Assembly (NCBI GenBank): GCA_005878955.1
Contig: VBMI01000092.1
Coordinates: forward strand, 1-42,973
Source of the DNA: Methanobacteriota archaeon
Lineage (GTDB): Archaea; Thermoplasmatota; Thermoplasmata; RBG-16-68-12
DNA length: 42,973 bases
Direction: 5' to 3'
Shown here: in pieces, positions 1-42,973 of the stretch
Position numbering within the stretch: the first letter of the stretch is position 1
How the letters are laid out: the number at the start of each line of letters is the position of its first letter
Notes under the pieces: generated by a model
Told to the model about the DNA's origin: nothing
The model's database searches: none
What the model saw: only the letters and a program-made list of their open reading frames with translations
Made by a program: the position numbers and the translations under genes

Positions 1-135
1 GGCCTGGTCCGCAATCCCCCGCAGGGCGTCGTGCCGCATCTGCTCCTGCTGGGCCAGGAAATAGGCGACGACCCCCGCGAGGAGAATCAGGGCGGCGAGC
101 GACATCGCGACCTTCGAGGCGATCCAGTCGATCAC
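1..135 (-). CDS. Partial membrane-anchored small protein (C-terminus off window)
   Basis: Minus-strand frame from GTG at 135 reads VIDWIASKVAMSLAALILLAGVVAYFLAQQEQMRHDALRGIADQA, one N-terminal TM helix; starts directly after the upstream stop (136-138). Confidence 0.5.
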   Translation of the reverse strand, partial: MIDWIASKVAMSLAALILLAGVVAYFLAQQEQMRHDALRGIADQA

Positions 136-594
136 TCACACCACGCTCACGACGACCCGATCGTCGCGGACCTCCAAGTGGATTGCGTATAGACCCGCCC
201 CCAGGGCGAGGGTCCGGTTGTCCGGGCCGACCAGGGCGACCGCGGGCCGGTCGACGAGGACGACGCGCTCCCCCTGCCCGCCGATTCGATACCGGACGAC
301 GTTCGCGAGGGGGCCGCCGGGACGGTCCCCGATGGCCACGTACTCGATGGACGTGAAGAGCCCTCCCCGGAAATCCAGCGCGAGGGTCTCCGCCCCGCCG
401 CCCGCAATCGCGTACTGCTGGGCCGCCCGCGTGAGCCGGAGGACCTCGCCCCGGACGCGCGTCTCCAGCTGCCCCCGGTCGTAGGCGTCGAGACCCGCGT
501 AGACGACGGGCGCGGTGAGCCCCGCGACGACCGCGACGATCATCAGCTGGAGCGGGAGGCCCTCGATCCCCGCCGCGTCCCCGCGGAGGCGCAT
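136..594 (-). CDS. Archaeal type IV pilin-like / secreted membrane-anchored protein
   Basis: N-terminal GIEGLPLQLMIVAVVAGLTAPVV, a charged/Gly then hydrophobic pilin-like segment; beta-rich remainder. Confidence 0.55.
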   Translation of the reverse strand: MRLRGDAAGIEGLPLQLMIVAVVAGLTAPVVYAGLDAYDRGQLETRVRGEVLRLTRAAQQYAIAGGGAETLALDFRGGLFTSIEYVAIGDRPGGPLANVVRYRIGGQGERVVLVDRPAVALVGPDNRTLALGAGLYAIHLEVRDDRVVVSVV

Positions 595-598
595 GGGA

Positions 599-1063
599 TC
601 ACTGCCGGACGACGAGGATGTCGTCCGTGGCGGTCGGAAATCCGGAGGCCTCGACGGTCACGTCGATCCTCGCCGTCAGTTGGTTCGCCGGGACCCGCAC
701 CTGGACGTTCTGGAAGGTCGCGGTGCCGTCCGTGGTGCCGTCGCCCGCGTCCGTCCCCGCCTTCACGACTCCGGCACCCCGGAGGCTCACGACGATCCCG
801 GCGATCGTATTCCCGTTCTGGTCAAACGCGCGCACGGTGATCGTGACCGTCTTCACCGCGTCCTGGTTCACCGGACCGGAGACCCCGACCGTGTCGGGGG
901 CCGCCTCGATGCGACTGATCGTGCTCGGGGTCCGGATTGAAAGGGCCCACCCCAGGATGATCGCGAGGGCGATGCCTGCGACGATCACCGCGATCATCAA
1001 CTGGAGGGGCAACCCCTCGATCGCCCCGCCCTCGTCTCGACGGATGAGAATTCGCTGTGCCAA
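599..1063 (-). CDS. Archaeal type IV pilin-like protein with Ig-like (Big-type) domain
   Basis: N-terminus RRDEGGAIEGLPLQLMIAVIVAGIALAIILGW; C-terminal VRAFDQNGNTIAGIVVSLRGAGV resembles a bacterial Ig-like repeat. Confidence 0.55.
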   Translation of the reverse strand: MAQRILIRRDEGGAIEGLPLQLMIAVIVAGIALAIILGWALSIRTPSTISRIEAAPDTVGVSGPVNQDAVKTVTITVRAFDQNGNTIAGIVVSLRGAGVVKAGTDAGDGTTDGTATFQNVQVRVPANQLTARIDVTVEASGFPTATDDILVVRQ

Positions 1064-1196
1064 TCGACTCCCCCCACGACCTGTCGAACTCCCCCTCGGA
1101 TAATAATGGTTTCCCGCGGATGTATCATGTACTTTCCGCGGAACTGCCGCGCGGCGGCCCGACCCGGAGTCCTGGACGCCGCTCGAGCCCTTGGGA

Positions 1197-1269
1197 AGCC
1201 ACCGGAGAGAATCGAACTCCCGACCTGCGGTTTACAAAACCGCCGCTCTACCGACTGAGCTACGGTGGC
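1197..1269 (-). tRNA. tRNA-Thr (anticodon TGT)
   Basis: Minus strand GCCACCGTAGCTCAGTCGGTAGAGCGGCGGTTTTGTAAACCGCAGGTCGGGAGTTCGATTCTCTCCGGTGGCT; 7-bp acceptor, GCGGT/ACCGC anticodon stem, GTTCGAT T-loop; CCA not encoded. Confidence 0.93.
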
Positions 1270-1346
1270 AGTGGGGGGACGATGACCGCGGTCTGCAAAA
1301 ATCCTTTCTCCTCCGGGGGCGGGGCCGCCTCTGCTCAAATACTTTT

Positions 1347-3200
1347 ATGAGGGTTCCCATATATCGACTCCCCAGAGGGGAGGTCACCTTGGCCCTTCCT
1401 TGCCCGAACTGTGGCGCAGACCTCCGGTTCATCGAGGATTACGGTCGCCAGTACTGCGACGCCTGCGGGCAGTACGCCCCGGACGGGTACGGCGGCGGGA
1501 AGGGCTTGAACTGCCCGAAGTGCGGCGGCGTCCTCACGTTCATCAAGGAGTACGATCGGTACTACTGCCACAAGGACCAGGAGTACGCATCGGAGGACCT
1601 CGGGCGGGCCGAACCCGCACCCCCCGAGCCGGAGGTCCAGCTCTCGTCGATCGACGACCTCCTGACCCCCGAGCCGGAACCCGCCCCGAAGCCGATGGAG
1701 ACGCCGGCTCCCGTGGAACCCGCGCCCCCTGCACCCGCGCCGGCAGCAATCGTGGAAACCACCCGTGCGTCGGAAACGTCTCCGCTGGAGCCCCCCGCCG
1801 CGCCCGAGGCGCCGAAGGTCCAGCCGAGGCAGGAACCGAAGCGGGAGGTCACGCGCCCTGCACTGGTTCGCGACGAGATCCTGAGGGCGAAGAAGGCCCA
1901 CTTGATGGACCTGGCCTCCGCGTACGACTTGGAGACGATGGGCACGAAGGAGGACCTGCGGGAGCGCCTGTTCGCGAAGCTCGTGGACCTGGAGAAGGAG
2001 GAGGAGCGGCGGCAGAAGGAGGAGCACGCGAGGCCCGAGGAGAGCGCGCCGGCGGCCGCTCGCCCGGCGAGCGTGCCGGAGCCCGCCGCCTCGCCCGTGG
2101 AGCCGCCGATGTCCCCCATCCCCGTCCCCGAACCCGCGGCCGTGTCGCCCCCGACGGTGACCCCGCCCACCTACGACCCGCCCCGTTTCGAGGCCCCCGC
2201 CTCCCCGATCGAGGACAGCGCAACGATCGTGAACCTCCCCAAGGTCGAGTTCTTATCTCCGCCCATGGAGACGGTCGCCGCACCGCCGCCGGCCGCCCCC
2301 GAGGCCCCCAAGGTCATCAACCCATGCCCGACGTGCGGGCGGGAGCTCTCGTTCATCGAGAAGTACGACCGGTACTACTGCGAGCACTGCAAGGCGTACG
2401 CTCCGCCGGTCGTGAAGGTCGTCACCGTCCCCGCACCGCCCAAGGTCGGCAAGCCCTGCCCGACGTGCGGCCGGGAGCTCACGTACATCCCGGACTACGG
2501 TCGCCACTACTGCTACCACTGCAAGAAGTACGCGGCCCTCGAGGGGAAGTCGGAGGCGGCGCCCTCGGCCGAGATGGAGGTCCTACCGCCGAAGCCGGAG
2601 CCCACCCCCGCCCCTGCACCGCCGCCCGCGGTCGAGATCGTCGCAGTGCGGAACCCGTGCCCGACGTGCGGTCGCGAACTCTCGTTCATCGAGCGGTATG
2701 GGCGGTTCTACTGCTACTCCTGCAAGAAGTACGCCCCGCCGAGGCCGAAGAACCCGTGTCCGAACTGCGGGAAGGAGCTCTCCTACGTCGCGCAGTACGG
2801 CCGCCACTACTGTCCGGCGTGCGGGCAGTACGCCCCGAAGGAACTCACGGCCCAGATCCTCGCGGCCCGATCGGCGGCGGTCACCGCGACGATGGCGGGG
2901 GGCGTCGCGCCGCCCGTGGCGGCGACGGCGGCCGCCACGCGCACGGTCACGATTCCCGTCCACCACCACGGGAGCCCGGGCGGCGCGATCGGGCTCGCCG
3001 CGGCGGGGATCGTCGTCGTCCTGATCTACGAATTCCTGTGGGCGATGCCCGTGGCGTTCGGCGGGGCCCCGTACGTGAGCTTCGACCCTTCGAACCCGCA
3101 GACGACGGTCGCGATCGGCTGGATGCTCCAGTTCATCGGGTTCCTGATGGTCGGGCTCGCGGTCATCGTGGGGCTCATCCGGGTCCGGACCTCGAAGTAG
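1347..3200 (+). CDS. Multi-zinc-ribbon, SAP-like, C-terminal membrane-anchored protein
   Basis: Six CPxCG...YC..C-type repeats, a SAP-like segment (ILRAKKAHLMDLASAYDLETMGTKEDLRERLFAKL), Pro-rich linkers and two C-terminal TM helices. Start could be ATG 1347 or TTG 1389 (GAGGTC upstream). Confidence 0.75.
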   Translation: MRVPIYRLPRGEVTLALPCPNCGADLRFIEDYGRQYCDACGQYAPDGYGGGKGLNCPKCGGVLTFIKEYDRYYCHKDQEYASEDLGRAEPAPPEPEVQLSSIDDLLTPEPEPAPKPMETPAPVEPAPPAPAPAAIVETTRASETSPLEPPAAPEAPKVQPRQEPKREVTRPALVRDEILRAKKAHLMDLASAYDLETMGTKEDLRERLFAKLVDLEKEEERRQKEEHARPEESAPAAARPASVPEPAASPVEPPMSPIPVPEPAAVSPPTVTPPTYDPPRFEAPASPIEDSATIVNLPKVEFLSPPMETVAAPPPAAPEAPKVINPCPTCGRELSFIEKYDRYYCEHCKAYAPPVVKVVTVPAPPKVGKPCPTCGRELTYIPDYGRHYCYHCKKYAALEGKSEAAPSAEMEVLPPKPEPTPAPAPPPAVEIVAVRNPCPTCGRELSFIERYGRFYCYSCKKYAPPRPKNPCPNCGKELSYVAQYGRHYCPACGQYAPKELTAQILAARSAAVTATMAGGVAPPVAATAAATRTVTIPVHHHGSPGGAIGLAAAGIVVVLIYEFLWAMPVAFGGAPYVSFDPSNPQTTVAIGWMLQFIGFLMVGLAVIVGLIRVRTSK

Positions 3201-3255
3201 GAGTGGCCCTCGGCGACGCGAACCCTTTTACCGCCTCGTCCCTTGGGCGCGGGCG

Positions 3256-4203
3256 ATGAAGGTCGGAGAGCTCGTCCACGAACTTCGGGTCGATCGGGGC
3301 TACGACCCGGGGGAGATCATCTCGACGTGGACGGAGAAGGATCTCCTCGACGGGAAGGTCGTGGACGCCTGGGTGATCATCTTCCGCACCCGCGGGTGCT
3401 ACTGGGCGCACGCCTCCGGGTGCTCGATGTGCGGGTACGTGAACGACACCGCGGTCGAGGTGGGCGACGCGGACCTCGCCCACCAGCTCACCTCCGTGCT
3501 CCCGCGGCACCAGGGCCAGCCCATGGTGAAGGTGTACACGTCCGGGAACTTCTTCGACGACCACGAGCTCTCCCCGGACTCCCGCCGGTCGATTCTCCGG
3601 GATCTCGGGGACCGCTGCGACAAGGTCGTGGTCGAGACGCTCTCCCACATGGTGCGGAGGGAGCAGCTCGAGGACGCGATGGGGCACGTGGAGCGCCTCG
3701 AGGTCGCCTTCGGGCTCGAGTCGACGAACGAGCGCGTGCTCCGGTACGCCGTGAACAAGATGTGGGGGCTCCGGGAACACGCCCGGGCGGCCGCGATGGT
3801 CCGGGACGTCGGGGGGACCGTGAAGACGTACCTCCTCGTCAAGCCGCCGTTCCTCACGGAAAGGGAGGCGATCGAGGACGCCGTCCGCTCCGGGCACGAG
3901 GCGGACCCGCATTCGGACACGATCTCGTTCAACCCCGTGAACGTTCAGAGGGACACGCTCGTCGACCACCTGTTCAAGCGACGGCAGTATCGCCCGCCGT
4001 GGCTGTGGTCCGTCGTCGAGGTCCTCGAGCGGACGAGGGACCTGAAGGCGCATGTGAAGAGCCACCCGACCGCGGGCGGCCTTCGGCGGGGGGCCCACAA
4101 CTGCGGGACCTGCGACCGGCGGGTGATCGACGCGGCGACGTCGGGGCCCTCCTCGCCCGGTAAGGCTTTTATCCATCTCGAGGGTTCCGCGCCGGGATTC
4201 TGA
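3256..4203 (+). CDS. Archaeosine biosynthesis radical SAM protein RaSEA-like
   Basis: RGCYWAHASGCSMCGYVND signature and overall similarity to COG1244-type radical SAM proteins; TATA-like CCTTTTAC upstream. Confidence 0.8.
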   Translation: MKVGELVHELRVDRGYDPGEIISTWTEKDLLDGKVVDAWVIIFRTRGCYWAHASGCSMCGYVNDTAVEVGDADLAHQLTSVLPRHQGQPMVKVYTSGNFFDDHELSPDSRRSILRDLGDRCDKVVVETLSHMVRREQLEDAMGHVERLEVAFGLESTNERVLRYAVNKMWGLREHARAAAMVRDVGGTVKTYLLVKPPFLTEREAIEDAVRSGHEADPHSDTISFNPVNVQRDTLVDHLFKRRQYRPPWLWSVVEVLERTRDLKAHVKSHPTAGGLRRGAHNCGTCDRRVIDAATSGPSSPGKAFIHLEGSAPGF

Positions 4204-4532
4204 TGCGCGCGTACGAGCTCCGACGGGGGTGGGGAAAGACGATCGCGGGGGACGGCCTCCGGAGGGTCGCGGGCGAGGTGTTCGGCGCGGCGGACGCGGT
4301 GGAGGGGAAGGTCACGGCGAGCTTCGGCGCGTGCACGCGGCTCACCGCCTGGACGGACGGGAAGGCCCTCTTCGTCGAGACCGAGATGAACCCCGGGGTC
4401 CCGAACGACGTCGCACAAGAGACGATCCGCGCGTTCAACCGCTTCCTGGAGGCCGCCACGGGCTACACGTCGAAGGAGCGGGCGAAGCGGGCGCAGCAGA
4501 GCGCGAAGGCGGGCGCGGCGGAGAAGGGATAG
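4203..4532 (+). CDS. Conserved archaeal protein (possibly DUF5611-like)
   Basis: TGATG overlap with the upstream RaSEA gene; compact 109-aa ORF with a plausible protein-like sequence. Confidence 0.6.
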   Translation: MRAYELRRGWGKTIAGDGLRRVAGEVFGAADAVEGKVTASFGACTRLTAWTDGKALFVETEMNPGVPNDVAQETIRAFNRFLEAATGYTSKERAKRAQQSAKAGAAEKG

Positions 4533-4613
4533 GCGGTCGGAATCGGACCGGACCCCCGCGGCTCTCGCTCCCGCTCGGACGACTGGGGCGAGGGTGCGGG
4601 GGGGCCGCTCGGC

Positions 4614-4928
4614 CTACAGGCCGAAGAGCGCACCGAGTCCGGCCGCGGCCTCTTCCTCGCTGACCTTCTCCTCTTCCTTCTTCTCCTCCTTCTTCTTGTC
4701 TTCTTTCTTCTCGCCCGCGGCGGGCGGGGCAGCGGCGGGGGCGGACGGCATCACCGCGGCCGTCGCGATCGCCTCGTCGATGTTCACGCCCTCGAGGGCG
4801 GCGGTCAGCGCCTTCACGCGGGTCTCGTCGACCTTGACGCCGGCGGCGGTGAGGACCTTCTTCAGGTTCTCCTCGTTGACCGGCTTGCCTGCCGCGTGCA
4901 GGACGAGCGCGCCATAGACGTACTCCAT
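4614..4928 (-). CDS. rpl12: 50S ribosomal protein P1 (L12 type)
   Basis: [35 protein letters not shown]... and C-terminal GLGALFGL. Confidence 0.95.
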
Positions 4929-4955
4929 GTTTCGTTCACCTCCTGGACTGGATCG

Positions 4956-5744
4956 TCACGTAGCATCTTTCTTCGTCTCCTCGGCGGGCCCCGGCGCCAT
5001 CGCCGCCAGGGCGAGGGCCTGCGCCTGGGCCTTTGCGAGGAGGAACTTCACGCTCTCTTTCGTCGGGAACCCGGATTCCATCGCGAGGGCGAGCCCCCGC
5101 CGGAAGGCGGTGGAGAGCAGGGGCCGGATCGTCGCCTTCGATGGATATCCCACGAAGACGGCGAGGTTGAGGGCATGGCCGCTTGCGAGGGAGAGGTCTG
5201 CGCGGACCCTGGCGTCGTCCACAGAGAGGACGTCCCTCCGGAACACCGTCCCAGCCTCGTACACGCCGCGGAGGTCGAGACCCACGATGAGCGGGAAGAT
5301 CTCGAGGCGGGTCAGGACCTGCGCGGTCTCTCGCGGGATCCGCTCGCCCGCCTTCACGAGGAGCTTGTCCTTCTTGATCACGACTTTCCCCCGCTCGATC
5401 GCGGCGGGGACGCCCGCCTTCTGGAGCTCGCCCACGATCGGCCCGGGCTTGAACGGCGTGTCGCCCTCCCGGACCCAGAGGTCCTCGGGGGCCCGTTCCC
5501 CGCCGCGGGCGGGGGCCTTCGTCTTCGTCGCCTCCATTTCCTTGAACAGGCGGAACGGGTTCATCTCCGCGGTCACGACCGCGGTCTGGTCCGCGACCAC
5601 GTCCACGAGGCCGTCGAGCCCCGTCTTCTTCCCCGCGGCCTCCTTCAGCGCGATGCGGAGAAGGTTGTTCTTGGAGACCGTGAGCTTCGCCCGGCCCGTG
5701 AGCCGCTTCCGCATCGCCTGGATCTGCGGGGCGGGGATCGCCAT
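4956..5744 (-). CDS. rpl10: 50S ribosomal protein L10 (P0), apparently shortened at both ends
   Basis: IPAPQIQAMRKRLTGRAKLTVSKNNLLRIALKEA...MNPFRLFKEME...PARGGERAPEDLWVREGDTPFKPGPIVGELQKAGVPAAIERGKV. Confidence 0.92.
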   Translation of the reverse strand: MAIPAPQIQAMRKRLTGRAKLTVSKNNLLRIALKEAAGKKTGLDGLVDVVADQTAVVTAEMNPFRLFKEMEATKTKAPARGGERAPEDLWVREGDTPFKPGPIVGELQKAGVPAAIERGKVVIKKDKLLVKAGERIPRETAQVLTRLEIFPLIVGLDLRGVYEAGTVFRRDVLSVDDARVRADLSLASGHALNLAVFVGYPSKATIRPLLSTAFRRGLALAMESGFPTKESVKFLLAKAQAQALALAAMAPGPAEETKKDAT

Positions 5745-5752
5745 GGGTCACC

Positions 5753-6400
5753 TCACAGGTATTTCACCGCCGGCCCCATCGTCGTCTTCACGTAGGCCGA
5801 CTGGACGTTGAACCGCCCGCGCTCGAGCTTCCCGAGCACCCGCCGCATCAGGAAATCGAGGTTCTCCGCGATGTCCTCCGGGCTCATGTCCCGCGTCCCG
5901 ATCGCAGCGTGGAACGTGCGCTTGTCGCGGGACCGCACCCTCACGGTGTTCCTCATGGAATTGATCTGCGGGCTCGGGTCGGACCCGGGCGGCACCGGCC
6001 TCGGCATCTTCCCGCGGGGGCCGAGGACGATCCCGAGGCGCTTCCCGATGACGGGCATCAACGGAGCCTCCGCGATGAAGAAGTCGAACGAGTCCGCGAG
6101 TTCCTTCGCTTTCTTCTTGTCCCCCGCGTACGACTCGATCTCCTGGGGCTGGATGATGAGGTCCGCGGCGACCCGGGCCTTCACCGCCATCTCCCCGGAG
6201 CCGAAGACGCAGACGCGGATCCGGCGGCCCCGCCCCTTCGGGAGGACGACCTCCTCGTCGATCCGGTTCTTCGGGACGGAAAGGTCGATATCCCGAAGGT
6301 TCACGGCGACCTCCACGGTCTCCTTGAACTTGCGCTCCGGGGCGGACTCGAGCGCCTTCCGGACCGTGTCGATCGTCTTCTTCTCGGCCGTGCGGGACAC
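5753..6400 (-). CDS. rpl1: 50S ribosomal protein L1
   Basis: GTG start (V/M)SRTAEKKTIDTVRKALES...; GKRLGIVLGPRGKMPRPVPP; YVKTTMGPAVKYL at the end. Confidence 0.93.
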   Translation of the reverse strand: MSRTAEKKTIDTVRKALESAPERKFKETVEVAVNLRDIDLSVPKNRIDEEVVLPKGRGRRIRVCVFGSGEMAVKARVAADLIIQPQEIESYAGDKKKAKELADSFDFFIAEAPLMPVIGKRLGIVLGPRGKMPRPVPPGSDPSPQINSMRNTVRVRSRDKRTFHAAIGTRDMSPEDIAENLDFLMRRVLGKLERGRFNVQSAYVKTTMGPAVKYL

Positions 6401-6548
6401 CCCCTGTAGTGCAGCCGGCGCAACGCGCCTCCTACAGGCGAGAGGGCGCACGAAGAAGCGCGTCCTATTTGAGCGTTGCGGGGTTCGATGGGCGTCGCAC
6501 AAAGCCCTTAAGCCGCGGGGGCGAGGGAGGGGACGAGGTGATGACGAC

Positions 6549-6800
6549 ATGGTGTCCATCGCCCTCGGTGCCGCGATCGGCGCGGCGATCGGGGCGGTCG
6601 CGCTCGGAGCGGCGGCCGCGGCCCATGGGGACGTCCCCGGGCTGACCGTCGCCCTGCAGCACATCCCTCCGGACACCCACGGGTACGCCGTGGTGACCGC
6701 CGTGAAGAACGCCCTCGTGGGCGGCGCGGCGGGCGGTGGGATCGGCGCCGCGGTCTCCGCGGCGGCGAAGGGCGCGCACGGTGCAGCGGTTGCGCACTGA
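6549..6800 (+). CDS. Small Gly/Ala-rich membrane protein
   Basis: MVSIALGAAIGAAIGAVALGAAAAAHG...ALVGGAAGGGIGAAVSAAAKG; SD-like GGAGGGG upstream and a T-rich tract after the stop. Confidence 0.5.
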   Translation: MVSIALGAAIGAAIGAVALGAAAAAHGDVPGLTVALQHIPPDTHGYAVVTAVKNALVGGAAGGGIGAAVSAAAKGAHGAAVAH

Positions 6801-6803
6801 GCG

Positions 6804-6823
6804 CCTTCTCTTTTCCTTTTCCC
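6804..6823 (+). terminator. Pyrimidine/T-rich tract, candidate archaeal terminator
   Basis: CCTTCTCTTTTCCTTTTCCC immediately after the stop of the 6549-6800 gene. Confidence 0.35.
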
Positions 6824-6832
6824 GGAAATTCA

Positions 6833-6853
6833 TTATCATCGGCGGGATGATAA
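6833..6853. promoter_or_regulatory. Perfect inverted repeat, candidate operator
   Basis: TTATCATC-GGCGG-GATGATAA, followed by TATA-like AAGGTTTATT and the ATG at 6895. Confidence 0.5.
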
Positions 6854-6894
6854 CTCCCGCAAGGTTTATTCCGCAACCCCGCTTCGCGCGCCCG

Positions 6895-7770
6895 ATGCGG
6901 GAGGACGAGGCGCTCGCGTCCCTGGAGACGCTCGGGTTGACGCGGAAGGAGGCGAACGCGTACCTCGTCCTCGTCCGGAACGGCGCGTCGACCGCCGCGG
7001 ACGTGTCCCGGCTCCTGTCCGTGCAATATCCCGCGGTGTACCGGATCCTCCACAGCCTCCAAGGAAAGGGATGGATAGAGGCGTCGCGGGACCGACCGAA
7101 CCGGTATCGCGCGAGGAACCCTCGGGTCGTTTCTGAGCAGGCGCGCCAGTCCCGCATCGATGCGCTGGGCGACGCGGCCGAGAGGGCCGCCTCCCTCGTG
7201 GACGAGGTCCGCCCGGGGACCCGGGCGATGGAGGCGGACCTCTACCTATACAAGGGCCCGGAGAGTGTCGTGGGGAAGCTACGGGAGGTCGTCCTCTCCG
7301 CGACGGGAGGGATCCTCGTCGTGTCCCCGTTCCCCGTGGACCTCGAGGTCCTTCGGATCGTCCTCGGTGCACTTCGGCGGTCCCGCCAGAAGTCGCGGCT
7401 CGTCCTGAACCAGGGGAACGCGGACGACGTCGAGAGGCTCCTGGGGGATCTGCGCGGACACGCCCGGATCGAACTCAGGTTCCCCGCCTCCCCGCTCCCC
7501 GACACCCGCCTCGCGCACACGTTCGTCTTCCCGAGCGACCGGGAGCTGTACATCCTGAACTCGTTCTACCGCGACGGCGCTCTCGTGCTCGAGAAGCTTC
7601 AGGGGCTCTGGATCGGGGACGCGGACTACGTGCGCCTCCAGCTCGAGGCGATGGTGCGGGGACTCGCGACGGCGCCCCGGCGATCCTCGCGGGCATTCCC
7701 CAGGAAACGCCTCGGGGCGGTGCCCGCCTCCAAGGGTGTTCCAACAGCCCGTCGAAGCGGGCGCGCCTGA
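6895..7770 (+). CDS. TrmB-family transcriptional regulator
   Basis: LGLTRKEANAYLVLVRNGASTAADVSRLLSVQYPAVYRILHSLQGKGWIE HTH typical of TrmB; leaderless with TATA-like box. Confidence 0.8.
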   Translation: MREDEALASLETLGLTRKEANAYLVLVRNGASTAADVSRLLSVQYPAVYRILHSLQGKGWIEASRDRPNRYRARNPRVVSEQARQSRIDALGDAAERAASLVDEVRPGTRAMEADLYLYKGPESVVGKLREVVLSATGGILVVSPFPVDLEVLRIVLGALRRSRQKSRLVLNQGNADDVERLLGDLRGHARIELRFPASPLPDTRLAHTFVFPSDRELYILNSFYRDGALVLEKLQGLWIGDADYVRLQLEAMVRGLATAPRRSSRAFPRKRLGAVPASKGVPTARRSGRA

Positions 7771-7788
7771 TGCGAGGAATCTAGGGGC

Positions 7789-8271
7789 TCACGCTTTCGC
7801 GAGTGCCTTGTCGTACTTCCCCGCGCGCATCTCCGCCGTGACGTCCTTCGGCCCCTTCCCCTCGACGGTGACGCCCATCGAGACGCAGGTCCCGACGACC
7901 TCGAGGGCGCGGGACTTGAGGTCCTTCCCCTGCATCGCGTCCACCTTCATCCCGGCGATCCGGACGACCTGGGCCATCGAGAGGTTCCCGATGCGGGTCT
8001 TGCCCGCCTCGCCGCTCCCCTTCTCCGCGCCGATCTCTTTCAGGATGAGGGCGGACGTCGGCGGCGTGCCGACCGAGATCGTGTACGCCTTCGTCTTGGA
8101 ATCGATGACGAGCTTCACAGGGACCTTCATCCCCTCGAAGGATCGCGTCTTGTCGTTGATCGCCTTCACGATCTCCATGATGTTCATGCCCATCGGTCCC
8201 AGCGCCGGGCCGAGCGGCGGGCCCGCGGTCGCCTTCCCGCCGTCCACTAGGACCTCGATCGTCTCCGCCAT
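7789..8271 (-). CDS. rpl11: 50S ribosomal protein L11
   Basis: VDGGKATAGPPLGPALGPMGMNIMEIVKAINDKT; TPPTSALILKE. Confidence 0.95.
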   Translation of the reverse strand: MAETIEVLVDGGKATAGPPLGPALGPMGMNIMEIVKAINDKTRSFEGMKVPVKLVIDSKTKAYTISVGTPPTSALILKEIGAEKGSGEAGKTRIGNLSMAQVVRIAGMKVDAMQGKDLKSRALEVVGTCVSMGVTVEGKGPKDVTAEMRAGKYDKALAKA

Positions 8272-9219
8272 CTACTTCTCTTCCTCCTTCTGCAGGACCC
8301 GGACGCTCGTGCCGGGGACGGTGACGGGGATCCGGACCATCGCCTCGAAGAGCTCGACGGTGACCTCCTCCTTCGTCTCGTCGATCTTCATCACGCGGGC
8401 CTTCTCGCCCTTGAACGGCCCCGCCATGAGCTCCACGATGTCCCCCTCCATGATCCCGCTGACGACGGGCTTCGGGGCGAGGTACAGCTCGATGTCCTCG
8501 AACCGGATCGCCTTCTCGCCCTCCGGCTTGACGACCCCCCGGGCCCGCCGGATCCCGCGGACGATCTCCTCGAGGCGGTCCGGGTTCATCGACTCCACGA
8601 GGAGGTAGCCCCGGAGGTTCACGGGCACGAGGATCGAGAAGATCCCGATGTCCCGCGCCTTCGCGCGGGCGAACATCGCGTCGGCGACCGTGCGTTCGTG
8701 GCCGATGCTCGTCTTCACCGCGATCATCGCCTGGCGGGCGGTCGCGGAGACGGTCTTCGTGTCGTACGTCGCGGGGTCGCCCTTCGAGGTCGCGCTGAGC
8801 ACGAGGGTGAGCTTGTCTCCGTAGCGGGCCCCCTTCGGGCACGTCACCTGCAGCGTGACCTCCCGCGAGCCGCCGCTGATGAGGGTGACCTCCTTCTCGA
8901 ACGTCTTCGTGAACGTGACGTCCCAGACCTTCTCCTCGATCCCCCAGAGCTTGATCGTCCACTCCGGCGGATCGGGCGCCTCGGACGCGTAGTTCAGGTC
9001 CACCTTCACCTTGACCGTGTCGTCGTCGGACCCCGTGTTCGTGACGAGGAGCTCGTACTCTCGGGACTGCCCCGCGGTCATCGCGACCCGCTCGTCCACG
9101 GGCGTCGTGAACTCCATCTTGACGCCGTAGCTCGCGGACGGGGCACGCTCCGGCACGGCCTCCACGGCCTTCGGCGGCGGAGCCTTTGCCTGATCGTCGA
9201 AGAGTCCCACGTCGCCCAC
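8272..9219 (-). CDS. spt5: Transcription elongation factor Spt5/NusG with N-terminal extension
   Basis: C-terminal NGN (MIAVKTSIGHERTVADAM...SILVPVNLRGYLLVE) and KOW (EGDIVELMAGPFKGEKARV) preceded by about 164 aa of beta-rich sequence. Confidence 0.9.
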   Translation of the reverse strand: MGDVGLFDDQAKAPPPKAVEAVPERAPSASYGVKMEFTTPVDERVAMTAGQSREYELLVTNTGSDDDTVKVKVDLNYASEAPDPPEWTIKLWGIEEKVWDVTFTKTFEKEVTLISGGSREVTLQVTCPKGARYGDKLTLVLSATSKGDPATYDTKTVSATARQAMIAVKTSIGHERTVADAMFARAKARDIGIFSILVPVNLRGYLLVESMNPDRLEEIVRGIRRARGVVKPEGEKAIRFEDIELYLAPKPVVSGIMEGDIVELMAGPFKGEKARVMKIDETKEEVTVELFEAMVRIPVTVPGTSVRVLQKEEEK

Positions 9220-9223
9220 CTCG

Positions 9224-9469
9224 TTACTTGAAGAAGTTCTCGATGTACTGGTAGCCGTACTTCATGAACCAGTAGATGAAGAACCCCGTGAGACCGATGA
9301 ACATGAGGCCCAGGCCTGTGATCATGACGACCTTCGAGTACTCGTCCGACGTCGGCTTGCGGGCCATCTTCAGGACGCGCCCGAAGCGGCCCTTCCCGAG
9401 GCGCTTCGCCCGCTCCTCGATCCTGCGCTGGACCTCCCAACTGCGGTCGACGATCTCGGGCATAGTCAC
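9224..9469 (-). CDS. secE: Preprotein translocase subunit SecE / Sec61 gamma
   Basis: Short single-TM protein ARKPTSDEYSKVVMITGLGLMFIGLTGFFIYWFMKYGYQYIENFF between ftsZ and spt5. Confidence 0.88.
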   Translation of the reverse strand: MTMPEIVDRSWEVQRRIEERAKRLGKGRFGRVLKMARKPTSDEYSKVVMITGLGLMFIGLTGFFIYWFMKYGYQYIENFFK

Positions 9470-10578
9470 CGCACCACGTCGACCCCGGCCTCACGCCCGC
9501 GGAGGGCCTCGCCGGGGCCGTAGATCTGCTTCGACTTCACGCCGGTCAGGATCAGCATCACGCGGAGCTTGTGCGGGAGCGCGGGGTCGACCGCCGCACC
9601 CCAGATGATCCGCGCGCTCGGGGAGATGCGGGCCTGCACGATCTCGGCGACCTTCTCCGCCTCGCTCACGGTCATGTCCGTCCCGCCCGTGACGTTCACG
9701 AGCGCCCCTGTGGCGCCGGAGATGTCCACGTCGATCAACGGGCTGTTGATCGCCTCCTCAATCGCCTCCTCCGCCCGGCGGTCGCTCTCGCTATCCCCGA
9801 GGCCGATCATCGCGACGCCGCCGCCCTTCATGATCGTCTTGATATCGTTGAAGTCGAGGTTCACGAGCCCCGGCTTCGTGATCACCTCCGTGATCCCCTT
9901 GATCGCCCGCATCAGGACGTCGTCGGCGACCTTGAACGCCGCGTTCAGCGCGAGCCTCGGGACGAGCTCGATGAGCTTGTCGTTCGGGATCACGATCACC
10001 GTGTCCGCGAAGTTCCGGAGCTTCTCGAGGCCGAACTCCGCGTTCTCCGCGCGGATCGCGCCCTCCGCCCGGAACGGGAACGTGCATATCGCGATCGTCA
10101 GGGCGCCCATCTCCTTCGCGATCTGCGCGACGAACGGCGCCCCGCCGGTGCCCGTGCCGCCCCCAAGGCCGCAGGTGATGAACACCATGTCGGCACCCTG
10201 GAGGGCCGTCCGGACCTCCTCCTCCGCCTCGCGGGCCGCCTCCTCGCCGACCTGCGGGAGCGCACCCGCCCCCAGGCCGCGGGTGACCCGCCGGCCGAGG
10301 AGGATCTTGTGGGGAGCGCGGATCGTCAGCAGGTGCTGCGCGTCCGTGTTCGCGGCATACAGCTCCGCGCCGATGATTCCCGCCTCGACGAGACGGTCGA
10401 TCGTGTTCGTGCCGCCGCCGCCGATCCCGATGATCTTGATGTTCGTCCGCAGGCTCGCGAGGATCCGCTCGAGTTCCGCGTCGTCCGCGGCGAAGCCCCC
10501 CGGGCCCTGCGTGGGGGCGTCCGGGACGCGGGGCTCCTCCCCCGCGCGTGTGATGACCTCCCTGACGATGGAATCCAT
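9466..10578 (-). CDS. ftsZ: Cell division protein FtsZ (paralog 1 in window)
   Basis: IGIGGGGTNTIDRL, AANTDAQHL, GLGGGTGTGGAPFVA tubulin signature; overlaps the secE start. Confidence 0.95.
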   Translation of the reverse strand: MDSIVREVITRAGEEPRVPDAPTQGPGGFAADDAELERILASLRTNIKIIGIGGGGTNTIDRLVEAGIIGAELYAANTDAQHLLTIRAPHKILLGRRVTRGLGAGALPQVGEEAAREAEEEVRTALQGADMVFITCGLGGGTGTGGAPFVAQIAKEMGALTIAICTFPFRAEGAIRAENAEFGLEKLRNFADTVIVIPNDKLIELVPRLALNAAFKVADDVLMRAIKGITEVITKPGLVNLDFNDIKTIMKGGGVAMIGLGDSESDRRAEEAIEEAINSPLIDVDISGATGALVNVTGGTDMTVSEAEKVAEIVQARISPSARIIWGAAVDPALPHKLRVMLILTGVKSKQIYGPGEALRGREAGVDVVR

Positions 10579-10605
10579 GGCTGGCCCTCCGGGTATCCCG
10601 GGAAA

Positions 10606-10623
10606 CCGCCGAGAAATCGGCGG
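10606..10623. promoter_or_regulatory. Hairpin in ftsZ 5' leader
   Basis: CCGCCGA-GAAA-TCGGCGG perfect 7-bp inverted repeat between TATA-like CTTTTATAGG (minus, about 10644-10653) and the ftsZ start. Confidence 0.45.
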
Positions 10624-10729
10624 CCGTGTGTAACTTGGGTCTTCCTATAAAAGTTTGTTTGGGACACGGCGCGAACACGGGTACAGCGCCGCGCAATGCC
10701 GGGTCCGGTCGCCTCTCACCGCGCGGAAA

Positions 10730-10745
10730 CCCCGCGAAGGCGGGG
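10730..10745. other. GC-rich hairpin downstream of 10776-11210 ORF
   Basis: CCCCGC-GAAG-GCGGGG perfect inverted repeat just after that ORF's stop. Confidence 0.35.
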
Positions 10746-10775
10746 ATCGCGGCTCCTCGGTCGTCGGGCGCGGCC

Positions 10776-11210
10776 TCAGAGTACGGTCGCCTCGCGCCCG
10801 CCCAGCCCGAGCTGCGTCAGCAGGCGGTGCGCCTGCCTCTGGGATAGGGGCGGACGGAACCGGAGGCGGGCGACCGTGTCCTCCGCACCCCAACGGAGCG
10901 TCAGCCGGACGGAGACGCCGGAATGCTCCCCTTCGCGAATCGCGTTCCGACGGTCCGCGATCCAGGAAACAGGGACGATGCCGAACGCCTTGTGCGGGGG
11001 CGCGGGTTCGACGAGCCCGTCGAATCGGCGAAGGGCCCGGCGTCCCGCGTGGGGGGTGCAGCGCACGACGACCTCCCCCACGACCGCGGGGGCCCCCACG
11101 CTTCGCCGCCGGGACTTTTCGACCCCGGAGGAGAGCCATGCGTTGACCTCCTTCGGTGCATACGTCCATGGGGGCTCAGCGAGCGCCGTGGGCCGTCGCT
11201 TCCGGGACAT
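10776..11210 (-). CDS. Hypothetical protein between two ftsZ genes
   Basis: 144-aa ORF with protein-like C-terminus (VSVRLTLRWGAEDTVARLRFRPPLSQRQAHRLLTQLGLGG); CCTTAAGG TATA-like element about 26 bp upstream of the ATG. Confidence 0.5.
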   Translation of the reverse strand: MSRKRRPTALAEPPWTYAPKEVNAWLSSGVEKSRRRSVGAPAVVGEVVVRCTPHAGRRALRRFDGLVEPAPPHKAFGIVPVSWIADRRNAIREGEHSGVSVRLTLRWGAEDTVARLRFRPPLSQRQAHRLLTQLGLGGREATVL

Positions 11211-11213
11211 CCT

Positions 11214-11229
11214 GCGAGCGAACGCTCGC
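11214..11229. promoter_or_regulatory. Inverted repeat between TATA-like box and start codon
   Basis: GCGAGCG-AA-CGCTCGC perfect; extends to CCTGCGAGCG/CGCTCGCGGG with one mismatch. Confidence 0.4.
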
Positions 11230-11266
11230 GGGACACCTTAAGGCCTTGCGGGGAAACCCGCCCCGT

Positions 11267-12367
11267 TCATCGAATGGAGTCGACCCCGTACCGCGCTCGG
11301 GCCTCTGCAGGGTCCTGGCGACCGAGGATCTGCTTCGACTTCACCCCGGTCGCGACGAGCATCACCCGCAACGTGTGTTCGAGGGTCGGGTCCACCGTGG
11401 CCCCCCAGATGATCCGCGCCGTGGGCGCGACCTTCTGCTGGACGACCTCGGCGCACCGCTCCGCCTCGCTGATCGTCATGTCCGTCCCGCCCGTGACGTT
11501 CACGAGGACGCCGTGGGCCGTGGAGATGTCGACCTCGAGCAGGGGCGAGTTGATCGCCTCCTGGATCGCCTCCGTCGCCCGCTCGTCGCCGACCGCCTGG
11601 CTCTCGCCCATGCCGATCATCGCGACGCCGCCGCCCTTCATGATCGTCTTCACGTCGTTGAAGTCGAGGTTCACGAGGCCGGGCTTCGTGATGATTTCCG
11701 TGAGGCCCTTGATCGACCGCATCAGCGTCTCGTCCGCGAACCGGAACGCGAGGTTCAGGGACATCCGCGGGACGAGCTCGAGGAGCCGGTCGTTCGGGAT
11801 CGTGATCACGGTGTCCGCGGCCTCCCGCAGCCTTTCGAGGCCCCACTCTGCGCTCTCCATCCGCATCTTCCCTTCGCCCCGGAACGGAAGAGTCACGACG
11901 GCGACCGTGAGCGCCCCCATCTCCTTCGCGAGGCGCGCGACGTACCCGGAGCCGCCGGTGCCCGTGCCCCCGCCGAGGCCGCACGTGACGAAGATGATGT
12001 CCGCGCCCTGGAGGGCCGCCTTCAGCTCGTCCTCCGCCTCGCGCGCGGCCTCCTCGCCGATCTGCGGCAGGGCGCCCGCCCCGAGCCCGCGGGTGACCCG
12101 CCGGCCGAGGAGGATCTTCTTCGGGGCCTTGATCGCCAGGAGGTGCTGGGCGTCCGTGTTCGCGGCGTACAGCTCCGCGCCCACGACGCCTTCCTCGCAG
12201 ATCCGGGCGATCGTGTTCGTGCCGCCGCCGCCCACGCCGACGATCTTGATGTTCGTCCGCATCTTGCTGAGGAGCTCCTCGAGCTCCGCGTCGACGCGGG
12301 AGTCCTCCGTCACGGGGCCCGGGCTCCGGGCCATGGCTTCCTCTAACATCGATTTCATAGGGTCCAC
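11267..12367 (-). CDS. ftsZ: Cell division protein FtsZ (paralog 2 in window)
   Basis: VGVGGGGTNTIARI, AANTDAQHL, GLGGGTGTGGSGYVA. Confidence 0.95.
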   Translation of the reverse strand: MDPMKSMLEEAMARSPGPVTEDSRVDAELEELLSKMRTNIKIVGVGGGGTNTIARICEEGVVGAELYAANTDAQHLLAIKAPKKILLGRRVTRGLGAGALPQIGEEAAREAEDELKAALQGADIIFVTCGLGGGTGTGGSGYVARLAKEMGALTVAVVTLPFRGEGKMRMESAEWGLERLREAADTVITIPNDRLLELVPRMSLNLAFRFADETLMRSIKGLTEIITKPGLVNLDFNDVKTIMKGGGVAMIGMGESQAVGDERATEAIQEAINSPLLEVDISTAHGVLVNVTGGTDMTISEAERCAEVVQQKVAPTARIIWGATVDPTLEHTLRVMLVATGVKSKQILGRQDPAEARARYGVDSIR

Positions 12368-12427
12368 CCTAAGGGCGAAACTTGCAGGTCATCCCATCCC
12401 GCAAATTGGGCGCGAATCCGGCTCTCG

Positions 12428-13210
12428 CTATTTGGGCTTTATGTCAACGCGGGGCTCCGCGGTCGGCGAGAGCTTGCGGCGCGTCTGCCAGAGGAACGAA
12501 CGGGGGCCCGCCTCCTTCTCCAGGTCGCCCGCGCCCTCGATCGGGCGGGGCTCCCGCCGGAGGGCGCGGACGGCCATCGACACGGACCACGCGATGGCGA
12601 CCGCGAGGACCCCGCTGAGGAACACCAAGTCGAGGATCCCGCCGCTCCCGAGCGTGATCGAGCCCGTGGATGTCGTCCCCGACGAAAGTGCCAGGAGGGG
12701 GACGAGGTCCAGCCCGACGAGCGTGCCGACGCTCGCGGCGACGTACGCGACGTCGAGCGCGGGAATCAGTCTCCGCCGCGAGAACGCGACCCCGACCGCG
12801 GCGGCGGCCCCGCTCGGGAGGAGCGCCGCGGGGAAGGGGAGGAAGAACGGGCGGCCCGCGATCGTCCCGGCGACAAGGGCCAGCGCGGCGACGAAAAGCG
12901 AACCGACGGCGAGCGGGAGCCAGGCGGGCCTGCGGCGCCATACGATCAGCCCGCACACGACGAGGGGCGCGACGACCCCTCCGATGTTCACGAGGACCGT
13001 GGGGCGGGGCCACACCGGGACCTCGATCAGGGAGAGGACGCCCGCGAGGAGCACGATGACGGAGCCCCAGAACAGGGGGAGCATCGGGGACTCCTCCTCC
13101 CAGAGCACGACCCCCTCATAGCGGGTGAAGTTCTCGATCCACAGCAACGCGATGATCGCGACGGCGTCGACGAGGAGGACCGCGCCGAAGAGGAAGGAGA
13201 CGTCGACCAC
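12428..13210 (-). CDS. Multi-pass membrane protein
   Basis: 260-aa ORF with several hydrophobic helices, downstream of and co-directional with the Opp/Dpp operon. Confidence 0.65.
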   Translation of the reverse strand: MVDVSFLFGAVLLVDAVAIIALLWIENFTRYEGVVLWEEESPMLPLFWGSVIVLLAGVLSLIEVPVWPRPTVLVNIGGVVAPLVVCGLIVWRRRPAWLPLAVGSLFVAALALVAGTIAGRPFFLPFPAALLPSGAAAAVGVAFSRRRLIPALDVAYVAASVGTLVGLDLVPLLALSSGTTSTGSITLGSGGILDLVFLSGVLAVAIAWSVSMAVRALRREPRPIEGAGDLEKEAGPRSFLWQTRRKLSPTAEPRVDIKPK

Positions 13211-13237
13211 GGCGGGGCCATCGGCGCGGCGGGTTCT

Positions 13238-13684
13238 TTACGTTTCGGGCGGGCGGTCGTCCCTGGCGAGAGGTGTTTGGGGCGAGGCCTTGGGCCCACC
13301 CCCGCTCCCTGCGTCCGCTCGGGCGGCGCCCGCGCGTTTTGCCGCGCGAGCCGAGTCAGCCTTCCGTTCGAGGGCCTCGAGGATCTCGTCGTCTGACGGC
13401 CACAAGAAGCGATAGACCTCCCACTCGAGGTACCCGAGCGGGACGAGGAACGTGATCGCGATCCCGTACGACGCGATTCCTGCGGGCCGGGAGAGGAGGG
13501 AGAGGACCGTGGCGAGCACGCCGACGTTGGCGAACATCACGAGGAGGCCGTACCAGTACGCGGAGAGGCGGTGGCGGGTCCAGGAGCGCCAGTCGAGGTC
13601 CGTGTCGAGCCTCCGGAGGCGCTCCTGCTGCTCCGCCCGACGCCGGGACCGCTCTGCGATCTCCGTCCACAGGTCACGCTGCAT
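13238..13684 (-). CDS. Two-TM membrane protein overlapping the dppF-like gene
   Basis: TM segments YWYGLLVMFANVGVLATVLSLL and YGIAITFLVPLGYLEWEVYRFLW flanked by charged termini; start overlaps the 13674 stop region. Confidence 0.65.
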   Translation of the reverse strand: MQRDLWTEIAERSRRRAEQQERLRRLDTDLDWRSWTRHRLSAYWYGLLVMFANVGVLATVLSLLSRPAGIASYGIAITFLVPLGYLEWEVYRFLWPSDDEILEALERKADSARAAKRAGAARADAGSGGGPKASPQTPLARDDRPPET

Positions 13685-15401
13685 GGGAGGGCACCCGGAG
13701 GTGGCAGGCGACCCAATGCCCGGGGGACACCTCGAGCAGCGGGGGCTCGAGGGACGCCGACACCTCGGCGCTCAGGCCGTGTTCGTCATCGACGAGCGCG
13801 GTGATCGCCTTCAGCGCCCGAACGGTCTCCGAGCGGGCGGCGATGACGTCCTCGACGAAGTCCCGGAACGACCTGGGGGGCGTCCCCGGGCGGAGATTCA
13901 CCTGGACCCGGCCCTCGAACACCTCGATCGAGGCGAGCGTGTTCGCCTCCGTCCGGCCGGCCTCCCGGGCCTCCTCGACGACCCGGTTCAGGGCCTCCGC
14001 GACCTCGTCCGGCGTGAACCCGCACGTCGCGATCGCCACGGGGCAGCGCGTGTGGAACCGGCATCCCGGGGGCGGGTTCACTGGGCTCGGCACGTCCCCC
14101 GCCAGGATGATCCGGTCCCGCTTGAGGTCCGGGTCCGGGATGGGGATCACGCTGAGGAGCGCGGCCGTGTACGGGTGGAGCGGGTCCCGGAACAGCTCCT
14201 CCTTCGGCGCCGCCTCGACGATCTTGCCGAGGTACATCACGGCGATGCGGTTCGACATGTGCTTGATCACGCTGAGGTCGTGGGAGATGAAGACGTACGT
14301 GAAGCCGAACCCCCGCTGCAGCTCCCGGAGCATGTTGAGGATCTGGGCTTGGACGGAGACGTCGAGGGCGCTCGTCGGCTCGTCCAGGACGATGAACTCC
14401 GGGTTCAGGGCGAGGGCCCGCGCGATGCCGATCCGCTGTCGCTGCCCTCCCGAGAACTCGTGCGGATAGCGGTACTGGTGCTCCGGGTTCAGCCCGACCT
14501 TCGCCAGGAGCTCGACGACGCGCCCCCGGACCTCCGCGTCCCCCATCCTCTCGGACGTCCGCCGCGTGGGCCCGCCGCACACGGGGCACCGCGGGGGCTC
14601 GCCGGGGTTCGTGGGGACGGAGCGGGCGTCGACGGAGACGTGGTCGGTGTCGCAGAGCCACCGGTCGAGGCGGTGGACGATCAGCGGTTCGGAGAGGATG
14701 TCCTTCACGAGCAGCCGCGGGTTCAGCGAGGAGAAGGGGTCCTGGAAGACGATCTGCATCTCCTTCCTCAGGCGGCGGAGGGCCTCGAGCGCCTCGCGGG
14801 CCGCGAGCCCGTTCGCGACAAGGATCGCGATCCCCCCCGCGACGAGGGCGACGGCGCCGACGAACGCGTTCAGGGAGAGCAGGACGAGGGAGGCGATCAG
14901 GAGGAGGAGGGTGAGGATGCGCTTCTGAGCGGGCGGGAGGCCCTCGAGGCGGGGCTTCAGGGCGAACCGGTCCTCGAGGGCGGCGATGCGGCCCGCGCGG
15001 ACGGCGATCTGGACGGCGGCCCCGCCCTTGTCGACGATCGCCTCCCGTTCCGCCGCCAAGGCGTCGATGCGCGCGCCCGGGGCGCCCCCCGGCATCTTTC
15101 CCGCCTCGGCGATCCGTCGCTCGATCTCGGCGATCCGGGCCACGGCCCGCTTCACCTGCCGGCTGTCCGCGGCGGCATCGGGTCGGGCGGCGAGCTCGCG
15201 GGCCTCCCGGCGCAAGCGGATGATCTCGGCACGGACTTCCGCCGGCATCCGGTACCAGAGCCTCCCGGACGTGGGCTTCGTGAGGAGGAGAAGGCACCGA
15301 CCCACGGTCGTCTTCCCGCAACCGCTCTCCCCGACGATGCCCAGAGTCTCGCCCTTGTACACGGAGAGGTCGACACCGTCCACGGCCTTCACGGAGTTCA
15401 C
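13674..15401 (-). CDS. Oligopeptide ABC transporter ATPase (OppF/DppF type) with large insert
   Basis: Walker A GESGCGKTT, Q-loop QIVFQDPFSSLNPR, signature FSGGQRQRIGIARALAL, Walker B FIVLDEPTSALD, oligo_HPY CRFHTRCP. Homologous N-terminus continues upstream of 15401 (ILLEAEGLKKYFPIRGG). Confidence 0.93.
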   Translation of the reverse strand: MNSVKAVDGVDLSVYKGETLGIVGESGCGKTTVGRCLLLLTKPTSGRLWYRMPAEVRAEIIRLRREARELAARPDAAADSRQVKRAVARIAEIERRIAEAGKMPGGAPGARIDALAAEREAIVDKGGAAVQIAVRAGRIAALEDRFALKPRLEGLPPAQKRILTLLLLIASLVLLSLNAFVGAVALVAGGIAILVANGLAAREALEALRRLRKEMQIVFQDPFSSLNPRLLVKDILSEPLIVHRLDRWLCDTDHVSVDARSVPTNPGEPPRCPVCGGPTRRTSERMGDAEVRGRVVELLAKVGLNPEHQYRYPHEFSGGQRQRIGIARALALNPEFIVLDEPTSALDVSVQAQILNMLRELQRGFGFTYVFISHDLSVIKHMSNRIAVMYLGKIVEAAPKEELFRDPLHPYTAALLSVIPIPDPDLKRDRIILAGDVPSPVNPPPGCRFHTRCPVAIATCGFTPDEVAEALNRVVEEAREAGRTEANTLASIEVFEGRVQVNLRPGTPPRSFRDFVEDVIAARSETVRALKAITALVDDEHGLSAEVSASLEPPLLEVSPGHWVACHLRVPSHAA

Positions 15402-15468
15402 CGTGCGGCGTAGGACGCCGCCGCGGATCGGGAAGTACTTCTTCAGGCCCTCGGCCTCGAGGAGGATC

Positions 15469-17313
15469 TCAGGCAGGCGGCCACCCCCCGTACTGGTAGC
15501 ACGCGACGAAGTGCCCTGGGCGGGGCTCGAGCATCGGCGGCTTTACTTGCGGGAGGAGCGTCAGCGCCACCGCGTCCCCGTCCACCGCCACGGACTCCAC
15601 GGCCTGGAGCGCGACGTCCCCTCCCTTGCGCTCGCGGAGGACCTTCGACACCCATTCGCCGACCGCCGTCGCGTTCCCGTCCGTCCGGAGGACGAGCTTC
15701 GTCCGGTCGGAGTCGTCCCACTCCTGGACCTGGTCCGCCACCGCGCTCCCGCCTCCGCCCGTCTCCTTCGCGAACGACTCGAGCCGGGAGCGGACCTCGT
15801 CCGAGGACCACCCGCAGTGGGCGAGGGCGACGGGACACCGGGGGTGGAATCGGCACCCGGGCGGGGGTTTCGTGAGGTTCGGGACGTTCCCGCGGATGAT
15901 CTGGAGACGGTCCTTCTCCGCCGTCACGCGGGGGATCGACTCCATCAGCCCTTTCGTGTAGGGGTGGAGCGGCTCCTTGAAGAGGGAGCGGGTGGGGCCG
16001 ACCTCCGCCATCACGCCCGCGTACATCACGCCGACCCGTTCGCACGTCTCCGCGACGACGCCGAGGTTGTGCGTGATCAGGAGGACGCTCGCTCCCACCC
16101 GCTGCCGGAGGTCCTGCATCAGTTTGAGGACCTGGGCTTGGATCGTCACGTCCACCGCGGTCGTCGGCTCGTCCGCGATCAGGAGCTTCGGACTGCAGGA
16201 CAAAGCGATGGCGATCATCACCCGCTGGGCCATCCCGCCGCTCAGTTCGAACGGGTACGAGGCGGCGACCTTCTCGGGGTCCGGAATCCGGACCGCGCGG
16301 AGCATGTCGACGGCGCGGTCGAGGGCGAGGCGGTACATCACCCTCTCATACCGCCGCAGGACGGGGACGCGGGAGGCGATCTTCAGGAGCGCGTCGTTCG
16401 GGTCCTTCGCCATCCGCCGGTAGAGTCCCCGGTACGCGCGGAGGACGAGGGACGACGCGCCGCCGCCGACGACGGGGCCGAAGTACCTGGCGTGGCAGGA
16501 CGGGCACGAGTCCACCAGGGCGGGGACCTCCTTCCCGCACGCCGTGCACCGGTACAGTCCCGTGGCGGGGTCGACGTCCGCAGAGGCGCGCGGGCGACGC
16601 AGGAGCGGGATGCGGCGGTCGAGGTCCGCAAGCACGTCCCGCGCGAGGATTTCCTTCTGGTGGAGGAGGATGTTCTCCGCGATCTGGTCCCCCGCGACGA
16701 TGACGGGGTTCAGCGCGCTCATCGGCTCCTGGAAGATCATCGCGATCAGGTTCCCCCGGATCTTCCGGAGGTATTCCGTCGAGCGGCCGAGCAGGTCGTA
16801 CGGGGTCTTCAGCTGAATCAGCCCGCGCACGATCCGGGAGGCCTGCGCCTTCGCCGCCTCCTCCCGGCCCGTGGATTTGAGGGCGCCGTTCACCTCGTTG
16901 AGGATCTTCAGGTCGAGGCGCGGGGGCGTCGTCCGGAACACCTTGTCGAGGGCCTTGAGGAGTTTCGTGTCCGGTTCCGCGGCCGACGAGCTCCCCCGCA
17001 GCGCGGACCGGAGGGAGGAGAGGGCGGGGATCGCCGCGGATTCCGCGTCGAGGATCTTCGCCCACGTGCCCTGGGGGACGAGGAACAGAACCTCCCCCTC
17101 CTCGATCTTCCCGGGTGGGACGGGGACGAGTCGGAGGATGCTCAGGGCCGTCACGCTCTTGCCGCATCCCGTCTCGCCGACGAGGCCGAACGTCTCGCCG
17201 GGCCGGACATAGAAGTCGATCCCGTCGAGCGCTTGGACGGTCCCCTCGTACGTGTAGAACCGGGTCACGAGCCCGCGGATGGAGAGGAGCGGGGCTCCCT
17301 GGGGGCGGTCCAC
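15469..17313 (-). CDS. Oligopeptide ABC transporter ATPase (OppD/DppD type) with zinc-ribbon insert
   Basis: Walker A GETGCGKSV, Q-loop MIFQEPMSALNP, signature LSGGMAQRVMIAIALS, Walker B LLIADEPTTAVD, oligo_HPY CRFHPRCP. Confidence 0.93.
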   Translation of the reverse strand: MDRPQGAPLLSIRGLVTRFYTYEGTVQALDGIDFYVRPGETFGLVGETGCGKSVTALSILRLVPVPPGKIEEGEVLFLVPQGTWAKILDAESAAIPALSSLRSALRGSSSAAEPDTKLLKALDKVFRTTPPRLDLKILNEVNGALKSTGREEAAKAQASRIVRGLIQLKTPYDLLGRSTEYLRKIRGNLIAMIFQEPMSALNPVIVAGDQIAENILLHQKEILARDVLADLDRRIPLLRRPRASADVDPATGLYRCTACGKEVPALVDSCPSCHARYFGPVVGGGASSLVLRAYRGLYRRMAKDPNDALLKIASRVPVLRRYERVMYRLALDRAVDMLRAVRIPDPEKVAASYPFELSGGMAQRVMIAIALSCSPKLLIADEPTTAVDVTIQAQVLKLMQDLRQRVGASVLLITHNLGVVAETCERVGVMYAGVMAEVGPTRSLFKEPLHPYTKGLMESIPRVTAEKDRLQIIRGNVPNLTKPPPGCRFHPRCPVALAHCGWSSDEVRSRLESFAKETGGGGSAVADQVQEWDDSDRTKLVLRTDGNATAVGEWVSKVLRERKGGDVALQAVESVAVDGDAVALTLLPQVKPPMLEPRPGHFVACYQYGGWPPA

Positions 17314-17320
17314 GCTCGGC

Positions 17321-19057
17321 TCACCGCCTGAGCCGTGGGTCCAGGATGTCCCGCAGGCCGTCCCCCGCCAGGTTGAACCCGAGGGAGGCGAACAGGATCG
17401 AGAGACCCGGGAACGTCGACAGCCACCACCACCCCTGGGCGATGATGTACAGCCGGCCGTCCGACACCATCGCGCCCCACTCCGGGTCCGGGGGCTGGAC
17501 CCCGAGCCCGAGGAAGCTGAGGGCGGACGCGACCAGGATCACCGCGCCCATGTCGAGGGTCGCGTTCACGAGCACGGGGGCGAAGGCGTTTGGGAGGACG
17601 TGCCGGAGGACGATCCGGCTCGAGGGCACCCCGACGGCCCGCGCCGCCTCGACGTATAGGTTCTCCCGGATCGAGAGGGTCTGGCCCCGGATGAGACGGG
17701 TGTACCCGGGCCACCACGTGATCACGAGCGCGGTCATGATGTTCAGGAGGCCCGGACCGAGGGCGGCAGTGAACGCGAGCGCGAGGATCAGCCCGGGGAT
17801 CGAGAGGAAGATGTCCGTGATCCGCATGATCGCCTCGTCGATCCAGCCGCCGTAGTACCCGGAGGCGACGCCGAGCACGACCCCGATCAGGAGGGCGCTG
17901 GCGACGACGATGATCGCGATCAGGAGGTCGAGGGGCGCGGCCATGATGATCCGGCTGAAGTAGTCCCGCCCGAGGTCGTCCGTCCCGAAGAGCGTGTACT
18001 TCCCCTGGAAGAAGACGACGACCGCGAGGTAGTCGAGGTCCACGGGGCCCGTGGGGGACCCGGGGTCCGTCACGTGCTCGGCCCGGAGGCGGAAGCTCGA
18101 CGGCTGCAGCTTCGCCGGGGTCCACGAGGTCACCGAGGTGAAGTCGGCGTTCTCGGCCCAGCGGGTGTTGCTGAAGTTCGTGCCGCTCGTGCTCCGCGGG
18201 CTCGACCATGAAGCTCCGCCGTCCCAGCTCACGGACACCGCGAGATGGTTCCCCGGCGACACCCGCTGGCGGACCTGGGCGCCCACGAACCCGATGTCGG
18301 GCGTGTACACGTCGTCGAGCCGGTATCCGCCGATCTCGAAGGCGTCGCCGGTGAGGTTGCTCCGGGCCACGTTCGCCGGGAGCCCCTGGAGCTCGACCCC
18401 ACGGGTCCAGTTCAGCGGGTCTCCCGAGATGGGCTTCGGACACGGGCAGGGGAAGATGTACCCGCCGGGGGGCCGCACCTCGTCCGCGTTCCAGCCGACC
18501 CATCCCGCCTGGCTGTACTGCGTCGAGAACGTCTCGTTCCTCCAGACCTGGGTCCGCTGGAAGGGCGGCTGGAACTCCTCCCCCCGGTAGTAGATCGCCC
18601 CGGCGTCCTGGGGGTACGGAGCCACGAGCCCGGGGGCCACCGCGGCGGTGAACGCGAGCGCCGCGAAGATCGCGATGACGACGATCCCCCCGAGCGTCAG
18701 CGGCGACTTCCGGATGAGGTGCGCGGTGTGGCGGAACTCGCGGGCCTTGGGCGCCTGCAGTCGGAGGAACTCGCGCCGCCAGTCGGAGTCGGTCATCCGG
18801 AGGCAGCGATAGCCGTACAGGAGGGTGACCGCGGCGCCGAGCGACAGGAACACCCCCTGGACGAAGTGGAGGATCCGGCGGTCGATGACGATCCCCGGGG
18901 CGCCGACCTGAGCGAACGATCCGTACGCGTTCCACGCGAGCAGCGCCGTCAGGAGGAGGAGTCCGACGGACGCGAGCAGGAACAGGATCGACCGGAGGTC
19001 CAGCCGGGAAACGAGCCCCGCGTGCGCCGCCTTTTCCGTCGCGTCCGCCATCCCCAC
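17321..19057 (-). CDS. Oligopeptide ABC transporter permease (OppC/DppC type) with large extracytoplasmic insert
   Basis: LFGTDDLGRDYFSRI and EAARAVGVPSSRIVLRHVLPNAFAPVLV permease motifs; GTG 19057 or ATG 19051 start. Confidence 0.92.
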   Translation of the reverse strand: MGMADATEKAAHAGLVSRLDLRSILFLLASVGLLLLTALLAWNAYGSFAQVGAPGIVIDRRILHFVQGVFLSLGAAVTLLYGYRCLRMTDSDWRREFLRLQAPKAREFRHTAHLIRKSPLTLGGIVVIAIFAALAFTAAVAPGLVAPYPQDAGAIYYRGEEFQPPFQRTQVWRNETFSTQYSQAGWVGWNADEVRPPGGYIFPCPCPKPISGDPLNWTRGVELQGLPANVARSNLTGDAFEIGGYRLDDVYTPDIGFVGAQVRQRVSPGNHLAVSVSWDGGASWSSPRSTSGTNFSNTRWAENADFTSVTSWTPAKLQPSSFRLRAEHVTDPGSPTGPVDLDYLAVVVFFQGKYTLFGTDDLGRDYFSRIIMAAPLDLLIAIIVVASALLIGVVLGVASGYYGGWIDEAIMRITDIFLSIPGLILALAFTAALGPGLLNIMTALVITWWPGYTRLIRGQTLSIRENLYVEAARAVGVPSSRIVLRHVLPNAFAPVLVNATLDMGAVILVASALSFLGLGVQPPDPEWGAMVSDGRLYIIAQGWWWLSTFPGLSILFASLGFNLAGDGLRDILDPRLRR

Positions 19058-20088
19058 TACTCCAGCTTGATCCGGGGGTCAAGGTACGCGTAGATGATGT
19101 CGACGACAAGGTTCGCGGAGACGTAGATGAGGGCGGTGATGTAGGTGAGCGCCATGACCCCGGTGAAGTCCAGGAGCACGAGCATCGTCACGGCCCACTG
19201 CCCCATCCCCGGGAACGTGAACACCGTCTCCGTGAGGACGGCCCCCCCGAGGAGGGCGCCGAAGCTCAGGCCGATCACCGTCGTCGTCGGGATCATCGCG
19301 TTCCTCTTCGCGTGCTTCTTGATCACGACCCGCTCGCTCAGGCCCTTCGCGCGGGCCGCCTTGATGTAGTCCTGGCCGAGGACCTCGAGCATCGACGAGC
19401 GCATCATCCGGGTGATCAGCGCCATCGTCGTGTACGCGAGGGCGAACCCGGGGAGGACGAGGTGGAGGGCGGCGTCCTTGAACACCTCGAAGTTCCCCTG
19501 CGCGAGCGCGTCCAGGGTCGCGATCCCCGTGATCTTGTGCGTCGTGTACCAGTCCTGGTTCGTGATGTTCAGGCGGCCCACGGGGGCGAACCACTCGAAG
19601 CCCAGCTGTCCGTAGAAGAGCCAGAGCAGCATAATCCCCAACCAGAAGATCGGGATACTCACGCCGGACAGGGCGATCGCCCGGGTCAGGTGGTCGGGGA
19701 TGCGGTCCTTCCGCGTCGCGCTGATGATCCCCGTCGGGACCCCGAGGATCACGGCGAACAGCATCGCGACGGAGGTCAGCTCGATCGTCGCGGGGAAGCG
19801 GTTCGAGAGCTCGTCGGACACCGGCCGGAACCCCTGGGAGGGCATCAGGCCGAAATCGAGGTGGCTGAGGCGGGTGATGTAGTTCCAGTACTGCTGGTAC
19901 CAGGGGAGGTCGAAGCCCGCCCATTCACGGATCCGCGCCATCTGGTTCGCGTCGCACTTCTGGCCGCACCAGGCGTGCACCGGGTCCGTGGGGATGACGA
20001 ACCCGATCGCGAACGTGATCAGGGTGACGCCGATCAGGACGGGAATCAGGAGCAACAGCCGTCGGATGATGTAGACCAGGAGCCGCAC
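19057..20088 (-). CDS. Oligopeptide ABC transporter permease (OppB/DppB type)
   Basis: YIIRRLLLLIPVLIGVTLITFAI N-terminus and DYIKAARAKGLSERVVIKKHAKRNAMIP EAA-type motif. Confidence 0.94.
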   Translation of the reverse strand: MRLLVYIIRRLLLLIPVLIGVTLITFAIGFVIPTDPVHAWCGQKCDANQMARIREWAGFDLPWYQQYWNYITRLSHLDFGLMPSQGFRPVSDELSNRFPATIELTSVAMLFAVILGVPTGIISATRKDRIPDHLTRAIALSGVSIPIFWLGIMLLWLFYGQLGFEWFAPVGRLNITNQDWYTTHKITGIATLDALAQGNFEVFKDAALHLVLPGFALAYTTMALITRMMRSSMLEVLGQDYIKAARAKGLSERVVIKKHAKRNAMIPTTTVIGLSFGALLGGAVLTETVFTFPGMGQWAVTMLVLLDFTGVMALTYITALIYVSANLVVDIIYAYLDPRIKLE

Positions 20089-20288
20089 GGGTCTCGCCCG
20101 CTCCCCCAGGAATGGGTTGGTCCTTCAAGAACCGGGGCGCGCTATAAGTATTGTGGGATGACCGCCCGTGTCCTCCCTGGACCCGGAAGGCCCTCGCGAC
20201 AGTGCGTGGCCCGGGCTGAACCCGTTGGAAATAGAAAAGGAAAGGTGGGGTGCTCGCCCTCCGCGGGCGGCACCGCCTTCGTCGCTGG

Positions 20289-22721
20289 CTACTTGTAGAG
20301 ATACAGGAAGTCCCGTAGCTCCAGGGGGTCGTAGACGTACCCCTTCACCCAGTCCCGCGTGGGGTCGATCGAGTTCGGCTGGTAGATGAAGACCCACGCG
20401 GCGTCCTGCACGATGTGCTGCTGGGCGACCGTGTAGTTCTGCGCACGGTACGTCCACACGGACTGCGCGGTCGCGTTGTCGATCGCGCTGTCCACGATGG
20501 GGTTCCGGTAGCACCCGGAGTTCGTGCCGCCGTCCGAGGTCGTCGGGTCCCCGGGCACGGGCATCGGGCACAGGGCCGAGTGGAACAGGGGCTTCAGGTA
20601 GTCGTCCGGGTCGAGGTAGTCCGGCACCCAGCCGATCAGGTACATGCCAATCCGGCGGAAGTCCATGTTGTCGAGGTGCTGGGGGAAGCTCACGCCCAGG
20701 AGGGTCACGTTGATGTTCAGGACCGACTTGAGCTGGGCCTTCACCATCACCGCGATCGCGGACCGGACCGGGTTCGCCGAGTTGTAGGACAGGGTCGTGT
20801 CGAACCCGCCGCGCCACACGGGGTTCGAGGCCTGGGCGAGTTCCGCCCGGGCCGTCGCCGCGTTCGTGTTGTAGTTCCAGAACGAGCCGTCCCAACCGGG
20901 CATCCCCTGCGGGATGCCGCTCTTCAACTGGGTCGCATGGCCGGCGAGGATCGTGTTCTGGACGGTGTTGTAGTCGAACGCATAGGACACGGCCTTGCGC
21001 ACATGCATGTCCTGGAAGGGCGAGGTGTTGATTGTTCGCAGCGGGTCGCCCGGCCACGAGTTGTCCTCGACCATGCCCATGTACTGCACGATCAGGCTCG
21101 GGTTCTCCTTCACCGCGAGGCCCGTCCAGGTCTTGACCGTGTTGATGTCCCGGGTCGGGATCCCGTCCGCCCAGTCCACGTCCCCGTTCTTGATGAGGAG
21201 TTCCTGGGTCGCGGACTCGGGGACGAGCTTCAGCAGGACGGCGTCCATCCGAGGCTTCGGCGTCCCGAAGTACGTCGGGTTCTTCAACAGTTTGATCTCG
21301 ACCCCCGGCGTCCAGTGGTCCAGCTTGTACGGACCCGTGCCCATCATGTGGTTGTTCACGTACGCGTTCTGGGTGTTCAGGGCCGTGCCACCATGGTCCT
21401 CGATCCACCGTTGCGAGACGATCGAGGCGACCTCGAAGTCCAGGGTCTGCAGGACGGCACCGTACGGGACGGCGAGCCGGAGCTCGACGTGCGTCGCGTC
21501 CGTCGCCACGACCGAGGCGTTGATCGCGTCCCAGCGCTCGTCGTTGGGGGTCAGCGGGTTGTCGGAGGCGTAGTCCGTCAAGTACTGGTCGATGATCCAG
21601 GTCGGCCCGATGTTGATCATCAGGGCCCTCCGGAGCGAGTACTGGACGTCCCTCGCGGTCACCGTGCCGTACGACGATTCCTGCCACGGGACGTTCTGGC
21701 GGATCGTGATGTTCCACAGGGTCGGGCTGACCACGGTCCACGAGCTCGCGATCGATCCCGTGAACTGGTCGTTATGGAGGACCGGGTTCGCGGGATCCGT
21801 GGAGTCGACGACCCGCTTCACGAGCCGGTCGTACACGTTCTTGATGATCTCTCCGCCCGCCGTCTCGTAGTCAATCGCCGGGTCGAGGTACTGCGGGTCC
21901 CCGATCGAGGCGACCACGAAGACACCCGGGTTCTTCACCAGGCTCGCCGCCGCGGTGGACACGCGTACCGTCCACGTCGTCGAGTCCATGGCGCCGCCCG
22001 TGACCGTCACGGTCAGCGTGACCGCGTACGTCCCGACGGCGCGGTACGTGTGGGTCGTGTCCGCCACGGTGCCTCGGGCGGAGCCGTCGCCCCAGTCCCA
22101 CGAGTAGCCCGTGACGACGGAGTCGTCCGTCTCGCAGGCGGGGCAGTTCACGAACCCGTGGGAGGCGCTGCCGTTCGCGGTGATGTCCACGGACCCTCCC
22201 GACAGCGTCGCGGACGTTGGGGCCACGGAGGCCACGGCAAGGGCCTTCGTGTCGTCCGGGCCGTAGTTCGAGTCCGTGATGACGACCTGAAGGAGGTTCG
22301 CGTCGTTCGTCGCGGTCAGCCCGCCCGGCGAGTGGACCGTCACGACCACGATGAACGAACCGTCCACGGCGTACGTATGGGACGTGGTGTTCGCCGTCGT
22401 GGTCACGCTCTGGCCGTTGACGCCGTCACCGAAGTCCCACTCGTAGGTCGCGATGGACCCCGTCGCCGTCGCCCGGAAGCCGATCGCCAGGCCCACGGAG
22501 CCGAGGTTCCCGTTCGTTCCTGAGGTGATATCCACCCGCGAGATCGCGGGGGGCGTTTCCTGGGCGCCCTGCCCCAGCCGCCAGACCGCGATCGCGCCGA
22601 TGATGACGATCAGCACGATCACGACGGCGGCGATCTTGCCCCACGGACTTCCCTTGGGTGTCTCCGAGGGCAGACCGGAGGGCTCGCCGGTTGACATTGG
22701 CTCATCGCTGGATTCAGCCAT
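20289..22721 (-). CDS. Oligopeptide ABC transporter substrate-binding protein (SBP_bac_5) with N-terminal TM and two PKD-like domains
   Basis: TM anchor IAAVVIVLIVIIGAIAVW; PKD-like YEWDFGDGVNGQS...HTYAVDGSFIVVVTV and YSWDWGDGSARG...HTYRAVGTYAVTLTV; then SBP_bac_5-type sequence. Confidence 0.92.
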   Translation of the reverse strand: MAESSDEPMSTGEPSGLPSETPKGSPWGKIAAVVIVLIVIIGAIAVWRLGQGAQETPPAISRVDITSGTNGNLGSVGLAIGFRATATGSIATYEWDFGDGVNGQSVTTTANTTSHTYAVDGSFIVVVTVHSPGGLTATNDANLLQVVITDSNYGPDDTKALAVASVAPTSATLSGGSVDITANGSASHGFVNCPACETDDSVVTGYSWDWGDGSARGTVADTTHTYRAVGTYAVTLTVTVTGGAMDSTTWTVRVSTAAASLVKNPGVFVVASIGDPQYLDPAIDYETAGGEIIKNVYDRLVKRVVDSTDPANPVLHNDQFTGSIASSWTVVSPTLWNITIRQNVPWQESSYGTVTARDVQYSLRRALMINIGPTWIIDQYLTDYASDNPLTPNDERWDAINASVVATDATHVELRLAVPYGAVLQTLDFEVASIVSQRWIEDHGGTALNTQNAYVNNHMMGTGPYKLDHWTPGVEIKLLKNPTYFGTPKPRMDAVLLKLVPESATQELLIKNGDVDWADGIPTRDINTVKTWTGLAVKENPSLIVQYMGMVEDNSWPGDPLRTINTSPFQDMHVRKAVSYAFDYNTVQNTILAGHATQLKSGIPQGMPGWDGSFWNYNTNAATARAELAQASNPVWRGGFDTTLSYNSANPVRSAIAVMVKAQLKSVLNINVTLLGVSFPQHLDNMDFRRIGMYLIGWVPDYLDPDDYLKPLFHSALCPMPVPGDPTTSDGGTNSGCYRNPIVDSAIDNATAQSVWTYRAQNYTVAQQHIVQDAAWVFIYQPNSIDPTRDWVKGYVYDPLELRDFLYLYK

Positions 22722-22882
22722 TCCCGTCTCCTCTCCCTTGTTAGAACTGGGCGTGCAAAGGCGGCAAGTTCGATAAATAATTTCTGGTGCGACCTAAGAC
22801 TGTCCACAGGTCGATTTTCTCCATGTCCGACGCGCCAATCGGGGGGCGGAGGTCCCCCATCTAATTGTCGAAGGTCCCGGGG

Positions 22883-24184
22883 TCAGAACAGGACCTTGGG
22901 CGCCAGGCGCGCGACCTTCGACCGCGCGGCGGGTTCGCACGCGACCATGACGGCCCAGTCCGAGACCGCGCGGAGCTGGAGGGCCCGCCCGAGCGGGCTC
23001 AGGCGGGAGAGCCGGGACACCCCGTCGCCGTCGACGATCGCGACGTCCGTCTGCGCGATCCGCGGCTCGGAGACGAGGAGCTCGGGGAGCGGGATGTCGA
23101 CGATCACCTGGCCGGGCCCGAGGCCCGCGCGGCGGGCGATGGCGTCCTCCGCCTCCCGGCGCGCTTCGCGGTCCGCGGTGAGCCCGCGGAGCACCTCCCG
23201 CTGGCCCTCGTCGAGTTCCTCGGGGGACCAGGCGACGGCGCGCTTGAAGAGCTTCCGGTACTTGATCCGGAGCGCGATCTCCCTCGAGAACCCGCCCTGC
23301 TCGACGAGCCACCCCAGGAGCTCGTGGTCCACCATCCTCTGGATCGAGGCGATCGGGGCCTTCGAGCGCTCGACCGCGCGGGACACCATCTGTTCCGCGA
23401 TCCGCACGGTCTTGTGGAAGTACACGCTCGAGTACATCAGCCCGCGAGCGACGAGGATCCCCTCGAGGGCGGGGAGCCCCTTCCGGTCCACCGCCATCTC
23501 GCCGTCCCGGAGCACGAGGGTCTGGATCAGCCGGTTCACGTCGATGACGCCGAGCGCGACGCCGGTGTAGTGCGCATCCCGGATGAGATAGTCCACCTGG
23601 TCCGCGTCCACCGCGCTGTGGATGATCTGGTACAGCACTCTCCGTTCCCCGCGGCGCGGGCGGGAGAAATCGTGGAGCCGGCCCTGGGCCGGCTCCGGTC
23701 CGAGGCCGCGGATGAGGGCGGCGACCCGCGCGGGCTTGACGCCGTGGCGCTCAAGCACCTCCGCGATCCGGGGCACCTCCGGGAACTCCTTCCGCTCGTC
23801 CGCCGCGACGTTGTCGTCCTCGCCAGTGATGATTCGCTGCGTGAGGTGCATGTGGTCCACCGCGAGCGCGGACGCGAGGACGTGCTCGAGGGTGTGGGAG
23901 AACGGACCGTGGCCCACGTCGTGGAGGACGCCCGCGGCCATTACGAGGTGGCGTTCGTCCGGTGTCAGCCCGAGCGCCTCCGCCATCCGACCCGCGACGT
24001 GGCTCACCCCGAGGCAGTGCTCGATCCGGGAGTGGTTCGCCCCCGGGAACACGAGGTACGTGAGGCCGAGCTGGCGGATCGAGTTCAGCCGCTGGAGCTC
24101 CAGGGTCTCGAGGAGGTCCAAGACGAGGGGGTCGAGCCGCAGGGTGCCGTGGACGGTGTCCGTCACCGACTTGAAGTCGGCCAC
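22883..24184 (-). CDS. HD superfamily phosphohydrolase (COG1078/SAMHD1-like)
   Basis: VTDTVHGTLRLDPLVLDLLETLELQRLNSIRQLGLTYLVFPGANHSRIEHCLGVSHVAGRM...HDVGHGPFSHTLE. Confidence 0.9.
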   Translation of the reverse strand: MADFKSVTDTVHGTLRLDPLVLDLLETLELQRLNSIRQLGLTYLVFPGANHSRIEHCLGVSHVAGRMAEALGLTPDERHLVMAAGVLHDVGHGPFSHTLEHVLASALAVDHMHLTQRIITGEDDNVAADERKEFPEVPRIAEVLERHGVKPARVAALIRGLGPEPAQGRLHDFSRPRRGERRVLYQIIHSAVDADQVDYLIRDAHYTGVALGVIDVNRLIQTLVLRDGEMAVDRKGLPALEGILVARGLMYSSVYFHKTVRIAEQMVSRAVERSKAPIASIQRMVDHELLGWLVEQGGFSREIALRIKYRKLFKRAVAWSPEELDEGQREVLRGLTADREARREAEDAIARRAGLGPGQVIVDIPLPELLVSEPRIAQTDVAIVDGDGVSRLSRLSPLGRALQLRAVSDWAVMVACEPAARSKVARLAPKVLF

Positions 24185-24317
24185 GGCGCGACGATGCGGC
24201 GCGCTCGGTATATAGGTTCGTCGGGACCGTCGGCCGACCCGGGCAACGATGCACGTTCACATCCGGGGACCCTCCATCGGAACGTTGAAGTCGGCCCCGA
24301 GGTTAGGCGTCCCCCGG

Positions 24318-24390
24318 GCCCGGGTGACAGAGCGGCTAATGTGACCGCCTGCAGAGCGGTTTCTTGGGGGTTCGACTCCCTCCCCGGGCA
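24318..24390 (+). tRNA. tRNA-Cys (anticodon GCA)
   Basis: GCCCGGGTGACAGAGCGGCTAATGTGACCGCCTGCAGAGCGGTTTCTTGGGGGTTCGACTCCCTCCCCGGGCA; ACCGC-CTGCAGA-GCGGT anticodon arm and closed 7-bp acceptor. Confidence 0.93.
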
Positions 24391-24463
24391 TCGCCCCCGG
24401 ACGGGGGACGGACCCCGCGGCGGGAGCGAAAAGGTTCTTGGGGGCCGCGGGGATGCGCCGACC

Positions 24464-25507
24464 GTGAAGCTGCCCACTCCGGTCGCGCGGCTCCTCCTAC
24501 GTCTCTCCACCTGGCTGCTCCAGATCGCCGCGGTCGCCGGGATGGTCGAGCTGATCGGGGGCGGGTGGGACATCATGTGGCACATCCGGCATGTCCCCGA
24601 GTTCTTCTGGACCCCGCCCCATATCGTCCTCTACTCCGGCGCGGGGGTCGTGCTGCTCGCGAGGGGCGCGGCGTTCGTCCTGCGCTGGTCGGGCCGATCG
24701 TACCCGAGATCCGTGCGGGCCGGGACGGCGATCGCATTCGCGGGCGCGGTCCTGCAGTTCGCGGCGGGCGGGTTCGACAGCGCGTGGCACGCGAGGTTCG
24801 GCGCGGACGACTCGCTGAGCCCGCCCCACGTGATGCTCACGGCCGCGATGGTGATCACGACCCTTGGGATCGTGCTCGCGCTCCATGCGTGGCGGCGGAT
24901 GGAGGCGGCGGGCGGCGTCCGGCGGGCCTCTGCCTGGGTCGCCCACGCGGTCAGCGTCACGGCGATGACGTGGGCGACGTGGGGCCTCCTGTTCATCCTC
25001 CTGTTCCCGGGGCTGTTCCGGACGAACGTGTTGGTGGAGCCGTTCGGCCTCCGGCTGTTCACCGCGGCCGCCTTCGCGGGCCTCCTCCCCCTGATGGTCC
25101 TCACCTCCGCACGGGTCGTGGGCCGGCGGGGCGCGGCGACGCTCAGCGCGGCGGTCCAGGCGGGCGGGGCGCTCCTGATCACCGGCCTCATGGGCGACCT
25201 CGACCCGATGACCGCGCCCTTCGCGGCGCTGTTCGTCCTCCCCGGGGTCCTCGCGGACCTCCTGTACCGCCCGGACTCCCGCGGCTCGCTGTACGTCGCG
25301 ATCGCCCTCGGGGCGATCCTCGCCCAGTTCGCGTTCCTCACGGGGGGCGTCGTGGACGCGATGACGCGGCCGGACCTGATCCCGGTCGCCGCGGCCCTCG
25401 CGTACGCGGCGGGGGGCGTCGTGGCGGCGATCCTCGCGGAGCGCATCGGGAGCGCAGCGGAGGGCCTCGGCGCAGAACCCGCGGGCCCCGCCCCCGTCCC
25501 CGCGTAG
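24464..25507 (+). CDS. Multi-pass membrane protein with duplicated WH...PPH motif
   Basis: GTG start MKLPTPVARLLLRLS...; many TM helices; D(I/S)xWHxR...PPHxxL occurs twice. Confidence 0.7.
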   Translation: MKLPTPVARLLLRLSTWLLQIAAVAGMVELIGGGWDIMWHIRHVPEFFWTPPHIVLYSGAGVVLLARGAAFVLRWSGRSYPRSVRAGTAIAFAGAVLQFAAGGFDSAWHARFGADDSLSPPHVMLTAAMVITTLGIVLALHAWRRMEAAGGVRRASAWVAHAVSVTAMTWATWGLLFILLFPGLFRTNVLVEPFGLRLFTAAAFAGLLPLMVLTSARVVGRRGAATLSAAVQAGGALLITGLMGDLDPMTAPFAALFVLPGVLADLLYRPDSRGSLYVAIALGAILAQFAFLTGGVVDAMTRPDLIPVAAALAYAAGGVVAAILAERIGSAAEGLGAEPAGPAPVPA

Positions 25508-25583
25508 GGGCCCGCCAGCGGGACGCCTCCGGGTTCAAATAGCGCGCCGCTGTTCGTTTCGCGGCCGACGTAGGAGGCCCGCC

Positions 25584-26960
25584 ATGCGGTACCACAACAG
25601 CATCCTGGAGACGATCGGCAACACGCCCCTCGTCCGCCTGCCGAGGATCGCGAAGGACGCAAAGTGCCTGTTCCTCGCGAAGCTCGAGATGTTCAACCCG
25701 GGCGGCAGCGTGAAGGACCGGATCGGCGTCGCGATGGTCGAGGACGCGGAGCGGAGGGGGCTGCTGAAACCGGGCGGCACGATCATCGAGCCCACGAGCG
25801 GGAACACCGGGATGGGGCTCGCGATGGTCGCGACGATCAAGGGGTACCGCACGATCTTCACGATCCCGGACAAGATGAGCCGGGAGAAGATCGACCTCCT
25901 GAAGGCGTTCGGCGCGCGGGTCGTCGTGACGCCTACCGCGGTGCCCCCGGACCACCCGGACTCGTACTACAAGGTCGCGGAGCGGCTCCACCGCGAGACG
26001 CCGAACTCCGTCCTGCCGAACCAGTACGCGAACCCGGAGAACCCGAACGCCCACTACCGCACGACGGGGCCGGAGATCTGGCGGGACACGGACGGGAAGG
26101 TCACGCACTTCGTGTGCGGGATGGGGACGGGGGGCACGATCAGCGGGGCGGGGAAGTTCCTCAAGGAGAAGAACCGGAAGGTGAGGGTGATCGGCGCGGA
26201 CCCGATCGGCTCGATCCTGAAGGACTACTTCACGACAAAGCAGATCACGAAGGGTCACACGTACAAGATCGAGGGGATCGGGGAGGACTTCATCCCGGAG
26301 ACGACGTGGTTCGACGTGATCGACGACATCGTGAAGGTCGGGGACCGGGAGGCGTACCTGCTCACCCGCCGGCTCGCGCGGGAGGAGGGGATCCTCGCGG
26401 GGAGCTCCGCGGGCGCCGCCCTGTTCGCCGCGATGAAGGTGGCCGAGGGCCTCTCGAAGGACGACGTGCTCGTGGTCCTCCTCCCGGACTCGGGGTCGAA
26501 ATACGTGTCGAAGGCCCACAACGAGGCGTGGCTGACGGACATGGGATTCCTGGAGGAGCCCGCCGCGCCCCTCGTCTCGATCCTCCGTCGGAAGGAGCAG
26601 AGGCTGCCAGGGGTCGTGTCGGTCGAGGCCGCCGCGACCGTGCGGGAGGCCGTGGACCGGATGCGGACGTACGACGTGTCCCAGATGCCCGTCCTCGAGG
26701 GCGGGAAGCTCGTGGGCGGCGTGTTCGAGGACGAGCTCCTGCAGAAGCTCCTCGCGGACCCGTCGCTGAACGACGCGCCCGTCGCGAAGATGATGGCGGA
26801 GCCGTTCCCGCTCGTCGACCCGGGGGCGGACCTCGAGCAGGTCTATCGCCTGCTCCAGCGCGGGAGCCCGGCGGTGCTGGTGGGCACACCGGAGGCGCTG
26901 GCGGGGATCGTGACCCGCATCGACGTGATCGAGTACCTCGCGGAGCGGAGCCGGCGCTGA
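25584..26960 (+). CDS. Cystathionine beta-synthase / cysteine synthase family with C-terminal CBS domains
   Basis: ETIGNTPLVRLPRI, NPGGSVKDRIG, EPTSGNTGMGLAM, GMGTGGTISGAGK; two CBS motifs at the C-terminus. Confidence 0.93.
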   Translation: MRYHNSILETIGNTPLVRLPRIAKDAKCLFLAKLEMFNPGGSVKDRIGVAMVEDAERRGLLKPGGTIIEPTSGNTGMGLAMVATIKGYRTIFTIPDKMSREKIDLLKAFGARVVVTPTAVPPDHPDSYYKVAERLHRETPNSVLPNQYANPENPNAHYRTTGPEIWRDTDGKVTHFVCGMGTGGTISGAGKFLKEKNRKVRVIGADPIGSILKDYFTTKQITKGHTYKIEGIGEDFIPETTWFDVIDDIVKVGDREAYLLTRRLAREEGILAGSSAGAALFAAMKVAEGLSKDDVLVVLLPDSGSKYVSKAHNEAWLTDMGFLEEPAAPLVSILRRKEQRLPGVVSVEAAATVREAVDRMRTYDVSQMPVLEGGKLVGGVFEDELLQKLLADPSLNDAPVAKMMAEPFPLVDPGADLEQVYRLLQRGSPAVLVGTPEALAGIVTRIDVIEYLAERSRR

Positions 26961-26971
26961 CCCGCGGAAAA

Positions 26972-26989
26972 CAGTTAACATGTTAACTG
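26972..26989. promoter_or_regulatory. 18-bp perfect palindrome, candidate operator
   Basis: CAGTTAACATGTTAACTG; degenerate related site near 27038-27055 (CCGTTGGCATGTTACTCT). Confidence 0.6.
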
Positions 26990-27118
26990 GGACTCGCGGC
27001 CCTCCGGGCGAACTGCGCCCACGGCGCTTCCGTGAACCGTTGGCATGTTACTCTGGACCGCGTCGCCACCACGTCAACCCTTTTACCCGCCCGAGGGTTA
27101 GCCGCCGCGGGGACATCG

Positions 27119-28243
27119 ATGCGCTTCTCGACGAAGGCGATCCACATCGGGAACGAGCCGGAGGCGCCCTCCGGCGCGGTCACGCCGCCGATCTACATGA
27201 CCTCGACGTACTCCCAGCGGGACCAGAGTGAACACGACTACGCCCGGGGGATCAACCCGACCCGCACCCGCCTCGAGCAGAACCTCGCGGCCCTCGAGGA
27301 GGGGAAGCACGGGCTCTGCTTCAGCTCCGGCATGGGGGCGATCACGACCGCGCTCACCCTCCTGAAGAAAGGGGACCACGCCGTCGTCACGGACGACTGC
27401 TACGGCGGCGTGTTCCGGATCTTCACCCGCATCATGAACCGCTACGGGATCGACGCGACGTTCGTGGACATGACGGACCTCGTCGCGGTCGAGGATGCGG
27501 TGCGGCCGGAGACCCGGATGGTCTGGGCGGAGAGCCCGACGAACCCGCGGATGAAGGTCGTCGACCTGAAGGAACTCGCGGCGATCGCCAAGGCGCACGA
27601 CGCGATCAGCGTGTGCGACAACACGTTCGCCTCCCCGTACCTCCAGCAGCCGCTCGCGATGGGGATCGACCTCGTCGTCCACTCGATGACGAAGTACCTG
27701 GGGGGCCACGCGGACGTCCTCGGGGGCGCCCTCGTGATGCGGCGGGACGACCTCCACGAGCCCCTGAAGTTCGCCCAGAACGCCCTCGGCGCGGTCCCGA
27801 GCCCGTTCGACTGCTGGCTCGTCCTCCGCGGGGTGAAGACCCTGGCGGTCCGGATGGAGCGCCACTGCGACAACGCCGAGGCGGTCGCGAAGTTCCTCTC
27901 GGGGCACCCGAAGGTGGAGCGGGTCCTCTACCCCGGGCTCCCCTCCCACCCGGGGTTCAGCATCGCGAAGCGGCAGATGCGCCGCGCGGGCGGGATGATG
28001 AGCTTCGTCCTCAAGGACGGACCCCGGACGATGGACGTCTTGAAACGGCTCGGGGTCGTGACCCTCGCGGAGAGCCTCGGCGGGGTGGAGAGCCTGATCG
28101 AGCACCCCGCCTCGATGACCCACGCGTCCCTGCCCCCGAAGGAGCTCGAGGCCCGTGGGATCTCCGCCGGGCTCGTCCGGTTCTCCGTGGGGATCGAGGA
28201 CGGGGAGGACCTCATCGAGGACCTCGGCCGCGCCCTCGGATAG
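27119..28243 (+). CDS. Cystathionine gamma-synthase/lyase family PLP enzyme
   Basis: MRFSTKAIHIGNEPEAPSGAVTPPIYMTSTY; SMTKYLGGHADVLGG PLP-lysine region; TATA-like CCTTTTAC upstream. Confidence 0.92.
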   Translation: MRFSTKAIHIGNEPEAPSGAVTPPIYMTSTYSQRDQSEHDYARGINPTRTRLEQNLAALEEGKHGLCFSSGMGAITTALTLLKKGDHAVVTDDCYGGVFRIFTRIMNRYGIDATFVDMTDLVAVEDAVRPETRMVWAESPTNPRMKVVDLKELAAIAKAHDAISVCDNTFASPYLQQPLAMGIDLVVHSMTKYLGGHADVLGGALVMRRDDLHEPLKFAQNALGAVPSPFDCWLVLRGVKTLAVRMERHCDNAEAVAKFLSGHPKVERVLYPGLPSHPGFSIAKRQMRRAGGMMSFVLKDGPRTMDVLKRLGVVTLAESLGGVESLIEHPASMTHASLPPKELEARGISAGLVRFSVGIEDGEDLIEDLGRALG

Positions 28244-28253
28244 GATCCGGCCT

Positions 28254-28273
28254 ATACCTCTAAGCAGAGGTAT
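28254..28273. repeat. Palindromic repeat copy 1
   Basis: ATACCTCT-AAGC-AGAGGTAT perfect inverted repeat. Confidence 0.85.
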
Positions 28274-28508
28274 GCTCCCGCAGGATCCATCCCTCGACCC
28301 GAGCCCGCCGCCGCGCGAACTCCTGCTCCGCCTTCCCGTGGTAGGCGGCGATCCTCCGGAGAAGATCGCCACGGGCCCGATCCGAGTCCACGCGGCCGAC
28401 GTATTCCTCCTTCCTCAGGGACCTCCCTCCCTCGCGCTCGTAGTGCCAGAAGTAGAAGTACCGCCGGCCATCGAACTCGCGGACCCTCGCACCGCACCCG
28501 ATCTCCAA
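28260..28508 (-). CDS. Small basic protein bracketed by palindromes
   Basis: TTG start, 82 aa (EIGCGARVREFDGRRYFYFWHYEREGGRSLRKEEYVGRVDSDRARGDLLRRIAAYHGKAEQEFARRRARVEGWILREHTSA); AGAGGT seven nt upstream of TTG; stop inside palindrome 1. Confidence 0.55.
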   Translation of the reverse strand: MEIGCGARVREFDGRRYFYFWHYEREGGRSLRKEEYVGRVDSDRARGDLLRRIAAYHGKAEQEFARRRARVEGWILREHTSA

Positions 28509-28512
28509 CGTT

Positions 28513-28534
28513 CATACCTCTAAGTAGAGGTATG
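28513..28534. repeat. Palindromic repeat copy 2
   Basis: CATACCTCT-AAGT-AGAGGTATG perfect inverted repeat. Confidence 0.85.
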
Positions 28535-28663
28535 CCGCGGAGGGTCATGAGCCTTCGCCGGGGGTCCCCGAAACTACTCCGTGGTCGGCAGGACCCGACG
28601 CTCACGGGACCGGGGCGGCACCCCCTCAACCTTAATACCGGCCCCCCGAATCCGCACCGGCGC

Positions 28664-30076
28664 ATGCCCCTCCGGATCTACAACACCCTCACCCGCCGCA
28701 AGGAGGAGTTCGTCCCCCTCCATGGGAACCGGGTCTCGATGTTCGTCTGCGGCATCACCCCGCAGGACTCCGCCCACGTCGGCCACGCGAAGACGTACGT
28801 CGCGTTCGACGTCGTCGCGCGGTACCTCCGTCAGAAGGGGTACGCGGTGTTCTACCTCCAGAACGTCACGGACATGGAGGACCGGATCATCGAGAAGATC
28901 GAGAAGACCGGGAAGGACTGGAGGGACATCGTCGCCACGTACTGGCGGGAGTTCCAGGAGGGGATGCGGGCCCTCCGGTGCGACTCCGTGAACCTGTACG
29001 CGCGGGCGACGGACTACATCCCGGAGATCATCGCGCAGATCCAGGGGCTCCTCCAGAAGGGATTCGCATACGTCGCCCGGGACGGGAGCGTGTACTACGA
29101 CACGACGAAGTACACGGACTGGGGGAAGCTGAGCGGGCAGAAGGTCGAGGAGCTCCGCCCCGGGGCGCGCGTGACCCCCGACCCGAACAAGCGGAACCCC
29201 GCGGACTTCGCCCTGTGGAAGGCGCAGAAGCCCGGCGAGCCGGCGTGGGACAGCCCGTGGGGGAAGGGCCGCCCCGGATGGCACATCGAGGACACCGCGA
29301 TCTCAATCCACCACCTCGGACCCCAGTACGACCTCCACGGGAGCGCGGTCGAGCACGTCTTCCCGCACCACGAGGCGGAGATCGCGCAGGCGGAGGCGTT
29401 CACGGGCGTGAAGCCGTTCGTGCGGACGTGGATGCACACCGGGATGCTGATGGTGGCCGGGGAGGAGATGCACAAGTCCCTGGGGAACTTCTGGGCCCTC
29501 AAGGACGCGCTGAAGGTCGTGTCCGGCGACGAGCTCCGCTTCTTCCTATTGAACGCGCAATACCGCTCCCCCATCAACTTCACCCAGGCGGGGCTCGAGG
29601 AGGCGAGCGCGGCGTACCGCCGCGTCCGCGACGGCGTCGTGAACGCGAGGGCCGCGGAGCGGGTCGCACCCGCCTCGGGGAGCGGGGACGCGGGGCTGAA
29701 GGCCGCAGTCGCGACCGCGCGCGCAGGGTTCACCGCCGCGATGGACGACGACTTCAACACCCGCGAGGCGATCGCGGCGATTCACGACCTCGTGAGTGCG
29801 TCGAACCGCGCGCTCGAAGCGGGCGCGGGCCGGGCGGCCCTCCACGAGACGGTGGAGGCGTTCCGGGAATTCGACGAGGTCCTCTCCTTGTTCTCGCCCC
29901 CGTCGGCGGACGCGGACCGGATCCTCACGGGCGTCCTCGACTTCCTCGTCCAGCTTCGCGAGGACGCGCGGAAGCGCAAGGACTTCGCGACCTCGGACAC
30001 GATCCGGACCCGTCTCGCGGACCTCGGGATCGTCCTCGAGGACACGAAGGACGGGGTCCGGTGGCGGCGGAAGTAG
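28664..30076 (+). CDS. cysS: Cysteinyl-tRNA synthetase
   Basis: MPLRIYNTLTRRKEEFVPLHGNRVSMFVCGITPQDSAHVGHAKTYVAFDVV; GRPGWHIEDTA; MHKSLGN (KMSKS equivalent). Confidence 0.95.
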   Translation: MPLRIYNTLTRRKEEFVPLHGNRVSMFVCGITPQDSAHVGHAKTYVAFDVVARYLRQKGYAVFYLQNVTDMEDRIIEKIEKTGKDWRDIVATYWREFQEGMRALRCDSVNLYARATDYIPEIIAQIQGLLQKGFAYVARDGSVYYDTTKYTDWGKLSGQKVEELRPGARVTPDPNKRNPADFALWKAQKPGEPAWDSPWGKGRPGWHIEDTAISIHHLGPQYDLHGSAVEHVFPHHEAEIAQAEAFTGVKPFVRTWMHTGMLMVAGEEMHKSLGNFWALKDALKVVSGDELRFFLLNAQYRSPINFTQAGLEEASAAYRRVRDGVVNARAAERVAPASGSGDAGLKAAVATARAGFTAAMDDDFNTREAIAAIHDLVSASNRALEAGAGRAALHETVEAFREFDEVLSLFSPPSADADRILTGVLDFLVQLREDARKRKDFATSDTIRTRLADLGIVLEDTKDGVRWRRK

Positions 30077-30146
30077 GGCCGCTGCAGAGGGGCTTGCGGA
30101 GTCGCTTTCAGCGCTGAGAACGAAGGGGGCAGGGGCGGGCTCTGAG

Positions 30147-30169
30147 TATTTAAGGGGGGGTATTTAAGG
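30147..30169 (+). promoter_or_regulatory. Tandem TATA-like elements upstream of gyrB
   Basis: GTATTTAAGG occurs twice, 14 bp apart. Confidence 0.4.
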
Positions 30170-30320
30170 CGGGCCCGCGGTCGGATGGGTCATTTTCTCC
30201 ATACAGACTGGGGTACCAACCTTTATGTCCACGCGAGGGTTACAGAAAGACACCTCGGGATGGGCTGCGGAAGGGGCGGAAATCGGGGTCCGATTTGTTT
30301 CGGAAAACGGTGTAGGATAG

Positions 30321-32231
<1,911 letters not shown>

Positions 32232-32238
32232 GTGGATC

Positions 32239-34746
32239 ATGCCGGAGGGAGCGCAGCAAGAACCGGGCGCGCGCATTCGCCTGCAGCCGATCGAGCAGGA
32301 GATGCAGCGCTCGTACATCGACTACGCGATGTCCGTGATCGTCGGGCGCGCGCTCCCCGATGTGCGCGATGGGCTGAAGCCCGTCCAGCGGAGAATCCTC
32401 TACACGATGAGGGAAGAGGGGATGACCTCCGGCGCCCAGTTCAAGAAATCGGCACGGGTGGTGGGCGGCTGTCTCGCAAGATACCATCCTCACGGCGACA
32501 TGGCGATCTACGACGCGCTCGCGAGGATGGTCCAGGACTTCTCCCTCCGCTATCCCCTCGTGCAGGGTCAGGGGAACTGGGGAAGCACGGAAGACGAGCC
32601 CGCTGCGATGCGGTACACCGAATGCCGATTGTCGAAGATCGCGGAAGAGCTCTTACAAGATATCGAGAAGGACACCGTCGATTGGGCGGACAACTTCGAT
32701 GGGACGCAGAAAGAGCCCTTGGTTTTTCCGGCGAAGTTCCCCAACCTGCTCGTGAACGGATCGAGCGGCATCGCGGTCGGGATGGCGACGAACATGCCGC
32801 CCCACAATCTCGCGGAGATTGTTGACGGGCTCCTGGTCCTGGTTGACAATCCGAACGCGACGTTGTCCGACCTCTACAACCCGGAGACGGGACCGATTCG
32901 TGGACCGGACTTCCCCACGGGTGGCGTGCTCCACGGCGTGGCGGGAGTCACGGAGGCGTACTCCACGGGACGCGGCCTCATCAGTGTGCGCGCGAAGGCC
33001 GGGTTCGAGGAGGGCAAGGGTGACAAGGTCCGCATCGTGATCACGGAGATCCCATACTTCGTGAATAAGAGCACGCTCGTCGAGTCGATTGCCCTCCTGG
33101 TGAAGCAGAAGCGAATCGACGGCGTCACGGACCTGCGAGACGAGTCTGACCAGGAGGGGATGCGGATCGTCCTCGAACTGAAGCGGGACGCGATCGAAGA
33201 CGTCGTCCTCAACCAGCTCTACCACCACACGCAGATGGACTCCACGTTCGGGATCATCAACCTCGCCCTCGTCGGCGGGGAGCCGAAGGTCCTCGGCCTG
33301 AAGGACCTCCTGCAATCCTACGTCGACTACCGGGTCGGGATCGTTCGAGCGCGGACGCAGTTCGACCTGAACAGGGCCCGCCAGCGGGAGCACATCGTCG
33401 AGGGCCTCCTCACCGCTATCGATCATCTCGACGACGTGATCCGGATCATCCGACGGTCGCGGGACGCGGAAGACGCGGCGGGCCAGCTCCGGACGCGGTA
33501 CCTCCTGAGCGAGGACCAGACGAAGGCGATCCTCGACATGTCTCTCCGCAAGCTCACGGGGCTCGAGACCCAGGCCCTGCGGACGGAGCAGGGGGAACTG
33601 AAGAAGACGATCAACGACCTGGAGGGAATCCTCGGATCAAAGGAGCGGGTCCTGAACATCATCAAGGGCGAGCTCCGGGAGCTGAAGGAGAAGTACGGCG
33701 ACGCCCGGCGCACGACGATCCTCGCCGTGGCGGAGGAACTCGAGGTCGAGGACCTGATCGCGGAGGAGGACAACGTCGTCACGATCACGAACACGGGCTA
33801 CATCAAGCGGCTCGCGGTCACCTCCTACCGGAGCCAGCGCCGGGGCGGCAAGGGCGTCACGGGCATGGAGACGAAGGAGGAGGACTTCGTCGTGAACCTG
33901 TTCGTCGCGTCCACGCACGATTACATCCTGTTCTTCACCTCCCTCGGGAAGGTGTTCAAGCTCAAGGCGTACAAGGTGCCGCTCGCGGGCCGGTACGCGA
34001 AGGGGAAGCCGATCGTCAACCTGCTCCCGCGGCTGGAGACCGGGGAGAAGGTGGAGGCGATGATCCCGACCCGGGAGTTCCCCGAGGACCGATACCTCGT
34101 CTACGCGACGAAGAAGGGGCGGATCAAGCGGACGAGCCTCGCGGAGTTCCAGAACATCCGCGTCTCGGGCATCCGGGCGATCAAACTTAACGAGGGGGAC
34201 GCGCTCATGGACGCGCAGATCGCACAGGGGGACGAGGAGGTCGTCCTCGCCTCCGCGGGCGGGTTCGCGAACCGCTTCCCGATCACGCAGGTGCGGCCGA
34301 TGGGGCGGACCGCGGCGGGAGTCGCCGGGATGCGGGTCCGGGGCGGGGACGAGGTCGTGTCGATGTCCCTGTCGAAGAACCCGGACGCGGAGCTGCTCAC
34401 CGTGCTCAGCAGCGGGTACGGAAAGCGGTCCACGCTCGTGTCGTACCGGAAGACCCGCCGCGGCTCCAAGGGCGTGCGGACGACGAGCGCGAAGTACGCG
34501 AAGGGGAAGGTCGTCACGGTCCAGATTGTGGAGCCGGACGAGCACCTGCTCGTGACGACGAAAGCGGGGGTCGTGATCCGGTGCCCCGTGAGTGACATCC
34601 GGGTGAAGGGGCGCGCCACGCGGGGCGTGCGACTCCAGCGCCTCGACGCGGGTGACGAGATCGTTGCGGTCGCTCGGCTCGTGGAAGAGGAAGAGCAGGA
34701 CGAGGCAGTGGGGCCACCCCCGCCCGCTCCGTCCCCTCCCGCCTAG
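32239..34746 (+). CDS. gyrA: DNA gyrase subunit A (bacterial type)
   Basis: [70 protein letters not shown]-terminal pinwheel repeats ([19 protein letters not shown]). Confidence 0.96.
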
Positions 34747-34783
34747 GAGTCGGTCCCCGGAACTCGACCGGTCGCCGCCAGAG

Positions 34784-34805
34784 CGTACCTCTACTCAGAG
34801 GTACG
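34784..34805. repeat. Palindromic repeat copy 3
   Basis: CGTACCTCT-ACTC-AGAGGTACG perfect inverted repeat sharing TACCTCT/AGAGGTA with copies 1 and 2. Confidence 0.8.
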
Positions 34806-34839
34806 ACCGCCCAACGCGGGCCATCCTGCTCTCGCGCCC

Positions 34840-36201
34840 TCACAGGGCCATGATCATGCCCGCGATCGCCTTCATCGACCGCCGCGCGTCCTCGAGCCGG
34901 ATGTTCTCGTTCGGCGCGTGCGCCCGGCTCCCGTCGTACCCGACGCCGGGCGGGTGCGGCGACGGAGTGCCGACGCGGGTGAAGAACCATGTCGTCGACG
35001 ACCCCGCGGACCACGGATACACCAGGGGCTCCCCACCGTAGACCTCGCGGACCGCGGCCAGGATCGCCTGCGGGAGTCGCTCCCGGATCGATGACGACGC
35101 GGGCTCGAACGTGGAGTGCTTCTCGACCGCCACGTCCCCGAACCCCTTGTTCCGAAGATGCGCGACGAGCTTGTCGAAGACCGCGTCCGGCCGCTGCCCC
35201 GGGAGGAGCCGGAAGTCGAGCTTCGCGTGGGCCACCGCGGGGTTCACGGTCTTGTGGCCCGCCCCTGTGTACCCGCTCCACATGCCGTCGATCGTGCACG
35301 TCGTCCCGTACATGTACCGCTTCAGGCGCATGTACCGGGTCTTCCCGCCGAACACCTCGGTCACCCCGTAGATCTCCTTGTACGCGAGCGGGTCCGCGCT
35401 GTTCTTCCGGAGGTACCGCAGCATCTCCGGGTCCGGGGACGGGACGCCGTCCTCGAAGCCCTCGATCAGGACCTTCCCGTTCTCCGAGCGAAGGGTCCGG
35501 AGGGCCCCGATCAGCCGCCACGCCGCGTTCGGCAGGACCGTCGCGAGGGAGGAGTGCTGGTCCACCTTCGCCGTCCGCACCCCGAGCTCCACGCTGAGGA
35601 TCCCCTTCGACCCGAGGGAGAGCACGGGCTTCCCGCCCGCCGCGTGGTTCGCGGCCTCGATCGTCGCGCCGAGGCCCCTGAAGAGCTCCGGGTGCGCGTC
35701 CGCGAACGGGGGGAGGTGCGGGCTCCCGCTCTCCTCCTCGCCATCGAGGAGATACCGCACGTTCACCGGGAGGCGGCCCACGACGTCCCGGACCGCCTGG
35801 ATCGCGATCGCCTGGGCGACGCAGTTCCCCTTCGTGTCCGAGGTCCCGCGGCCGAAGAGCTTCCCGTCCCTGACCACGGGGTCGAACGGGTCGGACTCCC
35901 ACTCGTCGAGCGGGTCGACGGGCTGGACGTCGTAGTGGTTGTACAGGATCACCCATGGGAGGGACGGGTCCTCCTCGATCTCCCCGACGACGACCGGCGG
36001 GCCGCCCTCCTCGGGCATCACCCGCACGCGGGCGGCGTGGGCCTCGAGGACCTTCCGGGTCGCCTCGGCGCCTTCCGCGAACTTCGTTCCCTGGGCGGAG
36101 ATCGTGGCGACGCGGGTGTACTCCGAGAGCTCCCGCACGAAGTCGTCGAACCGCGAGTCGACGACGCTGTACACCTTCTGCCGGTCGGCGGTGTCAATCA
36201 T
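34840..36201 (-). CDS. M20 family metallopeptidase
   Basis: VILYNHYDVQPVDPLDEWESDPF...LFGRGTSDTKGN...LDGEEESGSP; MIDTADRQK start at 36201. Confidence 0.9.
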   Translation of the reverse strand: MIDTADRQKVYSVVDSRFDDFVRELSEYTRVATISAQGTKFAEGAEATRKVLEAHAARVRVMPEEGGPPVVVGEIEEDPSLPWVILYNHYDVQPVDPLDEWESDPFDPVVRDGKLFGRGTSDTKGNCVAQAIAIQAVRDVVGRLPVNVRYLLDGEEESGSPHLPPFADAHPELFRGLGATIEAANHAAGGKPVLSLGSKGILSVELGVRTAKVDQHSSLATVLPNAAWRLIGALRTLRSENGKVLIEGFEDGVPSPDPEMLRYLRKNSADPLAYKEIYGVTEVFGGKTRYMRLKRYMYGTTCTIDGMWSGYTGAGHKTVNPAVAHAKLDFRLLPGQRPDAVFDKLVAHLRNKGFGDVAVEKHSTFEPASSSIRERLPQAILAAVREVYGGEPLVYPWSAGSSTTWFFTRVGTPSPHPPGVGYDGSRAHAPNENIRLEDARRSMKAIAGMIMAL

Positions 36202-36281
36202 GGCCCAGCGAACGCCCGCATTCGACATCAAGCTTCGGCCGCGCAAAGCCTCATCCCGCTGCGGGGGTTCCGGCGGAACCG

Positions 36282-36908
36282 ATGGGCGCAATCCGAGTCC
36301 TCGTGCTCATCCCGGACTCCACTCGGAAGCGGGCGGGCTCCACCGCGGGAGTCACCGGCCCCTCCGTGAGCGAGGCGCTGCCTCCCGGAGACCTCGCGCG
36401 GCTCGTCGAGCTCCGCACGAAGGTCGCGGCGGCCGCGGAGCTCGCGCCCGGACCGGACGTCGACCCTGCCGCACGGGGGAAGGTGGACCTGCTGTCCGCC
36501 TACCTCCGCTACGACGGGAACATGTACCGGCACATCCCCCCCGAGGCGTGGGAGTCGCGCACGGCGGGCGTCGAGGTCGCGATCGTGTCCGCGCTCTACG
36601 GCCTCGTGCTCTCCCGCGAGCCCATCCGAACGTACGGGTTCTCGATGGCGGAGAACCTCCCGGGCCTGGGCACCCTCCACGGATGGTGGCAGGAGGGCGG
36701 GCTTCCCGAGGTCCTCGCGGCGCTGGTCAAAGGCGCGCGGCCCGAGCGGATCGTGGACCTGCTTTCCCTGGAGTACCGGAAGGCCGTCGACGGGTACCGC
36801 GATGCGGTCAAGGCCCCCGTCGAGGCGATCGACTTCCCGGGCCTCGGGCGGGCCTCCCAGCCCCGCCGCGGCGAGGCGGTCGCGGAGGTCCTCCGGGGGA
36901 AGCGCTAG
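36282..36908 (+). CDS. YaaA family (DUF328/UPF0246) protein
   Basis: LVLIPDSTRKRAG...YDGNMYRHIPPEAWESR...VSALYGLVLSREPIRTYGFSM. Confidence 0.75.
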   Translation: MGAIRVLVLIPDSTRKRAGSTAGVTGPSVSEALPPGDLARLVELRTKVAAAAELAPGPDVDPAARGKVDLLSAYLRYDGNMYRHIPPEAWESRTAGVEVAIVSALYGLVLSREPIRTYGFSMAENLPGLGTLHGWWQEGGLPEVLAALVKGARPERIVDLLSLEYRKAVDGYRDAVKAPVEAIDFPGLGRASQPRRGEAVAEVLRGKR

Positions 36909-38263
36909 AACCGCTGCATCAGCGAGGCGAAGTACTTCGCCCCGTTCCGGAAGTCCGCGATCCGGATGTGCTCGTTCGGCGCGTGGTACCCGCTCGCCTC
37001 GTAGCTCACCCCGGGCCCGCTGATCGAAGGGACGCGGACGATCTCGTTGAAGAACCCCGTGGCGGAGGCCCCGAGGGACCAGGGCCACACGTCGGGTGGC
37101 CGGCCGTACACGTCCTTCGCGGACGCGATCGCCGCCTTCGAGATCCGGGTGTCGTAGCGGGTCGCGCTCGGCTCGATCGCGTCGAGGAACTTCACGTCGA
37201 TGTCGCCGAAGCCTTTCGTTTTGAGGTACTTCCGGAGCACCTTGAGTTGCGCCCGGGACCGCATCCCCGGGAGGATCCGGAAATCGACCTTCGCCCTCGC
37301 GACCGCCGGGTTCACCGTCTTCGTCCCCTCGCCTTGGTACCCGGAGGTGAGCCCGCAGATCGTGCACGTCGGCGAGAACATCGCGTGCTCGAGGAGGGCG
37401 GCGCCGTGCTTCGGGACGAGGGGCGCCCGGATCCCCCACGCCTTCAGGAGGTCCCGCTCCCGGAACTCCGCCCTCCGGAGGTACGACCGCATCTCCTTCG
37501 TGGGCTTCATCGCGGTCCTCGTCCAGCCCGGGATCAGGACCTTCCCCCGCTCGTCCCGCAGGGTGTCGAGCGCGTGGATGAGCCGCCAGGCCGCGTTCGG
37601 CATGATCGGCGCCCACATGCTGTGCTGGTCCACCGCCGCCGTGCGGGCGGTGAGCTGGACGTACAGCGTGCCCTTGCACCCGAACTCCACCTTCGGGACC
37701 CCGCGCATCGAGTGCTCCCCGCCCTCGATCGTCGCGCCGTCCGCCCGGAGCATCTCGCGATTCGCCTCGACGAACGACCGGAAGTGCGGGCTCCCGACCT
37801 CCTCCTCGCCCTCCACGACGAACTTCACGTTGCACGGGAGGCGGCCCCGCGTCTCAAGGAACGCCTGCACCGCGGCGACCTGGGCGACGACGTTCCCCTT
37901 CGTGTCCCCGCTCCCGCGGGCGAACAGCTTGCCGTCCTTGATCACGGGGGAGAACGGGTCCGTCTTCCACTCCTCGACCGGGTCCACGGGCTGGACGTCG
38001 TAGTGGTTGTAGAGGAGGATCGTCGGACGGTCCTCCCCGGCGCGGAGCTCGCCGAAGACGACGTTCGGCCCGCCGTCCGTGGGGAACTCTCGGGCCTCGA
38101 TGCCGATCCGGCCCAGGAGGCCGCGCAGGAAGGCGGCCGCCTCCGGCTGGGCCCGCTTCTCCGCGGAGACGCTCGGGATCCGGCAGAAATCCGCGAGCGT
38201 CGCGAGGCTCTCGTCCGCATGCCGGTCGATCCGGTCGAACACGTCGGTCAGGTCCACGGCCAC
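36905..38263 (-). CDS. M20 family metallopeptidase (second paralog)
   Basis: ILLYNHYDVQPVDPVEEWKTDPFSP...LFARGSGDTKGN...VEGEEEVGSPHF. Confidence 0.92.
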   Translation of the reverse strand: MAVDLTDVFDRIDRHADESLATLADFCRIPSVSAEKRAQPEAAAFLRGLLGRIGIEAREFPTDGGPNVVFGELRAGEDRPTILLYNHYDVQPVDPVEEWKTDPFSPVIKDGKLFARGSGDTKGNVVAQVAAVQAFLETRGRLPCNVKFVVEGEEEVGSPHFRSFVEANREMLRADGATIEGGEHSMRGVPKVEFGCKGTLYVQLTARTAAVDQHSMWAPIMPNAAWRLIHALDTLRDERGKVLIPGWTRTAMKPTKEMRSYLRRAEFRERDLLKAWGIRAPLVPKHGAALLEHAMFSPTCTICGLTSGYQGEGTKTVNPAVARAKVDFRILPGMRSRAQLKVLRKYLKTKGFGDIDVKFLDAIEPSATRYDTRISKAAIASAKDVYGRPPDVWPWSLGASATGFFNEIVRVPSISGPGVSYEASGYHAPNEHIRIADFRNGAKYFASLMQRF

Positions 38264-38306
38264 ACCCGCCCGCGGGAGGCGGAGCCCCGAGAAAACGGTT
38301 GCGCCG

Positions 38307-38684
38307 TCACACGACGCGCCGGGCGCGCTCGAGGTCGTCCACGCCGATCGCGAGCTGGACCCGCCCGCCCCCCGTGGCCAGGGTGATCACGCTCGTCACG
38401 TTCACGCCCGCCTCCGCGAGGCGCTTCGCGAGGTCCCCGAGGGTCCCCGGCTTGTCGTCGAGGGTCACCGTGAGGACCGTCTTCTCGACGTACTCGTAGC
38501 CCGCGGACCGGAGGACGTCGCGGGTCCTCCGCCCCTCCGGGAGGAGCAGGGACACGTAGCCCTTCCCGCCGCCCGTGCACGCGGCGATCGCGTCGATGTT
38601 CACGCCCTTCTCCGAGAGGGTCCTCGCGAGCCGGCCGAGCTCCCCGGGCCGGTCCGGGACGACGACGTCGAACTCGATCGCCAT
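38307..38684 (-). CDS. Tandem ACT domain protein
   Basis: FDVVVPDRPGELGRLARTLSEKGVNIDAIAA and LTVTLDDKPGTLGDLAKRLAEAGVNVTSV, two ACT motifs. Confidence 0.85.
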   Translation of the reverse strand: MAIEFDVVVPDRPGELGRLARTLSEKGVNIDAIAACTGGGKGYVSLLLPEGRRTRDVLRSAGYEYVEKTVLTVTLDDKPGTLGDLAKRLAEAGVNVTSVITLATGGGRVQLAIGVDDLERARRVV

Positions 38685-38734
38685 TCGACTCCACCCCGCG
38701 GCCCGAATCCGCGCGGCCGGGATGAACCCTTCGC

Positions 38735-39805
38735 TCAACCGAAGAGGGACTCGTCCACGCGGACCCCGAGCCCGGGCGCGGTGGGCGCGAAGAGGTCGCC
38801 GCCCTCGAACCGCAGCGGCGGGGCGACGTCCCGCTCGAGCATGAAGAAGGAGTCGAGGTCCGCCCACCGCACGTTCCCACTCGCAAGCGCGAAGTGGAGG
38901 CCCGCCGCGACGGACACGACGCTCTCCCCCATGCAGCCCACCATCGCCGGGAGGGCCGCGGACTCGCACACCGTGTTCACCTCGGACGCCCGCTGGAGCC
39001 CCCCGTGCTTCATCAGCTTCAGGTTCACTGCGCGCGCGCAACTGCCCCAGCGCACACGCATCGCGTCCTGCGGGGTGAGGACCATCTCGTCCGCAATGAC
39101 GGGGACGCCGGAGGCCTCCGTGAGGACCTTCATGCCGTTCAGGTCTTCGGCGGGGAGCGGCTGCTCGAACACCGCCGCGCCGATTGCGGGGAGCTCCTTC
39201 GCGACGGCGAGCGCGGCGTTCAGGGAGTAGCCCTGGTTCCCGTCCACCCGCAACTCGAGCGCTGGGCCTACGGCCTCCCGCACAGCCCGCAGCCTGCGGA
39301 CGTCGCCCACCGCGTCGAGCCCCACCTTGACCTTCAGGGCGCGGAACCCCCGCCCGGTCCAATACCGGGCCTTCGTCACCGCGGACTCGAGGGACATGAT
39401 CCCAATCGTCATGTCCGTCGGCATGCGGTCACGTGACCCCCCGCCGAGCAGGCGGTACAGCGGGACGCCGGCCTCCTGCGCCCGTAGGTCATGGAAGGCG
39501 ATGTCCACACCCGCCTTCGCGGCGGGGTTCCCCGCGAGGGCCTTGTCCATCGCGTCCGCGAGCTCGAGACTCTTCCCGAAGCTCCGCCCGCGGAGGTCTC
39601 GGGCCAGGAAGGCGAGCGCGCGAACGATCGAGTCCCGCGTCTCCTTCGTCACCGAGTTCGGGCACGCACTCCCCGTGCCGACGAGGCCGCCGCTCTCGAT
39701 CCGGACGATCACGTTCGTCGTGGACGTGGAGCTCCCGCTCGCGATCACGAACGGCTCCGTCCGGGGGCTCTCGTGGACCCGGTACGCGATCGCGTCGAGC
39801 CTCAT
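38735..39805 (-). CDS. Enolase superfamily (muconate-lactonizing/dipeptide epimerase-like)
   Basis: RALKVKVGLDAVGDVRRLRAVREAVGPALELRVDGNQGYS...VFEQPLPAEDLNGM...PVIADEMVLTPQDA. Confidence 0.87.
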   Translation of the reverse strand: MRLDAIAYRVHESPRTEPFVIASGSSTSTTNVIVRIESGGLVGTGSACPNSVTKETRDSIVRALAFLARDLRGRSFGKSLELADAMDKALAGNPAAKAGVDIAFHDLRAQEAGVPLYRLLGGGSRDRMPTDMTIGIMSLESAVTKARYWTGRGFRALKVKVGLDAVGDVRRLRAVREAVGPALELRVDGNQGYSLNAALAVAKELPAIGAAVFEQPLPAEDLNGMKVLTEASGVPVIADEMVLTPQDAMRVRWGSCARAVNLKLMKHGGLQRASEVNTVCESAALPAMVGCMGESVVSVAAGLHFALASGNVRWADLDSFFMLERDVAPPLRFEGGDLFAPTAPGLGVRVDESLFG

Positions 39806-40482
39806 CGCTGCCCCCGCCCACGGTAGTACCCGCAGAACGCCGTGAAGTTGCACTCCCCGCACCGCGGGCCGACGGGCTTGCACACCTCCTTCCCGAACCG
39901 GATGAACCACTCGTTCACGTTCACCCAGTACTCGCGCGGCACGATGCGGCCAAGGGCCCGCTCGGTCTCCTCCGGGGTCTTCGTCCGGATGAGCCCGATC
40001 CGGTTCGGGATCCGGTGGCAGTGCGTGTCGATCGGGAGGGCCTCGCGGCCGTACCCGTACACGAGGACGCAGTTGGCGGTCTTCGGGCCCACCTGGGGGA
40101 GTTCGATCAGTTCCTCGTACGTGTCCGGCACCCGGCCGCCGTGGCGGGCGAGGAGCACACGGCTCACCTCGCGGAGCTTGCGGGCCTTCTGGCGGTAGAA
40201 GCCGACGGGCTTGATCAGCCGCTGGACCTCCGCGACGCGGGCCCGGGCGAGGGCGTCCACCGTGTCGTACCTCGCGAAGAGGCGACGGGATGCGACCTCC
40301 GTCTTCTCGTCGCGGGTCCGCTGGGACAGGATCGTGCCGATCAGGACCTTGAACGGGTCCTCGGTCTCCGCGGTGAGCTTCGCGAGGGTCGTGCCCTCCC
40401 CCTGGAGGGGGTCGTCCTCGGCGTACCGCCGCCCGAGGTCCCGCAGGACGATCTCAACCTTGCGGGCCCTGGAGATGCGCAA
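39802..40482 (-). CDS. nth: Endonuclease III (Nth) family DNA glycosylase
   Basis: ILSQRTRDEKT, LPQVGPKTANCVLVYGYGREALPIDTHCHRIPNR; C-terminal FeS CKPVGPRCGECNFTAFC. Confidence 0.92.
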   Translation of the reverse strand: MRISRARKVEIVLRDLGRRYAEDDPLQGEGTTLAKLTAETEDPFKVLIGTILSQRTRDEKTEVASRRLFARYDTVDALARARVAEVQRLIKPVGFYRQKARKLREVSRVLLARHGGRVPDTYEELIELPQVGPKTANCVLVYGYGREALPIDTHCHRIPNRIGLIRTKTPEETERALGRIVPREYWVNVNEWFIRFGKEVCKPVGPRCGECNFTAFCGYYRGRGQR

Positions 40483-41743
40483 GGGCCTCCCCCGCCGTGT
40501 AGATGGAACCCGTGACGACGACGAGCCCGGCCGGGCCCGCCACCGAGATCGCCCGGTCCACGGCGTCGGACACCTTGGGGACGATCAGCGGGTCCGGCAC
40601 ATGGGCCGCGAAGGCGCGGGCGATGTCCTCGGGGGCGTACGCCCTAGGGGTGTCGGGCTTCGCCAGGACCAGGCGGGAGGCGAGCGGGCCGAGGTGGTCC
40701 GCGAACGCCCGCAGGTCCTTGTCGTCGAGGATCCCGAGGACGAACGTCGGCCGGATCTCCGGGAACAGCTCCCGCAGGGAGGCGGCGAGGGTCGGGACCC
40801 CCGGCGCGTTGTGGGTCCCGTCCACCACGACGACGGGCCGCTCCCGGACGATCTGGAGGCGTCCCGGCCACGAGGTCTCCCGGAACCCCGAGGCGATTGC
40901 AGCGTCGGGGACCTCGATGCCCATCCGGGCGAGCTCGCGCACCGCGGCGTACGCGACCGCGGCGTTCTCCGGCTGGTACGACCCGAGCAGCGGGATCTCC
41001 AAGTCGAGACTCCCGCCATCGGAGACCTGTACCCGCTGCCCGCGTCGGTCGAAGGAGAGCCGTCCGTACCGGACGTCGCGACCGACGACGGTGATCGGAC
41101 AGCCGAGGGCGTGGGCCTGCGCGGTGATGAGCGGCACGGTGGGCTGCTCGACGGTCACGACGCGGCACCCGGGCTTGATGATCCCCGCCTTCTCCCGGGC
41201 GATGCGGTCCTCGGTCTTCCCGAGATGCTCGGTGTGCTCGAGCCCGATGCGGGTCAGGACCGCGACGAGGGGGTGGATGACGTTCGTCGCGTCCATCCGC
41301 CCGCCCATGCCAACCTCGATCACGCCGATGTCGATCGCCCGCTCAGCGAAGTAGTGAAAGGCCATCGCGGTCGTGACCTCGAAGAACGTGGGCTGCTTGA
41401 CCTTCGACCCGCCCGAGGTCTTCGCGATCGCGGGCTGCATCTCCGCGTAGATGCGTGCGACGTCCGCGTTCGAGATCTCCAGCCCGTCGACCTGGATCCG
41501 CTCGTTGAACCGCACGAGGTGGGGGGACGTGTACAGGCCCACGCGGTACCCCGCCTTCCGGAGGACGCTCGCGACGAACGCGCACACGGAGCCCTTCCCG
41601 TTCGTCCCCGTCACGTGGACGGTCTTGAACCGCCGGTGGGGGTTCCCCATGTGGCCGAGGAGCTCCGTGATCGTCTCGAGGCCGAGCTTGATCCCGAACC
41701 GCTCGAGGCCGTACAGCTCCTTCAAGAGGGAGTCGTAGTCCAT
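40454..41743 (-). CDS. folC: Folylpolyglutamate/dihydrofolate synthase family
   Basis: VHVTGTNGKGSVCAFVASVLRKAGYRVGLYTSPHLVRFNERI; IEVGMGGRMDATNV; HTEHLGKTEDRIAREKAGI. Confidence 0.93.
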   Translation of the reverse strand: MDYDSLLKELYGLERFGIKLGLETITELLGHMGNPHRRFKTVHVTGTNGKGSVCAFVASVLRKAGYRVGLYTSPHLVRFNERIQVDGLEISNADVARIYAEMQPAIAKTSGGSKVKQPTFFEVTTAMAFHYFAERAIDIGVIEVGMGGRMDATNVIHPLVAVLTRIGLEHTEHLGKTEDRIAREKAGIIKPGCRVVTVEQPTVPLITAQAHALGCPITVVGRDVRYGRLSFDRRGQRVQVSDGGSLDLEIPLLGSYQPENAAVAYAAVRELARMGIEVPDAAIASGFRETSWPGRLQIVRERPVVVVDGTHNAPGVPTLAASLRELFPEIRPTFVLGILDDKDLRAFADHLGPLASRLVLAKPDTPRAYAPEDIARAFAAHVPDPLIVPKVSDAVDRAISVAGPAGLVVVTGSIYTAGEALAHLQGPQG

Positions 41744-41795
41744 GGGCGCGCGGCTAACCCGCCGGCCAGATTAAAGGTTGGTCCCGCCGCGGCGC

Positions 41796-42206
41796 TCACG
41801 GGAAACGGAACGACACCGACATCGAATTGAGAATCATCCAGATCGCGAGGGTCACGGTCCCGAAGACGAGGAGCCCCCGGCGCGTCCCCTCCGTCAGGTC
41901 CGGGCGAATCAGACCCCAGTACCAGCTGCACGTGATCGCGAGTGCGACCGCCGCGTCCATCGCGGCGGCGAAGACGACCCGCAGGGCGCGGATCGTGAGG
42001 ACATATGCGGCCGCGTCCGGGTCCGTGGGCATCGGCGTCCCGGGTATTGGGAGCAGGATCACCGCGTGAAACGCGGCCATCCCCACGAAGAGGAGCAGCC
42101 CGACGAGGATCGCGAACAGCTTTACGAACCTGGTCGGCGGGAACCCCGACACAATCGGGCCCCCCGGCCACCCCTCTTGGGAACCGGGTGGCATTGGAGC
42201 CTGCAT
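41796..42206 (-). CDS. Hypothetical multi-TM membrane protein
   Basis: 136-aa ORF with three to four hydrophobic helices. Confidence 0.55.
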   Translation of the reverse strand: MQAPMPPGSQEGWPGGPIVSGFPPTRFVKLFAILVGLLLFVGMAAFHAVILLPIPGTPMPTDPDAAAYVLTIRALRVVFAAAMDAAVALAITCSWYWGLIRPDLTEGTRRGLLVFGTVTLAIWMILNSMSVSFRFP

Positions 42207-42305
42207 GGAACCCCGGGGGGGAGACGGTCGACATGGGCATTAAGGTTCCTCCCCGTTGCCCTCCGTGCCATAGGTATAAATCGCGTTCGGGGAATTCGTC
42301 GCGCG

Positions 42306-42973
42306 GTGCACCCCTCAAAGCGCATCCACGGCGCGAAGTCGGAGAAGCTGAAGGGGAAGCTGGTCGTCCTCGCGGTGACCGGGAGCATCGCCGCAGTGGA
42401 AACGGTGAAGCTCGCGCGGGAGCTCATCCGCCATGGCGCGGAGGTCGTGCCCGTCCTGTCGAAGGACGCGACGGAGATCGTCCACCCCAACGCGCTCCAC
42501 TTCGCGACGGGCCGGGAGGCGATCACCCGCATTGACGGGTCCGTGCCGTACATCGAGCTCGTCGGGACGGACGGCACCGCGGACCTCCTCCTCATCGCGC
42601 CCGCCACGTCGAACACGATCGCGAAGGTCGCGATGGGCATCGACGACACGGTCGTGACGACGTTCGCGCAGAACGCCCTCGGGGCGGGCATCCCGATCGT
42701 CATCGCGCCCGCGATGCACGAGACGATGTACAACAACCCGCTGATCGCGGGTCACATCCGCACCCTCGAGAAGCTCGGGGTGGAGTTCGTTACCCCGAAG
42801 TTCGAGGAGGAGAAGGCGAAGCTCGCGGACACGGAGGAAATCGTCGAGCGGGTGATCCGCCGGATCGGCACGCGGGAGCTCGAGGGGAAGCGTGTCGTCG
42901 TGATCACGGGGTCGACGGCGGAACCGATCGACGACGTGCGGGTCGTGACAAACAGGACGACGGGCGAGACGGG
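42306..42973 (+). CDS. coaBC: Bifunctional phosphopantothenoylcysteine decarboxylase/phosphopantothenate-cysteine ligase (partial, runs off window)
   Basis: GKLVVLAVTGSIAAVETVKLARELIRHGAEV; LLIAPATSNTIAKVAMGIDD; IVIAPAMHETMYNNP; VVVITGSTAEPIDDVRVVTNRTTGET. TATA-like GGTATAAAT upstream. Confidence 0.92.
   Translation, partial: MHPSKRIHGAKSEKLKGKLVVLAVTGSIAAVETVKLARELIRHGAEVVPVLSKDATEIVHPNALHFATGREAITRIDGSVPYIELVGTDGTADLLLIAPATSNTIAKVAMGIDDTVVTTFAQNALGAGIPIVIAPAMHETMYNNPLIAGHIRTLEKLGVEFVTPKFEEEKAKLADTEEIVERVIRRIGTRELEGKRVVVITGSTAEPIDDVRVVTNRTTGET

Follow-up and report, generated by a model that had tools for sequence, protein, structure and literature searches.

A lineage-specific family of small Thermoplasmata proteins paired with palindromes at their own promoters and at a few gene ends, probably as autoregulated DNA-binding proteins

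A small gene lying between two palindromes in the genome of a Thermoplasmata archaeon is more than a chance arrangement. The gene belongs to a lineage-specific, previously uncharacterised family, whose anatomy resembles that of the already known REP/RAYT systems. The genomic evidence assembled here makes it probable that these are DNA-binding proteins that each recognise a particular palindrome and control their own genes, with a few additional sites at the ends of genes.

The gene was noticed in a stretch of DNA of 42,973 nucleotides, referred to here as the window (Table 1). A sequence-only reading of the window had described a pair of 22-bp repeats with one mismatch between them and a minus-strand ORF that ends inside one copy and starts 5 bp from the other. 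Both are present exactly as described: the TAG stop (28260-28262) lies within P2, which also codes for the C-terminal residues HTSA, and the TTG start is 5 bp from P1. The description of each copy as a palindrome holds for the arms, in which TACCTCT pairs with AGAGGTA, but not for the central four bases, which are not self-complementary. These read RRRY or RYYY in 105/107 TACCTCT-type sites and in 63/65 sites of other types, and every site therefore also has an orientation. A third copy, overlooked in that reading, lies between the end of gyrA at 34746 and that of an M20-type peptidase gene at 34840. A search of the window for ATACCTCTN2GNAGAGGTAT with up to three mismatches gave six matches (three places, both strands), with 0 expected from 100 dinucleotide shuffles.

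Table 1. Positions of the small gene and associated elements in the window
Feature	Position	Strand	Description
Palindrome P2	28254-28275	.	ATACCTCTAAGCAGAGGTATGC; downstream copy
Palindrome P1	28514-28535	.	ATACCTCTAAGTAGAGGTATGC; upstream copy, -26 to -5 from start codon; presumed operator
Small ORF, 82 aa	28260..28508	(-)	TTG start; called coding by codon model
Conserved upstream leader	28536..28584	(-)	AGTAGTTTCGGGGACCCCCGGCGAAGGCTCATGACCC...; common to relatives at other loci; presumed core promoter
Solo palindrome	34785-34804	.	GTACCTCTACTCAGAGGTAC; convergent gap gyrA / M20-type peptidase gene

Genes in the window were called with a caller filtered on codon-position GC. The start codon of the small ORF (28506-28508) is TTG in the window copy and ATG in nearly all relatives. 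Elsewhere in the window, near ribosomal protein genes, a tubulin/FtsZ-like GGGGTNTI motif is present in each of two similar, closely spaced genes (9466-10578 and 11267-12358).

The small ORF is a genuine gene. The sequence-only reading had allowed that it might not be conserved; it is, and the median dN/dS over close pairs is about 0.12, which indicates purifying selection. In total, 102 distinct ORFs were gathered, nearly all of 75-87 aa and all from Thermoplasmata-type MAGs. The search covered 100 genomes, counting the window's own, of which 28 have relatives, and all 22 genomes of the window's own family carry between 2 and 9 gene copies. The second copy in the window's genome (C10:16285-16518) is likewise bracketed by palindromes. 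Among GTDB species genomes, a short peptide pattern found 92 relatives, of which 80 were kept. These come from MAGs labelled Euryarchaeota, Thermoplasmata or, once, Methanomassiliicoccales, many with labels that point to soil or sediment. Going by the labels, they probably belong to the GTDB order RBG-16-68-12, which has been named Ca. Angelarchaeales (PMC9038741).

Six alignment columns are invariant (M1, G4, G6, Y17, W21 and G38). AlphaFold predicts, with a pLDDT of 92, three strands (residues 5-12, 15-26 and 29-39) followed by a 38-residue helix (43-80). The protein has no match to a known family in Pfam, PHROG, NCBIfam or PADLOC, no match in a sequence search of the PDB and no relative in the viral contigs searched, and a literature search found no earlier description of the family. 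Foldseek returned nothing significant from the PDB (best E 0.11) or from the viral folds of BFVD (best E 0.018). The resemblance to Arm-type domains that had been suggested by eye agrees with the predicted topology of three strands and then a helix, but no significant match to a tyrosine-integrase Arm/AP2-like domain was found in either sequence or structure. Since the fold searches gave no significant match, the case for DNA binding rests on genomic association.

That association is strong. With a 22-bp palindrome defined by 8 or more of 9 pairs and sought up to 90 bp ahead of the ORF, 80 of 99 relatives have one, compared with 3.8% of random positions; about a fifth of relatives have none at this threshold. 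The upstream positions are tight, mostly -26, -36 and -56 to -60. In the window's subfamily, the palindrome lies at -26 to -5, and both its position and its arms are the same in close relatives, whereas in the other subfamilies it is mostly at -36 or about -58. In many clades, the centre of the palindrome reads TTAAATAA or TTAAGTAA and lies where a TATA box would be expected if the transcript were leaderless or had a short leader. A second copy is found near the stop of 52 ORFs. Many clades have no downstream copy, while relatives in the window's (TACCTCT) subfamily have one that covers the stop in the same layout, at -15.

The arms of the palindrome are specific to protein clades. Proteins with GCGAR go with TACCTCT, GCGVTTK with GTTAACCTT, GCGVY with GTTATAGTT, GCGYC with GTTATCGTT, GCGF with GTTACCCTT and GYGVR with GTTGGTCTT. 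Altogether, there are about ten kinds of palindrome, and each genome holds several natural protein-palindrome pairs. Distances between proteins and between arms are correlated (Mantel r 0.69, reached by 0 of 2000 permutations), a value to which shared descent contributes. Near the genes there are also 17 extra cognate sites, where 0.05 would be expected with shuffled arms. The palindrome has two traits expected of an operator, a fixed promoter position and covariation with the protein.

Several other features of these regions were observed. Hybrid palindromes made from two different half-sites (GTTGGCC...GGGTAAC) are recurrent (G000:C23, C32 and C41; G002:C49, C82, C87, C116 and C136) and, for one clade, are commoner than the symmetric ones. 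They could mean that two different paralogues bind such sites. A motif, TTCG-N2-3-RYCC, is present in 35 of 82 promoters of family genes. Its distance ahead of the palindrome is 15 bp in many clades, against 38 bp in the TACCTCT clade; it may be a shared promoter element, perhaps belonging to a general promoter. In relatives from the order, the GTTAACC palindrome is repeated 3-4 times in short arrays, at a spacing of about 57-62 or 79 bp (L046 7822-8344, L047 3505-3710, L049 5985-6126, L050 5441-5576 and L058 4621-4815). These arrays occur with or without an adjoining family gene, and some of their spacers are near-identical.

Beyond the genes themselves, the palindrome is rare. The exact palindrome occurs 8 times in the window's 2.15 Mb genome, or 9 times if one mismatch is allowed, and the 22 genomes of the family have at most 14 exact copies each, with none in one of them. 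The possibility raised earlier, that it would turn up at hundreds of gene ends without the ORF, is not what is seen in the genome or its relatives, and this rarity means that it is not a mass REP. Of 25 distinct solo positions, 2 are inside called genes and 23 are intergenic. Fifteen of the 23 follow a stop codon at a distance of 15-60 bp, where 19% would be expected (P = 1.9e-6), and seven are in convergent gaps (9% expected, P = 0.004); four distinct solo positions are between divergent genes. At several gene ends, the palindrome is present in at least two genomes whose flanking sequences align like shuffled DNA or little above it. The solo sites were gathered by exact arms, so that the identity of the arms at these sites partly reflects how they were chosen, while the shared positions are independent of that choice.

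The most probable explanation is that the 82-aa protein, most likely as a dimer, binds the 22-bp palindrome carrying the arms of its own clade, here TACCTCT-RRRY-AGAGGTA. The upstream copy would be the operator. In most clades, its centre (TTAAATAA or TTAAGTAA) would fall on the place of the TATA box, and in the window's subfamily the palindrome would be at the approximate start of transcription; binding there would make the protein a repressor of its own gene. The sequence-only reading had offered a self-regulating palindrome-binding protein as one possibility, and this now appears well supported by the promoter palindrome, the clade-matched arms, the purifying selection and the retained solos. 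The downstream copy and the few solos would be further binding sites, most of them following a stop codon by 15-60 bp and many lying between convergent gene pairs. The likeliest role of the protein there would be in ending transcription, by serving as a roadblock or boundary, or else in shaping the chromosome locally. What the analysis shows is that the gene is real, that it is associated with the palindrome, that the arms match the clade, where the sites lie and that they are retained at shared gene ends. Binding, dimerisation, autorepression and, most of all, what the gene-end sites are for are what we infer from this arrangement. Of the roles proposed for those sites, that of a roadblock or boundary lends itself best to testing.

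The junction between a DNA ligase gene and an EamA-type transporter gene is a telling locus. Three genomes (G018, G019 and G001) have no palindrome there. A single palindrome is found in six (G014, G013, G020, G008, G004 and G012) and a degenerate one in G015, while the whole unit of gene and palindromes is present in five (G003, G006, G009, G016 and G017). In G021, an intact palindrome stands beside an imprecise remnant, the last part of the ORF, and in G002 the site is GTTATGGTTAATTGACCATAAC, the palindrome type of a GCGVY paralogue. These states show that loss of the gene need not remove the palindrome, as would be expected if the site served a protein encoded elsewhere.

The same locus bears on whether the gene is a non-autonomous mobile unit, as had also been proposed from the sequence. 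The palindromes would then be the ends or targets of a unit moved by a recombinase acting in trans, and the solos would be footprints, as with REPs and RAYTs. In REP/RAYT systems, the gene sits between two palindromes, solo copies occupy tandem or convergent intergenic regions, and the type of palindrome tracks the type of protein (PMC2817692, PMC3733652). All of these layout traits recur in the archaeal family, with the extragenic palindromes biased to the 3' ends of genes. The TACCTCT subfamily, moreover, is found at six or more different loci, and the 49 bp leader of the window's gene recurs with 88% identity beside the palindrome of G002:C5, at a different locus; duplication to new places has therefore happened. 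There are one-palindrome sites at the ligase-EamA junction, and locus A, next to a presumptive valyl-tRNA synthetase gene, is unoccupied in G011, with no element at all.

However, most of the other paralogues stay in fixed neighbourhoods across up to 12-15 genomes. The 102 proteins have no HUH motif and no conserved His or Asp, and the IS200-type transposase domain Y1_Tnp (PF01797) is absent from all 15 family genomes searched, which are incomplete MAGs, while control genomes were positive. The leader found ahead of the gene is missing from the solos, and simple excision therefore does not account for them; the idea that they are excision footprints as a general rule was rejected on this ground, the one remnant being that in G021, which is imprecise. 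Exact sites number at most 14 per genome, not the more than 100 of REPs, and the flanking copies are direct rather than inverted. The gene-end positions, unlike those of REPs, are shared and kept despite diverged flanks. An insertion sequence or MITE would be expected to have terminal inverted repeats, a target duplication and unrelated insertion sites between close relatives. Here the flanking copies are direct, one subfamily is at several loci, and no clean insertion site with a target duplication was found. For the window's own locus, no clean empty site was obtained, the metB-like and cysS genes being farther apart in other genomes. What stands of the mobile-unit proposal is thus the relocation of the TACCTCT subfamily and the single palindrome with an ORF remnant in one genome. 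General transposition is unsupported, a mobile unit is an unlikely account of the family as a whole, and the comparison with REP/RAYT appears apt in anatomy only.

At locus A in G010:C114 and G016:C69 (L111, L113), the leader and palindrome precede a GNAT-like acetyltransferase gene that replaces the small ORF. An integron-like exchange of cassettes was considered and set aside, there being no second palindrome after that gene.

An element acting at the level of RNA is less probable still. The palindromes would in this case be hairpins in the 5' and 3' untranslated RNA, with roles in stability, processing or translational autoregulation, and the protein would bind RNA. Solos just past stop codons would indeed fall in mRNA tails, and P1 adjoins the start codon in the window's subfamily. 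On the other hand, it is the arm sequence itself, beyond mere pairing, that is kept within a clade, and in many clades the palindrome centre, falling where the TATA box is expected, would be upstream of the transcript. No Rfam match was found at the element. In the hybrid sites, two neighbouring positions do not match, which would make a stem less stable, and the RRRY centre, found in both orientations, argues for a constraint at the DNA level. Together, the centre and the hybrid half-sites point to recognition of DNA rather than RNA.

Equally improbable are chromosome-organising or replication sites with an autoregulated binding protein, comparable to parS/ParB, matS/MatP or Ter/Tus. The palindromes are few per genome, and all nine TACCTCT sites of the window's genome, G000 (up to one mismatch), are on its two gene-bearing contigs, C10 and C123, which make up 65.6 kb of the 2.15 Mb (P about 3e-8 for the five solos). 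This clustering is not general, however, as most solos are on other contigs in G002, G003 and G008. Several paralogous systems with different palindromes coexist in one genome, and placement at gene ends is not expected of such sites.

Among known systems, small autoregulated proteins of the MetJ/Arc or antitoxin-like type bind operators at their own promoters. The archaeal protein is likewise small, with a presumed palindromic operator at its own promoter and few extra sites, but its predicted sheet-sheet-sheet-helix fold has no significant match, its extra sites are at gene ends rather than promoters, and no operon pairing the gene with a toxin-like partner was seen. Tus/Ter and RTP also combine autoregulation through a site at their own promoter with a few sites elsewhere; the archaeal sites differ in that they are located at gene ends and are almost perfectly palindromic. 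For those gene-end sites, a parallel is offered by roadblock terminators (reviewed in PMC10310618) such as Reb1 of yeast, whose sequence-specific sites are just downstream of genes and between convergent units. The archaeal proteins have no homology to Reb1 and comprise several paralogues with separate sites, and here the roadblock is a proposed role. Within the Archaea, Cbp1 of Sulfolobales binds short repeats and has binding sites outside repeat arrays as well (PMC10883916). The present family resembles it in pairing an archaeal protein with short repeats, to which binding is predicted, and in the 3-4 palindromes at about 60-bp spacing found in order relatives, some beside the gene. Unlike with Cbp1, there is no CRISPR at the palindromes: a CRISPR array was rejected on the repeat layout, with single or double sites in the family and at most 3-4 in a row, some with near-identical spacers, in order relatives.

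The family provides an unannotated set of proteins with paired and diversified sites, and thus a ready data set from which to learn the rules of DNA recognition by a small sheet-helix protein. It also demonstrates that no transposase is needed for a REP-like picture to arise. Factor-dependent transcription ends in Archaea are poorly understood, and if the gene-end sites act on transcription, they would represent a protein-based separation of neighbouring genes. A more far-reaching idea, which we put forward as speculative and rather doubtful, is that a Thermoplasmata order has evolved paralogous, mutually distinct palindrome binders as roadblock factors at gene ends, each kept in check through the site in its own promoter. 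This would amount to a protein-based gene-end code of a kind not described in Archaea.
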